From an uncultured Phycisphaerales bacterium (GTDB lineage Bacteria > Planctomycetota > Phycisphaerae > Sedimentisphaerales > Anaerohalosphaeraceae): a stretch of 64,000 nucleotides of DNA. The number at the start of each line of letters is the position of its first letter. The stretch's first letter is position 1. This document shows positions 1 through 64,000 of the stretch, piece after piece. The notes under the pieces are model-generated. The model ran no database searches. It had not been told where the DNA came from and was given only the letters and a program-made list of their open reading frames with translations. Position numbers and translations under genes: made by a program. Location: NCBI GenBank assembly GCA_937868095.1, contig CALMLO010000042.1, forward strand, positions 62,001 to 126,000. The letters are read 5' to 3'.

Positions 1-23
1 CCCTTACGAGAGAAGGAACGATT

Positions 24-986
24 ATGATGAAAGACACAACGACCCTCCAGGAGTTCATTGGATACCTTAAGTTCGAAAAACATTTCTCGGACCATACGGC
101 CAAATGCTATGGGGCAGACCTCGAGCAATTTGCTCAGTTCCTTCTCGATGAACATCGTGCCAATCCGAATACGACGGATTCCTCGGTAAGTGCCGATCAT
201 CTTTTGCTGGCTGCGGATGTCCAAACCATCCGAAAGTTTATGGCCTTTCTCAGCGAACGGCAATACACCAAATCCACAACGGCTCGAAAACTGGCAACCC
301 TTCGCAGCTTTTATAAGTTCCTGGTCAAGCGAGGACAACTCGGCAGCAACCCTGTTTCTTCCATCAAAACCCCCAAACAGGACAAAAAACTGCCTAAGTT
401 TCTCGAATATGAACAGGTTCAGAAGCTGCTGAATACCCCCCCAACAGATAACTGGCTGGGGGCCAGAGACCGAGCCATGCTCGAGGTGCTTTACAGCACG
501 GGCATGCGGGTCAGCGAGCTGGTAGCTCTCAATCTCGAAGATGTGGACTTCCTCGGCGAAGTGATTCACGTCCGCGGCAAAGGCAAAAAGGAACGGATTT
601 GCCCTATCGGCTCCAGCGCCCTGCAGTCCATTCAGCACTATATTGAATACCGCAACAGGCGCATTCAGGCCGACCCGGGGTTCGACAGCAAGGTGCTTTT
701 TGCCAATAAGCACGGCAAGCGGTTGAGCACACGCAGCGTCCGCCGCAAGATGGACAAATACCTGATTGCAGCCGGGCTGGACCCCGCTATCAGCCCGCAC
801 ACACTGCGGCACAGTTTTGCCACGCATATGCTCAACAATGGAGCCGATCTGCGAAGCGTTCAGGAACTGCTCGGACACCAGTCGCTCTCAACCACCCAGA
901 TTTACACCCATGTTACGACCAGCCGGATGAAAGAGCAGTACGAGAACGCCCATCCGCGAGAGGCGGTTCAATTCACAGCACAATAG
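24..986 (+). CDS. xerC: Tyrosine recombinase XerC/XerD
   Basis: Site-specific tyrosine recombinase, expected to resolve chromosome dimers at a dif site together with a partner Xer protein. The 320-residue length is normal for Xer. An N-terminal SAM-like core-binding domain (about 1-105) is followed by the catalytic domain. The R-H-R-H-Y set is visible: Arg in STGMRVSEL, His and Arg in HTLRHSFATH, His in LGHQSLSTTQ, and the nucleophilic Tyr in QIYTHV. The start at 24 follows an AGAAGG Shine-Dalgarno; a second ATG is directly adjacent at 27. It is convergent with the envelope gene ending at 1057. XerC and XerD cannot be told apart from this sequence alone, so the symbol is tentative. Confidence 0.9.
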   Translation: MMKDTTTLQEFIGYLKFEKHFSDHTAKCYGADLEQFAQFLLDEHRANPNTTDSSVSADHLLLAADVQTIRKFMAFLSERQYTKSTTARKLATLRSFYKFLVKRGQLGSNPVSSIKTPKQDKKLPKFLEYEQVQKLLNTPPTDNWLGARDRAMLEVLYSTGMRVSELVALNLEDVDFLGEVIHVRGKGKKERICPIGSSALQSIQHYIEYRNRRIQADPGFDSKVLFANKHGKRLSTRSVRRKMDKYLIAAGLDPAISPHTLRHSFATHMLNNGADLRSVQELLGHQSLSTTQIYTHVTTSRMKEQYENAHPREAVQFTAQ

Positions 987-1056
987 GACGATAGAAAGAA
1001 CACCGCCCTTCTTCGATTCTCTGCCGCCCCCTGACGGCAATCAAGATGTTTCCTGC

Positions 1057-3240
1057 TTAGTTGGACCCCTGAAAGCCGATGTATTCAGGGATTAACACCT
1101 TGATAACTTCCACGATTTTTTGGTAATCCTGGGTGTAAGCCGCCTCAACCAGCCGCTGGATATTCGCCCGTAAAAACTGCCGATCTTTCGGGATATTCTT
1201 CCAGACGGCGATTTTGGGATGCACCGTTGGAATCATATCCTCGCCTGCAATGGACAGTTCTTCAAACAGTTTCTCCCCAGGCCTGAGCCCCGTAAAGACG
1301 ATCTCAATATCTTCGCCCGGCCGGAAGCCGCTCAGCGTAATCAGTTCACGAGCCAAATCGACAATCTTCACCGGTTCTCCCATATCCAGGACAAAAATTT
1401 CCCCTCCTTCGCCGATGGCGGCCGCCTGAAGCACCAGCCGGCTGGCTTCGGGAATCGTCATAAAATACCGCCGCATTTCCGGATGCGTTACCGTTACGGG
1501 GCCTCCTTCGGCAATCTGTTTTTTGAAAATCGGAACCACTGAGCCGTTGGAGCCGAGCACATTTCCAAATCGGACCGTTACAAAATGGGTTTGACTGGTT
1601 TTGTTAAGGTCCTGAATATACATTTCTGCAATCCGTTTGGTGGAGCCCATAATACTGGTGGGATTGACGGCCTTGTCGGTACTGATCATCACAAAGTTTT
1701 CGGCACCGGTTCGATCCGCTGCATCCGCAACATTCATTGTTCCGATGACATTGTTTTTGACGGCCTCTCCGGGATTGATTTCCATCAAAGGCACATGCTT
1801 ATGAGCGGCAGCATGAATCACCACCTCCGGCCGAAAACGGTCAAAAATCTGATCGACACGCACACGGTCGGTAATATCACAAATCAGGGTTTCAAGAGGC
1901 ACACCCGGATGTTCTTTCCGCAGCTCCCGTTCCATAAAAAAGAGAGGATTTTCGGCCTGCTCAACCAGCAGCAGCCGAGTCGGCTCAAATTCACAGACCT
2001 GCCGGCACATTTCCGAACCAATCGAGCCGCCGGCACCGGTCACCAGCACGGTTTTGCCCCGCAGGAATCGCTGAATGCCTTCCAAGTCTAACTTGACCTC
2101 TTCTCGTCCGAGCAGGTCATTAATCTCCACTTCACGAATCTGAGAAACCTTCAGCTTGCCGGAGGCGATATCCGTAAGAGAAGGAACCGTGCTGAACCGC
2201 AATTTGGTCCCCTGACAGATTTGAACCACCCGGCGCATCTGTTTCGGGGTGGCGCTGGGAATAGCAATGGCTAGTTCATCCACGCTATATTTCTGGCAAA
2301 GCTGAGGCAGCTGATCGACCGTCCCCAGCACCGGAACCCCGTGAATCTGCATTCGGTATTTGTCCGGGTCATCATCAACAAAGCCCACAACATGATAGGG
2401 TGTATCCCTCCGCCGCATCATTTCACGCAGAAGGGCCTCACCGGCGTTGCCGGCCCCGATAATCAGAAATCGGCGTGCCGCCCTCCTTTTTTCCGCAAAA
2501 AATTCCTCATGATAGAGCCGAACGAACATTCGAACACCGGACAAAAGCATGATCGTCGTGAACAAATCGAGCATAATCACACTTTCGATGGTCTTCTGAA
2601 ACTCAAGATCTTTTTCTATCTCCAGTTCCAGCTGCAGCCGCTCCTGGCTGTTAACCGGCAGCGATTGGCTTTGCCTGCGCAGAACAGGGACCTGAGTAAC
2701 CGCCAGAAAATCCCGAAGTCCTTTCAGATTGTAATAGCGCTGACGCACCTGGAGAGTCTCCTCGCTGCTGAGGGCTTCCGCCATTTCCTGTTCAAGCGCA
2801 CGGACTTTCTCGTTAAGCGTCTGAACAGCAGATTCAGGAACAAACGAGGCCCCGAACCATCCATAGGAATACCACAGGGCCATCAGAATCACCGTGCTCA
2901 GCAGAGAGGCCTTGGCAATCTGCAGCAAGTCCAGCAGTCCCACATAACGCCACCACCCGCGGTATTGGTCAAACCAGCCGAAAACCAAAAACTTAATCGG
3001 CAGAACAACCGCCAGCAGAAGCGGAAACGGATAGACCACCCACCGTCGGAGCACCTGCATATTGAAGGCAAACAGAAAAGCCAGCGTCAGGGCCGCGACA
3101 AACACAAACCCATGAGCCAGAATAACCAGACATTTGCGGTAGCGAACCAGCAGAGATTTCCATCCGTCGCTGGGCTGTCGTGTAAACGTTTCCGGTGTTT
3201 GCTGCCGGCTTAGCTGCGGATCCTGCGGCATTGAAGTCAT
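1057..3240 (-). CDS. CapD/WbpM/PglF-type membrane nucleotide-sugar 4,6-dehydratase
   Basis: Membrane-bound nucleotide-sugar dehydratase that probably supplies a modified UDP-HexNAc for surface polysaccharide or glycan. The 727-residue protein has about four membrane helices (near 37-60, 66-90, 103-125 and 220-241), a first Rossmann domain (GAGNAGEALL, about 262) and a catalytic Rossmann domain (VTGAGGSIGSE, about 400). The active-site segment TDKAVNPTS-IMGSTKRIAE has the M-x3-K arrangement of WbpM/PglF instead of Y-x3-K. Unusually, about 85 charged, coiled-coil-prone residues (about 134-217) separate the third and fourth membrane helices. The ATG at 3240 follows an AAAGGG motif and lies 2 nt after the stop of the upstream membrane protein, so the two are co-transcribed. 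Confidence 0.88.
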   Translation of the reverse strand: MTSMPQDPQLSRQQTPETFTRQPSDGWKSLLVRYRKCLVILAHGFVFVAALTLAFLFAFNMQVLRRWVVYPFPLLLAVVLPIKFLVFGWFDQYRGWWRYVGLLDLLQIAKASLLSTVILMALWYSYGWFGASFVPESAVQTLNEKVRALEQEMAEALSSEETLQVRQRYYNLKGLRDFLAVTQVPVLRRQSQSLPVNSQERLQLELEIEKDLEFQKTIESVIMLDLFTTIMLLSGVRMFVRLYHEEFFAEKRRAARRFLIIGAGNAGEALLREMMRRRDTPYHVVGFVDDDPDKYRMQIHGVPVLGTVDQLPQLCQKYSVDELAIAIPSATPKQMRRVVQICQGTKLRFSTVPSLTDIASGKLKVSQIREVEINDLLGREEVKLDLEGIQRFLRGKTVLVTGAGGSIGSEMCRQVCEFEPTRLLLVEQAENPLFFMERELRKEHPGVPLETLICDITDRVRVDQIFDRFRPEVVIHAAAHKHVPLMEINPGEAVKNNVIGTMNVADAADRTGAENFVMISTDKAVNPTSIMGSTKRIAEMYIQDLNKTSQTHFVTVRFGNVLGSNGSVVPIFKKQIAEGGPVTVTHPEMRRYFMTIPEASRLVLQAAAIGEGGEIFVLDMGEPVKIVDLARELITLSGFRPGEDIEIVFTGLRPGEKLFEELSIAGEDMIPTVHPKIAVWKNIPKDRQFLRANIQRLVEAAYTQDYQKIVEVIKVLIPEYIGFQGSN

Positions 3241-3242
3241 GG

Positions 3243-4550
3243 TTAACCCTTTGAATCCCCCCGGTAGCTCTCAAGCGAAACCTCTACCTGCGTAATAGAA
3301 ACCTTATCCACTTTTTTGCGCATCAGGGCATAGAGAACGGTAATAGCCGAAAAGAAATAACTTACAACCAGTGCCGTCACCAGCCCGACAATAAAAAGCA
3401 GACTGAAAGAAATGAGACATGAAGCCGCCTTTTCAGACCAGTTCGCCGGCTTCATAGGACCTTGAAGCAGATGAAAGAATGTGGGTTTCGCCCAAATCCG
3501 ATGCAGTTTCTCAATGTGCTCGCCCGTAAATCCCAAACTGAGCAGAGCATACGTGAGCCGCAAAAACAAAAACACAAAAAGACGAATGAACAAATAAAAC
3601 AGAGTCCCCAAAATCAGCTCTGCCACGGCGTAAAAAATCATCCACAGCGGCTGATTAATCACATAACTGAAGGCGCGCCCGATAGCATCCAGACCGGTGG
3701 TTTTTTCGTAGGCCACTGCCGGAAACAAAAGCCAACCGCCTGTCAACATCGCAAACAGCAGGATGGCCATCGCCAGTCCAAGCAGGTAAAGAAACCCAGA
3801 CCCAATCAGCACACCAATCAGCAGTTCCCCAACCCAGGGAATATTGCCTGCCAGCCCAACCAGATAAATAACCAATCCGATGCAAAAAAGCATCCCCAGC
3901 GGAATCAGCGGAGCCGTCAGCAGCGGTCTCCATTGCTCCCGTGCAAACTGGAGCGCCTCGCCGACGCCGGGTCTTTCCAACCGGGCAAACTCAAGTGCAG
4001 CACATCGGCAGATGGCCCCCCCAAAAAAGCAGAACAAAAGACCCGCATACGTAAAATAAATAAGACTGTAAAATGGGTGATAAATCACCGCCCAGCCCAG
4101 TGCCCGTACACACAGCCAGAAATTATATCCGGCATTAGCCAAATTGGCAAAAAAGTTGGATGAACCCAACTTAAAAAGATGCGTAGCGGCATCATTAAAG
4201 CGGGCCGCAGTGAAATTCCACAGCGTGCTGAACACACCGCGACCTTCTGAATGCTCCCGGTAAACCCGAATATATTCCCGCATCATCGAGGGATTTTCCA
4301 GATAGACAGCCAGCTCATCGGGCTTTCGGAAAATCGAATCCTCCGGCACCACCAGCGCAGCAGTCTGTGCCGGCAGCACCGTTACAGAACGCGTCAAAAA
4401 ATCCAGAATCACGCCGCCGCCGCACACCAGCAGAACCAGCAGAAAAGCCAGAATGATTTTGGCCGGCCCGATTGCCAGCTTCAGCGTTTGCGTCAGCTCC
4501 GGAAGAGCCAAATCATCCCACAGTTGACGAATAGAGTCACCCCGAACCAT
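3243..4550 (-). CDS. Multi-spanning membrane protein, function unknown
   Basis: Integral membrane protein of 435 residues that I do not recognise. There is one helix near 31-50, then a hydrophilic region (about 55-150) that is probably outside the cytoplasm, then a cluster of helices near 163-180, 211-232, 240-262, 264-280 and 301-330, and a last one near 385-410. The C-terminal tail is charged. No catalytic motif is visible. The ATG at 4550 sits 5 nt after a GGAG; an in-frame GTG lies directly upstream. The stop is 2 nt before the dehydratase start, which suggests a shared role in envelope or polysaccharide assembly, but this is inference. Confidence 0.75.
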   Translation of the reverse strand: MVRGDSIRQLWDDLALPELTQTLKLAIGPAKIILAFLLVLLVCGGGVILDFLTRSVTVLPAQTAALVVPEDSIFRKPDELAVYLENPSMMREYIRVYREHSEGRGVFSTLWNFTAARFNDAATHLFKLGSSNFFANLANAGYNFWLCVRALGWAVIYHPFYSLIYFTYAGLLFCFFGGAICRCAALEFARLERPGVGEALQFAREQWRPLLTAPLIPLGMLFCIGLVIYLVGLAGNIPWVGELLIGVLIGSGFLYLLGLAMAILLFAMLTGGWLLFPAVAYEKTTGLDAIGRAFSYVINQPLWMIFYAVAELILGTLFYLFIRLFVFLFLRLTYALLSLGFTGEHIEKLHRIWAKPTFFHLLQGPMKPANWSEKAASCLISFSLLFIVGLVTALVVSYFFSAITVLYALMRKKVDKVSITQVEVSLESYRGDSKG

Positions 4551-4640
4551 CACAGCTCCAGGTAAAATCGTCCCGATTCACTAAAACCATCAATCCTTAG
4601 TTTTTTCATTATCTCCTTTTTCTGAAAGCGAGCAATCGAA

Positions 4641-4850
4641 TTATTCATTGCTTGTTTCTTCGGCGGCTGTTGGCGGCTCCTCCTCTGATACATTCTGCTC
4701 TTCCGCAGGAATCCTGTACCGCCCATCCAGCCAGTTTCCCAAATCAACCCATCGGCACCGTTCACTGCAAAACGGAAAAAACCGATTCTGCTGCTGACCC
4801 TGCTGAAAAAAAGTTTCCTTTCCGCAGATTGGACAAACCGTCTTGTTCAT
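4641..4850 (-). CDS. yacG: YacG-type zinc-binding DNA gyrase inhibitor
   Basis: Small zinc protein of 69 residues, the usual YacG size. It has CPICGKE near the N-terminus and FCSERCRWVDLGNWL with a following YRIP, so all four zinc-ligand cysteines (CxxC and CxxxC) and the family core are present. In E. coli YacG binds GyrB and blocks DNA binding by gyrase. The last 20 residues are an acidic tail. The start at 4850 follows an AAGGGG motif. It lies just downstream of the DksA-like gene on the same strand with a 57-nt gap. Confidence 0.88.
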   Translation of the reverse strand: MNKTVCPICGKETFFQQGQQQNRFFPFCSERCRWVDLGNWLDGRYRIPAEEQNVSEEEPPTAAEETSNE

Positions 4851-4907
4851 TCACCCCTTCTCTCCGGCCATCCGTCAGAAAGCACCCTGCCTCTGCTGAG
4901 TACCTGA

Positions 4908-5687
4908 CTAAAAGAACGAATCATCCTCTTCTTCCAAACCTTCCTCCTCCAGCGTATCATCCGCATCCATTTCTTCACTGGACAACTCAATCTCTTCCAT
5001 TTTCTCCACCTCATCAGGAGCCGGTTTTTCTCCCTCTTTTTGCCGACCTTCCCCCTGCTGTTCATCGAAAAACAGGACTTGTTCCGCTCGCTGCTGCCCG
5101 CTCGCCTTTCCCCCTTCCATCCGGCAGGCATATTCGACACAATAGCGTGCCCACGGGTTGGCCTCAAGGCGTCCTTTGGAAATCGGCTTTCCTGTTCCTT
5201 CACAAATGCCGTAAACCCCTTCCTCAATACGCTTTAACGCATCCAGAATCTCCCGAACCAGCACATGCTTGCTGTCCATCAGCCCCAACGAAAATTCCTG
5301 TTCATAGATATCCGTTCCTATATCCGCCATGTGAATCGGCATCGCCGACAAATCTCCCGCCGCATCCAGACGCGACCCCTGCATCCCCTCATCTTCAAAC
5401 CAGTGAACATCCCCCACCAGTTCTTTCATCTTTTCCAAAAGGAGCTGGCGAAAATGAATCAATTCTTCGGAAGTTAATTGACTGCGAGGTCTTAAAACAA
5501 CTTTGGCCTCCGAAGAATCTTGGGACTTTGATTTTTTCGGGGAGGAAATCTTTGAGGGGTTTGAAGGGCAGCTTTTCCCCTTTTTGGTCTTGGCGGATGA
5601 AGCCGCCTTTGTCTTTTTGACTGAAGACCTTTTGGCCTTGGAGGGGCTGCTTTTTCCCCCACCCTTTTGTTTTGTCTTCTTGGCCAC
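4908..5687 (-). CDS. DksA/TraR-family protein with degenerate zinc finger
   Basis: Predicted RNA-polymerase secondary-channel binding regulator of the DksA/TraR family, 259 residues. I take the GTG at 5687 as start because AGAGAGGG lies just upstream and translation then begins MAKKTK; the open frame runs back to a TTG at 5705. The N-terminus (1-60) is Lys/Ser-rich, the core (about 70-190) is the coiled-coil and finger domain, and the C-terminal 60 residues are strongly acidic. In the finger, Cys162 and Cys183 are kept, but the second and fourth expected cysteines are Thr165 and Tyr186, so classical C4 zinc binding is lost, as in YteA-like proteins. Regulation by (p)ppGpp cannot be inferred. 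Confidence 0.82.
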   Translation of the reverse strand: MAKKTKQKGGGKSSPSKAKRSSVKKTKAASSAKTKKGKSCPSNPSKISSPKKSKSQDSSEAKVVLRPRSQLTSEELIHFRQLLLEKMKELVGDVHWFEDEGMQGSRLDAAGDLSAMPIHMADIGTDIYEQEFSLGLMDSKHVLVREILDALKRIEEGVYGICEGTGKPISKGRLEANPWARYCVEYACRMEGGKASGQQRAEQVLFFDEQQGEGRQKEGEKPAPDEVEKMEEIELSSEEMDADDTLEEEGLEEEDDSFF

Positions 5688-5729
5688 CTCTACCCTCTCT
5701 TTCAAACCACCACTGTCCGAAACGCTGCT

Positions 5730-5758
5730 ATTTTAAACTCCCCCCATCAAGAAAGCAA
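5730..5758 (-). promoter_or_regulatory. Possible sigma-70 promoter for the DksA-like gene
   Basis: On the minus strand TTGCTT (5753-5758) is followed after 17 nt by TAAAAT (5730-5735), which has five of six consensus bases. It lies 43 nt upstream of the GTG at 5687. The -35 box is weak. Confidence 0.4.
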
Positions 5759-5847
5759 TTTTTTCTTCCATCGCCATCGGCTGTTATCGGCAGGAAATCC
5801 GTTTTGCTGAACGCAAACTATCTTTCTTGTTTACACAGAGTTAGATT

Positions 5848-6648
5848 TCAATACTCCGCTCTTTTCCCTTCGCCTTCCGCTGCCTTAGGAATAAAAAAAC
5901 GCATTCCTTCCACTGTATAAACACGGCATTCTATACCGTAAATGCTACCAATATTTTCTTCCGTAAGAATTTCCTGCACCGGTCCGCTGAACAGCCGCCC
6001 CCCCGGTCCCATCAGAATCATCCAATCACAATACTGAGCTGCCAGATTCAAATCATGGGTCGCCATGAGGATGGTCTTCTGCTCCCGATGAAGCCGTTTT
6101 AACGCCTCATAGATCAGAATCTGGTGCTTGAGATCCAGATGGCTGAGCGGTTCATCCAGCAGCAAAAGAGGCGTTTCCTGAGCGATGGCACGAGCCAGAT
6201 ACACTCGCTGCCTTTCTCCGCCGCTTAAACAGGTTATCGGACGAGAAGCCAAATCCTCCGTAAATGTCTGGCGCATCGCCTCTTGAACGATTTTTCGGTC
6301 TTCCTCCTGTTCAAAGAAAAATCGTCTGTTGCGGAAATAGCGAGCCATCATGACAATTTCATAGGAAGTATATCCAAATACAGGGGTTGATTCCTGCGGC
6401 ACAAAAGCGGCCAGTTGTGAAATGGAACGCTTGAAACCGCCCCCCGCCGGCGACAGCCCCCCAATCCGAATTTTGCCCGAGGAGGGTTTTCGATGACCAG
6501 CCAAAAGTTCGAGCAGCGTACTTTTGCCGGCTCCGTTAGGGCCGGCAATTCCGCAAAATCTCCCTTGTTCAATTTCAAGAGACAGATTCTCGAAAACTCG
6601 AAGCCCTCCATAGGAAAAAGCGAGGTTTTGTATCTGAATGAAACTCAC
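5848..6648 (-). CDS. ABC transporter ATPase, BtuD/FecE type
   Basis: ATP-hydrolysing subunit of a cobalamin or iron-complex importer, 266 residues. It shows Walker A GPNGAGKST (about 36-44), the ABC signature CLSGGERQR (about 138), Walker B LLLLDEP followed by the D-loop, and the H-loop His in ATHDLN. The GTG at 6648 overlaps the TGA of the permease (GTGA) behind a GGGGGG Shine-Dalgarno; the longer open frame reaching 7032 runs through the permease gene and is not translated. It is the third gene of a binding protein-permease-ATPase set. The substrate is not determined by the sequence. Confidence 0.9.
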   Translation of the reverse strand: MSFIQIQNLAFSYGGLRVFENLSLEIEQGRFCGIAGPNGAGKSTLLELLAGHRKPSSGKIRIGGLSPAGGGFKRSISQLAAFVPQESTPVFGYTSYEIVMMARYFRNRRFFFEQEEDRKIVQEAMRQTFTEDLASRPITCLSGGERQRVYLARAIAQETPLLLLDEPLSHLDLKHQILIYEALKRLHREQKTILMATHDLNLAAQYCDWMILMGPGGRLFSGPVQEILTEENIGSIYGIECRVYTVEGMRFFIPKAAEGEGKRAEY

Positions 6649-7652
6649 AAGCCCCCCCCATAAACCGGCTTCGATTGCCGAATCATCAAAAGCAGGAAAA
6701 ACGGCCCTCCCGCCAGGGCTGTGATGACCCCGACAGGCAGTTGGGCCTGGGGAATTAGAATCCGAGCGATGGTATCGGCAATGGCCAAAAACATCGCCCC
6801 AAACAAAGCACACATCGGCAGCAGGCGTCGATGGTCCGGCCCGAAAATTAAACGTACCGAATGAGGAACAATCAACCCCACAAAACCAATCAGCCCGCTT
6901 AAACTGACGGCCGCAGAGGTCAGCAGGGAAGCAGCGATAAAGGCGATGGGGAAAAGCCGTTCCGGTACAACTCCTAAACTCCGCGCCTGTGCGGTTCCCA
7001 GGGAAAGAATATTCAGTTGAGGGCTCAACCACAGCAAGATCCCAAAACCCGCACCGGCAAGAAAAACCGAAACAACCCAGATTTTCATCTCAGTATAGGA
7101 AGACAAGAACCCCATCAGCCAAAAGAGTGTCGTCTGAATCTGTCCGGCCTTTGCCAAGGCAGTCAGCAGCATAATGACCGCGGAAAAAAACACATTTACC
7201 ACAACCCCTGCCAGGATCATCCCCGGCCCACCGGTGCGTCCTGTAAATCCGCCAATCCACCACACCAGCGCCGTTGTCGCCAGCGCCCCGATAAAAGCAA
7301 ACAGCGACTGGGCGGACAGCTCTCCCCAACTCCACTGAAAACCGGCCAGTACAGCAAGCATCACTCCCAGACCTGCGCCGCTGGAAATGCCGAGAATATA
7401 GGGTTCGGCCAAAGGATTTCGAAGCAGTACCTGAAAGACGGCGCCGGAAGAAGCCAGAGCCGCTCCCACCAGAACCGCCAGCATCAGCCGGGGAAGACGA
7501 ACCTGAAAAAAAATCTGAGCATCCGGACGCCCTTTGACAATCCCCTCCAGCGACAAGGGTTCTGAGCCGATCAACGCACACAAAAGAACAACCGCCGCAA
7601 GCCCGCCGACGCCGAAACCAATCTCTTTGAGGAGTTGTCTGGAGGTTATCAT
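6645..7652 (-). CDS. FecCD/BtuC-family ABC permease
   Basis: Inner-membrane permease of 335 residues with roughly ten hydrophobic helices and the FecCD-family segments RLPRLMLAVLVGAAL, RNPLAEPYILGISSGAG and GLIGFVGLIVPHSVRL. It probably forms a homodimer that moves vitamin B12 or a siderophore-iron complex handed over by the binding protein encoded just upstream. The ATG at 7652 overlaps the stop of the binding protein by 4 nt (ATGA), and its own stop overlaps the ATPase start, so the three genes are translationally coupled. Confidence 0.92.
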   Translation of the reverse strand: MITSRQLLKEIGFGVGGLAAVVLLCALIGSEPLSLEGIVKGRPDAQIFFQVRLPRLMLAVLVGAALASSGAVFQVLLRNPLAEPYILGISSGAGLGVMLAVLAGFQWSWGELSAQSLFAFIGALATTALVWWIGGFTGRTGGPGMILAGVVVNVFFSAVIMLLTALAKAGQIQTTLFWLMGFLSSYTEMKIWVVSVFLAGAGFGILLWLSPQLNILSLGTAQARSLGVVPERLFPIAFIAASLLTSAAVSLSGLIGFVGLIVPHSVRLIFGPDHRRLLPMCALFGAMFLAIADTIARILIPQAQLPVGVITALAGGPFFLLLMIRQSKPVYGGGL

Positions 7653-8569
7653 TGGGGCTTTCCCTGTTCAAGTTTTTGCCTGCAAATGCAGTTTACAATC
7701 GCCTCCATCGCCAAAGGTAAACGCGGTCCCAGCCGGCAAAGCAAATCACTATCCACAATGCAGATTCGCCTCTGCTCAACCGCAGGAATCCCCTTGAAGC
7801 GGCTGTAAAATATCTCCGCCGATGCCTTCTGACGCTGCCAATCATCCGAACTGTCAGCCGTTTCAATAATCACATCCGCCCCTGTCAGGAGAAATTGTTC
7901 CTCACTTAAAGGCGGATACTGAAACATCACCGACTGGACGGCATTGACTGCTCCGGCTGTCTCGAGCAGTTCTGTAAAATAGGTATTTTTCCCCGCGGCC
8001 CGGAGGGGCTGACGCTGCACAACCCAGAGCACTTTGCAGCCGCAGTTCGCTGCCCGCCCGCGGTATGCCTCCAGCCCATCCGCGATTTCTTTTATTAACC
8101 GTTCCGCAGATTCCTGAGAACCCGTCGCCCGGCCGATCCGCCGGATTGCTTCATATAACTGCTCAATCGTGTCAATATCCACCTGAAGTGTCTGACAGCC
8201 GGCTTTCTCCAGCAGAGCCGCCAAATTGGCCTGCTGAGCAAAGCCAAGCGTAATGACCAGCGAGGGGCGCACAGACAAAACGGCCTCTACATCCGGATTC
8301 CAAAAACTGCCGACCTTTTTGTATTGGGCGGCTTGAGGGGGAAAATTGCTGTCCGAACTGACGCCGACAATCTTATCCTGCAGACCCAGGGCAAAAAGAA
8401 TCTCCGTCAGATTCGGCGCCAGCGACACAATCCGAAGCGAATCCGGCCGGCTTGGAACCGGTGCTTCCCCAAAAAGCCGCCCTCTGCCCGACAGTAAAAC
8501 GGCCGCCAGCATCAGCCCAATCAGCAGGCCGAAAAAGGACACCCATATTGTGAAAGGATTTCGAGCCAT
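7649..8569 (-). CDS. BtuF-like periplasmic binding protein (helical-backbone metal receptor)
   Basis: Substrate-binding component of the importer, 306 residues. A single N-terminal hydrophobic stretch (about 5-28) with no clear lipobox acts as signal or anchor. RIVSLAPNLTEILFALG is the typical start of the cobalamin/iron binding-protein domain, and the second lobe includes LLETAGAVNAV. The ATG at 8569 is preferred over a TTG one codon earlier. It starts 9 nt after the mutL stop and is read through from mutL. I saw no B12 riboswitch or Fur-like box in front of the operon. A cobalamin substrate is favoured over siderophore, but only weakly. Confidence 0.82.
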   Translation of the reverse strand: MARNPFTIWVSFFGLLIGLMLAAVLLSGRGRLFGEAPVPSRPDSLRIVSLAPNLTEILFALGLQDKIVGVSSDSNFPPQAAQYKKVGSFWNPDVEAVLSVRPSLVITLGFAQQANLAALLEKAGCQTLQVDIDTIEQLYEAIRRIGRATGSQESAERLIKEIADGLEAYRGRAANCGCKVLWVVQRQPLRAAGKNTYFTELLETAGAVNAVQSVMFQYPPLSEEQFLLTGADVIIETADSSDDWQRQKASAEIFYSRFKGIPAVEQRRICIVDSDLLCRLGPRLPLAMEAIVNCICRQKLEQGKPQ

Positions 8570-8578
8570 CAAATGCTG

Positions 8579-10384
8579 TCAAAAACCGGTTCGCTTAAAC
8601 TGTTTTTCAAGGTCTTTCAAACGAAAGGAAAGTGAGGTGGGCCGGCCGTGCGGACATCGTCCGGGCGTCTGCGTCAGTTTTCGATCGGCCAGCAGCTGCT
8701 CGATTTCCGGTACAGAAAGGGGCTGGCCTGCCTTCACAGCCGCTCGACAGGCCGCCCGCTCCAAAACCGTCTGAAGCAGGGTTTCCTCATCCGCCCCGAT
8801 TGGCTTTTCTGTGAGGACATCGAGCATTTCCTGAATATACTGGGCCGGTTCAGCTCCTTCCAGCAAGACGGGGAAGGAATGAATCGCAATGCTTTTCGGC
8901 CCAAACGGACTCCATTCAATGCCGAGTTTTTCGGCCAGCCAGGCAAATTTGTGCAGGGTCTGAAGCTGGGCTTCCGTAACATCTGCAATCACGGGTACTA
9001 AAAGCCGCTGGGAGCTCAAGGGTCCTTTTTCTGCGGCCGCCCGCATTTTCTCATAAAGAATCCGCTCATGAAGAGCATGCTGATCAATCACTTCAAAGCC
9101 GTCCGCCGTCGGAATCAAAAGATAACTGTTATGAATTTGAAGGTACCCCGCAGGTATAGCAGCATCCCGAAAAGATTCCTCCGGCGATTCACTTGGTTTC
9201 TGCGGTGTCCCTTTCGGCATAGCAGCGGAAAAAGGCAGGCGGCGCTGGCTGCTTTCCAAAGCCGAATGCGACTTAAAAAAACCGTCCATCGCTTGATGAA
9301 TGCGGCTTTCGCGGTCCTTTTGGAGCAATTCTTCCAGCGGGTCTTCCGGGTGGAAGGAAGCCGCCGAAGTCGGCACCGTGCCGGCTGTCGGCAGGTCTGT
9401 CGAAAGCAGCTTATCCCGCAGGGCGGAGAGCACCTGCGAATAAATCCAGTTGGCATTTTCAAACCGCACCTCCGTCTTGGTCGGATGTACATTCACATCA
9501 AACATCTCCGCGGGTACCTGAAGGAAAAGAAAGGCAACCGGATGCTTGTGGGGTTCGATAAGCCCGCGGTAGGCCTCCTTAAGAGCATGCAAAATGAATT
9601 TGTCCCGAATATACCGCCGGTTGAGAAAGATATACTGATAGCTGCTGCTGGTCCGCGCCCGATCGGGTCTTCCAAGCAGAGCACGAAGAGAAAAGGATTT
9701 TTCTTTCCGCTCCACCTCAAGCAAATCTTCCGAGACCGCAGAAGGGAACAGTATCCCGATGCGCTCCGCCAGCGACTGTCCTGCCCGCAGGGAATAGACC
9801 AGCCGTCCCCCGTGCTCAAGGACCAGTTCCAGTTCCGGATACGCCAGCGCAATCCGGATAAACTGCTCAATAATATGGGTCATCTCCGTATTGGCAGAGC
9901 GAAGAAACCGGCGGCGTGCCGGCAATTTGTAGAACAGCCGGCGAACCTCCACCGTCGTTCCGACAGGACCGGCAGCGGGTATCGGCGGATTTTTCTGACC
10001 GCAGTCAATCTCGATGCGTCCGGCCTGGAGAGAATCAGCCAGCCGGCTGACCATCTGAAGAGAAGAAACCGCCGCTATGCTCGCCAGCGCCTCCCCGCGG
10101 AAGCCCATCGTTGAAATCTTCAGCAAATCTTCATGGGTGCGAATCTTGCTGGTAGCATGCGGCTCGAAGGCCAACGGCATATCTTCAAAGGCAATGCCGC
10201 AGCCGTCATCACTAACGCGAATCAGTTCTCGGCCCCCCTCCTCGACCTGGACAACAATTCGGCGGGCTTGGGCATCGATGCTGTTTTCGAGCAGTTCCTT
10301 AACAACACTGGCAGGCCGTTCGATGACCTCGCCGGCCGCAATCATATTCACCAGATTGTCATCGAGGACTGCAATTTTGCCCAC
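8579..10384 (-). CDS. mutL: DNA mismatch repair protein MutL
   Basis: Mismatch-repair ATPase of 601 residues. I choose the GTG at 10384, which gives the typical MGKIAVLDDNLVNMIAAGEVI start and has GGGAG upstream; the frame is open to a TTG at 10414. The GHKL ATPase motifs ELLENSIDA, DDGCGI and TMGFRGEALASI are intact. The C-terminal domain has the metal-dependent endonuclease motif DQHALHERILYE (about residue 430), plus ACR and CPHGRP near the end. It is therefore a nicking MutL, as in bacteria without MutH. It follows gpmI by 37 nt. No mutS lies in the window. Confidence 0.93.
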   Translation of the reverse strand: MGKIAVLDDNLVNMIAAGEVIERPASVVKELLENSIDAQARRIVVQVEEGGRELIRVSDDGCGIAFEDMPLAFEPHATSKIRTHEDLLKISTMGFRGEALASIAAVSSLQMVSRLADSLQAGRIEIDCGQKNPPIPAAGPVGTTVEVRRLFYKLPARRRFLRSANTEMTHIIEQFIRIALAYPELELVLEHGGRLVYSLRAGQSLAERIGILFPSAVSEDLLEVERKEKSFSLRALLGRPDRARTSSSYQYIFLNRRYIRDKFILHALKEAYRGLIEPHKHPVAFLFLQVPAEMFDVNVHPTKTEVRFENANWIYSQVLSALRDKLLSTDLPTAGTVPTSAASFHPEDPLEELLQKDRESRIHQAMDGFFKSHSALESSQRRLPFSAAMPKGTPQKPSESPEESFRDAAIPAGYLQIHNSYLLIPTADGFEVIDQHALHERILYEKMRAAAEKGPLSSQRLLVPVIADVTEAQLQTLHKFAWLAEKLGIEWSPFGPKSIAIHSFPVLLEGAEPAQYIQEMLDVLTEKPIGADEETLLQTVLERAACRAAVKAGQPLSVPEIEQLLADRKLTQTPGRCPHGRPTSLSFRLKDLEKQFKRTGF

Positions 10385-10421
10385 GGACTTGCTCTCCCAT
10401 CCTGCAGCCGCCAAGGCCGGT

Positions 10422-11993
10422 TCACAGCAGCAGGCTTCGTCCGGTCATTTCCTCGGGTTTGGACAGCCCCATCACCTCCAGAAACGTCGGCGCCGCATCT
10501 GCCAGCCGGCCGCCGGAGGCCATTTTGCGATGCTTAAAATCTTCGTCAAACACAATCATCGGAACATCGCCGACAGTGTGAGCCGTATGCGGCATATTGT
10601 TCTCAAAATCCCACATTTTTTCAAAATTGCCGTGGTCAGCCAGCACCAGGGCACTGCCCCCCTTTTGACGCACCTTCTCCAGAATTCGGCCGACACAGGC
10701 ATCAACCGTTTCCGCCGCCTTGATTGCCGCCGCCAGCACGCCTGTATGACCAACCATATCGGGATTGGCAAAGTTGCAGATAATCACATCAAACCGGTCT
10801 GAGTCCAGTTTCTCCAGAATCACCTCGCAAACCTCATTGGCGCTCATTTCCGGCTTAAGGTCGTAAGTCTTAACTTTCGGACTGGGAACAATCTGCCGCT
10901 CTTCACCTTCAAAAGGCGCTTCCCGTCCGCAGTTGAAGAAAAACGTTACATGAGCATACTTTTCCGTCTCTGCACAGCGAAACTGCCTCAGTCCCAGCCG
11001 GCTGAAATACTCCCCGGCGATATTAGGCATTTCCCGAATGGGCGGAAAGGCCGCCGGCGCCGGAATGGAGGCATCATACTCCGTCATGCACACATAATGC
11101 ACCTTCGGGTGAACCTGACGCGGAAAGCCGCTGAAGTCTTCCTCCACAAATGCTCTTGTCAGCTCCCGCGGTCTGTCTCCGCGGAAATTGAAGAAAATCA
11201 CACTGTCGCCGTCTTCCACCAAAGCAATCGGCTTTCCTTCTTCGTCCACAATATTGATCGGTTTGATGAATTCATCCGTTACATTTGCGGCATAACTTTC
11301 CTGCACGGCCGCCACAGCATCGCGGGCTTTCTGCCCATTGCCGAGCGTCAAACATTCATACGCCTCCTGCACACGTTCCCAACGTTTATCGCGGTCCATC
11401 GCATAAAACCGGCCCATCACTGAGGCAATCCGGCCAACTCCGATTTCCTTCATTTTGGCTTCAATATCTTTCAGATAGCCGGCTCCGCTGGTCGGCGGTG
11501 AATCACGTCCGTCAGTGAAGGCATGCAGATAAACCTCCTGAAGGCCCTCCCGGCGAGCCAGTCTCAGCAGGGCATACACATGCTCCAGCAAAGAATGAAC
11601 GCCGATATCACTGCACAGCCCGAACAAGTGCAGACGCCGATTTTTCTGTTTGGCCTGCCGAACGGCATTCACAAGCACCTCATTGCGGAAAAAATCCCCC
11701 TCCCGAATCGCCAGACTAATCCGCACAGAATCCTGATAAACAATGCGGCCGGCTCCGATATTCTGATGACCTACTTCGCTGTTACCCATCGTCCCCGCCG
11801 GCAGCCCAACATCTTCTCCATAGGTTCGGATCAGACAATTCGGATATTCGTTCATCAGCATGGTATCGACGGGCACATGGGCCTGTTTGACGGCATTATA
11901 GGCATCTTCGGCAGGGTTGGGATTATACCCCCACCCGTCTCGAATAATCATCACACAGGGCCTTTTCCGCATCTGTATTTTTTTATCTGCCAT
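10422..11993 (-). CDS. gpmI: 2,3-bisphosphoglycerate-independent phosphoglycerate mutase
   Basis: Glycolytic and gluconeogenic enzyme that interconverts 3- and 2-phosphoglycerate, 523 residues. The N-terminal metal site Asp is in IIRDGWG (about 19) and the phosphorylated serine is Ser72 in MGNSEVGHQNIG. The phosphatase-domain metal motifs NFANPDMVGHTG and LADHGNFE, followed by PHTAHT, are present. It is full length and appears canonical, which matters because a second protein of the same superfamily lies at 40058-41248. It is the first gene of the gpmI-mutL-btuFCD transcription unit, with a good promoter at 12046-12074. Confidence 0.95.
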   Translation of the reverse strand: MADKKIQMRKRPCVMIIRDGWGYNPNPAEDAYNAVKQAHVPVDTMLMNEYPNCLIRTYGEDVGLPAGTMGNSEVGHQNIGAGRIVYQDSVRISLAIREGDFFRNEVLVNAVRQAKQKNRRLHLFGLCSDIGVHSLLEHVYALLRLARREGLQEVYLHAFTDGRDSPPTSGAGYLKDIEAKMKEIGVGRIASVMGRFYAMDRDKRWERVQEAYECLTLGNGQKARDAVAAVQESYAANVTDEFIKPINIVDEEGKPIALVEDGDSVIFFNFRGDRPRELTRAFVEEDFSGFPRQVHPKVHYVCMTEYDASIPAPAAFPPIREMPNIAGEYFSRLGLRQFRCAETEKYAHVTFFFNCGREAPFEGEERQIVPSPKVKTYDLKPEMSANEVCEVILEKLDSDRFDVIICNFANPDMVGHTGVLAAAIKAAETVDACVGRILEKVRQKGGSALVLADHGNFEKMWDFENNMPHTAHTVGDVPMIVFDEDFKHRKMASGGRLADAAPTFLEVMGLSKPEEMTGRSLLL

Positions 11994-12045
11994 TTGTTTT
12001 TTCCCAAAGATTCGGTTCTTTCTGCACGGCTATTGAAAGAAAGGC

Positions 12046-12074
12046 ATAGTAAGGTCTCAAATTCATTCTGTCAA
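12046..12074 (-). promoter_or_regulatory. Sigma-70-like promoter of the gpmI operon
   Basis: Minus strand: perfect TTGACA (12069-12074), 17-nt spacer, TACTAT (12046-12051). It lies 52 nt upstream of the gpmI ATG and is correctly oriented. Confidence 0.65.
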
Positions 12075-12198
12075 TGATTTTACACCTCAAAGGAGCGGAC
12101 AGGTCCTTTCGCTTACCGGTGCAAGATAAGGGCTTTTTCCTCTTAAAAACCGCACTTTGCTTCTTAACTGCCTTGCAGAAAACCTCTTAAAAAACGTT

Positions 12199-12226
12199 TT
12201 GACAGGGGTAGGTCATCTGTTATAAT
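12199..12226 (+). promoter_or_regulatory. Consensus sigma-70 promoter of the TPR lipoprotein-lspA unit
   Basis: Perfect TTGACA (12199-12204), 16-nt spacer and perfect TATAAT (12221-12226). The predicted transcription start near 12233 gives a leader of about 90 nt before the ATG at 12325. Confidence 0.8.
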
Positions 12227-12324
12227 CACCGCCGGTTTTTTTCAGCAGACCCAAGAAGTCCGCTGGATGAGGAGACCAACAGGATTGCATTTCCGCCGCA
12301 GGCGGACAGGTGAAAGGGGTTTTT

Positions 12325-13368
12325 ATGCTCACAGCAAAGAAGGTTGTCGGGTTTGCCTTTGCAGCAGTTGTTTTATGGGGCTTGTTCAGCAGCAGCGGCT
12401 GTCAGATGCCTCCAGTCGAACAGGCCGGTCCCCAGACCCCCGCCCCCAGCCCGGAAGACCTTCTGGCCCAGCAGATTCAGCAGCAGAAAGAGATGGCTGT
12501 GGCCCTTTATGTCGATGCCATGATGCTGCTGGAGCTGAATGAACATGCCGAAGCCCTCAAAAAACTGCAAATGGCCGCGGAGCTGGACCCCGAATTTGCA
12601 TTAGCATTCTCCCTGCAAGGAGATATTTACCAGCAGCTCCAAGACTACCAGAACAGCGCCACCGCCTACGAGAAGGCCACAGAGCTGGACCCCTGGTCAT
12701 TCAAGGACTTTTTCAACCTCGGCAAAGTCTATGAGGCGCTTAAAGAGTTCGCCAAAGCGGTTCACGCCTATGCTTCGGCCTGCACACTCGACCCCACTCA
12801 CTATGAAGCCCATTACCGCGCCGCCAAATGCTCCTATCTGCTCGAAGATTACAACCAGGCCCTGGAGTACGCCAAGAAGGCCCAGACCCTCGACCCCCAA
12901 AAAGCCGAAGTAGAAATCCTGCTCGGCGACGTGTATGAAATTCAGAAAGATCATCAGCAGGCCATTGATGCCTATCGGCGCGCCCTTGAACTGGAAGGCA
13001 ACAAAAGCGAGATTATGATTTCGCTGGCTCGAGTGTATCTGCGTTCCGGGCAGTACACAGCCGCCAAGGAACTGCTGGCAGCCGTGCTCGAGATGGAACC
13101 GAACAACGCCCTGGCACATCAATACATGGGCTTTGCCCACCTGCGTCTGAAGGAGACGGAGGAGGCCATTGCCAGCTATACAAAAGCCGTCGAAGCCGAC
13201 CCCAACGATTATATGGCTTATAAATCGCTTGGCGTGGCGTATATGATTCAATACTTTTCCGATCGCAACCCCGCCACCAAAGCCCGCGGACTGGAGGCAT
13301 GGGGTATCTCCCTTCATCTGAATCCCGACCAGCCCCAGCTGCAGAAATTTTACGAACAGTATCAGTGA
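12325..13368 (+). CDS. TPR-repeat lipoprotein
   Basis: Secreted lipoprotein of 347 residues. The ATG at 12325 follows AAAGGGG by 5 nt; a GTG five codons earlier is less likely. The signal peptide ends in a lipobox-like LFSSSGC, so the Cys is probably lipidated. From about residue 60 to the end there are around eight tetratricopeptide repeats with the usual spacing of aromatic and Ala/Pro positions (for example ALEYAKKAQTLDP and AIDAYRRALELEG). TPR lipoproteins act as protein-protein scaffolds in the periplasm or at the outer membrane; no partner is evident. It lies 16 nt upstream of lspA, the enzyme that would process its own signal peptide. Confidence 0.85.
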   Translation: MLTAKKVVGFAFAAVVLWGLFSSSGCQMPPVEQAGPQTPAPSPEDLLAQQIQQQKEMAVALYVDAMMLLELNEHAEALKKLQMAAELDPEFALAFSLQGDIYQQLQDYQNSATAYEKATELDPWSFKDFFNLGKVYEALKEFAKAVHAYASACTLDPTHYEAHYRAAKCSYLLEDYNQALEYAKKAQTLDPQKAEVEILLGDVYEIQKDHQQAIDAYRRALELEGNKSEIMISLARVYLRSGQYTAAKELLAAVLEMEPNNALAHQYMGFAHLRLKETEEAIASYTKAVEADPNDYMAYKSLGVAYMIQYFSDRNPATKARGLEAWGISLHLNPDQPQLQKFYEQYQ

Positions 13369-13384
13369 GTTTTTTGCGGCCCCG

Positions 13385-13951
13385 ATGAATGCAAAATCTT
13401 CTCAGCCGAACGAGTCTTCCGCCGACCGTCAGCGGCGCTTTCAGCCGCTGGACAAAACGGCCTGGTTCCTGTGGGCTTTCATTACCATCGCAGGCACCGC
13501 TGCCGACCTCTGGAGCAAACAAGCGGTTTTTAACTGGCTGGGCCCCCCTAACAGCGGCAAAACCTACGACGTTATTCCCGGCTTTTTTCGTCTGGTTTGC
13601 TGCCTGAACTCCGGAGCGGCCTTTGGGATTTTCGAGGGGCAGCGCATCTATCTGATTGCTTTTTCCGTCCTGACCCTGCTGGCGGTTGCTGCTGTCTTTG
13701 CCATGGGGAAATTTCAGGAACGAATTTACCAGATTGCCGCCGGCTGCCTCACAGCAGGCATTCTTGGAAACTTATATGACCGGCTCTTTAATGACGGCCA
13801 GGTGCGGGATTTCCTTGATTTTTATATCGGTTCGTACCATTGGCCTGCCTTCAATATTGCTGATGCACTCCTGTGCACAGCAGGCGGACTGATTTTGGTG
13901 GCGGGCTTCACAACTGGAGCTTTTCAAAAACAGAATCCTCCACAAAAATAG
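13385..13951 (+). CDS. lspA: Lipoprotein signal peptidase II
   Basis: Membrane aspartyl protease that removes the signal peptide from prolipoproteins, 188 residues with four helices. The catalytic pair is visible as Asp142 in QVRDFLDF and Asp160 in FNIADALL; NSGAAFGIF and GNLYDRLFN are also conserved. An N-terminal hydrophilic extension of about 25 residues precedes the first helix. No clear Shine-Dalgarno precedes the ATG. The gene overlaps the 3-prime end of the convergent BFN-domain gene by 44 bp. Confidence 0.9.
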   Translation: MNAKSSQPNESSADRQRRFQPLDKTAWFLWAFITIAGTAADLWSKQAVFNWLGPPNSGKTYDVIPGFFRLVCCLNSGAAFGIFEGQRIYLIAFSVLTLLAVAAVFAMGKFQERIYQIAAGCLTAGILGNLYDRLFNDGQVRDFLDFYIGSYHWPAFNIADALLCTAGGLILVAGFTTGAFQKQNPPQK

Positions 13952-14303
13952 GCACCTGCAAACCGCTCGCCAGCGCAATAGCATCGGAGGGGCGGCTGTC
14001 CACCTCAATTTCTCTGCCCTGCTGTCGGATGTGAATCCGCGCATAAAATGTATGCTCCCGCAGATCATGGATAACCACTTTCAGGATTTCCCCGCCCATC
14101 TGTTTAATCACCCCAGCCAGCAAATCATGGGTAAGGGGACGAGGCATCTGGCAGCCCTTCAGACGCCGATCAATCGCCAGAATCTCAGGCATTCCAATCA
14201 CGATGGGAAAACTGCGAGGGCCTTCTTTTTCTTTGAGCACAATAATCTGCTGATCCACCGCCTCATTAATCAGAATCTGCGACAATTCGACCGGAATTTC
14301 CAT
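13908..14303 (-). CDS. Bifunctional nuclease (BFN, DUF151) domain protein
   Basis: Protein of 131 residues that is almost entirely one BFN/DUF151 domain. Typical segments are FPIVIGMPEILAID, RPLTHDLL, the beta-rich core ARIHIRQQG and DSRPSDAIALASG, with a GLQVPIFV end. Some members show RNase/DNase activity, but the role in most bacteria is unclear. It starts 11 nt after the valS stop on the same strand, so it is probably in the valS transcript, and its end overlaps lspA tail to tail. Confidence 0.87.
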   Translation of the reverse strand: MEIPVELSQILINEAVDQQIIVLKEKEGPRSFPIVIGMPEILAIDRRLKGCQMPRPLTHDLLAGVIKQMGGEILKVVIHDLREHTFYARIHIRQQGREIEVDSRPSDAIALASGLQVPIFVEDSVFEKLQL

Positions 14304-14314
14304 AATGACCTCTC

Positions 14315-17254
14315 TTACATCAGTTCGCGCAGCAGCTGTTCAACCTGCTGAAGCTGCTCGCTAAGTTCTTCGAGTTTTTTCCGGCTCTGCTCGACCACTT
14401 CGGGTTTGGCACGGGATAAAAACTGCTCATTGCTCAGTTTGGCCCGAAGCGGCTCGATGCCTTTTTCGAGATATTCCTTCTGCTTCTGCAGACGGGCCTG
14501 TTCGGCCTCTATGTCCACAACATCGTGAACAAAGACCTGCAAATCCCCTACAATGGCGGCGGCCGCCCTCTTGGGCTTAGTCAGGGTCGGCCCTACCTGA
14601 AGGGTATGAATGCCCGCCAGCTCCCTCAGCAGTGCCGAATCTTCTTCCAGCCGTGCAGACTCCTGAGCCGATGCACAAATCGAAACCGTCAGCAGGCGGG
14701 AAGGAGCAATATTGTACTGATTCCGTATCTCCCGAACCGCTCGGATAATATCCTGGACTTTTTCAATTCTTCGCTCAATCTCTTCATTAAGCAGAGAGGG
14801 TATCGGTTCCGGCCAGTCGGCAACCATCAGCGAGGGAGCATCGGCTAATTCGGCAATTCCCTTCAGACCTCGGTACGGCGCCGTTTGACGCAGGGCCTGA
14901 TAAATCCCTTCGGTAATGAAAGGAACAAACGGGTGCAGCAGCCGCAAAGTTTCCTCCAGCACAAAGGCCAGCACATTCTGCGCCGCTGCTCTTCGGCCGG
15001 CATCAGCCATTCGCGGCTTGAGCCATTCGAGATACCAATCGCAAAATTCATTCCAGAAAAACCGGTACAGCGCATTGACCGGCTCATTAAATTTGAACTG
15101 CTCCAGCTGTCCGCTTACCTCCTGAATCGTTCGTGTCAGCCGCGAGAGAATCCACCGGTCGGTTATATCCAGCTGCTCAATCGGAAGCGCCGCCGGCTCC
15201 ATCCCATTCAGATTCATCAGCGCAAACCGCGAGGCATTCCACAGTTTGTTGCAGAAATTGCGGCCGATATCAAACTTCGGCGAACTGTTCACTATCCGCC
15301 CGTCCGGCAGCTGAAGCTGAATAACCGGCATCCGAATATCCTGCGTCTCCGTCGTCATTTGAGCCAGCGTAAACCGCATTGCATCGGCACCATGGCTGTC
15401 AATGATCACCAGCGGGTCGATGCCGTTGCCCAGACTTTTGGACATCTTGCGGCCCTGGCCATCCTGAATCATCGCGTGAATATATACATCATAGAAAGGA
15501 ATATCACCGGCACAATACTGCCCCATCATCACCATTCGAGAAACCCACAGCGTAATAATCTCGCGAGCAGTGCAGAGCACATCCGTCGGATAGAATGCCT
15601 TCAACTCAGCCGTTTCCTCCGGCCAGCCCATTGTACTGAACGGCCACAGGGCCGAACTGAACCAGGTATCCAGCACATCCTCATCACGCACAAACCCCGC
15701 CTCTTCCAGCCGCCGTTCCAGCCGCTCGGCCCCCCCCGCCGTACAAACATAATAGCGGGTTTGCCCGCCTTCAGCCGTCCGTTTCTGAACAACCGCCCGT
15801 TCCCCATCCAACGGAGGCGGCGGGTTTTCAGATGACCAAACCGGAATGCGATGGCCCCACCAGAGTTGGCGGCTGATTGGCCAGTCGCGCAGGTTTTCCA
15901 GCCACGTTTGATAGGTTTTGGCATAGCGTTCGGGGATAAAGCGAAGACGGCTGTCCAGCAGCGGCTTCAGTGCCAGCCCGGCCAGCGAATTGACCGGCAC
16001 ATCCGTCCCCTCGATCAGCCCGCTGCCGAATTTCTCCGCCAGCCGCTCCATCGGCTTTTTGACCGCAATATACCATTGGTCTGACAGATACGGCTCAATG
16101 GGCACATGGCTGCGATAGCTGTGACCGACTTGATGAACATAATCCCGCACATCTTCCAGCAGCCCTTCCTGGCGAAACCACTCGACAATTGCCTCCCGCG
16201 CTTCAAACCGATCCAGCCCAAGCAGATTTTCCACATCCGGATTGCGGATTTGCTCCCAATCCGTCCAGCCGTATTTTTCACTGATGGTTCCATCCGGGGC
16301 CATGACGTTGATGACGGGGAGGTTGTGCCGGCAGCCGATTTCCCAGTCGTCCGGATCGTGAGCAGGAGTAACCTTCAGAAAACCGGTTGAATAGCGGGCT
16401 TTTTCGTCCTCACTGTTAGGATCGGGCAGCACAACATGTTCATCAGCCACAATTGGAATCAGCCGTCCTACAATCGGCAGACGAACCCATTTGCCGACCA
16501 GCGCGGAAGCCCGCGGATCGGCAGGATTGATCGCCACCGCTGTATCGCCGAGCATTGTTTCCGGCCGGGTCGTTGCAACGGTAATCGTCCGCAGAACCTG
16601 CCCGCCAACCTTTACCGGCTCGGCCAGCGGATATTTTAAATACCAGAAATGCCCCTGGACTGTTTCATATTCAACCTCGTCATCAGCCAGTACAGTCTGG
16701 GTGGCCGGGTCCCAGTTGACCAGCCGCTTGCCCCGATAAATCAGCCCATCCTGAAACAGAAGGAAAAAAGTCATACGAACAGCCCGGGCGCAGACCTCGT
16801 CCATCGTAAACCGTGTCCGCTCCCAGTCGCACGAACAGCCCATTTTTTTCAATTGGGCAAGAATGCGCGCCTCATATTCGTCCTTCCAGGCCTGGACATG
16901 GGCAACAAATTCCTCCCGCGAAAAATCCTTGCGCCGCTTGCCCTGTTCAGCCAGAAGGCGTTTTTCAACCACTGTCTGCGTAGCAATGCCGGCATGGTCG
17001 GTTCCCGGCATCCACAAGGTCGTAAACCCCTGCATCCGCCGCCAGCGAATCAGAATATCCTGGAGTGTATTGTTAAGGGCATGCCCCAGATGCAGAGCGG
17101 CCGTCACATTCGGCGGCGGGATTACAATCGTATAGGTTCTTGAGGGATTGGCAGCGGGGGCTTCGGCATGCCAGTAGCGTCCCTGCTCCCACAGTTTTTC
17201 AACCTCCTGCTCAACCGTTTTCGGGTCATAAATCTTCGCAATTTCGTCCGTCAT
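14315..17254 (-). CDS. valS: Valyl-tRNA synthetase
   Basis: Class I aminoacyl-tRNA synthetase of 979 residues. The HIGH motif is HLGH (55-58) after PPPNVTAAL, the CP1 editing domain has TTRPETMLGDTA (about 230), and the KMSKS loop is KMSKSLGNG (about 600). The anticodon-binding domain follows, and the last 70 residues form the C-terminal tRNA-binding coiled coil (EAEQARLQKQKEYLEKG). All are in family order and the length is normal. A hairpin between rho and valS suggests that valS begins its own transcription unit with the BFN gene. Confidence 0.96.
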   Translation of the reverse strand: MTDEIAKIYDPKTVEQEVEKLWEQGRYWHAEAPAANPSRTYTIVIPPPNVTAALHLGHALNNTLQDILIRWRRMQGFTTLWMPGTDHAGIATQTVVEKRLLAEQGKRRKDFSREEFVAHVQAWKDEYEARILAQLKKMGCSCDWERTRFTMDEVCARAVRMTFFLLFQDGLIYRGKRLVNWDPATQTVLADDEVEYETVQGHFWYLKYPLAEPVKVGGQVLRTITVATTRPETMLGDTAVAINPADPRASALVGKWVRLPIVGRLIPIVADEHVVLPDPNSEDEKARYSTGFLKVTPAHDPDDWEIGCRHNLPVINVMAPDGTISEKYGWTDWEQIRNPDVENLLGLDRFEAREAIVEWFRQEGLLEDVRDYVHQVGHSYRSHVPIEPYLSDQWYIAVKKPMERLAEKFGSGLIEGTDVPVNSLAGLALKPLLDSRLRFIPERYAKTYQTWLENLRDWPISRQLWWGHRIPVWSSENPPPPLDGERAVVQKRTAEGGQTRYYVCTAGGAERLERRLEEAGFVRDEDVLDTWFSSALWPFSTMGWPEETAELKAFYPTDVLCTAREIITLWVSRMVMMGQYCAGDIPFYDVYIHAMIQDGQGRKMSKSLGNGIDPLVIIDSHGADAMRFTLAQMTTETQDIRMPVIQLQLPDGRIVNSSPKFDIGRNFCNKLWNASRFALMNLNGMEPAALPIEQLDITDRWILSRLTRTIQEVSGQLEQFKFNEPVNALYRFFWNEFCDWYLEWLKPRMADAGRRAAAQNVLAFVLEETLRLLHPFVPFITEGIYQALRQTAPYRGLKGIAELADAPSLMVADWPEPIPSLLNEEIERRIEKVQDIIRAVREIRNQYNIAPSRLLTVSICASAQESARLEEDSALLRELAGIHTLQVGPTLTKPKRAAAAIVGDLQVFVHDVVDIEAEQARLQKQKEYLEKGIEPLRAKLSNEQFLSRAKPEVVEQSRKKLEELSEQLQQVEQLLRELM

Positions 17255-17290
17255 TTCAATCCTTCATCCCGCTGTCAGTCTTCTGAACAG

Positions 17291-17330
17291 AAAAACGTCC
17301 CGGGCCGCAGCAAATCGACCCGGGACGTTT
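17291..17330 (-). terminator. Intrinsic terminator downstream of rho
   Basis: On the minus strand an 11-bp GC-rich stem (AACGTCCCGGG and its complement, 17294-17329) with a 14-nt loop is followed by TTTTTCTG. It lies about 47 nt after the rho stop and ahead of valS. Confidence 0.7.
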
Positions 17331-17376
17331 ATTGTATCACAGTCCAAATTCCTGTAAAGCCGTTTCAGATTGTCTG

Positions 17377-18930
17377 TTAATCCAGTTTCAGACTCATCAG
17401 AAACTCCGCATTGGTTCGAAACTTAGCCAGGCGGGTCTTGAGCAGTTCGACGGCCTCCACCATCCCCATCTCGCTGAGCACCTTCCGCAGCCGATAGACC
17501 AGTTCCAGCTCCCGCGGGTCCAGCAGGAGTTCTTCACGCCGGGTGCCGCTCTTACTGATGTCAATCGCGGGGAACGTCCGCCGCTCCACCAGTTTGCGGT
17601 CCAGATGAAGTTCCATATTGCCGGTGGCCTTGAACTCTTCGAAAATCACTTCGTCCATCTTGGAGCCGGTATCAATCAGAGCTGTGGCGATAATCGTCAG
17701 AGAGCCGCCGTTTTCGATATTGCGGGCAGCTCCGAAAAACCGCTTGGGCATCTGCATTGCATTGGCATCCACACCGCCGGTCAGAATCTTGCCCGAATGA
17801 GGCATTTCCGTATTGTACGCACGGGCCAGACGGGTGATTGAATCCAGCAGAATCACCACATCTTCGCCGTACTCAACCATTCGCTTGGCCTTTTCGATAA
17901 CCATCTCGGCCACCTGACAGTGCCGCGAGGCCGGCTCATCAAATGTCGAGCTGATTACTTCCACATCCTTGGCGACCTTGCGCTGCATATCTGTCACTTC
18001 TTCCGGACGCTCATCAATCAGCAGCACAATCATCCGCACCTCGGGATGATTAACGCTGATAGCATTAGCAATCTTCTGCAGCAGAACCGTCTTGCCTGTG
18101 CGAGGCGGAGCCACCAGCAGACCGCGCTGGCCTTTGCCGATAGGCGTAATCAAATCCATAATCCGCATGCTCATCTCATCCGGCGTCGTCTCCAGCACCA
18201 GCCGCTCTTCGGCATGCAGCGGAGTCAGGTCACGGAAAACAATCTTTTCAGCCAACTTATCCGGCGGCTGATAGTTGATCGCCTCGACCCGAAGCAGAGC
18301 AAAATATTTCTCGCTTTCCTTCGGCGGGCGAATCTGGCCGGAAACAATATTGCCGCTCCGAAGCCCGAATCGCCGAATCTGAGACGGCGAAACATACACA
18401 TCATCCGGCGAGGCCAGATAGTTATATTTCGGACTCCGCAGAAATCCGAACCCATCCGGCAGAATCTCCAGCACGCCTTCCCCGTACATCAAACCATTCT
18501 GCTGAATCCGCTGTTTAAGAATCCGGAATATCAGTTCCTGCTTGGTCAGCCCCATATAATCAGCCACACCTTCTTCTTTGGCAATCCGGTGAAGCTGGCT
18601 GGCATCCAGGTTTTGCAAATCTGCGATATGCAGATCGCCTTTTTTGATACGTTCGTATTTCTCGTGAATCGACTCTTCCTTAACCGGCTGAGCCGCAACG
18701 ACCGCCGTCTCGCCTTCGGGCTGCTGAATCGCGGTTTGCGAAACCGAAGCAGCCCCCGCAGAAGGACCCGGCTGCTCAGCTACAGCCGCTGCGGCCGTTT
18801 CGGCCTGGGCAGCCGTACCCTCCGAGTTCTCCTGCTGACTTGTCATCTCCGGCCCGCTTTCGGCAGAGATTTCAGATTTCTTCTTTCGGCCTCTTTTCTT
18901 TTCAGTTTGTTTCGTGGTTGTCTTTGCCAT
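17377..18930 (-). CDS. rho: Transcription termination factor Rho
   Basis: Hexameric RNA helicase that terminates transcription, 517 residues. I use the ATG at 18930 ([12 protein letters not shown]) because AAGGAAGAACG lies directly upstream; the frame is open to 19143. The N-terminal 115 residues are a Lys-rich then Ala/Gln/Glu-rich low-complexity extension. Next come the Rho N domain ([17 protein letters not shown]), the RNA-binding cold-shock-like domain ([14 protein letters not shown]) and the ATPase with [12 protein letters not shown] (about 275). [12 protein letters not shown] and the arginine-finger region are intact. The extension is typical of non-model Rho proteins. Confidence 0.95.
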
Positions 18931-19213
18931 TCGTTCTTCCTTTTTATGGTCTATGGATTCCATACAGAAAACAGATTTATACAACAAGTAAGGGTATTCC
19001 TGAAGGTTGTTCAGTAGTATTCTGCACCTTTTTCGAGAGGTCCGGCTCCTTCTTATTTCGGGGGTGCAGGCAGTTAAGATTCGCCTTCTCCTGTTTAGAG
19101 TTGATTCTTTTTCAAATTTTGTTCGCCTTTGAAACCTTTCCAACCTTAGATTTGTTCCGGTCGCTTAACGAAAAACCAATGATGATCGGAACCCTTTAAT
19201 GTCGATTGCCGAC

Positions 19214-19834
19214 CTAAATCGTAGACAATCTCCCCTGGTCCCGTATAGCAGAAAAGACTTTCTCGACTTGTTCAAACAATTCGGATTCTTCTGAATTGTT
19301 ATCGAGTATATATTGAGCCATTTTCTTCTTTTTGTCCAGAGAAATCTGGAAATTTTCTCGTTTTTTTTGTTCGCCGCCGTCTCCCTGCCCTCTTTGACGA
19401 ATCCGCTGCAGCCGCAGTTCTTCCGGACAGTCAACAAAAACCAGCACATCACATCGTTTATCCCAACCCACTTCCGCCAGCAAAGGCATATCAATAACAA
19501 CCGGCTTTCCTTCCTGCTGATACCGGCGGAGCAGTTCCTCGCAGCGGCCCAGCACAAGCGGATGAACAATCTGGTTCAGCATTTCCAGCTTCTCTTTCGA
19601 GCTGAAAACCATTTCAGCCAGCTTTTTTCGATCAACCTGCCCATCCGCTCCGAGCACACCCGGGCCGAACCGTTCGGCAATTTCCCTGATTACAGCCGGT
19701 TCACGGAGAACCTGGTGAGCAATCGCATCAGCATCAATAACCGCACAACCCAGCCGCGCAAAACATCGAGCCGCCGTACTTTTGCCTGAACCAATACCCC
19801 CAAGCAGTCCAATAACGGGGAAACCACCTTTCAT
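19214..19834 (-). CDS. coaE: Dephospho-CoA kinase
   Basis: Last enzyme of coenzyme A synthesis, 206 residues from the ATG at 19834. The P-loop GLLGGIGSGKST begins at residue 8, DADAIAHQVL and the lid Arg region LRLQRIRQRG follow, and the length fits the family. A GTG-initiated upstream extension of 20 codons (to 19894) is unlikely because a promoter-like sequence runs through it. The ATG has no Shine-Dalgarno and coincides with the predicted transcription start, so the mRNA may be leaderless. The 283-nt gap to rho contains no gene that I can see. Confidence 0.92.
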   Translation of the reverse strand: MKGGFPVIGLLGGIGSGKSTAARCFARLGCAVIDADAIAHQVLREPAVIREIAERFGPGVLGADGQVDRKKLAEMVFSSKEKLEMLNQIVHPLVLGRCEELLRRYQQEGKPVVIDMPLLAEVGWDKRCDVLVFVDCPEELRLQRIRQRGQGDGGEQKKRENFQISLDKKKKMAQYILDNNSEESELFEQVEKVFSAIRDQGRLSTI

Positions 19835-19841
19835 TGGCTTA

Positions 19842-19870
19842 AAAATAGCGGCTCCCCTCTGTTTTGTCAA
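19842..19870 (-). promoter_or_regulatory. Promoter of coaE, predicted leaderless
   Basis: Minus strand: perfect TTGACA (19865-19870), 17-nt spacer, TATTTT (19842-19847). Seven nucleotides further is the A of the coaE ATG at 19834. Confidence 0.55.
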
Positions 19871-19917
19871 GCCGCCCTGCCGCACACGATTCACTTTTCC
19901 ACAAGAATCGGCAAGAT

Positions 19918-19991
19918 TGCGCCCGGCAGGACTCGAACCTGCGACCTTCGGTTTAGGAAACCGATGCTCTATCCTGCTGAGCTACGAGCGC
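19918..19991 (-). tRNA. tRNA-Arg (anticodon CCT)
   Basis: Complete cloverleaf of 74 nt. The acceptor stem GCGCTCG pairs with CGGGCGC (one G-U), followed by a 4-bp D stem, the anticodon stem TCGGT/ACCGA with loop TTCCTAA (anticodon CCT), a 5-nt variable loop and the T arm GCAGG-TTCGAGT-CCTGC. The discriminator is A at 19918. The CCA end is not encoded. It reads AGG codons. A promoter lies just upstream at 20006-20034. Confidence 0.95.
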
Positions 19992-20005
19992 GGAGAACCA
20001 TTATG

Positions 20006-20034
20006 ATTATCAAGTTCTTCCTTTTTTGCTTCAA
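20006..20034 (-). promoter_or_regulatory. Promoter of tRNA-Arg
   Basis: Minus strand: TTGAAG (20029-20034), 17-nt spacer, GATAAT (20006-20011, five of six). The predicted start near 19999 lies 8 nt before the mature tRNA 5-prime end. Confidence 0.6.
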
Positions 20035-20202
20035 GAAAAAAAGGGGCTTACTTCCCTATCCTCTCTTTTACGGACAAAAACCACTGTTTTTAAGAAAAAA
20101 ACATTTTTTAGGTCAGATTTTCCATACAAATTCGAAGAATTTAATAGAGATAGGGTGTTTTTTGAGTTCGAAAATAGTACAATAAATAAAACTTTGGGTT
20201 TG

Positions 20203-20742
20203 ATGCGATATATGGACAATAAAGAGCCAAAAAGCGCACAATTCTTCCGCTACTACAATGGAGCCCAGAAAAGGCTTTACGCCTACCTGTTAATGATGGT
20301 TCACAATCACAGCGATGCCGAAGACCTCCTCCAGGAAACCGCCAGCGCTCTTTGGGAACAATACGAGCAGTTCGACCCCGGCAGAAACTTCGCCGCATGG
20401 GCCATCGGAATCGCCCGCAACAAAGCAATCGACTTTTTAAGACAGAAACGAACCACACGGCCGATGTTCAGCGATTCCTTCTACGAAAAAATGTCCACCC
20501 TCGCCGAAGAAGAATCGCAAAATGTGGATCGCCGGCTGCTGGCACTTCGAACATGTATCAAACAGCTCTCGGCTGACAACCAGCGGCTGCTTCGGCTTCG
20601 GTTCGAAGAGGGGATTCCCATCAAAAAACTTTCTCAGAACTCCCCCTACTCCCCGCAGGCACTTTACAAAAAAATCTCGCGCATTTACAGCAGTCTTTAT
20701 AATTGCATTCATCGAATCTTGCTTCATGGAGAGCAGGCATGA
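20203..20742 (+). CDS. ECF RNA polymerase sigma factor (Rhodopirellula/Verrucomicrobium type)
   Basis: Extracytoplasmic-function sigma factor of about 179 residues. Region 2 shows RLYAYLLMMVHNHSDAEDLLQET and FAAWAIGIARNKAIDFL; region 4 shows LSADNQRLLRLRFEEGIPIKKLS and SPQALYKKISRIYSSL. The wording matches the subfamily common in Planctomycetes and Verrucomicrobia. The start is 20203 or the ATG at 20212; the open frame goes on to 20026 but is AT-rich non-coding sequence. The stop overlaps the FecR start (ATGA), so the two are a sigma/anti-sigma-like pair, and they head a glucan-degradation locus. Confidence 0.88.
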   Translation: MRYMDNKEPKSAQFFRYYNGAQKRLYAYLLMMVHNHSDAEDLLQETASALWEQYEQFDPGRNFAAWAIGIARNKAIDFLRQKRTTRPMFSDSFYEKMSTLAEEESQNVDRRLLALRTCIKQLSADNQRLLRLRFEEGIPIKKLSQNSPYSPQALYKKISRIYSSLYNCIHRILLHGEQA

Positions 20743-22469
20743 ATCTCCAGGAACAGAACCTGCTGAATGAGCAGATGTTTCGGCTGCTGGACAACAGCCT
20801 GACCAGCCCCGAGCTTGAACAGCTCAATCATCGGCTGACCACAGATCCGCAGGCACAGATGTACTATTGCCGATTCATGGAAGACATCAGCGTTCTGACC
20901 CTGCGAGGCATAGCAGACGTTGAAGAGAGTCCGATGGAGCGGGAAGACATCCTCGGAGAGCATTTCTGGAGGCAAATGATTGAAGAGGAAAAGAATGCTC
21001 CGGCCCTGGAGCAGTTTGAGATTGAAGAGAAACCGCTCCAGCGCTCCCCTGTCCCTGTGTCTGTACCGAAACCAGCCCTTCGACCGCAAAGCCGGCTCTC
21101 GCTGGCGGCCGCGATGGTTTCTGCCGCCGCTTTGATTTTTATCCTTGTGCTGGTACACCTGATGCCGGCCCCTCCGCCTGAAGCAGCCACCCTCTACGAC
21201 AGTCTGAACGCGGAATGGTCCTGCCGTCTGCCGCTGGAGCCGGGCACCCGAATCCCCTGCCAAGCCGAGCCCATTCTGCTCAAACACGGCATTATCAAAC
21301 TGCTGACAGACGAAAATGTTGAGATTGTGCTCGAAGGCCCCACAGAATTCAATTTCGATACCTATTCTGCTCTTTCAATGCGGCACGGCAAACTCTTTGC
21401 CCGTGTATCCCCCCAGGGGCTGGGCTTTTCCGTCAACACCCCCCATTCCAAAATCATCGACCTGGGCACTGAATTTGGTGTTCTCTGCCATCCCAACGGC
21501 GACGCGGAAGTGCTCGTTTATAAAGGAAAAACCAATCTGGTAGTCGGCCAGAAAAACGGCAGCAAAACCTCCCAAATTCTCACTTCCGGCAGTGCCCGCA
21601 AAGTCTATTCAGAAGATTCGGCTATCAAAGAAATTCGCCTGGACCCCGCTGCCTTGGTGCGGGCTGTTTGCTCGAAAACCAACCTTATCTGGAAAGGTCA
21701 GCCCCTTTGTCTGGCAGACCTTGTCGGCGGCGGCAGCGGCTTCGGCTCCGGCCAGCTCTATGCAGGCATCGACCCCGCCACAGGACAGGTGCTCACCCAA
21801 CTGCACGACGGCAGCATCCACACCGGCACAGACTCGTATCGCTCCGTCCCGCAGAATCAATTTGTAGATGGTGTTTTTGTGCCGGGGATACTTCCCGACA
21901 AAACCGTCATCAGTTCAACCGGTCTTCAGACCGACGCATTTGCGAAAACATCGGGCACATACTGGGGCTATCTTTTCAACGGCGCTTTTCACCAGGGCAT
22001 TACATCGCCGCGCCACGAACTGCGGCTGGACGGAGTGCTTTGCGGAACCCCCGAAAACCCGGCGCTCACCATCCACTCCAACCTCGGTATCACCTTCGAC
22101 CTGGATAGAATCCGGGCCAGCATCCCCGGACTGCGAATCCGTGCCTTTGAAGCCGCGGCAGGAGTTTCTCAAACAGTTCCCGAATCATTAGAAAGAGAGA
22201 AAAATCGTTCATTTGATGATTTTCCCGAGGTTAAAAAAGTATTTGACAACGGCTTTTCAAAAGTCGAGTTCTGGGCGTTCGTAGACGGCAAGCTCGTTTA
22301 TCACCAGGAGCGAACCAGCACCCAGGAGGGCTGCTCGATTCGAATCCCCCTGGCTCAAACAGACCGGTTCTTGACTTTGGCAGTTACCGAGTCGGACGAT
22401 ACAATTGCTTATGACTGGGCCTTGTTTGCCCATCCTCAACTAATTCTTGAATCAGCAGGAGAACTATAA
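20739..22469 (+). CDS. FecR-domain transmembrane regulator with C-terminal NPCBM-like domain
   Basis: Membrane protein of 576 residues, translationally coupled to the sigma factor. Residues 1-115 are cytoplasmic and acidic and could hold the sigma factor, a single helix spans about 119-142, and the outside part begins with a FecR-like beta domain (about 185-265, with [24 protein letters not shown] and VYKGKTNL). The last 150 residues resemble an NPCBM carbohydrate-binding domain ([26 protein letters not shown], ending [13 protein letters not shown]). The likely role is to sense an extracellular polysaccharide and signal through the sigma factor. The sugar-binding end is my inference from these segments. 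Confidence 0.82.
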
Positions 22470-22480
22470 GGAGATTTTTT

Positions 22481-23395
22481 ATGGAAAAAACATGTGCAAA
22501 GAAACTGTCTGTCCTGCCCTTTCGGAAAGGATTCACCCTCATTGAGCTGCTGGTTGTGATTGCCATCATTGCCCTTCTGCTGTCCATTCTTCTCCCCTCT
22601 CTTCGGGCTGCGAAGGAACTGGCCAGCGGCTCAGTGTGCCTGTCCAATCTGAAGAACCTTGGCACCGCCTGGCTCACCTACGCCAACGAGAACGATGGGT
22701 ATTTGGTCGGCGGCTCCAACTATTACAACGGCTCTCGCCCCACTCCCTATCGCTGGGTGGAGGTACCTCTTCGAAAGGATACGGACAATCCGGAAACTAC
22801 TTCACCGGCCACAGAAGCGGAATATTCCATAACCACCCGCAAAAACGGCATTCGTGCCGGAAAACTCTTTCCCTATGTCGGGGTAGAAGATGTTTATCAT
22901 TGTCCGGGTGACAAAAACGTTGCCAAATATGCTGAACCAAAAGCCGTTTTCCGCAGTTATGCGATTACCGGCCTGATGAACGGCGAAGATTTTGTCAGCC
23001 GTGTCTCGGGTCTCTATTCTCCGATTGCCACCTATCGCACCGCGGTCGTTACCCCTTCCGGCATAACCAAACAGCTCTTTGTCGCTGAGAAACTGACTCA
23101 AATTACTGCTCCATCTAATAAACATGTCTTTGTCGAAGAAGATGTAGTCCCCAAAGGACAATATGTCAATGCAGGCGGGTTTGTTTTGCTGAACGGTTCC
23201 TCCTATACATGGTGGGATGTACCGGCTTATTTCCACAACAATACCAGTACCATCGGCTTTTCAGACGGACATGCCGAACGGCATCGCTGGGCGGATTCCG
23301 ATACAATTAACCTGGCCAAAAATGGAGTGCCGGACCCGCGACCGCTGGAAAATGAAGACCTGCATTGGATGGTTCGCGGGTATCTTCCCAAGTAA
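22481..23395 (+). CDS. Prepilin-like protein with type IV methylation motif and H-X9-DG-type C-terminus
   Basis: Secreted pseudopilin-like protein of 304 residues. After a 17-residue leader comes the cleavage and methylation site [22 protein letters not shown], the hallmark of prepilin peptidase substrates. The rest has the planctomycete pattern of this abundant family: [21 protein letters not shown] near the start and [13 protein letters not shown] near the end. Such proteins are numerous in Planctomycetes and their function is unknown. It starts 11 nt after fecR behind AAGGAG and belongs to the same transcript. Confidence 0.85.
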
Positions 23396-23457
23396 AGAAA
23401 GAATGAATGAACCGGTCCGGCGTGCAGAGATACCGGCCGACCGGCAAGTTGGAACGG

Positions 23458-25305
23458 ATGAGGTGGATGAAAGATTTCTTTACAGCGTTTCTCGCCATTT
23501 TATGGGGAGCCGCTTTCTGCTGGGCTGACGAAGGCATCTCCAGACCCCACACGTGCCTGACGTGTCTGGAATCGGACTTAACCAGCGATTGCCGCATTGA
23601 TCTGGCCGATTTTGCGCAGATGGCTTCCAGCTGGCTTCAGACCAAAAACCTCAGCAATTTGAGTGCGATGGCATCTCAGTGGCTCTCGGCCGTGCCGACC
23701 GTCGGAGCGCAGCCGCCTTATCGGGAATATGAAGCAGAACAGGCAAACTCAAGTGGAATCCTCATCGGACCCAACCGAACCTATCTGACTCCGGCCTCGG
23801 AAGCAAGCGACCGACAAGCCGTAAAACTTGTCAATGTCGGCCATTATGTCGAATTTACACTCCTGGAACCGGCCAATGCGATGGTCCTCCGTTTCAGCAT
23901 CCCCGATTCTGCAGACGGCAAGGGCGAACAGCACACCCTCAGTGTCTATATCAACGGCATCCACAGTTGCAATATCATGCTAACCTCTGCTTACAGCTGG
24001 GTGTATGGTGCCTATCCTTATACAAACAATCCGGCAGACGGCAGCGGCCACCACTTTTATGATGAAGCAGCCGTTCTGCTTGGCCAAACCTTGCCGGCAG
24101 GAACCCGCATTCGTCTTCAAAAAGACAGCACAGACACAGCCCAGTACTACCGGATTGATTTGGCGGATTTTGAGCTGGTTCCCGCACCGCTGAGCCGACC
24201 GGCGGACTTCCTTTGTTTAACCGATTTTGGAGCCGCCGCAGATGACTCCATCGATGACACCGAAGCCATGAAAAGCGCCGTCCTGGCAGCCCAAACCCAA
24301 GGCAAAGGATTATGGATACCGCCGGGGCGTTTTCTCATCACCGCTCGAGTGAACCTGGAAAACATAACCCTTCGCGGTGCCGGCTGCTGGTATTCCGTTC
24401 TCGAAGGGCTCGGCTGCCGCCTCTACGGACGCGGCGGCACCATCATCCTGTCTGATTTCAAAATCGACGGCTTGAGCACCTATCGAACCGTCGGAGAGCG
24501 CACAGGTATTGAAGGTCAATTCGGCCCCGGCTCCCGCATAGAAAAGGTCTGGGTGGAGCATACCGAAGCCGGAATCTGGATCAGCGGCCCAACCGAGGGC
24601 CTCTTGATTACCGGCTGCCGTATCCGAAACACCTTTGCCGATGGACTGAATCTTGCCTACGGTGTCAGCAGCACGACCGCAGAGCACTGTTCTATCCGCA
24701 ACATCGGCGATGACGGCATGGCAATGTGGTCTTATACAGAATGGGGGCCCGGCCCCAATCAGAACAATCTCTTTCGCTGCAACACCATTCAGATGCCTTT
24801 GCTGGCCAATGGAATCGGGCTTTACGGGGGCAGCAGCAATTCCATCGTCGGCTGCTGGATCCGCGATACAGTTGTCAACGGCGCCGGCATTCAGATCGCC
24901 AACCGTTTTTCTTCTTATCCGTTTGCCGGAACCACAACAATCCAAAACAATCGGCTGGAGCGAACAGGCAGCCGCAGCATCGACTACGAATTGAATGCAG
25001 GGGCTCTATGGCTGTTCCCCGCAGACGGAGACATGACCGCCCCGGTTGCCGTTCTTTCAAACGTGCTGGCGGACAGTACCTATCAGGGAATCCTGCTTGG
25101 GGGTCCGCTAAGTACAAGGAAAATTACAGCAAGCCGTTTTCAGGCACTTGCCATTCAAACCGCTGGAACATACGGAATAGAAATTAACGTCAAAGGCAGC
25201 GGCTATTTTGAGGCCGTCCAGGTTCAGGATGCCCAAGCCGGCGGGCTTCTATTAAATAATCCGGATTATCAAATCACAGTGGGACCTGGTAACAGCGGAT
25301 GGTGA
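23458..25305 (+). CDS. Secreted GH87 alpha-1,3-glucanase (mutanase/mycodextranase type)
   Basis: Predicted endo-acting glucanase of about 615 residues. MRWMKDFFTAFLAILWGAAFCWA is a signal peptide from the ATG at 23458; the frame is open to 23407, which would add 17 charged residues. A dockerin-like segment (SDCRIDLADFAQMASSWL, about 42-60) comes first, then a CBM35-like beta domain (REYEAEQ, about 89-230), then a right-handed beta helix. The catalytic aspartates fit GH87: Asp395 in FADGLNLAYG and Asp418-Asp419 in IGDDGMAMWS. Their 23/24-residue spacing equals that of the Asp triad I recall for Bacillus circulans Agl-KA. Probable substrate: alpha-1,3-glucan of fungal or bacterial walls and biofilms. 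Confidence 0.82.
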   Translation: MRWMKDFFTAFLAILWGAAFCWADEGISRPHTCLTCLESDLTSDCRIDLADFAQMASSWLQTKNLSNLSAMASQWLSAVPTVGAQPPYREYEAEQANSSGILIGPNRTYLTPASEASDRQAVKLVNVGHYVEFTLLEPANAMVLRFSIPDSADGKGEQHTLSVYINGIHSCNIMLTSAYSWVYGAYPYTNNPADGSGHHFYDEAAVLLGQTLPAGTRIRLQKDSTDTAQYYRIDLADFELVPAPLSRPADFLCLTDFGAAADDSIDDTEAMKSAVLAAQTQGKGLWIPPGRFLITARVNLENITLRGAGCWYSVLEGLGCRLYGRGGTIILSDFKIDGLSTYRTVGERTGIEGQFGPGSRIEKVWVEHTEAGIWISGPTEGLLITGCRIRNTFADGLNLAYGVSSTTAEHCSIRNIGDDGMAMWSYTEWGPGPNQNNLFRCNTIQMPLLANGIGLYGGSSNSIVGCWIRDTVVNGAGIQIANRFSSYPFAGTTTIQNNRLERTGSRSIDYELNAGALWLFPADGDMTAPVAVLSNVLADSTYQGILLGGPLSTRKITASRFQALAIQTAGTYGIEINVKGSGYFEAVQVQDAQAGGLLLNNPDYQITVGPGNSGW

Positions 25306-25391
25306 AGAAAAAACTCACGAGCAGAATTGAAATCCATAATTCCGCAAAGACAGGAAAGGGATGAGAACAATTTATTGGAAAGGGTAACATT

Positions 25392-27482
25392 ATGATGAAA
25401 AAAGGAATCTTTCTTTTCATTGTTTCAGCAGCCGCACTTTTGAGCAGTCAGGCCTTGGCACTCACACCGCCGCTGGACGGCATTTTAAACGAATGGACGG
25501 GGCCGGGGGTTGCTGACCTTGGGACTCAGCCGGGGATAGGAGGCACTGGTACCTATCGATTGCTGGCAACATGGGACAGCACAAATCTTTATTTGGCAGT
25601 GGACCGCAAAACAACCGGACGCTATCTGGGAGATACTGAACAGACGAATGATTCATTTTTTGTGGCAATCGATATTGACGGTCTGCCCAACAGCGGAGGC
25701 AATAAGGACGGCTACGGCATTCTGTCATTTGCAGGCCCGATGCTTCCAGACCTGATTTACTGCTATGCCGGCGGCGAAGGGTGGTATGAAACCTGCTCCT
25801 GGAACGGAAGCGACTGGGGTTGGAACGGATGGATCAGCGCCGGAACCTACTACGGCTGGAGTGCATTAAATCCGAACGATGAATTTTCTATCCCCCTTGC
25901 ATCTATCGGGGGCTCTCCCCATGTGCAAATCTGGGCATGGATGACCCGCGAAGGGGTCTATGATTATGTGGACGCCTCCTGGCCGGCCGGTTATACAGGA
26001 TACGGTGTTGTTTTTGAGGACGGCATTATCATCCGGGAAAATATTCACCGTCTCGCCTCCAATCCAACACCAAAAAATGGGCAGATAGATGTGCCAATCA
26101 GCAATCTAATTCTTTCCTGGAGCATCCCTGTTGACCCTAATGGAATGCCCGATCCGAATTTAGCCGCCTTTGACGTTTACCTCAATACAGGGGCAGATCC
26201 CAACCTGGTCTTTCAGGGAACAGTAACCACCTGGGACAGCCAGACCTTGCGAGCTTCCTATCCTTTCATCGGGGCTCACAAAGACACCACCTATTACTGG
26301 CGGGTGGATACAATCCTTGACACCGGTGAAGTTGTCGAAGGCAATACGTGGAGATTCTCAACAGAGCTGAGCTCTGCGAAAATCACCAGACAGCCCTCTT
26401 ACCAAGTTGTCGAGGCCGGCAGTACCGCCGAGTTCTCGGTAGCCGTCAGTTCCCCTTCACCGGAAACATACCAATGGTATCGGGCAGTAGAAGGCGGCTC
26501 GGATATTGCCCTGGCAGACAGCGCCAAGTATTCCGGTACAACGTCAGATACCTTAATCATTACTGATGTACAACTCTCAGACGAAGGCGGCTATTACTGC
26601 ATCATCAACAATGAATCCGGAATCCCGACGACTTCGGCAATCGGCCTTCTGGGAGTCAAACGGCGGATCGCTTACTGGCCGTTCGAAGGCAATAATCCCG
26701 ACAGCATTGTCCCCGGCAGTCCAACTTCGCTCCTGTACGGCGACCCTGCCTTCACCTCCGACGGAATTGTCGGCGATGCGATGGAGTTTGATGCGGATAC
26801 AGATGCCCAGGACCTTTTGTACACCGATCCGGAAAAGGTTTCCTATTTTGACATCTGCAATCACTCGATGACCGTCGCCTGCTGGATTAAAGCCCCTTCT
26901 GCCGCCACCTGGGGTCCGATGGTCGCCCGCAACGGCGAGTCTGGTGAGGGCTGGCAGCTGCGTCACAGCGGCTTTACGCTGGATCGAATCTGCTTTACTA
27001 CCCGCGGAACAGGCAACGACGAAGGAACCCCCAGCAACCGCACGGTCTATGACGGCCAATGGCACTGGGCTGTCGGAACGTTTGATGGAACCACCAAGAA
27101 AGTCTATATTGACGGGATTTTGAGCCGGCTGTACAACCAGGATACCGGGCAGGTCGCTCAGGAATATGACGCTGTTTCAGGACAAATCAGCCCCACTCTT
27201 TCGCCGGTTTCTCTTGCCGGCCGTGTCCGCGGCGATGCACTCAATGGTCTGATTTTCGAAGATGTGACAGCTTGTATTCTTGACGAAGTAGAAATCTACA
27301 ACTACGCCCTCGACTCTCAGACCATCGCCCAAAAATATGCCAATACCACTCAAACGAAAGTCTGTCCGAATCCTTCTCTCTTCCCTTCGGATATAAACAA
27401 AGACTGCCGAATTGACCTGGAGGATTTGGCCATGCTGGCCGCTGAATGGCTGCTGGACGCCATTGTCTATCCGCTCAGCTAA
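25392..27482 (+). CDS. Secreted multidomain protein (repeat-unit domain, Ig-like, LamG, dockerin-like)
   Basis: Secreted protein of 696 residues with no recognisable catalytic site. A signal peptide (1-23) is followed by a domain of about 190 residues nearly identical in part to the next gene, a fibronectin/Ig-like region (about 225-330), an Ig-like domain (about 332-420, ITRQPSYQVVEAGS, ending EGGYYC), a LamG/concanavalin-like domain (about 424-655, RIAYWPFEGN and WHWAVGTFDG) and a C-terminal dockerin-like segment (DINKDCRIDLEDLAMLAAEWL without its last residue, about 667-686). It looks like a glucan-binding or surface-attachment protein that accompanies the enzymes. SD GGAAAGGG lies upstream of the start. 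Confidence 0.8.
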   Translation: MMKKGIFLFIVSAAALLSSQALALTPPLDGILNEWTGPGVADLGTQPGIGGTGTYRLLATWDSTNLYLAVDRKTTGRYLGDTEQTNDSFFVAIDIDGLPNSGGNKDGYGILSFAGPMLPDLIYCYAGGEGWYETCSWNGSDWGWNGWISAGTYYGWSALNPNDEFSIPLASIGGSPHVQIWAWMTREGVYDYVDASWPAGYTGYGVVFEDGIIIRENIHRLASNPTPKNGQIDVPISNLILSWSIPVDPNGMPDPNLAAFDVYLNTGADPNLVFQGTVTTWDSQTLRASYPFIGAHKDTTYYWRVDTILDTGEVVEGNTWRFSTELSSAKITRQPSYQVVEAGSTAEFSVAVSSPSPETYQWYRAVEGGSDIALADSAKYSGTTSDTLIITDVQLSDEGGYYCIINNESGIPTTSAIGLLGVKRRIAYWPFEGNNPDSIVPGSPTSLLYGDPAFTSDGIVGDAMEFDADTDAQDLLYTDPEKVSYFDICNHSMTVACWIKAPSAATWGPMVARNGESGEGWQLRHSGFTLDRICFTTRGTGNDEGTPSNRTVYDGQWHWAVGTFDGTTKKVYIDGILSRLYNQDTGQVAQEYDAVSGQISPTLSPVSLAGRVRGDALNGLIFEDVTACILDEVEIYNYALDSQTIAQKYANTTQTKVCPNPSLFPSDINKDCRIDLEDLAMLAAEWLLDAIVYPLS
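25671..25860 (+). repeat. Coding direct repeat, copy 1
   Basis: 190-bp segment inside the LamG/dockerin gene that matches 27837-28026 without gaps at 179 of 190 positions by my count (about 94%). It encodes the shared NSGGNKDGYGILSFAGP and YETCSWNG part of the repeat-unit domain. Confidence 0.9.
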
Positions 27483-27493
27483 AAAGACGGTAC

Positions 27494-27529
27494 AGGATTG
27501 TCCGTTTCCTAAAGGAAGCGGACAATCCT
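27494..27529 (+). terminator. Long intergenic hairpin without a U-tract
   Basis: A 16-bp inverted repeat (AGGATTGTCCGTTTCC and its partner, one G-U pair) with loop TAAA lies 11 nt after the stop at 27482. On the plus strand it is followed by TCAAATAAAA, not by Ts. It may slow 3-prime decay or cause partial termination between the two genes. Confidence 0.6.
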
Positions 27530-27566
27530 TCAAATAAAAAGAAACATTTTTTGAGAGGACGGGAAA

Positions 27567-28268
27567 ATGAACAAAAGAAACATGATTGGATTGCTTTGCC
27601 TGCTGGCAGCCGCCGGGCAGACATGGGCACTAACAGCTTCGCTGGATGGGGTGCTCGACGAATGGACAGGCAGCGGTGTACTAAACTTAGGAACGCAGCC
27701 GGGCATCGAAATGGGAAGTTATACTTTGTTGGCCGGCTGGGATGCGGACAATCTTTATATCGCTGTGAATCGCAATTCCACCGACCGCTACCTCGGTGAC
27801 AACTACTGGACAGACGACTCGTTTTTCCTGGCGATCGATATTGACGGTCTGCCCAACAGCGGAAGCAATAAGGACGGCTACGGCATTCTGTCATTTGCAG
27901 GCCCGATGCTTCCCGACCTGATTTACTGCTATGCCGGCGGTTCCGGGTGGTATGAAACCTGCTCCTGGAACGGAAGCGGCTGGAATTGGAACGGATGGAC
28001 CAACGCCGGAACCTACTACGGCTGGAATGAATCAAATCCGGATGATGAAATGACCATTCCCCTGTCCGCCATTGGCGGCTCCCCTCAGGTAATGGTTTGG
28101 GGCTGGATGACTCGCGAAGGGGTCTATGATTATGTGGACGCCTCCTGGCCGGGCGGCTATACAGGACTCGGAGTCGTTTTGGGGGACGGCATTTTAATTC
28201 CCGAACCAATTACAGCAGCTCTGCTTGGGCTCGGCGGACTGGTGCTGGCAATCCGCAAAAAAGCATAA
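27567..28268 (+). CDS. PEP-CTERM protein, paralogue of the N-terminal domain of the preceding gene product
   Basis: Secreted protein of 233 residues. The signal peptide ends near AAAGQTWA; the body aligns along its whole length with residues 24-210 of the preceding protein (shared LDGVLDEWTG, AIDIDGLPNSG, GPMLPDLIYCYAGG and TREGVYDYVDASWP). The C-terminus is a PEP-CTERM tripartite signal: IPEP, hydrophobic TAALLGLGGLVLA, then IRKKA, which predicts exosortase-mediated sorting. No exosortase is in the window. The domain has repeated Trp/Tyr/Gly, suggesting a beta-rich carbohydrate-binding fold, but I do not recognise a named family with certainty. Confidence 0.85.
   Translation: MNKRNMIGLLCLLAAAGQTWALTASLDGVLDEWTGSGVLNLGTQPGIEMGSYTLLAGWDADNLYIAVNRNSTDRYLGDNYWTDDSFFLAIDIDGLPNSGSNKDGYGILSFAGPMLPDLIYCYAGGSGWYETCSWNGSGWNWNGWTNAGTYYGWNESNPDDEMTIPLSAIGGSPQVMVWGWMTREGVYDYVDASWPGGYTGLGVVLGDGILIPEPITAALLGLGGLVLAIRKKA
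27837..28026 (+). repeat. Coding direct repeat, copy 2
   Basis: Partner of 25671-25860, same length, in the PEP-CTERM gene. Similarity also resumes further on around ATGACTCGCGAAGGGGTCTA (28107 onward). Confidence 0.9.
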
Positions 28269-28292
28269 GCCGTTTCTGCTGTTAAGAAAAAC

Positions 28293-28330
28293 TCATCGCC
28301 CTCCCGGTTCAAAGCCGGGAGGGGCGATGA
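28293..28330 (+). terminator. GC-rich intergenic hairpin
   Basis: A 15-bp stem with one bulged base (TCATCGCCCTCCCGG against CCGGGAGGGGCGATGA) encloses a short AT-rich loop. It starts 25 nt after the PEP-CTERM gene stop and is followed by AACCCAATTTAAAAC, so there is no U-tract. Partial terminator or mRNA-stabilising element. Confidence 0.6.
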
Positions 28331-28377
28331 ACCCAATTTAAAACATGCTGGCGGTTTCTAATCGGAAGGGCTTGTTC

Positions 28378-30414
28378 ATGCTCCGCCAATCTTGGTATAC
28401 GCTGCTCCTGTTTTTACCAGCGGCCTTATTCGCGGTCGTTCCGTCCGCCCGCCCGGGGATGGGAGCCATTCCCTACACGGGAGGCACCACCTTCCGCGTC
28501 TGGGCGCCGCACGCCGCCGCTGTTTCTGTCGCCGGCGCCTTCAACAGCTGGAGCACAACAGCCAACCCTCTGGCCGCCGAAGGCAGCGGCATCTGGTCTG
28601 CCGATATACCAGGGGCCTCACTGTACCAGCAATACAAGTATGTCATCACCAACAACGGCACTCATTGGAAAATCGACCCGCGGGCGAGGGACGTCGTCAG
28701 TTCAGCCGGCAACGGCATCATCGTAAGCACCGCCTATACCTGGAGCCCGTTTACCCCGCCGCCCTGGAACGAGATGATCCTCTATGAAATGCACATCGGA
28801 ACCTTTTACGACTCGAACCCTTCCGACGACAGTCCCGGCACATGGCAAACAGCTGTCGAAAAACTGGACCATCTCCAATCGCTCGGCATTAACGCTGTCG
28901 AGATTATGCCGATTGCTGAGTTTCCCACAGATTTTTCGCTCGGCTACAATCCGTCCAATCTTTATGCCCCCGAAAGCGCCTATGGAACACCAGCCCAAAT
29001 GCGGCAGTTTATCGATGCCTGCCACCAGCGGGGCATCGCCGTTATTTTGGATGTGGTTTATAACCACCTCGGCCCCAATGACCTGGACTATTCCTTATGG
29101 AAATTTGACGGCTATAGTGCCTTCGATTACACAGGGGGCATCTATTTTTATGAAAATGATTATCGCTATACGCCCTGGGGCGATACCCGCCCCAATTTTT
29201 CCAGCGGTCCGGTGCGGTCTTTCATCCGCGACAATGTAATGTACTGGCTTACGGAACACAACATGGACGGCATCCGGATGGACGGAACCGCTTATATTCG
29301 GGAGGTGGATATCGGCGGGCCCGAAATCCCCGAGGGCTGGTCGCTGATGCAATGGATTAACAACGAAATCGACGCCGCCTTCCCCGAAAAAATCTCCATT
29401 GCTGAAGATATGCGCGACAACGAGTGGCTCACCAAGCCCACCGGCGCCGGCGGAGCCGGGTTCGATTCTCAGTGGGACGCTGCCTTTCATCACAAAATCA
29501 CATCAGCCCTGGCCACACCTGACGATGAGTATCGCAATATGGGAGATGTCCGCGATGCCATTGTGCACCTTTACAACGGCTGGGACAGCCAGCGGGTTAT
29601 CTATACCGAAAGTCACGACGAGGCGGGCGCCGCCAGCGGAAAGTGCCGTCTGCCTTCGCAAATCTGGTGGGAGAAGCCGACCAGCTATTATTCCAAGAAA
29701 CGCTCGACCCTCGGGGCCGGCCTCGTGTTTACCAGTCCCGGCATTCCAATGCTCTTTATGGGACAGGAATTTCTCGAAACCGGCGCCTGGCACGACAGAA
29801 CCCCGCTGAACTGGACCAACAGCACAACCTTCGCAGGCATCAAACAGCTCTACACGGATTTAATCGCCCTGCGGCGCAATAAAGCCGGACTCACCCGCGG
29901 TCTTCCGGCCAAAAATGTCAACGTCTTTCACGTCAACCATACCAGCAAGGTTATCGCCTTTCATCGCTGGTGGAACGGCGGACCAGGGGACGATGTGATT
30001 GTTGTCGCCAATTTTTCCTATCAGGGCCTTTCAAACTACAATATCGGCATGCCCCGCCCAGGCCGATGGCGGCTCCGTTTCAACAGCGACTGGAACGGCT
30101 ACGACGAAAGCTTCACGAACTGGAACACAGCCGACGTCAGCGCCGTCCCAGGCCCCCAAGACAACCTGGCCTATAATGCAAACATCAGTATCGGACCTTA
30201 TTCTCTTGTCATCTTCTCCCAGGGAACAACCCCAGACCTCAACAGCAGCGGCAGCGCAGATTTCGACGACTTTGCCCTGTTTGCCCCCTGGTGGCAGCAG
30301 ACTTGCGACTCGTGGGACGCCTGCGGCGGCGCTGATTTTAACCTGAGCGGCCGCGTGGACCTCGATGATTTATCAATCTTTGTTCAACACTGGATAAGTC
30401 AGCAAAACCTTTAA
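28378..30414 (+). CDS. Secreted GH13 alpha-glucan enzyme with CBM48-like and dockerin-like modules
   Basis: Alpha-amylase-superfamily enzyme of 678 residues. The ATG at 28378 follows GGAAGGG and begins a signal peptide (MLRQSWYTLLLFLPAALFA); the ATG at 28345 is less likely. A CBM48-like domain (FRVWAPHAAAVSVAGAFNSW) precedes the barrel. Catalytic regions: I DVVYNH, II nucleophile Asp302 in GIRMDGT, III Glu343 in ISIAEDM, IV His-Asp414 in TESHDEAG. The wording is closest to the branching-enzyme/TreZ side of GH13, so hydrolase versus transglycosylase is open. The C-terminus has two dockerin-like calcium-loop repeats (DLNSSGSADFDDFA, DFNLSGRVDLDDLS). Confidence 0.85.
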   Translation: MLRQSWYTLLLFLPAALFAVVPSARPGMGAIPYTGGTTFRVWAPHAAAVSVAGAFNSWSTTANPLAAEGSGIWSADIPGASLYQQYKYVITNNGTHWKIDPRARDVVSSAGNGIIVSTAYTWSPFTPPPWNEMILYEMHIGTFYDSNPSDDSPGTWQTAVEKLDHLQSLGINAVEIMPIAEFPTDFSLGYNPSNLYAPESAYGTPAQMRQFIDACHQRGIAVILDVVYNHLGPNDLDYSLWKFDGYSAFDYTGGIYFYENDYRYTPWGDTRPNFSSGPVRSFIRDNVMYWLTEHNMDGIRMDGTAYIREVDIGGPEIPEGWSLMQWINNEIDAAFPEKISIAEDMRDNEWLTKPTGAGGAGFDSQWDAAFHHKITSALATPDDEYRNMGDVRDAIVHLYNGWDSQRVIYTESHDEAGAASGKCRLPSQIWWEKPTSYYSKKRSTLGAGLVFTSPGIPMLFMGQEFLETGAWHDRTPLNWTNSTTFAGIKQLYTDLIALRRNKAGLTRGLPAKNVNVFHVNHTSKVIAFHRWWNGGPGDDVIVVANFSYQGLSNYNIGMPRPGRWRLRFNSDWNGYDESFTNWNTADVSAVPGPQDNLAYNANISIGPYSLVIFSQGTTPDLNSSGSADFDDFALFAPWWQQTCDSWDACGGADFNLSGRVDLDDLSIFVQHWISQQNL

Positions 30415-30481
30415 AAAGCCGGGGGAAGACGGCTGCCTTTTCATTCAAGCCAGTCCCTGAAAAGCAGAAAGGATGGAACCA

Positions 30482-33280
30482 ATGAAACAAAAATGCTTTT
30501 TTCTGATTCATTTCCTTTTTCTGTTTTCAACCGCCTTCCCCCAACTGCTCTGGGAGGAGCCATTCCCCTCAACCGCCCTTCTGGAGCCGTCAGACCAGGC
30601 CCAGGTTCTCGACGGCAGTCTGGATTTTCACTTTCACCGGGAAAGCGGCGGCCGACTTCGTCTTCGGGACTGCAATCACGGACTGATTTATCCGGCAGAT
30701 TTTCTCCGCCAAAAAGAGACCGCTCCTATCGATACCCTCTACATAAGTTTCCTGCTCCGCAGTCTCAACGACAGCAGTAAAGACAAATACGCAGGGCTTT
30801 TTCTGTATCAGGATGACAAGGAAATCTTCGGGGTCGGCAATGACTACGCTTCGGACAAGTTCAGTTTCTGGAGTTCGGATGGACGCGGCATCCCCATCGG
30901 GCAGGTTCCCACCCAGGTTGATAAAAACATTCACAAAATCGTAATCCGAATCAGGCAAAACCCGGACGGACCGGAACACATCCGAATCTGGCTCGACCCC
31001 ATCTGCCCCCGCCCGCAGCATCGCCAGCCCGCTCACATCATCACCGATTATGAACAGGGGTTATCTTTTAACCAACTCCGCCTCCGCACAGGAGATCGGG
31101 ATAATACCTGGGAGTTTGATGAACTCCGAATTGGAACCGATTGGGAATCCGTTACCCAGCCCGACACCGCGCCGGGAGAGTATCTGGGCACAATCCTGAA
31201 AACAGCCGCCGAGCCGGGCAAAGCAGAAATGGTCGGCGAGCGAACAGCACGATTTTGGCCGGCTGGAGCCGATGAATCAAAGGCGCTGCCGTCCTTCGCG
31301 ATCGAAAAGCCCCGCACACCAACCGGCCCAGTCCCGGATTCTTGGAAACTGAAACCCAGGTTTTCAAAAGAAAAAGAACGCAAGCACGTCATCCTCGAAG
31401 TGCCGGCGGAAACAGACCTTTACGGCACCGGCGAGGTCACCGGCGGCCTGCTTCGAAATGGTTATACAATCATCCTCTACAACAAAGACAATTACGGGTA
31501 CGGCAAACCGGACCAGCTCTATCAGTCTCATCCCTGGGTATTAGGCCTTCGGGAGGACGGCTCGGCCTTTGGTGTGATTTTCGACACACCCTGGCAGGCC
31601 CAGCTCGACCTGAAGACAGCCATTGTTTTTTCAACGCCTCTCCAGGCCCCGGACTTCCCCGTCTACGTTTTTGAAGGGGCTGGTCCGCAGGAAGTGATGA
31701 TTCAACTGGGGGAACTAACCGGCCGAATGCCGATGCCGCCCCGCTGGGCATTGGGCTATCACCAATGCCGCTATTCCTATTATCCGGATGCCCGCGTCCG
31801 GGAAATTGCCGACACATTCCGGGCCAAGCAGATTCCCTGTGATGTAATCTGGCTGGATATCGATTACATGAATGGATTCCGGATTTTCACCTTTGATCCT
31901 GCCCGTTTCCCCGACCCGAAAGGACTGAATACCTATCTTCATTCGCTCGGATTTAAAAGCATTTGGATGATTGACCCGGGCGTCAAATACGAGCCGGGCT
32001 ATTTTGTGTACGACAGCGGAACCAAAGAAGATGTATGGGTACTTGACCCCGCCGGCAAACCCTTTATCGGGCCGGTCTGGCCCGGCGATTGCGTCTTTCC
32101 CGACTTTACAATGCCCAGAACACGCCGCTGGTGGGCCCAACTCTATCAGGACTTTTTAGCAAAGGGAATCGACGGGATATGGAATGATATGAATGAGCCG
32201 GCGGTCTTCAATGCTCTCGGAACCATGCCGCCCGATTGTTTCCACCGCGGCGGCGATAACCTGCCGGCCGGACCCCATATCCAGTATCACAATGTCTATG
32301 GGCTCCTCATGGTCAAGTCCTCTCGAGAAGGAATCTTGCAGGCCCGGCCGAACAGGCGTCCCTTTATCCTTTCGCGGGCAAATTTCCTCGGCGGGCATCG
32401 CTATGCCGCCACCTGGACCGGCGACAACAAAGCCGTCTGGGAACACTTGAAATGGTCTATTCCGATGTCCCTGAACCTCGGACTTTCAGGCCAGCCCTTT
32501 AACGGGCCGGATATCGGCGGATTTGACGGCAATGCAGCACCTGACTTGTGGGCTCACTGGATTTCAGTCGGCGCCTTTTATCCCTTCAGCCGGGCCCATA
32601 CAACCAAAGAGTCCGACGCTCAGGAGCCGTGGGCCTTCGGTCCTGAAACCGAAAAGGCCGCACGTATCGCCCTTCAAAGACGCTATCGGCTTCTTCCTTA
32701 TCTTTATACGCTGTTTCGCCAGAGCCATCTGACCGGCCTGCCGGTGATGAGACCTGTACTCTTTGCCGAGCCGAAAGATTTGTCGCTTCGGATGGAAGAG
32801 CAGGCCTTTTTACTCGGAGAAGACCTGCTGATAATCCCCCGCTGGGCTGTCAACCCTTCCTTGCCCTCAGGCATCTGGCGAAAGATTGCTTTCACACCAG
32901 AAGAAGCCGGCGACCCTTACCAATGCGAACTGAAACTTCGCGGCGGGGCAATTCTGCCGCTGGGAAAAATCACACAAAATACGGAAGAAAACTCGCTGGA
33001 TGAATTAACCCTTTTGGTTTGCCTGGATAAAAACGGAACGGCTCGCGGAACACTGTATGAAGATGGCGGCGACGGTTATGAATACGAAAGCGGAGATTAT
33101 CTGCTCACCGAATACACCGCTCGGCAGGACGGCAGAACCGTCTCTATTCAAATCAGCCGGCAGGAAGGCCGAAGACCTCGTCCTCCGCGCTCGATCCGTG
33201 TGGAATTGATTACGGAAACAGGCATCCGAACAGCCGCCGGAGAGGAAACAAAAGGCATCGTCATTCCATTGGATGAATAA
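30482..33280 (+). CDS. Secreted GH31 alpha-glucosidase-family enzyme
   Basis: Retaining alpha-glucosidase family protein of 932 residues. I take the ATG at 30482 (signal MKQKCFFLIHFLFLFSTAFP) since AAAGGA lies 9-10 nt upstream; an ATG at 30473 is in frame. The first 210 residues form a concanavalin-like domain, followed by the GH31 N-domain (YGTGEVTGGLLRNG). In the barrel the nucleophile Asp569 lies in GIWNDMNEPAVF and the acid/base Asp648 in TWTGDNKAVW; HTTKESDAQEPW is also typical. A C-terminal beta domain has DUF5110-like YEDGGDGYEY. With GH87 and GH13 nearby, it likely releases glucose or transfers glucosyl units from alpha-glucan fragments. Confidence 0.9.
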   Translation: MKQKCFFLIHFLFLFSTAFPQLLWEEPFPSTALLEPSDQAQVLDGSLDFHFHRESGGRLRLRDCNHGLIYPADFLRQKETAPIDTLYISFLLRSLNDSSKDKYAGLFLYQDDKEIFGVGNDYASDKFSFWSSDGRGIPIGQVPTQVDKNIHKIVIRIRQNPDGPEHIRIWLDPICPRPQHRQPAHIITDYEQGLSFNQLRLRTGDRDNTWEFDELRIGTDWESVTQPDTAPGEYLGTILKTAAEPGKAEMVGERTARFWPAGADESKALPSFAIEKPRTPTGPVPDSWKLKPRFSKEKERKHVILEVPAETDLYGTGEVTGGLLRNGYTIILYNKDNYGYGKPDQLYQSHPWVLGLREDGSAFGVIFDTPWQAQLDLKTAIVFSTPLQAPDFPVYVFEGAGPQEVMIQLGELTGRMPMPPRWALGYHQCRYSYYPDARVREIADTFRAKQIPCDVIWLDIDYMNGFRIFTFDPARFPDPKGLNTYLHSLGFKSIWMIDPGVKYEPGYFVYDSGTKEDVWVLDPAGKPFIGPVWPGDCVFPDFTMPRTRRWWAQLYQDFLAKGIDGIWNDMNEPAVFNALGTMPPDCFHRGGDNLPAGPHIQYHNVYGLLMVKSSREGILQARPNRRPFILSRANFLGGHRYAATWTGDNKAVWEHLKWSIPMSLNLGLSGQPFNGPDIGGFDGNAAPDLWAHWISVGAFYPFSRAHTTKESDAQEPWAFGPETEKAARIALQRRYRLLPYLYTLFRQSHLTGLPVMRPVLFAEPKDLSLRMEEQAFLLGEDLLIIPRWAVNPSLPSGIWRKIAFTPEEAGDPYQCELKLRGGAILPLGKITQNTEENSLDELTLLVCLDKNGTARGTLYEDGGDGYEYESGDYLLTEYTARQDGRTVSIQISRQEGRRPRPPRSIRVELITETGIRTAAGEETKGIVIPLDE

Positions 33281-33298
33281 AACCGCCCAGCATACGGC

Positions 33299-33814
33299 CT
33301 AATAATCCGTATAAGGAAAACCTTGCTTGTCTGACCCAGGCCAGTCCAGCCGAATCTCGGCTGTAGACCGCTTATAGAGCCAGCCGGTGGAGCCGTTTGC
33401 CCGCGACGAGAAAGAACCAGAATCAGAAACATAATCAATGGTACTCAATTGATTGAAAGGATTTTTGGGAATCGTTTTCAGATAGGGCCCATATAAGTAA
33501 GCCCCATCCGGTATCGGAGAACTTCGGGCCATTCCACTCACTGTAGAGGTACCCGCAAATTGGTTAACCAGATCATTGACCGGGGCGTCCTCCTTGTTTC
33601 CCGTAAAACCAATTATATAACCCGGTGCAAGGCCTTGGTGCTGCATTTTATACAGTTCAATCTGGGTTCGCCAGATACGAAGCGTATCTTTGGCGGTACT
33701 TTCCTTCGCCGCAAGGGTCTGACCCTGCATTTGCGGAATCACAATTGCAGCGAGTATCCCCAATATCGCTACCACAATCAGCACTTCAATTAGCGTAAAA
33801 CCCTTCGGTTTCAT
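33299..33814 (-). CDS. Type II secretion pseudopilin, GspG-like
   Basis: Pseudopilin of 171 residues from the ATG at 33814, which has AAGGAG 5 nt upstream; the frame is open for 15 more codons. The short leader MKPKG is cut before FTLIEVLIVVAILGILAAIVIPQM, and Glu5 of the mature protein is present. Conserved downstream features of major pseudopilins are TLRIWRTQIELYKMQHQG and GPYLKTIPKNPFN. It is convergent with the GH31 gene, only 18 bp apart. No other gsp gene is nearby, so it may be an orphan or part of a scattered system exporting the secreted enzymes. Confidence 0.85.
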   Translation of the reverse strand: MKPKGFTLIEVLIVVAILGILAAIVIPQMQGQTLAAKESTAKDTLRIWRTQIELYKMQHQGLAPGYIIGFTGNKEDAPVNDLVNQFAGTSTVSGMARSSPIPDGAYLYGPYLKTIPKNPFNQLSTIDYVSDSGSFSSRANGSTGWLYKRSTAEIRLDWPGSDKQGFPYTDY

Positions 33815-33974
33815 CTTTCTCCTTAAAAACAGGCGTCTTTCCTCGAGAAATATCGACAAAATGAAAGCCCCTCTTAAGAAGATCCAGAAATTATGCCCTA
33901 TAAAACCGGCAGCGCAACCCTTGCAAATAGGGTGTATTGGGAAAATGCAGAAAAAAGAACCGAAGGATTCGAAC

Positions 33975-34940
33975 TCAGTCCGGCTGTTCCTGAAGAAGAG
34001 TAATAATCTCTTCTTTTACCGGTAAAGCATCTTGCAGCCCGAAACGGCTTCGGGTAAGGGCCTCCGCCGCAACCGCAAAACGAGCCGCAGACAAGGGACT
34101 GTCTCCTGTGGCATAACAGGCAGCCAAGGCCCCGCAAAAAGCATCCTCGCAGCCGGTATAATCCACCAGTTCCGTCTGAATACCCCCCAGCCAATGCGTA
34201 CTCTGCCGATCCACGAGCAAAGCCCCATGCGTACCCAAACTGACAAGCACACACTTGGCCCCTTTAGCCACCAGTTCGGTTGCAATAAACTTGATATCCT
34301 GATCACCGCCGGCGCCCAGTTCCGCTCGGCTCACCAGCCCGGAAAAAGACAAGACAAGAATATCCGCATTATAGAACTCTACCGGCCAATCGATTGCATG
34401 CACCAGGCCCCTGTCGGGAATCGGCAGACTGACTTCAACGATAATAGGTGTTTTATGAACCTGAGCACACCGGACCGCCGCCACAATTGCTTCCTGCGAA
34501 AAGCCGTCATGAATCACACAGACATTAGCCGAGCTGATGGCCTGCTCCGCCGCCGCATATTCAATCTCATCTTTTCCAAATACCTTATTAGCACCCGCAG
34601 AACGGCACGAACGGTTCGCCCCGCGACCATCCACAATCGTCAGAATAATACCCGTACTGATAGCAGGCGAGGCATAGAGCAAATCCGTGGAAATACCATA
34701 CCGGCTGAGATTCTGTTTGATCATCTCCCCAAAGCAGTCTTCCCCAACACGACCAAGCACAAAAACATCGCATCCGCACAACGCCGCCTGAAGCGCCTGA
34801 TTCACACCTTGGCCCGTCGGGATACAGGTAAACCCCATTCCTTCCTTGACTTGCCCGGGCTCAGGACACGAATCACATTTGACGGCCATTTCAACATAGG
34901 CCGGCCCGATAATCACTACCTTGGGAATCCGTTCTGCCAT
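33975..34940 (-). CDS. PfkB/ribokinase-family sugar kinase with altered anion-hole motif
   Basis: Carbohydrate or nucleoside kinase-like protein of 321 residues. The first PfkB signature is present as PTGQGVNQALQAALCG with VGRVGEDCFGE following. The second signature, normally D-T-x-G-A-G-D, reads DYTGCEDAFCGAL: the catalytic Asp is kept but the Ala-Gly of the anion hole is Cys-Glu. Overall wording is closest to ribokinase. Substrate unknown, and activity is uncertain because of the substitution. The gap of 160 nt to the pseudopilin gene suggests separate transcription. Confidence 0.78.
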   Translation of the reverse strand: MAERIPKVVIIGPAYVEMAVKCDSCPEPGQVKEGMGFTCIPTGQGVNQALQAALCGCDVFVLGRVGEDCFGEMIKQNLSRYGISTDLLYASPAISTGIILTIVDGRGANRSCRSAGANKVFGKDEIEYAAAEQAISSANVCVIHDGFSQEAIVAAVRCAQVHKTPIIVEVSLPIPDRGLVHAIDWPVEFYNADILVLSFSGLVSRAELGAGGDQDIKFIATELVAKGAKCVLVSLGTHGALLVDRQSTHWLGGIQTELVDYTGCEDAFCGALAACYATGDSPLSAARFAVAAEALTRSRFGLQDALPVKEEIITLLQEQPD

Positions 34941-35084
34941 CGTTTTGTCTTTCCCTTCCCAAAAAGATTCAGTGCCTCAAGTATATCGATTCGCATAGAA
35001 AAAGAAAGAATTTTTCTCTCCAAAGCAGCAGGAAAGAGAAAGAAGTGGAGTCGCCTTCTCCAGTTTAGCCCCTTTTCAAAAGTA

Positions 35085-36542
35085 TCATTTGAGAACCGCT
35101 TCATCCAAATACTCAGGAACACAAACGTCCCAGCCGGTCCGCTCGCTCAAATAGGCCTTGAACCCATCCAAACTTTCTTTTTCACCGTGGATTAAAAACA
35201 CCTTGCGAGGCGTGTTTTTCAGATGTTGAAGCCACTGGAAGATTTCTCGCCGATCCGCATGCGAGGAAAAGCCATGCACCTTGGCGACAGCCGCTTTCAC
35301 CGAAAACATCTGGCCCAGAATCCGCACTTCAGGTTCCCCATCAAGAATCTTTCTGCCGAGGGTCCCCTGGGCCTGATAGCCGACAAACAGGATGGTGCTT
35401 TCCGGACGAGTAATATTATTGACCAAATGGTGCTTGATGCGGCCGCCCATACACATCCCCGAGCCGGCAATAATCATCACCGTCCCTTTGATGTGATTGA
35501 TTGCCTTCGATTCACGCGGAGATTCAACAAGTTTTAACCCTTTAAAACTGAACGGCGATTCATTACGGAGAACAAGCTGCACCATTTCAGCATCATATAA
35601 ATCGGAATACTTTTCAAATACCCGCGTTGCCCGAACGGCCATCGGACTGTCCAGAAAAGTCATCAAATGAGGGATACGGTCTTCCAGAAGAAGCTGATTC
35701 ATATAGTAGAGCACTTCCTGGCTTCGACCGATGGAAAAACTGGGGACGACAATATTGCCGCCCGCCCTCCATGTCCGATCCACCGCTTCGGCAAGCTGCT
35801 GCCTGATATCTTCAGTTGTCTGGTGTTCCCGTTCGCCGTAAGTAGATTCAACCAGCAGATAATCAGCCCTGTCAAAGGTTTCAGGGTCTCGAAGAATGGG
35901 CTTTCCGGTACGGCCCAAATCGCCGGTATAGATGATAATCCGTTCCTGTCCCTCCTGACGCACAGCGATACGGATAATGGATGCACCCAGGATATGCCCC
36001 GCCTCGTGGAAACTCGCCTCAATCCCGCGGCCCAAACGAACCGGACGATGATAGCCAACCGGTCGAAACTGCCCAAAGCAGTGCTGGGCTTCTTCCATCG
36101 TATAAAGCGGCTCAACAGGGCGAGGAGGGGTATAGCCGGCTCGCTTGTGCCGCTTGCGTTTGAACTCGGCATCTTCTTCCTGCAGTTTGCCGGCATCCAG
36201 CAAAATAATTTGAGCCAACTCTGCCGTGGCAGGCGTGCAGTACACATTGCCTCGAAAGCCCTCTTTGACTAGTTTGGGAAGAAGACCGCAATGGTCCAGA
36301 TGAGCATGGCTCAAAAGCACAGCCGACAAAGAAGAGGGGGCAAATCCAAAATTCTCCCAGTTCCGACCCTGAAATTGGCGTTCTTGATAGAGGCCGCAGT
36401 CAATTAGGATTTTAGCCCCGTCAACTTCGAGCAAATGCCGCGAGCCGGTAACATTGCCCGCCGCACCGAGAAACCGAAGTTTAGCAAACGGTTTTCGGAC
36501 TTCTGGTGTCCTTTTTCCGGCCCAAAAAGAGCGAAACCCCAT
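35085..36542 (-). CDS. Beta-CASP metallo-beta-lactamase RNase-like hydrolase
   Basis: Zinc-dependent nuclease-like protein of 485 residues, similar to CPSF-73/YSH1-type enzymes of bacteria. The N-terminal beta-lactamase fold has GAAGNVTGSRHLLEVDG and the zinc motif HAHLDH (79-84). The beta-CASP domain follows, with VVPSFSIGRSQEVLYY and SGMCMGGRIKHHL. The final RMMBL region has KVHGFSSHADRREI, completing the metal site, and FLIHGE. Family members process or degrade RNA 3-prime or 5-prime ends. It starts 4 nt after the mltA stop, so the two are co-transcribed. Confidence 0.88.
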   Translation of the reverse strand: MGFRSFWAGKRTPEVRKPFAKLRFLGAAGNVTGSRHLLEVDGAKILIDCGLYQERQFQGRNWENFGFAPSSLSAVLLSHAHLDHCGLLPKLVKEGFRGNVYCTPATAELAQIILLDAGKLQEEDAEFKRKRHKRAGYTPPRPVEPLYTMEEAQHCFGQFRPVGYHRPVRLGRGIEASFHEAGHILGASIIRIAVRQEGQERIIIYTGDLGRTGKPILRDPETFDRADYLLVESTYGEREHQTTEDIRQQLAEAVDRTWRAGGNIVVPSFSIGRSQEVLYYMNQLLLEDRIPHLMTFLDSPMAVRATRVFEKYSDLYDAEMVQLVLRNESPFSFKGLKLVESPRESKAINHIKGTVMIIAGSGMCMGGRIKHHLVNNITRPESTILFVGYQAQGTLGRKILDGEPEVRILGQMFSVKAAVAKVHGFSSHADRREIFQWLQHLKNTPRKVFLIHGEKESLDGFKAYLSERTGWDVCVPEYLDEAVLK

Positions 36543-36546
36543 TTTT

Positions 36547-37791
36547 TTACCTTTTTGGAGTAGTTAGAGGGATTGCCGGCGAAGGCGTTCCTGAAGGGGA
36601 CGGCTGTTTAAGAAACAGATAGTACAGCTGCCCCTCTTCATAGACCTGCCCCGCCATCTCGCCTGCCTGTTCGCCAATACCCATATAGACATCACATCGC
36701 CCCGCCGCTCGAATTGCTCCGCCGGTATCCTGATCCAAGGCAAAACCGGTATAGGGCGCTTTGACAATCCGACTCCCGGTCGGACGCGGCAAAACCGTCT
36801 TGAGAAAAGCCAGACACGCACGCGGGTAAATCGACTTATCGGTGGCAATTGTGCGAAGCGGCGTAACCGGCTCATTCAGACTCCCCCGAGGATTGCCTTC
36901 ATCCAGCCGGAAGAAAACATAACGAGGATTGCGATAGACATACTTTTCGATCTGGTTCGGATGGGCCTTGAAATAATCAATCATCGCCTTCAAACTCATT
37001 CCCGAAGCAGGCACAAGCCCGTCTCGAATCATTTCCTGAGCCACGCTGTTGTATTCATGTCCGTTATTCGCAGCATACCCCAGCGTTACTTGTTTGCCGT
37101 CGGGCAGACGCACAATCGCCGACCCCTGTACATGGGCAATATAAACCTCGAAAGGATCCGCCAGCCACGCAATTTCTTGACCGCGGAGCATGCCCGTTTG
37201 CTCAATTTCACGTCTGGAGGGATACTGCACAATAGAACCATTCGGCAATTTCTGTCCGAGGACTTCCCCGTTGGGACCTTTCACCAAATCATCCGGCTGT
37301 TTATATAAAGGATACCGGAAACGGGAATCCGGCTTCAAAGAACCCTCAAAAATGGGAGTGTAATAGCCGGTAAAAAGCACTGTTCCACGGTCATCGCAGC
37401 CCACAGACTGATAAAAATCAAAACGGTCAAGGATGGCTTTCTGAAGATTCCGACCGGTCATTCCCCCATCCAGGAGTTCGGCCATCGCACGCACAGACGA
37501 AATCGCCATCTCATGAGTAATCTCGCCCATCGGATAGTACCGTTTGCTGGAAGGTTTGGATAGATAACTCAAACTGTGGTCGATGGCCTTTCGCAAATCC
37601 GTCGTATCATAACAGGCAAGGGTAATATCCGGTATCATCGCCGGGTCGGTAATCTTCCGAAGAGCATACTGCCCGGGAGGCAGCGGCCGGTCATACTGCG
37701 GCGCTTCCAGCTCGCGAGCCGTTTTACAACCAACTGTCAGCAAGGCCGCTGACAGCCCAATCCCCCACACCGCCAATCGAAATCGCTCCAT
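36547..37791 (-). CDS. mltA: Membrane-bound lytic murein transglycosylase A (MltA)
   Basis: Lipoprotein peptidoglycan lyase of 414 residues. The ATG at 37791 follows ACGGAG; the frame is open to a TTG five codons upstream. The signal ends in the lipobox LLTVGC. Family signatures are VLFTGYYTPIFEGS, YPSRREIE and the C-terminal active-site region DQDTGGAIRAAGRCDVYMGIG, which contains the conserved catalytic Asp. It cleaves the MurNAc-GlcNAc bond to form 1,6-anhydro ends. The presence of MltA implies ordinary peptidoglycan in this organism. Confidence 0.93.
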   Translation of the reverse strand: MERFRLAVWGIGLSAALLTVGCKTARELEAPQYDRPLPPGQYALRKITDPAMIPDITLACYDTTDLRKAIDHSLSYLSKPSSKRYYPMGEITHEMAISSVRAMAELLDGGMTGRNLQKAILDRFDFYQSVGCDDRGTVLFTGYYTPIFEGSLKPDSRFRYPLYKQPDDLVKGPNGEVLGQKLPNGSIVQYPSRREIEQTGMLRGQEIAWLADPFEVYIAHVQGSAIVRLPDGKQVTLGYAANNGHEYNSVAQEMIRDGLVPASGMSLKAMIDYFKAHPNQIEKYVYRNPRYVFFRLDEGNPRGSLNEPVTPLRTIATDKSIYPRACLAFLKTVLPRPTGSRIVKAPYTGFALDQDTGGAIRAAGRCDVYMGIGEQAGEMAGQVYEEGQLYYLFLKQPSPSGTPSPAIPLTTPKR

Positions 37792-37843
37792 AACAACTCC
37801 GTCCAAGTCCTTTTAAGAATCATTATTCCAAAGAGTTAGGCGC

Positions 37844-37871
37844 ATTATCCACGCAAACAAAGGCCTGTCAA
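37844..37871 (-). promoter_or_regulatory. Sigma-70-like promoter of mltA
   Basis: Minus strand: perfect TTGACA (37866-37871), 16-nt spacer, GATAAT (37844-37849, five of six), 52 nt upstream of the mltA ATG. Confidence 0.7.
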
Positions 37872-37921
37872 TATCTTTCTATAAATCGCCCCAATTCAGG
37901 AAAAACCTTGAGAGAAAATAA

Positions 37922-37949
37922 TTGACAAAAAAGCGGCTTTTCGGACAAT
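37922..37949 (+). promoter_or_regulatory. Sigma-70-like promoter of the CsgG-like lipoprotein gene
   Basis: Perfect TTGACA (37922-37927), 16-nt spacer, GACAAT (37944-37949, four of six), 41 nt upstream of the ATG at 37991. It is divergent to the mltA promoter. Confidence 0.55.
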
Positions 37950-37990
37950 GCAGAAAAAGACAACCCTTCTTTTAGAAAGGAATCCGAACA

Positions 37991-38653
37991 ATGAAACCTA
38001 TCATCTGGGCAGGATTAGCCGTCTCGGCCGTATTCCTCGCCGGCTGTACCAGCGGAGAAGGATATTATCGTCAGGATTATGATTATTCCTCCGTACAAAA
38101 GATTGCCGTAGTGGACGTCATCGGACCGGTCGGCGGAGAAGCCGCACGAAACCAAATCGCTGACTTTTTTGCAATGGAACTGCTGAAAAAAGGGTACTCC
38201 CCTATTGAACGGGCCCAAGTCCACATTCTTTTGAAGGAGCAGGAGTTTCAGGCATCAGCCATCGCCAGCGACGAGGATGCAGCCAAAGCAGGCCGGATTC
38301 TCAATGTCCCTGTCGTCTTAATCGTTAATGTTCCCAAATTTGGTGCGGATATTCAAGTGACAGCCAAGATGGTCAACGTGGAAGACGGCAGTATCTTATG
38401 GATGTCCACTGGCAAGGGGAAAGGCGGAAAAGCACTCGGGACCATTTTGGGAGCCGCTGCCGGAGCAGCCATAGGATGGGCTTCCACCGGCGAAGATGAC
38501 CAAGTTCTCGGAGCCGTCGTCGGCGGGGTTGCAGGCGGGGCCGCCGGAAATCTCCTCACCCCTGATGAAGCAGAAAAAATGCTCGCAATAGTCAAAAAAG
38601 TCTGTAAAACTCTCCCAAGCCGACAAGTCCGATTCCAGAAAATAAAGGATTAA
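37991..38653 (+). CDS. CsgG-like lipoprotein with glycine-zipper segment
   Basis: Lipoprotein of 220 residues with the lipobox FLAGC (Cys19). The central part (about 35-150) resembles the CsgG/GNA1162 fold: QKIAVVDVIGP, FFAMELLKKGYSPIERAQ, and a repeated VNVEDGSILW segment. It is followed by a glycine-zipper stretch (about 155-200, LGTILGAAAGAAIG and LGAVVGGVAGGAAGN) that could insert into or associate with a membrane. Probably an outer-membrane-associated assembly or stress lipoprotein; a pore role as in curli export is not shown. It ends 85 nt before hom and may be co-transcribed with it. Confidence 0.78.
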   Translation: MKPIIWAGLAVSAVFLAGCTSGEGYYRQDYDYSSVQKIAVVDVIGPVGGEAARNQIADFFAMELLKKGYSPIERAQVHILLKEQEFQASAIASDEDAAKAGRILNVPVVLIVNVPKFGADIQVTAKMVNVEDGSILWMSTGKGKGGKALGTILGAAAGAAIGWASTGEDDQVLGAVVGGVAGGAAGNLLTPDEAEKMLAIVKKVCKTLPSRQVRFQKIKD

Positions 38654-38738
38654 CCGTTCCGCTGTGCTGAAAAACAAAACCTTTTCCGCATCAGACGGAT
38701 TGAAAACCAAAGAATGCACCTCCGTGAGACAGGAATCG

Positions 38739-40061
38739 ATGGACGAAAGCAAACTCCGAGTTGGTTTGATTGGCTTTGGGACTGTGGGAACCGGTGTCGC
38801 CAAACTGCTCCTCGAAGAAGCCGATGAAATTGCCGCCCGTACCGGAGTCCGGCTCGAACTGGCCTGTGTGATTGACAAAGACACAGCTGCCCTCCGCCAA
38901 ATCCGACTGCCGGCCGGCCTGCTCAGCGACAACATAGAACGTCTTCTTAACGACCCAACAATTGATGTCGGCATCGAGCTGGTCGGCGGCACAACAGCCG
39001 CCCGCCAAATCCACCATCAGCTGCTCCGTGCCGGCAAGCATATTGTCACCGCCAACAAAGCCCTCCTGGCCGAGTATGGACCGGAACTGTACACAGCCGC
39101 TCTCGAAACGGGCAAGTGCATCGGCTTTGAAGCCAGCTGCTGCGGCGGAATCCCGATTATTCTGGCTATTCGAACCGGCCTTGCCGCCAATCGAATCCTC
39201 GGCTTGTACGGCATCTTTAACGGAACCTGCAATTACATTCTCACCAAAATGACCCAAAGCGGCGCCGATTTTAAAACCGTCCTGACGGAAGCACAGGCCA
39301 AAGGATATGCGGAAGCAGATCCCACCCTCGACATCAACGGCACGGATACCGCCCACAAACTGGCCATCCTCGGCGGCCTGGCCTTCCGTCGAAGAATCTC
39401 CATGAACGAGATTTATACCGAAGGCATCGAGCGGATTGAAATCGAGGATATTCGCAATGCCCGCGAAATGGGCTACGTCATCAAACTCCTGGCCATCGGC
39501 GAACAAAACGGCGATGGGAGTCTGTCCCTGCGGGTACATCCATCGCTGGTTCACCAGGACAATCCCTTAGCCGCTGTTTCCGGACCTTTTAACGCCGTCA
39601 GTGTTCACGGACATGCTGTCGGACGAACCATGTTTTACGGACGCGGCGCAGGAATGATGGCCACCGCCAGTGCTGTCGTCGCCGATTTAATTGAGATAGG
39701 ACTGGGCAGCATCCAGCGCATCTTTCGAACAACACCGATGGTCACCGGAAAATACAAAGAAATCTCAATCAAACCTATCGAAAACATCGAATGCCGCTTT
39801 TATATCCGTCTGATGGCCAAAGATGAACCCGGTGTAGTCGCCAAATACGGACGGATTCTGGCCAGCCACAAAATCAGCATTCGCGGCGCAATTCAGCACG
39901 AAGGACGCGGACCGGACAATACTGTGCCCGTGGTGATTACAACCCATCCGACCCTGGAACGGAATATGTCCAATGCGCTGGAGGAATTAAGCCGTCTGAA
40001 AGTCATCAGCGGGCGTCCGGTCTGCATCCGTATTGTCGATATTCCGGAGGATTCCGAATGA
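38739..40061 (+). CDS. hom: Homoserine dehydrogenase with ACT domain
   Basis: Reduces aspartate semialdehyde to homoserine in threonine and methionine synthesis; 440 residues. I use the ATG at 38739 (MDESKLRVGLIGFGTVG) with AGGA upstream; the open frame reaches 38664. The NAD(P)-binding GFGTVGTG, the TANKALLAEYG segment, the catalytic region GGIPIILAIRTGLAANRI with NGTCNYILTKM, and YAEADPTLDINGTDTAHKL are all present. A C-terminal ACT domain (about 355-430) suggests feedback control by an amino acid. The stop overlaps the next start (ATGA). Confidence 0.95.
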   Translation: MDESKLRVGLIGFGTVGTGVAKLLLEEADEIAARTGVRLELACVIDKDTAALRQIRLPAGLLSDNIERLLNDPTIDVGIELVGGTTAARQIHHQLLRAGKHIVTANKALLAEYGPELYTAALETGKCIGFEASCCGGIPIILAIRTGLAANRILGLYGIFNGTCNYILTKMTQSGADFKTVLTEAQAKGYAEADPTLDINGTDTAHKLAILGGLAFRRRISMNEIYTEGIERIEIEDIRNAREMGYVIKLLAIGEQNGDGSLSLRVHPSLVHQDNPLAAVSGPFNAVSVHGHAVGRTMFYGRGAGMMATASAVVADLIEIGLGSIQRIFRTTPMVTGKYKEISIKPIENIECRFYIRLMAKDEPGVVAKYGRILASHKISIRGAIQHEGRGPDNTVPVVITTHPTLERNMSNALEELSRLKVISGRPVCIRIVDIPEDSE

Positions 40062-41248
40062 CTGCCAAATACGCCATTATTGTCCCGGACGGGGCCGCCG
40101 ACAATCCGCAGGAGATGCTCGGCGGAAAAACTATTTTTGAAGCCGCAGACATCCCCAACATCGATAAAATCGCCCACTCCGGAAGACAGGGAATTGTCCA
40201 CACCGTCCCCAAAGGAATGCAGCCCGGCAGCGATGTGGCGATGATGAGTCTGCTTGGCTACGACCCCAAAACCAACTACACCGGACGCGCCCCCATCGAA
40301 GCGGCCGCTCAGGAAATCCCCCTTCAGGAGTCCGATTGGGTGTTTCGCTGCAATCTGGTAACAACAGCGGACGGCAGAATGGTGGACCACAGCGCCGGCC
40401 ATATTACAACCAAAGAAGCAACCGCTCTCATTCAGGAATTTGAAAAACTTGTGGGCAGCAGCACCATCCGCTTCTATCCGGGCGTCAGCTATCGCCATTT
40501 GTGTGTAATCAGCGGCCAGGAATTTGCCGTTACAACTTATCCGCCCCATGACTATATCGGCCAGAAATTAAGCAAAATCATGCCCAAAGGCAAAGGAGCC
40601 GATCTGCTCAAGGAATTGATGGCCAAATCCCAGCGGTTTTTCGAAGACCACCCCATCAACAAAGTCCGTCGCGACCTGAAGGAAAACCCCGCCGACACCA
40701 TTTGGCTCTGGGGGCAGGGCCGTCGGGCATTTTTGGAAAAGTTCCAGACCCGCTACAACAAAAAAGGAGCTGCCATTACGGCCGTGGACCTTGTCCGCGG
40801 GCTGGCCAAATTAGTAGGTTTCGACCTGATTGAAGTGCCCGGCGCAACCGGCTATCTGGATACCAACTATGCCGGAAAAGGAGAAGCCGCCCTCGAGGCA
40901 CTGGACAAATACGACCTCGTACTGGTTCATATCGAAGCAACAGACGAAGCCGGGCACAGCGGTAATCCTCTCCAGAAGAAAAAAGCCCTCGAAAACATCG
41001 ACAAGTTCATCGTAGGCCCCGTCTATGAAGCCATTCAAACCTTCGACCAGTGGCGGATTCTCGTAATGCCCGACCATCCAACCCCCTGCGACATCCGCTC
41101 CCATGTCGGCGAACCAGTCCCCTTCGCAATGGCCGGCACCGGAATCAAAAACATTCTTGATGCCCCCTTCAGCGAACCGAACAGTTTTGAGTCCGGTTTT
41201 GAGATTGCCTGCGGCGCAGATTTGATGGAATTTTTCCTGAAGTTGTAA
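40058..41248 (+). CDS. ApgM-like alkaline-phosphatase-superfamily protein, probable homoserine kinase
   Basis: Protein of 396 residues similar to archaeal-type independent phosphoglycerate mutase (ApgM). Metal-site segments are IIVPDGAADNP, the Ser region PGSDVAMMSLLGYDP, YTGRAPIEA, IEATDEAGHSGN and MPDHPTPCD. It overlaps hom by 4 nt, and the genuine gpmI lies elsewhere in the window. A branch of this superfamily has been proposed to be a non-orthologous homoserine kinase on the basis of gene neighbourhood with threonine genes (the TIGR02535 type, as I recall it), and this gene fits that well. Phosphoglycerate mutase remains the alternative. Confidence 0.8.
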   Translation: MTAKYAIIVPDGAADNPQEMLGGKTIFEAADIPNIDKIAHSGRQGIVHTVPKGMQPGSDVAMMSLLGYDPKTNYTGRAPIEAAAQEIPLQESDWVFRCNLVTTADGRMVDHSAGHITTKEATALIQEFEKLVGSSTIRFYPGVSYRHLCVISGQEFAVTTYPPHDYIGQKLSKIMPKGKGADLLKELMAKSQRFFEDHPINKVRRDLKENPADTIWLWGQGRRAFLEKFQTRYNKKGAAITAVDLVRGLAKLVGFDLIEVPGATGYLDTNYAGKGEAALEALDKYDLVLVHIEATDEAGHSGNPLQKKKALENIDKFIVGPVYEAIQTFDQWRILVMPDHPTPCDIRSHVGEPVPFAMAGTGIKNILDAPFSEPNSFESGFEIACGADLMEFFLKL

Positions 41249-41249
41249 A

Positions 41250-42101
41250 ATGCTGCCGCCGAGGAATTGTCAGTTGTATAGCCGAACCAAACGGAAAGGG
41301 CTGGAAGAATACCGCCTCAAGGAACCCCTTTATCCGGCAGTTCAGGAAAACACCTTTGACCGCCTATGGGAAATGCCTCTCGAACCCGTTGACCAGCCCA
41401 ATTATCGCGGCAAGGGACAAAGCCGGGTTTATCTCTGGAAGACGGAACCTCACTGGCTGATCGTAAAAAAACAATCAGATTATTTAACAAGAAATCCTTC
41501 CTGCCCCATTTGCGGCATTCCTGCCGCAGAAAGGGAGTTTCAGAATCTGCTCTTTTTCAGGCAAATCGGCATTACCGCCCCCACTCCTGTTTATTTTGGC
41601 CGTCGCCGCAGGAGGAGACACTCTCAAGCCATTCTGATTACGGAATATGCTTCCGATTTTCTCTCCCTCAAAACCTTGCTCTCCCAGTGGCAGCAGGAAA
41701 CCCCTAACCCCTCCGCAAAAAAGAAAGTCATCCAGGCCGTCGCCCTTGAGATACGCAGGCTCCATCACCTTCGGCTTTGCCATCGCCATCTGGTCCCAAA
41801 GCATATCCTGCTCAACCCCGCCTGCTCCCCCGCGAAAGTTATGTTCATCGACTTGGAAGCCGTCCGCCGGTTTATCCCCTTTCGGAAAAACCGCCAGGCC
41901 GAACTGGCAAGTCTGAACAACCGCAGCCGCCTCGTCAGCCGCACTGACAAACTCCGATTCTTATTTGCCTATCTTGGAATTTCAAAATGGACTCCTCAGG
42001 CCAAAAAGTGGACACAGGAGATTCTCCGAAAATCAGACATTAAAAGGCGAAAATCAGAAAATCGGCTGAAAAATTTCCATTTTCACTCAATTCCATTGTG
42101 A
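41250..42101 (+). CDS. WaaP/InaA-type lipopolysaccharide kinase-like protein
   Basis: Predicted kinase of 283 residues with an eukaryotic-like fold. The ATP-site Lys is probably in HWLIVKK after GKGQSRVYLWK, the catalytic loop is LRLCHRHLVPKHILL, and the metal-binding motif is VMFIDLEAVRR. These match the WaaP/InaA (Kdo/lipopolysaccharide kinase) group, which phosphorylates heptose or Kdo of LPS inner core. Typical HRD is HRH here. The C-terminus is very basic. It begins 1 nt after the preceding stop, so it is translated from the hom operon. An LPS substrate implies a Gram-negative outer membrane. Confidence 0.75.
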   Translation: MLPPRNCQLYSRTKRKGLEEYRLKEPLYPAVQENTFDRLWEMPLEPVDQPNYRGKGQSRVYLWKTEPHWLIVKKQSDYLTRNPSCPICGIPAAEREFQNLLFFRQIGITAPTPVYFGRRRRRRHSQAILITEYASDFLSLKTLLSQWQQETPNPSAKKKVIQAVALEIRRLHHLRLCHRHLVPKHILLNPACSPAKVMFIDLEAVRRFIPFRKNRQAELASLNNRSRLVSRTDKLRFLFAYLGISKWTPQAKKWTQEILRKSDIKRRKSENRLKNFHFHSIPL

Positions 42102-42183
42102 ACTTGTCAAAAGACCTCTGGTTTTCTTTCGCCATCTGCGATACAATAATCGTAGAAATTAAAAAAATACGGGGAAGTTCAGT

Positions 42184-43374
42184 ATGTCGAAGAAATGGAT
42201 GTGGCCGCTCTTGTTGCTGGGATGGCAAATTCTTGCCGCTCCCGCTGACACATTCAAGCATTTGACGCAGAAAGAGACCGTTTTTCACGGTTATGTCATT
42301 TCTACCGATGAAAATGGCCTGACTTCCATCCAAACTCAGGAAGCAGGCCTGCAAAAAATCCTCTTATCCGATTTTGAGGTTCAGATCAACCCGGAGGGAC
42401 GAAACCGGATTGTGCCTGTCCTTTCCATTTGCGATGAAATTGCCTATGAACTGGAGACGTCCGCTTTCGAGCAAGCCCTTCAGAAAGAAGCCCAGCGAGG
42501 TCCCCTTTTTATCCTCATCGAGATTGATACCCCAGGCGGAAGAATGGATTTGACCCGCCGGCTTTGTGCGGCTCTATCTGAACTTCGTTTCTGTCCCACA
42601 GTCGCTTTTATCAAGGGAGAAAAGAACCTCGGCGCCTACTCGGCAGGAACAGCCATCGCACTGGCCTGCAATAAGATTTATATGGCCCCCAATACCGCCA
42701 TGGGTGCGGTAACCGCCATCGTAGAAACCGACAGCGGCTATAAAACTCAGAAAGAGGTTTACGGGGAAGCCATCGGCGAAAAATTCGGCTCCGCCTGGCG
42801 CGGTTATCTGGCGGCCCTCGCTGAAAAAAACAACCGCCCGGGTATCTTAGCCAAAGCAATGGAAAATATGGAGATAGAGGTCCTCGAAGTTCACCGCGGC
42901 AATCAGACACTTTTTATCGAAGCCAAAGATAAACAACCCGCCGATGCGGTAATCGAAATCTTCTGCAAAAAAGGAGAATTGCTCACACTTACACCCGAAA
43001 GAGCCGTCCATTGCGGAATGGCCGACGGCATCGCCGACAATCGAATCCATCTCCTGGCCAAGTTGAACTGCTCCGATGCTCAGATTCAAGTCAATCAGGA
43101 CATCCTCAAGGCCCGCCAGGAACTCGGCATGGTTATCAAACGCTTTAACAAGCTCATGGAAACACTCGACTTGCGGTTTAAGCAGCTGGAAGCAAAGCAG
43201 GGCAACCTCTCTCAGCCCGAGGCCATGAAAGCGCTTCAGGACATTCTTCGCCAGACAGAAACACTGCTTCGCCTGAAACAAAAATACCCCGATGTGCCTG
43301 TAGAGGAAACAGAACTCATTCAGTTCAGAAATACTGTAAAAGCAGAGTATGAAAATATCCGAACGATGCGGTAA
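42184..43374 (+). CDS. Secreted ClpP-class serine protease (NfeD/SppA-like), paralogue 1
   Basis: Protein of 396 residues with a signal peptide ending at QILAAPA. A short domain of about 50 residues (ADTFKHLTQKET, ILLSDFEV) comes before a crotonase/ClpP-fold domain. IEIDTPGGRMDLTRRLC gives the oxyanion-hole region, and the likely nucleophile is Ser153 in KNLGAYSAGTAIALACN, followed by IYMAPNTAMGAV; a basic partner would be the Lys in the next helix. The C-terminal 100 residues are helical. NfeD- and SppA-type proteases act on membrane-associated peptides. It is followed closely by a paralogue, so they may form a hetero-oligomer. Confidence 0.78.
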   Translation: MSKKWMWPLLLLGWQILAAPADTFKHLTQKETVFHGYVISTDENGLTSIQTQEAGLQKILLSDFEVQINPEGRNRIVPVLSICDEIAYELETSAFEQALQKEAQRGPLFILIEIDTPGGRMDLTRRLCAALSELRFCPTVAFIKGEKNLGAYSAGTAIALACNKIYMAPNTAMGAVTAIVETDSGYKTQKEVYGEAIGEKFGSAWRGYLAALAEKNNRPGILAKAMENMEIEVLEVHRGNQTLFIEAKDKQPADAVIEIFCKKGELLTLTPERAVHCGMADGIADNRIHLLAKLNCSDAQIQVNQDILKARQELGMVIKRFNKLMETLDLRFKQLEAKQGNLSQPEAMKALQDILRQTETLLRLKQKYPDVPVEETELIQFRNTVKAEYENIRTMR

Positions 43375-43426
43375 CCGCCGCCGGCTCGGCAAAGTGAAAC
43401 AAGATTCAATAGACATGGAGGCCGTT

Positions 43427-44965
43427 ATGAAAGCAATACGCAGGATGGGACTTGCAGTAGTTCTTATGTTGTCGGCGATGCCCTCTTGGGCAGATACCTT
43501 CCGCCATCGCACCACCGGCGAGACATTCACCGGTTTTCGTACTCACAAAAAATCCGTCGGAAAAGTCTTAGTCTTCAACGCAGACCAAAACAAATTGATT
43601 CCGATGGACCTGTCAGAGTATGAAATCATCCGCGATGATAACGGACGTCGAAACACCGTAATAGTTGTCAGAATCGAGCAGCCCGAAATCCTGCTTTCAG
43701 AAACTATCGCCCAGGAAGCAGCCAATATTATCCTCCGATCCGCCGATCAGGGCCCCAAAGCTGTTATTATTCAGATTGATCTGCCCGGCGGCCAGGGCGC
43801 ACCCATGCGTCTTATTACCGAGGCCATCACAACGGCCATAGACGATGCCGGCTGCCGCGTCGCCGCTTACCTGCCGGGCGGGCCCTATGGAGGGGCTTTT
43901 TCTGCCGCTGCTATCGTTGCCCTTGCCTGTGAAACCATTTACATCTCCCCTACCGCCGCGATAGGTGCCGTAGGTCCGATGGGAAGCCAAGGGGGCAAAA
44001 CGGACCAGGAATATCTCCAGTTCCTGGAAACATACGCACCCGATAGCCTCGCATCATTCAGTGTGTATGCGGCCACGCTGGCACAACGGGCGAACCGTCC
44101 CCAGTTGCTGGCTCGAGCCCTCGTCGATAAGCATCTGTCTATTGCCGAGGTTCGAACGCCGGACGGAAAAATCTCCCTCGTCGAATTAAGCCAAAGACAG
44201 GAAAATCAAACCGTAGTACGAATGATTGTCGAAGGGTTGCCCCAGTCCTCCTCCTCCGATGCATCGCCCATCCGTGCCGTCGGAAAATTGCTTTCCCTTC
44301 CTTCCGCCGAAGCAATTCGCTGGAAGATGGCCGATAAACAGGTTTCTTCCTTTGAGGAAATGATTGCCGATATGGGAGTGAGCGGCGCTGCCGTCGTGAA
44401 CTCAGCAGGATTGACAAGCACCATTCAAAAATTTTCCACAGCCAAAAGAAATCTGGAGCAAATCATCACCAAGATCGAAATAGAAGAAGAACGGGTCAAT
44501 ACCCTCGAAAGCCAGCTGGCAGAACTGGAAAAAATGGCTTTAACGGGTACTGTCACACGCGAGGTAACACGAGGGGGACAATATGAAAGCTACCGTCGAG
44601 GCCGCGCCCAGCTCAGAGACCCCGACCGTTTCTGGAACCGCTACTATAACGAACGAGACTACATCAGCGACGATATCCCTCTCCAAGACCGTTACGGACG
44701 CGATATTCGACCGAGGGATCGCGGACTCACCGGCAGGGAAAAGGTCACCGAAGAGAAGCCCGCCGGCAACATTGCAGATGTCCGAAGGCAATTAATTGTC
44801 CTGACAGCAGAACTGATCGCCAATTATCAGCAGGCAATCGGCCTGGCCCGCCGCTGGCCGGGCGCCTTGCCCCCAGGCGTTACCCTCGATACACTTCAGA
44901 AAAATCTCGTTTCGGCACAAACCCTCCTGAACATCCAGCAGCGAAGGTTGACGCAGGGATACTAA
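43427..44965 (+). CDS. Secreted ClpP-class serine protease (NfeD/SppA-like), paralogue 2
   Basis: Protein of 512 residues, paralogue of the upstream gene product. The ATG at 43427 has GGAGG 6 nt upstream; the frame is open to 43349, inside the previous gene. The signal peptide ends at MPSWA, followed by the same juxta-signal domain (ADTFRHRTTGET, LIPMDLSEYEI). The ClpP-fold core has IQIDLPGGQGAPM and the likely nucleophile Ser159 in GGAFSAAAIVALACE, then IYISPTAAIGAVG. The C-terminal part adds a coiled coil (about 320-370), an Arg/Asp/Tyr-rich low-complexity linker and a helical end. A strong terminator follows. Confidence 0.78.
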   Translation: MKAIRRMGLAVVLMLSAMPSWADTFRHRTTGETFTGFRTHKKSVGKVLVFNADQNKLIPMDLSEYEIIRDDNGRRNTVIVVRIEQPEILLSETIAQEAANIILRSADQGPKAVIIQIDLPGGQGAPMRLITEAITTAIDDAGCRVAAYLPGGPYGGAFSAAAIVALACETIYISPTAAIGAVGPMGSQGGKTDQEYLQFLETYAPDSLASFSVYAATLAQRANRPQLLARALVDKHLSIAEVRTPDGKISLVELSQRQENQTVVRMIVEGLPQSSSSDASPIRAVGKLLSLPSAEAIRWKMADKQVSSFEEMIADMGVSGAAVVNSAGLTSTIQKFSTAKRNLEQIITKIEIEEERVNTLESQLAELEKMALTGTVTREVTRGGQYESYRRGRAQLRDPDRFWNRYYNERDYISDDIPLQDRYGRDIRPRDRGLTGREKVTEEKPAGNIADVRRQLIVLTAELIANYQQAIGLARRWPGALPPGVTLDTLQKNLVSAQTLLNIQQRRLTQGY

Positions 44966-44976
44966 TAATACATAAG

Positions 44977-45019
44977 CCGCAGATACAACGCAATCTGTTG
45001 TGTCTGCGGTTCCTTTTTA
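44977..45019 (+). terminator. Intrinsic terminator after the second ClpP-class protease gene
   Basis: A 13-bp stem (CCGCAGATACAAC and its partner, one G-U) with a 7-nt loop (44977-45009) is followed by TTCCTTTTT. It closes the transcript coming from hom or from the protease pair. Confidence 0.85.
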
Positions 45020-45035
45020 TAAATACAGATTGTGC

Positions 45036-45064
45036 TTGACGCTCGAGCGGATTTTATCTATCCT
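45036..45064 (+). promoter_or_regulatory. Sigma-70-like promoter of the FlgI-like lipoprotein gene
   Basis: TTGACG (45036-45041, five of six), 17-nt spacer, TATCCT (45059-45064, four of six), directly after the terminator and about 90 nt before the ATG at 45156. Confidence 0.6.
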
Positions 45065-45155
45065 ATCTTCCCATTCCCGGAATAGAAAAAGTAGATTAGA
45101 AAATGGAGATGGACAACCCCTCAAGGGCCTGTTCATCCTTTCAGGAAGCGGCATT

Positions 45156-46808
45156 ATGAAGAGAAAACTCTTTTCTGCCCAAAACAGATTGCCTATTTTC
45201 ACCGCAGCAATCATACTGGCAGGTTTCGGCTGTACCCCGGCCCCGAAACCCGCTTCTCCGCTCCAGGCACCGGTTGACCTGAATACCACCATAGGAACCC
45301 TTGCTGAAATCTACCATTTTAATGCCCTCCAGGTAAGAGGATTTGGGGTAGCAGCAGGGCTGAACGGTACCGGCTCTTCTGAATGTCCGCCGGCTTTGCG
45401 GGCAGAACTGGAAAGGTACATCCGACAGCAGCTGCCCAAAGCCAGAGGAATCAGCCCGCGCCAGTTCCTGGACAGCCCAAACACAGCCGTAGTGGAAATC
45501 AACGGGACTATCCCCCCCTTTGCCGAACGGAAAGAAACCTTTGACCTCCTCGTGTTTCCTATCGACCGCGCAAAAACAACCTCACTGGATGGGGGCTATG
45601 TTTATACCACCCCCTTGAAAGAACGCAGCACCCTTGTTCGGTATGACCAGTATGCCAAAATCTTTGCCACAGCACAAGGACAGCTCTTTCGAAACACCCT
45701 CGACGACGAAAATGCCTCCCAGTGGTACCTGCTCGGAGGAGGCATTGTAGAGAATGAGGCGTCTGTTTCTCTCATCCTCAAAAAGCCGTCTTTTGAAGCC
45801 GCCAATGCCATTCGAAACAGAATTAACGAGCGATTCGCTCCCCAAACGGCAGCGGCCATCTCCCCAGCAGAGATTTCTCTAAAAATCCCAACCCGCTTTC
45901 AGCACCAGAAGGAGCGTTTCCTTCAGATGGTCCTGCGGCTCTATCTCCCAAATGACGAACTCTCAGTCAATCGCCATATTGAGCAGTTGGTGGACAATCT
46001 GACACACCAGGACAACAAACTGGAAGCCGAACTTGGCCTGGAAGCCGCCGGAAAATCGGTGGTTGACAAACTCATCCCCTTCCTGACTTCCGAAGACCCG
46101 GCCGTTCGCTTCCATGCCGCCCGCTGTATGATTCATTTGGGCAATGAAGAGGCCCTTCCGACCCTTGAGAAATTCTGCAGGGACACGAACAGTCCCTATT
46201 GTATCCCCGCTTTGGAAGCAATTGGGTTGACGGTGCGTCCCCGCAAATCGGAACCCATTCTCCTGCGGGCAGCGGAAAATGCTTCTATCCCTGTACGGCT
46301 GACTGCATACAAACAATTGGAACTGATTCAAAGTCCGGCAATTTCCCGCGACTTAATCGCCGACAGTTTCATAATTGACCGCGTGTTTTGCGGCGGACGT
46401 CCTCTGATTTATGTCTTTCGCGCCGACTCCCCAAAAATTGTCCTCTTTGGAAGCCCTATCCACTGCAAACCTGATTTCTTTTTTCAATCAGATGACGGCA
46501 GTATTCTCCTCAACGCAAAACCTGAAGATAAAATGATTGCCGTATCACGCCGCCATCCGGCACGTCCCCGACTCATCGGACCTATCTATTCAGGCCGCGA
46601 ACTGTCGCTCCTCATTCGAACGCTCGGTGAAAGTGCCGACACAAGCAGTAACCCAAGACGACAGCCGGGATTGGCTGTCCCCTATCAAGATATTATCCTT
46701 CTGCTCAAACGCCTGTCCGAAAATCAACTGGTCAACGCCGATTTCCAGGCAGGACCAATGACGCAAGCCGGCTCTTTCTTGCAGAATTTGACACAAAGCG
46801 ACCGATAA
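45156..46808 (+). CDS. FlgI-like (flagellar P-ring-like) lipoprotein with HEAT-like insertion
   Basis: Lipoprotein of 550 residues. The ATG at 45156 follows AGGA; the open frame reaches 45000. The signal ends in AGFGC. Residues about 40-280 resemble FlgI: VRGFGVAAGLNGTGSS, VVEINGTIPPFAERKETFDLLVFPI, TSLDGGYVYTTPL and ATAQGQL. The end (YQDIILLLKRLSENQLVNADFQ) resembles the FlgI C-terminus. Between them, about 290-430, are helical HEAT-like repeats (AVRFHAARCMIHLGNEEALPTLE). No flagellar gene lies in the window, so a ring-forming envelope role other than the flagellum is possible. It precedes smc by 68 nt. Confidence 0.75.
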   Translation: MKRKLFSAQNRLPIFTAAIILAGFGCTPAPKPASPLQAPVDLNTTIGTLAEIYHFNALQVRGFGVAAGLNGTGSSECPPALRAELERYIRQQLPKARGISPRQFLDSPNTAVVEINGTIPPFAERKETFDLLVFPIDRAKTTSLDGGYVYTTPLKERSTLVRYDQYAKIFATAQGQLFRNTLDDENASQWYLLGGGIVENEASVSLILKKPSFEAANAIRNRINERFAPQTAAAISPAEISLKIPTRFQHQKERFLQMVLRLYLPNDELSVNRHIEQLVDNLTHQDNKLEAELGLEAAGKSVVDKLIPFLTSEDPAVRFHAARCMIHLGNEEALPTLEKFCRDTNSPYCIPALEAIGLTVRPRKSEPILLRAAENASIPVRLTAYKQLELIQSPAISRDLIADSFIIDRVFCGGRPLIYVFRADSPKIVLFGSPIHCKPDFFFQSDDGSILLNAKPEDKMIAVSRRHPARPRLIGPIYSGRELSLLIRTLGESADTSSNPRRQPGLAVPYQDIILLLKRLSENQLVNADFQAGPMTQAGSFLQNLTQSDR

Positions 46809-46830
46809 TAACAGAAAAGAGCTGTTATTA
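46806..46830 (+). terminator. AT-rich hairpin between the FlgI-like gene and smc
   Basis: A perfect 9-bp inverted repeat (TAATAACAG and CTGTTATTA, 7-nt loop) begins at the stop codon itself. There is no U-tract behind it, so termination is doubtful. Confidence 0.4.
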
Positions 46831-46876
46831 AATAAGGATATATCCGATAGAAATTATAGAATACCGAGGAAAACGG

Positions 46877-49800
46877 ATGAAATTGGAAAAGATTGTCATC
46901 AATGGATTTAAAAGCTTTGCAGATAAAACAGAATTTCAATTCAACCAGCCCATCACGGCCTTGGTAGGACCCAACGGCTGCGGCAAAAGCAACGTTGTCG
47001 ATGCCATTAAATGGGTTCTGGGCAGTCAAAGTCCCAAAAGTTTGCGAAGCGGCCAGATGGCCGACGTAATTTTCAGCGGCTCCGGCAGCCGAAAGCCAAG
47101 CGGAATGGCAGAGGTCTCTCTCCATTTTTCCGAAGGCCACACCCTCGGACTCGAGCAGGACGAACTGACCATAACCCGCCGACTCTATCGAAGCGGAGAA
47201 AGCGAATATCTGCTCAATGGAAAACCCTGCCGGCTCCGCGACATCCGGGATATGTTCCTGGACACAGGCATCGGTGTCAGTGCCTATTCCATCATCGAAC
47301 AGGGCCAGATTGATCAGCTGCTCCAGGCCTCGAAAGTGGACCGCCGGATTATTTTTGAGGAAGCCGCAGGAATCAGCCGCTTCAAAGTCCACAAAAAAGA
47401 GGCCGAACGAAAACTCGAGCGGACCGAACAAAATCTCCTCCGGCTGGCGGACATCGTCAATGAAGTCCAGCGCCAGCTGCGAAGTATTAAACTCCAGGCC
47501 GGCAAGGCACGAAGCTACCTCGAATATACCCAGCGCCTCAAAGAACTCCGCGCGCGCTTCTGCCTTTCGGAGTTTCACAAACACAAAACCCAGCAGAAAG
47601 AAAAAGAGCAAATCCTCGCCCAATGGCAGCAGCGCTTTGCCCAAACGGCCGCTGACGTCTCGAGAAGTGAGGTCGTCGCCAGCCAGCTCCAGAACCAAAT
47701 CCTCCAGCTCGAAACGGAAATTACCCGATGGGACAATACCCTCATTTCCGCCCGCAGCCGCATTGAACAGCAGCTCGAACGGATTCGCTTCCTGAAAGAT
47801 CGGCAGATGGACCTGCACAAACGAAAACTTCAGGCCGACGAACAGATTCAAACGCTGAGCCGTCAGTGCGGACAATCTATTGAGGCATTGGAAACCTGCC
47901 GCAAACACCTGCAAAACAGCGACACACAGCTGGCGGAACTGAATCAGCGGCTCCTCCAGCAGGAAGAACAAATTCGGCAGGACAGCCGCATTTGTGCCGA
48001 AATCCAGGCCCAGCTCGAAGACGAAAAATCCGGCATCCTCGACATCGTGCGAAGAACGGCTCAGCTGCACAACGAAATCCAGAGTCTGGATACCTATCGA
48101 AACAATCTCGCCGGCCAAAAAAGCCGTCTCAGCGGCAAGGCCGCCCAGGCCCAGGAACAGACAGCCCGCCTGCTTACCGAAAAAGCTCAGCATCAAACCC
48201 GCCTGGAAGACATCCAAACACTGCTGCATCAGCTGAACGGGACGTTGGCCGAGAAAAAAACGGCCATGGAAGCCATCGGCCAGGAAGAAGCATCTCTCCG
48301 AGAGGACCTCGAACGGCTGAAGGAGCAGCGGGGAGGACTCATCGCCGAACTGAACGTCCTTCAGGAAATGGAAAACCGGCGGGAAGGACTCAGCGAAACC
48401 GTCAAATCCATTCTGGAGCAGCACCGTCAGAATGGAAACACCGACTTCATCGAAGGGGTACTGGCGGACATTCTGCACACAGATCTCCAGTATGCTCCCG
48501 CTGTAGAGGCAGCGCTGGGGCCCGCCCTTCAGGCCCTCCTGGTCAACAATACCCGCCGATTCCTGGAGGAACAATCGCTGCTTTCCAAACTCAGCAGCCG
48601 TGTCGCCGTTCTCTGTATGGATCAGCTCAAGCCGTTCCAGGATCGCCTCAATATTCGTGAATTTAGCGGCATCATAGGCCGGCTGGTTGAATTTGTCCGT
48701 TTCGAAGCACGATACGCACCCCTCTGCTGGTCCCTCCTCGGAAAAGTGCTTTTGGTCGATTCAATCGAAACAGCCCTGGACCTGGCCGGACGCCTCGGCA
48801 GGGACTATCAGTTTGTAACACGAGACGGCCGTCTTTTAAGCGGGGGAATGCTTCTGTCCGTCGGGTCGATGAGCCGCTCGGCAGGCCTGCTTTCCCGCAA
48901 AAGCCGAATCGAACAAATTGAGACCCTTCTCGAAGACCTTCAGGGACGTATCAGCGTTCAGGAACAGCATCTTCAGCAGGCCGACCAGAAGTATCTGCAC
49001 CTTTCCAAACTCTGCCAGGACCTTCGCACCAGCATCTACGAGGCAGCAACCGAACGGGTCGATACAGAGTCGCGCCTTCGCCTGATTGAACAGAACCTCA
49101 AGCGGATGACGGAAGAGCAGCCCCTCCTCGCCGAAGAAATGAGAATGCTCGAGGAGGAAATCCAGCAGTCCGTTCGACGCCAGCACGAATCCCAGGACAA
49201 ACTGAAAGAATTGGAGGAACTCAATCGGCAGCGCTCCGAACAGATTGCCGCCCTTCAGAGCTCGCTGGACAGCAAGAAAGCCGAACTCGAAAAGCAGATG
49301 TCGGCCTTGACAGAACTCAAGATTCAGCATGGGCAGCTCACCGAACAGCAAAAGTCCATTCGCCAGCAGATGGCCTCTCTCCAAAGCCAGATTCAGCACA
49401 CTCGCATGGCGCTGGAGGCCGCACGCACACAGCAGCGCAGCAGCCAGGAACAGGCACTCCAGACGGAACGCTCCATTTTAAGCACCGAGTCGGAACTGAA
49501 CCGCCTCTATCTCGAAAAAGACACAGCCCAAATGCAAAGCCGTCGGCTCCACCAGGAAGTCCGCAAACTTCAGGAAGAACAGCAGCAGAACGAACAGCAG
49601 CTGCGTCAGAGCCGCCGTCAGCAGCAGGAAATTGAAGAGGCAATGCACCAAATTCAGATTGACCTAAGCCAGATTCAGGTGCGGCAGGACGACCTTCTCC
49701 AGCGAGTCCGAGAAGAGCTCGGAATGGATCTGGCGGCCGAATACGAAACCTACCAGGAAGATGAGACCGACTGGCAGGCCGTTCAGGAAGAAATACGTCT

Positions 49801-50449
49801 CCTGCGGGAAAAAATCGAACGGCTCGGCCACGTGAACGTCGAAGCCATTGACCAGCAGGAGGAACTCGAGAAGAGAGCAAACTTCCTGACCGCCCAGGTG
49901 GAGGATTTGCAGCAGAGCAAAACCCGCCTGCTCGAACTCATTGAACGAATCAATCGCGAAAGCCGCGAAAACTTTGCAGCAACCTTTGAGCAGGTGCGGG
50001 TGCATTTCCAGCAGATTTTCCGAAAACTCTTCGGCGGAGGCAAAGCCGACATCTTCCTCGAAAATCCGGAGGATGTGCTCGAAAGCGGCATTGAAATTGT
50101 CGCCCGCCCGCCCGGCAAGGAAACACGAACCATTTCCCTCCTCAGCGGCGGCGAAAAAACCATGACGGCAATCGCCCTCCTCTTTGCTGTCTTTGAAAGC
50201 AAGCCCTCGCCGTTCTGCATCCTCGACGAAGTGGATGCGGCCCTTGATGAGGCCAACAATGAACGCTTCAATCTGATTGTGCAGGAATTCAAAAAACACA
50301 GCCAGTTTATCATCATCACCCATTCCAAACGGACGATGAGCATCGCCAACATCCTGTACGGCATTACCATGCAGACCCAGGGGGTCAGCAAAAAAATCAG
50401 TGTTCAGTTTGAAAACGTCGATGAAACAGTCGGGACCGCTGTGGCCTAA
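46877..50449 (+). CDS. smc: Chromosome segregation ATPase SMC
   Basis: Condensin ATPase of 1190 residues, normal length. The N-terminal Walker A GPNGCGKSN is at 31-39, followed by WVLGSQSPKSLRSG. Long coiled coils (about 165-510 and 690-1020) flank the hinge (about 520-680, with GVLADILHTDLQYAPAVEAALG). The C-terminal head has the signature LLSGGEKTMTAIALLFA (about 1090) and Walker B CILDEVDAALDEANN. The start follows GAGGAA. The partner genes scpA and scpB are not in the window. Confidence 0.96.
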   Translation: MKLEKIVINGFKSFADKTEFQFNQPITALVGPNGCGKSNVVDAIKWVLGSQSPKSLRSGQMADVIFSGSGSRKPSGMAEVSLHFSEGHTLGLEQDELTITRRLYRSGESEYLLNGKPCRLRDIRDMFLDTGIGVSAYSIIEQGQIDQLLQASKVDRRIIFEEAAGISRFKVHKKEAERKLERTEQNLLRLADIVNEVQRQLRSIKLQAGKARSYLEYTQRLKELRARFCLSEFHKHKTQQKEKEQILAQWQQRFAQTAADVSRSEVVASQLQNQILQLETEITRWDNTLISARSRIEQQLERIRFLKDRQMDLHKRKLQADEQIQTLSRQCGQSIEALETCRKHLQNSDTQLAELNQRLLQQEEQIRQDSRICAEIQAQLEDEKSGILDIVRRTAQLHNEIQSLDTYRNNLAGQKSRLSGKAAQAQEQTARLLTEKAQHQTRLEDIQTLLHQLNGTLAEKKTAMEAIGQEEASLREDLERLKEQRGGLIAELNVLQEMENRREGLSETVKSILEQHRQNGNTDFIEGVLADILHTDLQYAPAVEAALGPALQALLVNNTRRFLEEQSLLSKLSSRVAVLCMDQLKPFQDRLNIREFSGIIGRLVEFVRFEARYAPLCWSLLGKVLLVDSIETALDLAGRLGRDYQFVTRDGRLLSGGMLLSVGSMSRSAGLLSRKSRIEQIETLLEDLQGRISVQEQHLQQADQKYLHLSKLCQDLRTSIYEAATERVDTESRLRLIEQNLKRMTEEQPLLAEEMRMLEEEIQQSVRRQHESQDKLKELEELNRQRSEQIAALQSSLDSKKAELEKQMSALTELKIQHGQLTEQQKSIRQQMASLQSQIQHTRMALEAARTQQRSSQEQALQTERSILSTESELNRLYLEKDTAQMQSRRLHQEVRKLQEEQQQNEQQLRQSRRQQQEIEEAMHQIQIDLSQIQVRQDDLLQRVREELGMDLAAEYETYQEDETDWQAVQEEIRLLREKIERLGHVNVEAIDQQEELEKRANFLTAQVEDLQQSKTRLLELIERINRESRENFAATFEQVRVHFQQIFRKLFGGGKADIFLENPEDVLESGIEIVARPPGKETRTISLLSGGEKTMTAIALLFAVFESKPSPFCILDEVDAALDEANNERFNLIVQEFKKHSQFIIITHSKRTMSIANILYGITMQTQGVSKKISVQFENVDETVGTAVA

Positions 50450-50511
50450 CCAGCCGAGGAAACATCAGCTCGCCTTCGAAGAGCGAATTTAACAGGAAAC
50501 CGGAACAGAAA

Positions 50512-51756
50512 ATGACAGAACCTATTGAGCAGATTAAACTAAACAGCGGTTTGAATGTGATTGTCCAGCCCGTCGAGCACGTGGAATCGGCCTCCTTTAC
50601 TTTTCTTCTGCCCGGCGGCAGTGCCTTCCTGCCCGACGGCTGCTGCGGAGCGGCCGCTGTACTCAACGACTGGCTGTTTCGGGGAGCAGGCCCTTACAAC
50701 AGCCGCCGGCTCATTGACGCCCTCGACAGTTTGGGCCTTCATCGTCAAAGCGGTGCCAGTCCCGATTATCTTTCCTACGGCGGCTCTCTCGAATCCGGAA
50801 ATCTTTTCAAGGCCCTCGAACTTTATGCAGATATTCTTCTCCGTCCTCATCTGGACAGCACTCTCTTTGAGCCCAGCCGGCAGCTGGCCCTGCAGGAATT
50901 AGAAGCCATGGAGGACGACCCCCCTTCCAAAGTAAGTCTCTGCCTCTACGAGCGATTCTATCCGGACCCCTTGGGACGGCCGCCTCTCGGAAAAGAAGAA
51001 GACCTGCGCCGTCTGACACCAGAGCAGACCCGCCAGGTAAAAGGCCGCCTCTTCAACTGGTCTGGTGCTGTGCTGGCCGTCGTAGGCAAAATCGACACCG
51101 ACGCCCTGCTGAGCCGCATCGAATCTTTATTTGGACAAACACCGCCCTCCAAGCCCGACCAGCTTTCTCTGCGCCCTCCTGCCGGAGGATACCAGCATAT
51201 TCCCAATCCGGGTGCTCAGGTACACATCGGCTTTATGACAGAAGTTCCGCCCTTTGGTTCGCCGCTTAGTTACCAGATTCTGGCGGTTTCCGCCATCTTC
51301 GGCGGCGGAATGAGCAGCCGCCTCTTTACCGAAGTGCGTGAAAAAAGGGGACTCTGCTACGCCGTAGGCACACGATACCACTCGCTTCGTTCCCGAGCCG
51401 GTCTCGTCGGCTATACTGGAACCACCCCCGACAAAGCCGACGAAACACTTGCCGTAATCCTGTCCGAATTTCAGCAGCTCCGCAACGGCGTCACAGAAGA
51501 CGAACTCAGCCGCGCCAGAACCGGCCTCAAAAGCACCATGATTATGCAGAATGAATCTACCGCCGCCACCGCCTTTCGTCTGGCGGCCGATAAGTTTTTC
51601 CTCAATCGCATCCGCCCCTTGGAAGAAATCCGCCAGGCCATCGAATCCCTGACACCCCAATCGGTTCAGGAATTCCTCGATGGTCCCTTTTTGAAACAGT
51701 TTACATTCGTTTCCCTCGGCCCAAAACCGCTTCAGATATCTCAAGAGAATGGATAA
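50512..51756 (+). CDS. M16 peptidase family protein, non-catalytic R/Y subunit
   Basis: M16B-family protein of 414 residues. Where an active peptidase has HxxEH, this protein has AAAVLNDWLFRG, so it lacks the zinc site. It keeps the C-terminal-domain R/Y motif in VREKRGLCYAVGTRY. It lies 8 nt upstream of an M16 protein with the reverse pattern. The two are expected to form one heterodimeric zinc peptidase in which this subunit helps hold the substrate. No signal peptide is visible, so the complex is cytoplasmic. Confidence 0.88.
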   Translation: MTEPIEQIKLNSGLNVIVQPVEHVESASFTFLLPGGSAFLPDGCCGAAAVLNDWLFRGAGPYNSRRLIDALDSLGLHRQSGASPDYLSYGGSLESGNLFKALELYADILLRPHLDSTLFEPSRQLALQELEAMEDDPPSKVSLCLYERFYPDPLGRPPLGKEEDLRRLTPEQTRQVKGRLFNWSGAVLAVVGKIDTDALLSRIESLFGQTPPSKPDQLSLRPPAGGYQHIPNPGAQVHIGFMTEVPPFGSPLSYQILAVSAIFGGGMSSRLFTEVREKRGLCYAVGTRYHSLRSRAGLVGYTGTTPDKADETLAVILSEFQQLRNGVTEDELSRARTGLKSTMIMQNESTAATAFRLAADKFFLNRIRPLEEIRQAIESLTPQSVQEFLDGPFLKQFTFVSLGPKPLQISQENG

Positions 51757-51764
51757 AATCTGCT

Positions 51765-52988
51765 ATGCATTTTCAGCAAACCCAATTGAAAAACGGTCTG
51801 ACGATTATCGGCGAAGTCAGCCCGACTGCACAGTCGGCAGCCGTTGGTTTTTTTGTGCGAACCGGTTCCAGAGACGAAAATTCTCAGATTAGCGGTGTGT
51901 CTCATTTTCTCGAACACATGCTTTTCAAGGGCACAGACGGACTGTCTGCACTGGAGGTCAACGAGGCCTTTGACCGCCTTGGAGCCAAATTCAATGCCTT
52001 CACCAGCGAAGAAAATACAGTTTATTATGCGGCTGTCCTGCCGGAATATTTCCCCCAAGTCGTCGAATTGTGGTGCCAGCTGATGCGCCCGGCACTCCGC
52101 CAGGAGGATTTTGACGTCGAAAAGCAGGTAATCCTCGAAGAAATTGCCATGTACAAAGATTTGCCCACATTTGAAGTCTTCGACCGAGCCAGACAGCTGC
52201 ACTTCGGCAGTCATCCCTGTGCCAACAGCGTGCTCGGAACAGAGGAAAGCATCCGTGCTCTGACTGCCGAACAAATGCGCAGCTATTTTGCCAAGCGCTA
52301 TGCCCCCAACAATGTTGTGGCGGTCTGCTGTGGACAGTTTGATTTCGGCCAAACCTGCCGCCTCATTGAAGACCTCTGCGCTTCCTGGCAGCCGAACGAA
52401 GCCCCGCGACTCCTCGCCGATTTCAGAGGAACCGCACAAAAACAGCGAAAAACAAAAGAGGGCCTCACTGGAGAGCATATTTGCCTGATGAGTTCTTCCG
52501 TCTCTATGCAGGACCCCCGCCGCTATGCCGCGTCCCTTCTCTCCCTTATCGTAGGAGACAAAAGCGGCTCTCGGTATTTTTGGGCATTGGTTGACCCCGC
52601 CATAGCAGATACCGCAACAATGCAGTATGAGGCAATGGACGGGGTAGGAATATTCGCAAGTTATTTCCACTGCCGCCTCGAAAACAGGGAAAAGGTACTT
52701 CGCATCACTCAGGATATTTTCGATGAACTTTTGGCAAAAGGCGTTACGGAACAGGAACTGAATACCGCAAAAAACAAAGCCCTCAGTGCCTTGACAATCG
52801 AATCCGAACGGCCGATGGGACGCCTTGTAAGTCTTGGATTTAACTGGGCTTATCTAAAGACTTACCGTTCTGTATCCGAAGACGTTCAAGCAGTAAAGGC
52901 CATCACCGCCGACCAAATCAATGAGTTAATTCGAGAACATCCGTTTCAGAACTATACCGAGTTTAGTTTAGGACCTGCAGAGCCATAA
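51765..52988 (+). CDS. M16 zinc peptidase, catalytic subunit
   Basis: M16B-family protease of 407 residues with the inverted zinc motif HFLEH (His47, Glu50, His51), followed by NAFTSEENTVYYAAVLPEYF and the third ligand region VILEEIAMYKD. The region that normally carries the R/Y substrate-binding motif (GDKSGSRYFWALVDPAIADTA, shortened here by one) lacks REKRGL-Y, which complements the upstream subunit. Probable role: degradation of peptides in the cytoplasm. The start lacks a strong Shine-Dalgarno, so coupling to the upstream gene is likely. Confidence 0.9.
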   Translation: MHFQQTQLKNGLTIIGEVSPTAQSAAVGFFVRTGSRDENSQISGVSHFLEHMLFKGTDGLSALEVNEAFDRLGAKFNAFTSEENTVYYAAVLPEYFPQVVELWCQLMRPALRQEDFDVEKQVILEEIAMYKDLPTFEVFDRARQLHFGSHPCANSVLGTEESIRALTAEQMRSYFAKRYAPNNVVAVCCGQFDFGQTCRLIEDLCASWQPNEAPRLLADFRGTAQKQRKTKEGLTGEHICLMSSSVSMQDPRRYAASLLSLIVGDKSGSRYFWALVDPAIADTATMQYEAMDGVGIFASYFHCRLENREKVLRITQDIFDELLAKGVTEQELNTAKNKALSALTIESERPMGRLVSLGFNWAYLKTYRSVSEDVQAVKAITADQINELIREHPFQNYTEFSLGPAEP

Positions 52989-53009
52989 AACATAAAACGA
53001 AAACACATC

Positions 53010-53038
53010 TTGAAAATATTGCCCTATTTTGCTATATT
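53010..53038 (+). promoter_or_regulatory. Sigma-70-like promoter of the coiled-coil gene
   Basis: TTGAAA (53010-53015), 17-nt spacer, TATATT (53033-53038), 35 nt upstream of the ATG at 53073. Confidence 0.65.
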
Positions 53039-53055
53039 GCCTATTTTGCAAAATA
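53023..53055 (+). promoter_or_regulatory. Candidate operator: direct repeat and palindrome around the -10 box
   Basis: CCTATTTTGC occurs at 53023-53032 and 53040-53049 (period 17), one copy on each side of the -10 box. The second copy is half of a perfect 14-bp palindrome, TATTTTGCAAAATA, at 53042-53055. The arrangement suits a repressor site but no regulator is identified. Confidence 0.45.
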
Positions 53056-53072
53056 ATTAGGTGAGTTCTGAG

Positions 53073-54626
53073 ATGACGCAAGAGAATAATCTGGACGAAG
53101 ATATCCTCCAATGCAGGGCAGAAATTCTGCGTGCCCTCGGAAAACCCGACGAGGACGGCAAAGAGGACGGCAAAAGCGAAGCGACGGACAAACCGGAAAA
53201 CAATAATAATAATCAAGATAATTCCGATTTAGAAAACACTGTTCTTCGGCCGGAGCAAGACCCTGTCGAGACGGAAGCTCCCCTATCTGAACAATCCCTA
53301 ACGGAAAACTGGATAGACCAGACCCTTTCAAATTCGGGCTCTTTTGAAAACATATCACTTCCTGACAAAGAAGACCCTATAAACAGCGATTCCGCCAACG
53401 GCTCGACCGATTTTTCAGCCGAAAAAGAAGAGAAAGAAAATCCTTCAAGTCCTGCTGAAAATCATCCGCCCATCGCAGAGCAAACATCTCTCTCGCTGCC
53501 GAAAGCGATCGAATCCCTCAAAAAAAGACTCCGCATACTCAAAAAACAAAAAGAAAATCTTTCCCAAACCTGCCAGGAACAGGAAAAACATATTGCCCGC
53601 CTCGCCGACGAAATCCAGAATCTTCAACAGCAGCTTCAGCAGGCCCAGCAGACCAATGCCGACTTTTCAGCCCGGATTGCCCATCTGCAGTCCTCTCAGG
53701 AACTCGCCGAACAGCTCAAAACGCAATTGGAACAGACCCAGCATGACCTTGAACAATTGCGGGGCCGGATTCTCTCACTCGAACAGCAGAACGCCCGCCT
53801 GGCCGAGGAAAACAGCAAACTCACCCAGACCCTTGAACTCGAGCGTCAGCACAAGCAGGCATACGAATGTGAACAAACGGCAATGCAGGAAGAAATGAAC
53901 ATTCTCAAAAAGAAGAACGGCGAACTCCAGCAGACCGTGGCTCTTCTAAATCAGGAGAACGAACATCTCCGGCAGGAAAAATCCTCGCTTCAGCAGCAGG
54001 TGCATTTGCTCCAGCAGGGCATCGCCCGGCAGCAGACCGATTTTCAGAAAACGACGGCTTCTCTTCGCGAAGAATTGAATACGAAAACAGAACAGATCGA
54101 ATACTGGAAAGCAGAATATACCCGCCTCAGCGAGCGGTCTGCCTTTATCCAAACCGAGCCGGAACCGCAAGATTTTTTGCCCGATGAAATACCCGCTCAG
54201 CCGGAAGAATCGGATTTTTCAGACTCCAAAAAATCCGCCGAAGAGCCGCTGAAACCCGCTGAAATTTTCAGCCGCCCAACGAAAACCGACTTCTCGATCC
54301 CTTCTTTCAACCTCTCTGAGCAGATCCTTTTCGCCCAGCGCAAAATAAACGGCACACGCCGACAGTCGCCCTCAAACAATACGGCAAACTCCAACGAGTC
54401 GCTGCGCCAGGTGGTTCGGCAATTCGTCAGCACCCCCCAGCCGCCCTCGACCCCCAAACCGGCCATTGCCAAAGAACCCTCTCAGCCGACGCCCCAACCA
54501 AAACCCATTCCAGCACCGCCGGCACAGACCGCACCGGAATCCCTCATTTCCGAAATCGTTCGCAGGGATATTGAGGAGTTTTGCCGCAATCATCAATGGG
54601 TTTATGTGGAGTTCCCCAGCGGATAA
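53073..54626 (+). CDS. Long coiled-coil protein of unknown function
   Basis: Protein of 517 residues, not recognised. The ATG at 53073 follows AGGTGAG; a GTG four codons earlier is possible. Residues 1-145 are acidic and Asn/Ser/Glu-rich, apparently disordered. About 150-360 is a continuous Gln/Glu/Leu coiled coil (for example ILSLEQQNARLAEENSKLTQ). About 365-490 is a Pro/Ser-rich linker, and the final 30 residues (SLISEIVRRDIEEFCRNHQW, VYVEF) look like a conserved folded tail. There is no signal peptide or membrane helix. The next gene starts 5 nt after its stop, so the two probably work together. Confidence 0.75.
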   Translation: MTQENNLDEDILQCRAEILRALGKPDEDGKEDGKSEATDKPENNNNNQDNSDLENTVLRPEQDPVETEAPLSEQSLTENWIDQTLSNSGSFENISLPDKEDPINSDSANGSTDFSAEKEEKENPSSPAENHPPIAEQTSLSLPKAIESLKKRLRILKKQKENLSQTCQEQEKHIARLADEIQNLQQQLQQAQQTNADFSARIAHLQSSQELAEQLKTQLEQTQHDLEQLRGRILSLEQQNARLAEENSKLTQTLELERQHKQAYECEQTAMQEEMNILKKKNGELQQTVALLNQENEHLRQEKSSLQQQVHLLQQGIARQQTDFQKTTASLREELNTKTEQIEYWKAEYTRLSERSAFIQTEPEPQDFLPDEIPAQPEESDFSDSKKSAEEPLKPAEIFSRPTKTDFSIPSFNLSEQILFAQRKINGTRRQSPSNNTANSNESLRQVVRQFVSTPQPPSTPKPAIAKEPSQPTPQPKPIPAPPAQTAPESLISEIVRRDIEEFCRNHQWVYVEFPSG

Positions 54627-54631
54627 AAATT

Positions 54632-55423
54632 ATGTCTGAACTCATCCTGTTAAGCGGATCCCAAGGATGGCTCAAGACAATTTTCGCAGCGGTTTGGACC
54701 TACATTTTTGTTGGCTCCTTCTTTGCCGTGCTTTTAACAGGGATGCTGATTGGCTTACTTCGCACCGGTGTTTTTTCCAGAAGTAAACCCCGCCGAAAAC
54801 AACCCTCCCCCTTCTCATATTTATCCGCCGACAGCGAAACACATTTGTTTCAGGTATTGCAGACAGTGGGCAAACCTCCGCTGACAGTCCTTTTGGCCGC
54901 CGCCGGGCTGGATTGCCTTCCCGTCACCATACCCATTCGGCTGGCAATGCTTTCCAGCCGCAAACACCGCTGTTTGCTGATCGACCTGGACACCAGGCGA
55001 GATGCCGTCTGGAAAGCATTCGGAAATACCTCCCCCGTCACCTTCTCCTCTCTGCCGGCTCCCTCCGGCTTTGAGAATCTTTTCATCATACCGGCGCATT
55101 ATTTCGAGCAAAGTCGGCAGATGAACCTTGGCCCTATTTTGCGAAATGCCGAAAAACAATTCGATTACATTTTCATCAATACCCCCTATTTAGACGGCCA
55201 TCCTGACCGCAATCTCATCGCCTCCTTTGCCGGCTGCGCCTTTCTCTTTGCCAGGGACGAACCGCAATTTCGCCGCCTGACAGCGCTCTGCCGCCGTCAG
55301 AAATGCAAAATCCTCGGCTGCTATAAACCGCCCGCCTCTGCCTCCTTAGAAAACTCTCCCAGCAAAGATGCCGCAGCCGAATCGACCACCCAAACAGTCC
55401 GATGCAGCACCGGCCAGAGATGA
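54632..55423 (+). CDS. Membrane-anchored CpsD/MinD-like protein lacking the P-loop
   Basis: Protein of 263 residues from the ATG at 54632. One membrane helix (about 20-45) is followed by a fold like bacterial tyrosine kinases CpsD/CapB: CLLIDLDTRRDAVWKAFG matches the LLIDaDlRrp Walker A-prime region, and DYIFINTPYLDGHPDRNL matches the DyiiiDtPP Walker B region with Asp replaced by Asn. The expected P-loop before these (GEGKS/T type) is absent; the region reads LLAAAGLDCLPVTIPIRLA. It is therefore probably a non-catalytic relative, perhaps a partner of the upstream coiled-coil protein. Its last 103 bp overlap the convergent pgl fusion gene. Confidence 0.72.
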   Translation: MSELILLSGSQGWLKTIFAAVWTYIFVGSFFAVLLTGMLIGLLRTGVFSRSKPRRKQPSPFSYLSADSETHLFQVLQTVGKPPLTVLLAAAGLDCLPVTIPIRLAMLSSRKHRCLLIDLDTRRDAVWKAFGNTSPVTFSSLPAPSGFENLFIIPAHYFEQSRQMNLGPILRNAEKQFDYIFINTPYLDGHPDRNLIASFAGCAFLFARDEPQFRRLTALCRRQKCKILGCYKPPASASLENSPSKDAAAESTTQTVRCSTGQR

Positions 55424-56508
55424 TGAGCCGGATAACCGGACCCCTCCGGCGAATGCGTAAGCAGCGTGCAAAGAATAGGGGCCTTCTCAGCACCGCTCAC
55501 AAGAACAAGTATCTCGTCGGCGGCCTGAATAACCGGAACCGTCAGCGTCAGACGCTTCAATCCGTCCGGCCCCCTCACGACTCGAACCAGCAAACGCTTT
55601 TCCCCCAGCGCATCTGACCCGGGAAAAAGAGAAGCAATATGACCGTCCTGCCCCACACCCAGCACAATCAAATCCAGAGAAGGAATCTGCCCCTCGTCCA
55701 CACTAAAAACCTTCCGCAAAGTCTTTTCATACCGTTCCGCAGCCGCCTCCAAATCAGCTGCTTCCCCCTCCATCCGATGAACCTGCTCAGCCGGGATAGG
55801 CAGCTTCTTTAGAAATGTCTCCTCCGCAAGGCGATAATTGCTGGCCGCATCGGCAGGTCCCACCGCCCGCTCATCCGTCCAGAACAGGTGAACTCGGCCC
55901 CAGTCAATCTCCTTGGCTTCTGCACAATCGCCGAGCATCTCAAAGAAACGGCGAGGGGTCCGCCCCCCGCAAAGAGCAGCCGTAAAACGCCCGCTCCGCT
56001 CAAGCGACTGCCGGGCTTGACTCAAAAACTCTGACAACGCCAGCCGGGCCAGCGATTCAGCATCTGCCGCACGAAGCAATCGCCCCGAAAAAGAAGAAAT
56101 CGCTGCTTTCCGGGCCTCCAAAAACCCCTCCAGAATCGCCGCCGCCGCGACAGCGTCCAGCCGTTTTTTGCGGCCTTTGCGGGTGAGTTCCATTGCCGCC
56201 AGTTTCTCCTCCGCCGCAAAACTGCTGAGCCGTTCATCAAAAAAAACAATCGGAAGCGCAAGGTGCTTCTTCAATTCCTCCCCAAAACGGCGAACTTGAG
56301 CCGCACGGGGACCTTCCGTCCCATCCATATTGTACGGCAGCCCAATAACAACCGCCTCAACCCGATACTCCTTGGCGGCATTCGCAATTTTCGAAACGCA
56401 ATTATCCGCCCCCGTCAGCACCATCAAGGGGGAAACCACCATTTCAGAAGCATCGCAAACAGCCAGCCCCGTACGCCGCTCCCCGTGATCAATCGCCAAA
56501 AAACGCAT
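55321..56508 (-). CDS. RuvX/YqgF - 6-phosphogluconolactonase fusion protein
   Basis: One continuous 395-residue frame encoding two families. Residues 1-138 are RuvX/YqgF, the RNase H-fold protein linked to 16S rRNA 5-prime maturation and once annotated as Holliday junction resolvase (AIDHGERRTGLAVCD, VIGLPYNMDGTEG, FFDERLSSFAAEEKL, LDAVAAAAILEGFL). Residues about 142-395 are 6-phosphogluconolactonase (ALCGGRTPRRFFEML, HLFWTDERAVGPADAASNY, VLGVGQDGHIASLFPGS). No methionine and no obvious internal start lies near the junction, so a separate pgl product is unlikely. manC lies 17 nt upstream, and the 3-prime end overlaps the opposite gene by 103 bp. Confidence 0.9.
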   Translation of the reverse strand: MRFLAIDHGERRTGLAVCDASEMVVSPLMVLTGADNCVSKIANAAKEYRVEAVVIGLPYNMDGTEGPRAAQVRRFGEELKKHLALPIVFFDERLSSFAAEEKLAAMELTRKGRKKRLDAVAAAAILEGFLEARKAAISSFSGRLLRAADAESLARLALSEFLSQARQSLERSGRFTAALCGGRTPRRFFEMLGDCAEAKEIDWGRVHLFWTDERAVGPADAASNYRLAEETFLKKLPIPAEQVHRMEGEAADLEAAAERYEKTLRKVFSVDEGQIPSLDLIVLGVGQDGHIASLFPGSDALGEKRLLVRVVRGPDGLKRLTLTVPVIQAADEILVLVSGAEKAPILCTLLTHSPEGSGYPAHHLWPVLHRTVWVVDSAAASLLGEFSKEAEAGGL

Positions 56509-56525
56509 CCCCGACGGCTCCGAAG

Positions 56526-57605
56526 TTAGAGATAATCCCTTTTGCCTTCTTGCTCGAGCCGCCCCAGCATCTCCTTAATGCGATGGGCCTGATGAAACGG
56601 ACAAATCAGCGTTGCGTCGGGACTGTGAACCACAATCATATCCTCCAGCCCAATCATCGCAATCAAATGCTCCGGCGCCTCCGTAAGCACAATCGTGTTG
56701 CGGCAGTCAAGCAGACACTGCTGGCCGGCAAGAACGCCCTTCTGCTTGGGGTCCGACGAAAGAAACTCAGCCAGCGCCGCAAATGAACCCAAATCAACCC
56801 ACCGGCAGGGAAGCGGTATCCCGTAAACCTCCGATGCCTTCTCAAGAACCGCATAATCAATACTGATTTTAGGCAGATGAGGAAACCACTCCTCCAGCAC
56901 CGACTGCTGCTGCGGCCCTCCCCAGCCGCGCCCAATCTCCTCCAGCGGTACGGCAGATTCAGGCAAAAAGGCCTTCAGCAGGTTCAAAATCGTCTTCGCC
57001 TTCCAGACAAATATCCCCGAGTTCCAGAAGTATCCCCCTTCGGCCAGATACCGTTTCGCGGTTTCTTCATCGGGCTTTTCGCGAAACGCACTGACAGGAA
57101 AAACCCTTTGCTCTTTGCTTGCCGCTGTCGGCAGGCGAATATACCCGTATTGAGTGGCCGCAAAGGTTGGCTCAATCGCAAAAGTAACAATGGCATCCGG
57201 ATGTTCCTGAACAAAACGGCTGGCAGTTTTCAGAGCATCCAAAAACGGCTCTGCCGGCTCAAGAATATGATCGGCCGTCACCACCGTCATCACGGCCTCC
57301 GCATCCGCCTTCGTCAGCACAGACGCCGCCAGCCCGATAGCCCCCACCGTATCCCGAACACACGGTTCCGCAATGATATTGGTTTCGGGCACCTCTGGCA
57401 AAGTTTCACGAATCTGCTCCGCGTACTCCGCGTTAGTCAAGACCAGAATATGCCGAGGGTCAAAAACCCGATTCAGCCGCTCAAAACACGCACGAAGAAG
57501 ACTTCGCCCATTCAGCAGATTCAGCATCTGTTTCGGTCGAGACTGCCGGCTCAAAGGCCACAGCCGCTGCCCCGACCCGCCTGCCATAAGTACAGCAAAA
57601 TCCAT
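56526..57605 (-). CDS. manC: Mannose-1-phosphate guanylyltransferase
   Basis: Nucleotidyltransferase of 359 residues making GDP-mannose from mannose-1-phosphate and GTP. The signature MAGGSGQRLWPLSRQSRPKQ is at the N-terminus; VVTADHILEP, FREKPDEETAKRYL, YFWNSGIFVWKA and SIDYAVLEKA with WVDLGSFAAL follow in family order. It has only the transferase domain and no phosphomannose isomerase fusion. The start has AGGAGCA upstream. GDP-mannose would serve polysaccharide or glycan synthesis. It is followed by the RuvX-Pgl gene. Confidence 0.92.
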   Translation of the reverse strand: MDFAVLMAGGSGQRLWPLSRQSRPKQMLNLLNGRSLLRACFERLNRVFDPRHILVLTNAEYAEQIRETLPEVPETNIIAEPCVRDTVGAIGLAASVLTKADAEAVMTVVTADHILEPAEPFLDALKTASRFVQEHPDAIVTFAIEPTFAATQYGYIRLPTAASKEQRVFPVSAFREKPDEETAKRYLAEGGYFWNSGIFVWKAKTILNLLKAFLPESAVPLEEIGRGWGGPQQQSVLEEWFPHLPKISIDYAVLEKASEVYGIPLPCRWVDLGSFAALAEFLSSDPKQKGVLAGQQCLLDCRNTIVLTEAPEHLIAMIGLEDMIVVHSPDATLICPFHQAHRIKEMLGRLEQEGKRDYL

Positions 57606-57663
57606 TTGCTCCTGCTCCTTGGCATTCGCCGCCGGCTGATTGGCCTGCCGGAAAACCCCAAAA

Positions 57664-58743
57664 TCAGCGTTTTACCCGTGCGTTGCCTTCCCAGATACTC
57701 CAGATTTGCTCTTCATCCGCCGGCTGGGCATAATCCGTCAGCAGCGTCGTTGCCAGCGCACCGGCCGCCCATCCAAACTGCACCCATTTGGCCGGCTCCC
57801 AGCCCTTTAGAATCGCATAAAGCAGACCGCCGACAAAGCCGTCACCCCCGCCGATACGGTCCAGCACAGTAATTTCCCGCGGCTCAACCACATGCCAGTG
57901 GCTGCCTTCAGACAGAATAGCACCCCAAAGATGGCTGTTGGCGCTAAGAACCTGCCGAAGGGTCGTTCCAAAAACAGAGGCATTCGGGAAGGATTTTTTC
58001 GCACACGCAATCATCCCCTTAAAACTGTCAATTTTTGCGGCAATGTCCTTGCCCCCCGCTTCAGGGCCTTCGATGCCCAGTGCCAGTTGGAAATCCTCCT
58101 CGTTGCCGACCAGAACATCCGACACAGAAGCAATTTCCGTAAAAATCTCCCTTAATTCTTTTTCACGATTTTTCCAGAAAGAAGCCCTGTAGTTAAGATC
58201 AAAGGAAATCCGGGTGCCGTACTTTTTGGCATTCCGGGCTAACTCCAGACAAAACTGACCTGTCTCCGGCGACAACGCTCCAATCAGACCCGATAGGTGA
58301 ATAATCTGAACCCCTTGTTCCCCGAAAAGCCGCTTCAGGTCAAAGTCCTTTACATTGAGCGTCCGCCCCACCTCTCCAGCTCGGTCATTGTGCACTCGCG
58401 GACCTCGGCTGCCCCAGCCGCTGTCGGCCAGATTGAATTGATGACGATAGCCCCACGGCCCCCCTTGCGGAACCTCTTTGCCCTCATATTCCATATGACG
58501 AGACGCCAAGTCGTCTTTGATAAACTGAGCAATCGGGCTGTCTTTCACAAATGTAGTCAAAACCTTCACTCGAAGCCCAAGAAATGAAGAAACACTGGCG
58601 ACATTCGTTTCCGCACTGGTGGCCTGCATCAGAAGTGTTCGGGCACAATGCATGGGCTGGCTGTAAAGAGGGGTCAGGCGAACCCCCATGCTCGACGGAA
58701 CAACAAGGTGATACTGACAATCTTTTCGCAGCTCAAGACTCAT
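57664..58743 (-). CDS. PfkB-family sugar kinase, probable 2-keto-3-deoxygluconate kinase
   Basis: Kinase of 359 residues. The PfkB end motif DRIGGGDGFVGGLLYAIL contains the catalytic Asp and anion-hole glycines, and the central SFDLNYRASFWKNREK segment is typical of 2-keto-3-deoxygluconate (KDG) kinases. DVLVGNEEDFQLALG is also characteristic. With 6-phosphogluconolactonase encoded nearby, an Entner-Doudoroff or sugar-acid role is plausible. The start at 58743 has AAAGGG upstream. A weak promoter-like TTGAAG-17-TACAAG lies in the 118-nt gap behind nifS. Confidence 0.82.
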   Translation of the reverse strand: MSLELRKDCQYHLVVPSSMGVRLTPLYSQPMHCARTLLMQATSAETNVASVSSFLGLRVKVLTTFVKDSPIAQFIKDDLASRHMEYEGKEVPQGGPWGYRHQFNLADSGWGSRGPRVHNDRAGEVGRTLNVKDFDLKRLFGEQGVQIIHLSGLIGALSPETGQFCLELARNAKKYGTRISFDLNYRASFWKNREKELREIFTEIASVSDVLVGNEEDFQLALGIEGPEAGGKDIAAKIDSFKGMIACAKKSFPNASVFGTTLRQVLSANSHLWGAILSEGSHWHVVEPREITVLDRIGGGDGFVGGLLYAILKGWEPAKWVQFGWAAGALATTLLTDYAQPADEEQIWSIWEGNARVKR

Positions 58744-58861
58744 GAAGACACCCTTTCCTTTTCAAAAACAAACCAATTAACTTTTTTGCCCAGACCGCTT
58801 GTACCGCAAAAATCAGGATTCTTCAAGTATTTTTCTGCGGCCCTTCCTCAGCAAAAATCAA

Positions 58862-60025
58862 TCAGGCGGATTTGACAAAGGGGCTCAGCTCCCGAAGCCG
58901 ATGAATAATAGGGCCGATTTTTTCTCCAACAAAATCGACCTCTTCCTGCGTAGTAAACCGGCTCAAACTGAAACGCACCGAGCCGTGAGCAGCAGTAAAA
59001 GGAACCCCCATCGCCCGCATCACATGAGAGGGCTCCAGCGAGCCGGACGTACACGCGGAACCGGAACTCGCACAGATGCCGAACTGATTAAGCAGCATCA
59101 GAATTGATTCGCCCTCCACATACTCGAAACTCACATTCAGCGTGTTTGGAAGACGATTTCGCCGGTCTCCATTGACCATGCTGTCCGGGCACGTAGCAAG
59201 GATTTTCGCCTCCAGCGCATCCCGAAGAGCCCGCACCCGCGTATTCTCATCGTTCAGATACTGTTGAGCCAATTGAGCCGCCTTGCCAAGACCGACAATC
59301 CCGGGGACATTTTCCGTCCCCCCGCGCCGTCCCGACTCCTGATGGCCGCCAAGGATAAAGGGAACCAATCGCACCCCTCGTCGAACAAACAGAACCCCAA
59401 TCCCCTTCGGAGCATGAATCTTATGACCGGAAAGACTGAGCATATCAATGGTGCTGTCCTTCAGGCGAATGGGAACTTTGCCGACCGCCTGAACAGCATC
59501 CGTATGAAACGGCACCCCACGTGCCCGACATAGGGCTCCAATCTCTTCGATCGGAAAAATCACCCCCGTTTCATTGTTGGCATACATAATGGACACCAGC
59601 GCCGTGTTATCATCGAGAACCTCGGCCAGCTCATCCGCATTCAGCCGACCCTGCCGATCCACAGACAATTCATAAATCTCATAGCCCTGCTGTTCGAGCT
59701 GTCGGCAGGGACTCAAAACCGCTGGATGCTCCACACGCGTAGTAATGATTTTGCGCTTGCGGGGATAAGCCGCCAGCGTGCCGTGAATCGCCGTATTATT
59801 GCTCTCCGTGCCCCCGCTGGTAAAAATAATTTCATCGGCCTGACAGCCAAGAAGTTCGGCAATCCGTCCCCGTGCTTCCTGGATGCTTTTCGCCACGCGG
59901 CCGCCGAAACTGTGCATGCTGGACGGATTGCCGTACCACTGTCCAAAATACGGCGTCATCTCCTCAATCACAGCATCATCTACCTTCGTGGTAGCATTAT
60001 TATCCAGATAAATCACACGTTCCAT
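58862..60025 (-). CDS. nifS: Cysteine desulfurase NifS
   Basis: PLP enzyme of 387 residues giving sulfur from cysteine for Fe-S cluster assembly. Start ATG at 60025 (MERVIYLDNNATTKVD), 1 nt after the nifU stop and behind GGGGGGAG; the longer frame to 60079 lies in nifU. Key parts: TSGGTESNNTAIHG, the His-Lys of SLSGHKIHAPKGIG (PLP Lys near 200), and the mobile active-site Cys in GICASSGSACTSGSLEPSHVM (shortened here to its core CASSGSAC). Sequence and nifU linkage identify it as NifS type. No nitrogenase genes are nearby, so it is general Fe-S machinery. Confidence 0.94.
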   Translation of the reverse strand: MERVIYLDNNATTKVDDAVIEEMTPYFGQWYGNPSSMHSFGGRVAKSIQEARGRIAELLGCQADEIIFTSGGTESNNTAIHGTLAAYPRKRKIITTRVEHPAVLSPCRQLEQQGYEIYELSVDRQGRLNADELAEVLDDNTALVSIMYANNETGVIFPIEEIGALCRARGVPFHTDAVQAVGKVPIRLKDSTIDMLSLSGHKIHAPKGIGVLFVRRGVRLVPFILGGHQESGRRGGTENVPGIVGLGKAAQLAQQYLNDENTRVRALRDALEAKILATCPDSMVNGDRRNRLPNTLNVSFEYVEGESILMLLNQFGICASSGSACTSGSLEPSHVMRAMGVPFTAAHGSVRFSLSRFTTQEEVDFVGEKIGPIIHRLRELSPFVKSA

Positions 60026-60026
60026 A

Positions 60027-60917
60027 TCAGTTCTCCCCCCCGGCGGCAGGCCGCTCGGCAGTATCTGTTTCTTCCTCAACCGTCAGATCCGGACTCACAT
60101 ATTCGTGAAGTTTGGCCTCGACGATTTCCTTCAAAGTATAATCAGCCAGTTTGCAGCTGGCGCACATCCCGCGAAACGCCACCAGAACACGATTGCCCAC
60201 AACATCAATCAATTCAATATCCCCTCCATGCGCCCGCATAGCCGGACGAACCTGCTGCTGAAGAACTTCCTGAATCAGCGCAATCTTCTGAATATTAGTA
60301 AGTTTTCGCGGCTGGGGCTCCGGATGAGAACGGAGTTTGCGAACCTTTTCCCCCTGAACTTCCTCAATAAGTTTTTCAATCTGGCCCTTGCAGCCGCCGC
60401 AGCCGCCGCCGGCCTTGCAGTAATTGGTCACCTGCTCAACCGTCATCAGGTTATTGTCCCGAATCACCCGTCGAATCTCGTCATCCGTCACCCCAAAACA
60501 CGTGCAGACAATGCGTCCGGTTTTCGGAGCCGACGCCGGCACCTTCCCTTTAGACCGGTAATTGGCAATAGCAGCCATCAGCGCTTCGTGTCCCATCACC
60601 GAACAGTGCATTTTCTGTTCGGGAAGCCCCCCCAGCCGCTCCACAATATCACGATTGGTGATTTTTTCGGCCTCTTCAAGCGTCAATCCCTTCACCATTT
60701 CCGTCAGAACAGAGGAGGAGGCGATGGCACTGGCACAGCCGAAGGTTTGAAACTTGGCATCGGCTATCCGCCCGTCCGGACCCAACTTGAAAGTAAAGGT
60801 AAGAGCATCCCCGCAAGCCAGCGAGCCAACCTCGCCGATACCGTCCGGATTCTCAATCCGCCCCACATTCTTCGGATGGAGGAAATGCTCCATCACTTGT
60901 TCCGTATAATCCCACAT
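60027..60917 (-). CDS. nifU: Fe-S cluster scaffold NifU (three-domain)
   Basis: Full-length NifU of 296 residues. The N-terminal IscU-like domain has the three assembly cysteines in SLACGDALTF, FGCASAIASSS and MHCSVMGHEA. The middle BFD-like [2Fe-2S] domain has IVCTCFGVTDDEI and YCKAGGGCGGCKG. The C-terminal Nfu domain has MRAHGGDIELIDV and the Cys pair in MCASCKLADYT. It receives sulfur from NifS and passes clusters to apoproteins such as NadA, encoded next to it. The start has GGAG 7 nt upstream. Confidence 0.95.
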   Translation of the reverse strand: MWDYTEQVMEHFLHPKNVGRIENPDGIGEVGSLACGDALTFTFKLGPDGRIADAKFQTFGCASAIASSSVLTEMVKGLTLEEAEKITNRDIVERLGGLPEQKMHCSVMGHEALMAAIANYRSKGKVPASAPKTGRIVCTCFGVTDDEIRRVIRDNNLMTVEQVTNYCKAGGGCGGCKGQIEKLIEEVQGEKVRKLRSHPEPQPRKLTNIQKIALIQEVLQQQVRPAMRAHGGDIELIDVVGNRVLVAFRGMCASCKLADYTLKEIVEAKLHEYVSPDLTVEEETDTAERPAAGGEN

Positions 60918-60964
60918 TGTATTTCTCCATTGCCGCCGATAGAACGGCGTTTCGCCTTCGGTTT

Positions 60965-61879
60965 CTAACTTTCAGGCAAAATCTCCATCATGCGCTCCAG
61001 GGCCTTTCGGGCCTTCTGGGCGGTAGGTTCAGGCACCTCAACACGAACCTGCCTCTCCTGGAGTGACCAAAGCACCTTCTCAAGCGTAATTTTCTTCATA
61101 TTAGGACAGACGGAAAACTCGCTGACCGCCGCAAAAGTTTTCTCCGGATACTTTTTCCGAAGGGTATGCAAAATCCCTTCTTCAGTTGCAATAAGAAAAC
61201 TCTCCGCTCGGCTCTGACCGGCAAACCGAATCATTCCCCCCGTGCTGAGCAGTTCATCCGCCAGACGCCGAACCTCCGGCCCGCACTCCGGATGAGCCAG
61301 CACAAGCGCCCCCGGGTACTTCCGGCGAGCCGCCCTAATCTCTTCTGCCGTAATCCTCAAATGCGTCGGACAGTAGCCGGGCCACAGAATCAGCGAGCGG
61401 CCTGTCCGCTCCGCGGTGAACTGCCCCAGATGCTGGTCCGGAACAAAAAGAATCGGCCGCTCCGAAGGAAGCCGGTTCACCAGCGGAACCGCATTGCTGC
61501 TGGTGCAGCAGTAATCACTGAGGGCCTTCACCTCGGCAGAAGAGTTCACATAACAAACCACCAAAGCATCCGGATGTTTCCGCCGCAGTTCTTCGAGCTG
61601 CCGGGCCGTAATCATATCGGCCATCGGGCAGCCGGCGGTAATATCCGGCAGCAGAACCGTCTTCTCCGGCGAAAGAATCGCCGCTGTTTCCGCCATAAAA
61701 AGAACACCGCAGAAGACAATCACATCCGCTTCGGTTTTGGACGCCTGAATACTCAGACCCAGCGAATCGCCGACAAAATCAGCAATATCCTGAATCGGAC
61801 CCGGCTGATAATTATGAGCCAGGATTACCGCATTCCTCTTCTGCTTCCAAAAAAGAATTTGTTCCTCAATAGAATTCAT
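60965..61879 (-). CDS. nadA: Quinolinate synthase NadA
   Basis: [4Fe-4S] enzyme condensing iminoaspartate and dihydroxyacetone phosphate in NAD synthesis; 304 residues. ILAHNYQPGPIQDIADFVGDSL is the family start (shown here complete to Leu but one longer than needed), and cluster-ligand cysteines are in VFCGVLFMAETA, HPECGPEVR and FSVCPNMKKI. It overlaps the cysE stop by 4 nt (ATGA). Grouping with nifU-nifS fits its need for an Fe-S cluster. nadB is not in the window. Confidence 0.94.
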   Translation of the reverse strand: MNSIEEQILFWKQKRNAVILAHNYQPGPIQDIADFVGDSLGLSIQASKTEADVIVFCGVLFMAETAAILSPEKTVLLPDITAGCPMADMITARQLEELRRKHPDALVVCYVNSSAEVKALSDYCCTSSNAVPLVNRLPSERPILFVPDQHLGQFTAERTGRSLILWPGYCPTHLRITAEEIRAARRKYPGALVLAHPECGPEVRRLADELLSTGGMIRFAGQSRAESFLIATEEGILHTLRKKYPEKTFAAVSEFSVCPNMKKITLEKVLWSLQERQVRVEVPEPTAQKARKALERMMEILPES

Positions 61880-62832
61880 TGTTTTTCGGGAGTTTGAGAT
61901 TTTGACCGCTCCCGGTTTCGGGTTACATAAAGAGATTCCGGCTTGGCAACCATCACAACCGCCCCGGCCGGCACCGATTCGCGTATCCAGACATTGCCGC
62001 CGATGACGGCCCCGCGCCCGACGGTAATATCGCCGAGAAGAGTTGCACCGGCATAAACAGTTACATCATCTTCCAGCGTAGGATGACGCTTCTGACCGCG
62101 AATCAAATGGCCTCGTTCATCCTTGGGAAAACTCAGCGCACCCAGCGTAACCCCCTGGTACAGTTTGACATTGTTTCCGATAACCGACGTCTCGCCAATC
62201 ACAACACCTGTGCCGTGATCAATAAAGAACCCTTTGCCGATTTTGGCACCGGGATGAATATCAATGCCGGTTCGGCTGTGAGCCCATTCAGAAAGAATGC
62301 GCGGAATCAGCGGCACCTGCATCTCAAACAGCTCATGAGCAATCCGATGGGCCGAAATGGCTGTAATAAAAGGATAACTGATCACCACCTCTTCCAGCGA
62401 TTGAGCAGCAGGATCGCCGTCATAGGCCGCCTGAACATCCGTCTTCAAAATCGTCCGAATCTCTGCAAGACGGCTCAGCAGCCGGTCCGTACATTCCGCC
62501 GCCAGACGCGGACAGTCGCACGTCGGGCAATCCGTCAAACGGCAGTTATGACGCAGTGCCCGTTCAATCTGTTCAGCCAGTTCACGACGAACCGTCAGCA
62601 GCAGCTCCTGCACCACAGAAAAAATCGTGGACCGCTTAACCGTCCGTTTGCCGGTATAGCCCGGAAAAAGAATTTCAAACAAAAGGTCCGCAACGCCAAT
62701 GATATGCTCACGAACAGGCAGATTCTTGATGTCAATAAAATTAATGCCCGTATCGTCTTCATAGGTCCGGACGATTTGTTCAGCCGCCGCCTCATAATTG
62801 AAAACTCGTTCACAGTTCATAGGAAAATTCAC
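61876..62832 (-). CDS. cysE: Serine O-acetyltransferase
   Basis: Makes O-acetylserine for cysteine synthesis; 318 residues. The C-terminal left-handed beta helix has [39 protein letters not shown] and [18 protein letters not shown]. The long N-terminal helical part contains an extra Cys-rich turn (DCPTCDC) that could bind metal. The GTG at 62832 overlaps the cysK stop (GTGA); the ATG at 62820 is an alternative. Products pass to CysK, encoded immediately upstream. Confidence 0.92.
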
Positions 62833-63755
62833 AGTTGGGCATACAAATCGGTTGAAAGATACCGCTCGCCGGTATCACACAGAACAAAGACAATCGTCTT
62901 GCCGTCATTTTCTTTTCGTTTCGATAACTCGACAGCCGCATAACAAGCCGCTCCCGTACTGATACCCCCCAGTATGCCCTCCTGGCGAGCCAGTTGACGG
63001 GCGGTCTCAAAGGCCTGCTCATTGCGGACCGTCATCACCTCATCATAGATGCCCGTATTCAGAACCTCCGGAACAAATCCGGCCCCAATCCCCTGAATCT
63101 TATGAGAACCCGGCTTTCCGCCCGAAAGCACCGGAGAATCAGCCGGTTCAACTGCAATCACTTTCACGCTCGGCTTTCGCTGCTTGAGCACCTCCCCGCA
63201 GCCGGTAATCGTTCCCCCCGTTCCCACTGCCGACACAAAAATATCAATCTTTCCGTCCGTATCGTCCCAGATTTCCTCCGCCGTCGTTCGCCGATGAATT
63301 TCAGGATTGGCTGGATTTTTAAACTGCTGAAGAATCAGGGAATTGGCGATAGTTTTCTGCAGCCGCTCGGCCTCCTGAATCGCCCCGCCCATCCCCAGCT
63401 TCGCCGGCGTCAGAACCACCTGCGCCCCCAGCATAGCCAGCAGTTTCCGCCGCTCAATACTCATCGATTCCGGCATCGTCAAAATCAGTTTATACCCGCG
63501 GGCAGCGCAGACAAAAGCCAGCCCGATGCCCGTATTTCCGCTGGTCGGCTCAATCAGAGTGGTCTGCGGATTGAGAAGTCCTTCCTTCTCCGCCGCCTCA
63601 ATCATCGCCGCCGCAACCCGGTCCTTCACGCTGTGGCAGGGATTAAACGACTCCATCTTGGCCAGAATCGTTCCGTAAGGTCCCCCCAGCCGATTCAAAC
63701 GCACCAAAGGCGTCTGCCCTACTGTCTGCGTAATATCATTATAAACCCGGCCCAT
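62829..63755 (-). CDS. cysK: Cysteine synthase A (O-acetylserine sulfhydrylase)
   Basis: PLP enzyme of 308 residues joining O-acetylserine and sulfide. The ATG at 63755 follows AAGAGG; the frame is open to a TTG six codons upstream. The PLP Lys is in NPCHSVKDR, the substrate loop is [13 protein letters not shown], and the PLP-phosphate loop is [11 protein letters not shown]. It is the first complete gene of the sulfur operon behind the Rrf2 regulator. Confidence 0.94.
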
Positions 63756-63781
63756 CAATCCAGACCTCTTCAAGCCAGCCG

Positions 63782-64000
63782 TTAATTCTGAAAGGTTTTT
63801 GTCCCCTGCTCCTGGCCTGTTTGTTCAAGCAGGTCTCTGAGAGTTTTGGAACTGAGAACATTACTGATAGCATCTTGAATCTCATTCCAGATTTGACGCG
63901 TTGCACAATCCGTACAATTGGGAGTAAACTCAGAATGCTTCAGACAGTCCACAGGAGTAATAGGGCCTTCGAGCGTTACAAAAATGTCTTTCAATGAAAT
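63782..64000 (-). CDS. Rrf2-family transcriptional regulator (3-prime part, cut by window edge)
   Basis: C-terminal 72 codons of an Rrf2/IscR/CymR-family repressor; the start lies beyond 64000. [20 protein letters not shown] matches the end of the family winged-helix domain, and [14 protein letters not shown] matches its dimerisation helix. Three cysteines ([14 protein letters not shown]) could bind an Fe-S cluster, as in IscR, though the C-x9-C-x2-C spacing differs from IscR. Gene order predicts that it controls cysK-cysE-nadA-nifU-nifS. Confidence 0.88.

Follow-up and report, generated by a model that had tools for sequence, protein, structure and literature searches.

Does the long minus-strand reading frame at 55321-56508 really encode two unrelated enzymes as one protein, and if so, does their union serve the cell? 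The window, that is, the whole stretch of 64,000 nucleotides analysed, belongs to a planctomycete genome of 3.04 Mb (99.6% complete), and its G+C content of 53% and its size are in line with the Anaerohalosphaeraceae as described (PMC11266412). The frame runs from an ATG to a TAG over 395 codons plus the stop without an internal stop codon. A first-pass annotation of the sequence had read it as a complete RuvX/YqgF domain followed by a complete 6-phosphogluconolactonase (PGL), and this reading is borne out by the frame check and by searches with Pfam and NCBIfam. The locus is composed as follows.

55321..56508, minus strand: whole fused ruvX::pgl open reading frame, the sole RuvX and the sole PGL of the genome
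56116..56508, minus strand: RuvX/YqgF domain, residues 1-131, with D7, E92 and D118 (PF03652, TIGR00250, fold match to 1vhx/7ess)
56065..56115, minus strand: linker, residues 132-148, entered by the RuvX C-terminal helix (110-139), as delimited by the domain ends and the AlphaFold model
55366..56064, minus strand: PGL domain, residues 149-381, with GGRTP, WTDER, GQDGH and RLTLT intact (TIGR01198, fold matches)
56526..57605, minus strand: manC-like mannose-1-phosphate guanylyltransferase gene, co-directional and upstream of the fused gene, a conserved neighbour of ruvX in the family
56119..56131, minus strand: possible internal start GGAGGGG-TTT-TTG (TTG at codon 130); the Shine-Dalgarno-like run codes for conserved LEGFL

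About 100 bp at the 3′ end of the fused gene (window 55321-55423) are shared with the 3′ end of a convergent open reading frame (54581-55423, plus strand). A Pfam search of this convergent frame gave no match. A tail-to-tail overlap with the convergent gene, albeit shorter, also occurs in a genome of the same genus with separate genes (G001).

We searched 148 genomes of relatives for the fused frame. The full fusion is present in 13 species of one planctomycete family, and in a 14th (G005, of the window's genus g1) a contig end cuts the gene, yet the frame reads through the linker. In genus g1 the complete fusion is carried by G000, G002, G003 and G004, and elsewhere by all four g12 genomes, all three g16 genomes and two genomes of g13. 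The remaining family members examined have ruvX and pgl as separate genes. Since the same full-length single frame occurs in 12 further species with separate assemblies, a sequencing or assembly error at the junction that removed a stop codon, which the first-pass annotation had named as a threat to its reading, is excluded and deserves practically no credence. That annotation had also proposed a search of planctomycete genomes. In a sample of 392 Planctomycetota genomes no fusion was found beyond the family at E<=1e-60, a threshold below which a distant fusion might score. We inspected ten genomes outside the family in which RuvX sits inside a long open frame, and none of them has PGL in that frame; the extra length is open frame upstream, several times out-of-frame manC. 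A scan of named genomes returned the fusion only from two Planctomycetota/Phycisphaerae metagenome assemblies, and we found no literature on a RuvX/YqgF-6PGL fusion. The joining of these two known families is a real and apparently undescribed domain combination.

Both halves are assigned with ample scores. Pfam RuvX (PF03652) covers residues 1-131 with 136.3 bits against a cut-off of 29.2, spanning nearly the full profile (1-133 of 134), and the equivalog-level model TIGR00250 scores 101.7 bits against 43.25. For the second half, Pfam Glucosamine_iso covers residues 149-373 (216 bits, cut-off 27) and TIGR01198 (pgl), likewise of equivalog level, reaches 186.4 bits against 124.45; the NagB deaminase models stay below their own cut-off (62 bits vs 236.9). 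Residues D7, E92 and D118 of the RNase H-like site, which we take to be the catalytic acidic residues of the RuvX family, are invariant in 13 of 13 fused proteins, and the PGL motifs GG.[TS]P, DER, G.G..GH and R.TLT, also SN and K, in 14 of 14 fused sequences. Most strongly conserved core positions of both enzymes, these included, are retained. An AlphaFold model of the fused protein, built on an alignment of 11 rows, three of them fused, has a mean pLDDT of 90.3 and a pTM of 0.86. Its RuvX half matches 1vhx (TM by target 0.75) and 7ess (0.70), its PGL half 1y89, 3tx2 and 3ico. In the model one helix (110-139) extends beyond RuvX and is followed by a turn of three residues, after which the first PGL strand begins. 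The length and sequence of the linker vary among the fused genera.

In the genome we found neither another, stand-alone RuvX nor another protein of the PGL/NagB family, and if the two functions are present at all, it must therefore be the fusion that provides them. The genes zwf and gnd are encoded elsewhere (G000:C6 and G000:C32), so that the PGL step of the pathway is needed. A missing oxidative pentose-phosphate branch, which would have made a PGL role odd, is ruled out by the same two genes.

In all other family members examined that have both genes on one contig, ruvX lies directly upstream of pgl on the same strand. The spacer measures 153-392 bp across the family, apart from the exceptional 1.4 kb of G035, where an opposite-strand open reading frame with a dockerin-like C-terminus (GDINGDCRVDLLDL) is found between the two genes (L040 1677-3070). 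The order manC-ruvX-pgl is kept across the family wherever flanking sequence is covered. A manC-like gene directly upstream of ruvX (window 56526-57605) was also seen in five of ten sampled distant Planctomycetota (L193, L194, L196, L197, L198); manC-ruvX is an old conserved neighbourhood. Most split genomes show a sequence resembling a ribosome-binding site ahead of pgl. An element CGTA(TA|AT) (CGTAATA/CGTATA), a regular expression picked after inspection of the spacers, occurs in 9 of 12 representative spacers, compared with a mean of 1.4 and a maximum of 5 in 2000 shuffles. When the spacers were searched for motifs without supervision, CGTAATAATATAA came out with a score of 48.4, whereas none of 15 dinucleotide shuffles scored above 40.0. 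We infer that the CGTAATA element is a candidate -10 promoter region of pgl. An Rfam search of nine ruvX-pgl loci for a known RNA element gave no match.

The closest view of the unfused arrangement comes from G001. Its locus (L060) reads from the end of manC to ruvX, which closes with LQGFLDTKK and a stop, then 163 bp, then the ATG of pgl, and it shares with the window the manC gene upstream and the convergent gene downstream. At the sites matching the G001 junction the window has ...LEGFLEARKAAISSFSGRLLRAADAESL..., thus the window lacks the ruvX stop together with the spacer and roughly ten codons from the beginning of pgl. Judged from sequence comparison, the layout of G001 probably represents the ancestral state before fusion.

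Could the frame be a fusion partly in name only? It is conceivable that the long frame is translated whole but that TTG130 or another internal start additionally yields free PGL. The first-pass annotation had seen no internal start. This holds insofar as the junction contains neither an ATG nor a spacer, but not for alternative start codons, as in-frame TTG triplets stand at codons 130 and 144 and TTG130 (56121-56119) follows a Shine-Dalgarno-like GGAGGGG at a distance of about 3-5 nt; in G002, too, GGAGG precedes the TTG. However, codon 130 is CTG in G003 and G004, the run encodes the conserved LEGFL, and an aligned start with a Shine-Dalgarno sequence is absent from the g12, g13 and g16 fusions. 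Nor was the CGTA(TA|AT) element found in the fused frame of the window. For the first three of these reasons TTG130 is probably unused and the run a coding by-product of LEGFL. Overall we consider internal initiation quite unlikely.

The two domains differ in their divergence. The mean identity of the PGL domain to split genomes outside the clade of fused genera is 39-49% for fused genomes and 51-58% for split genomes of the same clade, without overlap. PGL diverges faster in every fused lineage, although with four lineages only this is a pattern and not a test. The RuvX identities, in contrast, overlap (50-56% fused vs 50-58% split), and rpoB distances do not separate fused from split genomes. 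We relied mainly on rpoB as rate control because zwf, the second control, gave large distances for all genomes. The faster divergence of PGL in fused lineages could reflect relaxed constraint.

As an aside, the RpoB proteins of three family members carry in-frame inserts of about 195-206 amino acids: G034 (L168/L202), G032 (L167/L203) and G036 (L151/L204). G034 and G032 have it near the C-terminus, G036 within the N-terminal third. Weak homology connects the two kinds (30% identity, E 3e-7), and both look similar to GIY-YIG domains (PF20815; the G036 insert matches with E 1.5e-6, the other kind with 0.044). It looks as though a single mobile domain had inserted into RpoB at two sites.

How often did the fusion arise? 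In the rpoB tree the four genera with fusions (g1, g12, g13, g16) form one supported clade, with split genomes nested inside (G001 in g1 and most of g13) and four changes of state. The notion that the fusion is a lineage marker therefore fares unevenly: fusions are confined to this clade of four genera, but split genomes within it, even within g1 and g13, make the character homoplastic, and the fusion cannot be relied on to mark a genus. In the gene tree the fused proteins sit with their own genera; forcing all fused genes into one clade costs 44.9 log-likelihood units and is rejected (p-AU 0.007). The gene tree also unites fused g12 and g16 (92/92), which the rpoB tree does not, and these two genera may thus share one event. 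Counting changes on the rpoB tree does not discriminate, as a single fusion in the common ancestor of g1, g12, g13 and g16 followed by three re-splittings likewise needs four. But such a history would require the split members to regain a spacer with the same element and ribosome-binding site: those within the clade keep roughly the ancestral spacer length (153-201 bp, G035 apart) and share both signals with distant family members, so that re-splitting would have to re-create both. Also the slow PGL evolution in the split members fits genes which were never fused. We regard a single ancient fusion as improbable and argue that three or four independent fusions through spacer loss probably took place.

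We suggest that the locus is a true fusion of adjacent operon genes, giving one translation unit with two tethered enzymes after the spacer was lost three to four times, and we hold this to be the likely explanation. The ancestor would have carried manC, ruvX and pgl in this order on one strand, with a gap of about 150-390 bp between ruvX and pgl that held a promoter-like element, a ribosome-binding site and the pgl start. An in-frame loss would then have removed the spacer along with the stop of ruvX and a few codons at the beginning of pgl, three or four times in one clade; the loss is seen by comparison, from which we infer the deletion event itself. The product should be one protein of about 43 kDa. 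Its N-terminal RuvX could carry out the housekeeping task of RuvX/YqgF, that is, maturation of pre-16S rRNA ends or junction cleavage, and its C-terminal domain could hydrolyse 6-phosphogluconolactone, the step between Zwf and Gnd, which are both encoded by genes of their own. Most likely each active site works independently of the other, with the extended helix as a tether. As a consequence pgl would lack a promoter and start of its own and would be made one-to-one with RuvX.

A different explanation assumes a functional coupling that was selected repeatedly. PGL would be placed at the site of RuvX action, or one domain would sense the ligand of the other, and the pentose-phosphate flux (NADPH, ribose-5-phosphate) would be linked to ribosome maturation. 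The three to four fusions inside one clade and the retention of both catalytic cores in all of them are in favour of this idea, and the overall pTM of 0.86 suggests a defined packing of the domains. However, we know of no substrate shared by RuvX and PGL, the linkers differ among the lineages, and RuvX has not undergone a parallel change in rate, which one might expect from a co-adapting interface. Moreover, the genes are already neighbours throughout the family, and recurrent fusion does not need a catalytic link. We therefore judge functional coupling to be unlikely. The first-pass annotation had speculated that the fusion ties carbon flux to ribosome maturation. We see no direct support for this, as the prior adjacency of ruvX and pgl across the family is a sufficient mechanical reason for their fusion. 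As the fusion recurs, a functional benefit may nevertheless be involved, and carbon flux and ribosome maturation might be linked through regulation, though this is not indicated. In its boldest form, convergent fusion would reflect real coupling, with PGL carried to ribosome-assembly sites or with mutual regulation of the domains, matching pentose-phosphate output to rRNA maturation; this we consider rather doubtful. We thus retain the fusion of operon neighbours as the preferred explanation.

Here two widespread housekeeping enzymes are combined and the intermediate states are preserved: genes side by side but set apart by a promoter-like spacer, a member of the same genus in which the two are separate, and several lineages with the fusion. 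This is a clean natural system in which to study whether chance or selection drives the fusion of genes adjacent in an operon, and how either partner is affected by it. In this case the sequence of the downstream enzyme changes faster and that of the upstream enzyme does not. The case also calls for caution with the "Rosetta stone" inference of functional links where the fused genes were previously neighbours.

It is instructive to compare the fused protein with known systems. With the RuvX/YqgF family (PF03652, TIGR00250; PDB 1vhx, 1nu0, 7ess), of which YqgF acts on 16S precursors (PMC6943124), it shares the whole RNase H-like domain with the conserved acidic positions, above the curated cut-offs. 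The usual form, however, is a stand-alone protein of about 140 amino acids, whereas here the C-terminal helix runs on into a second enzyme. With DevB-type 6-phosphogluconolactonases (TIGR01198; PDB 1y89, 3ico, 2j0e) it has in common the whole domain above the equivalog cut-off and the active-site motifs, but the fused PGL lacks its own start and first residues, stands behind RuvX and diverges faster in its periphery. A further parallel is provided by the G6PD::6PGL fusions of metazoan H6PD, Apicomplexa, Giardia and Trichomonas (PMC3148214), in which 6PGL is likewise joined to another enzyme, in several independent events. In those proteins 6PGL is joined to the enzyme that acts just before it in the pathway. 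In the fused protein described here Pfam found no G6PD domain, RuvX being the only other domain and zwf lying on another contig; PGL is paired with an RNA/DNA nuclease to which it is unrelated, and it is a bacterium that carries the fusion.
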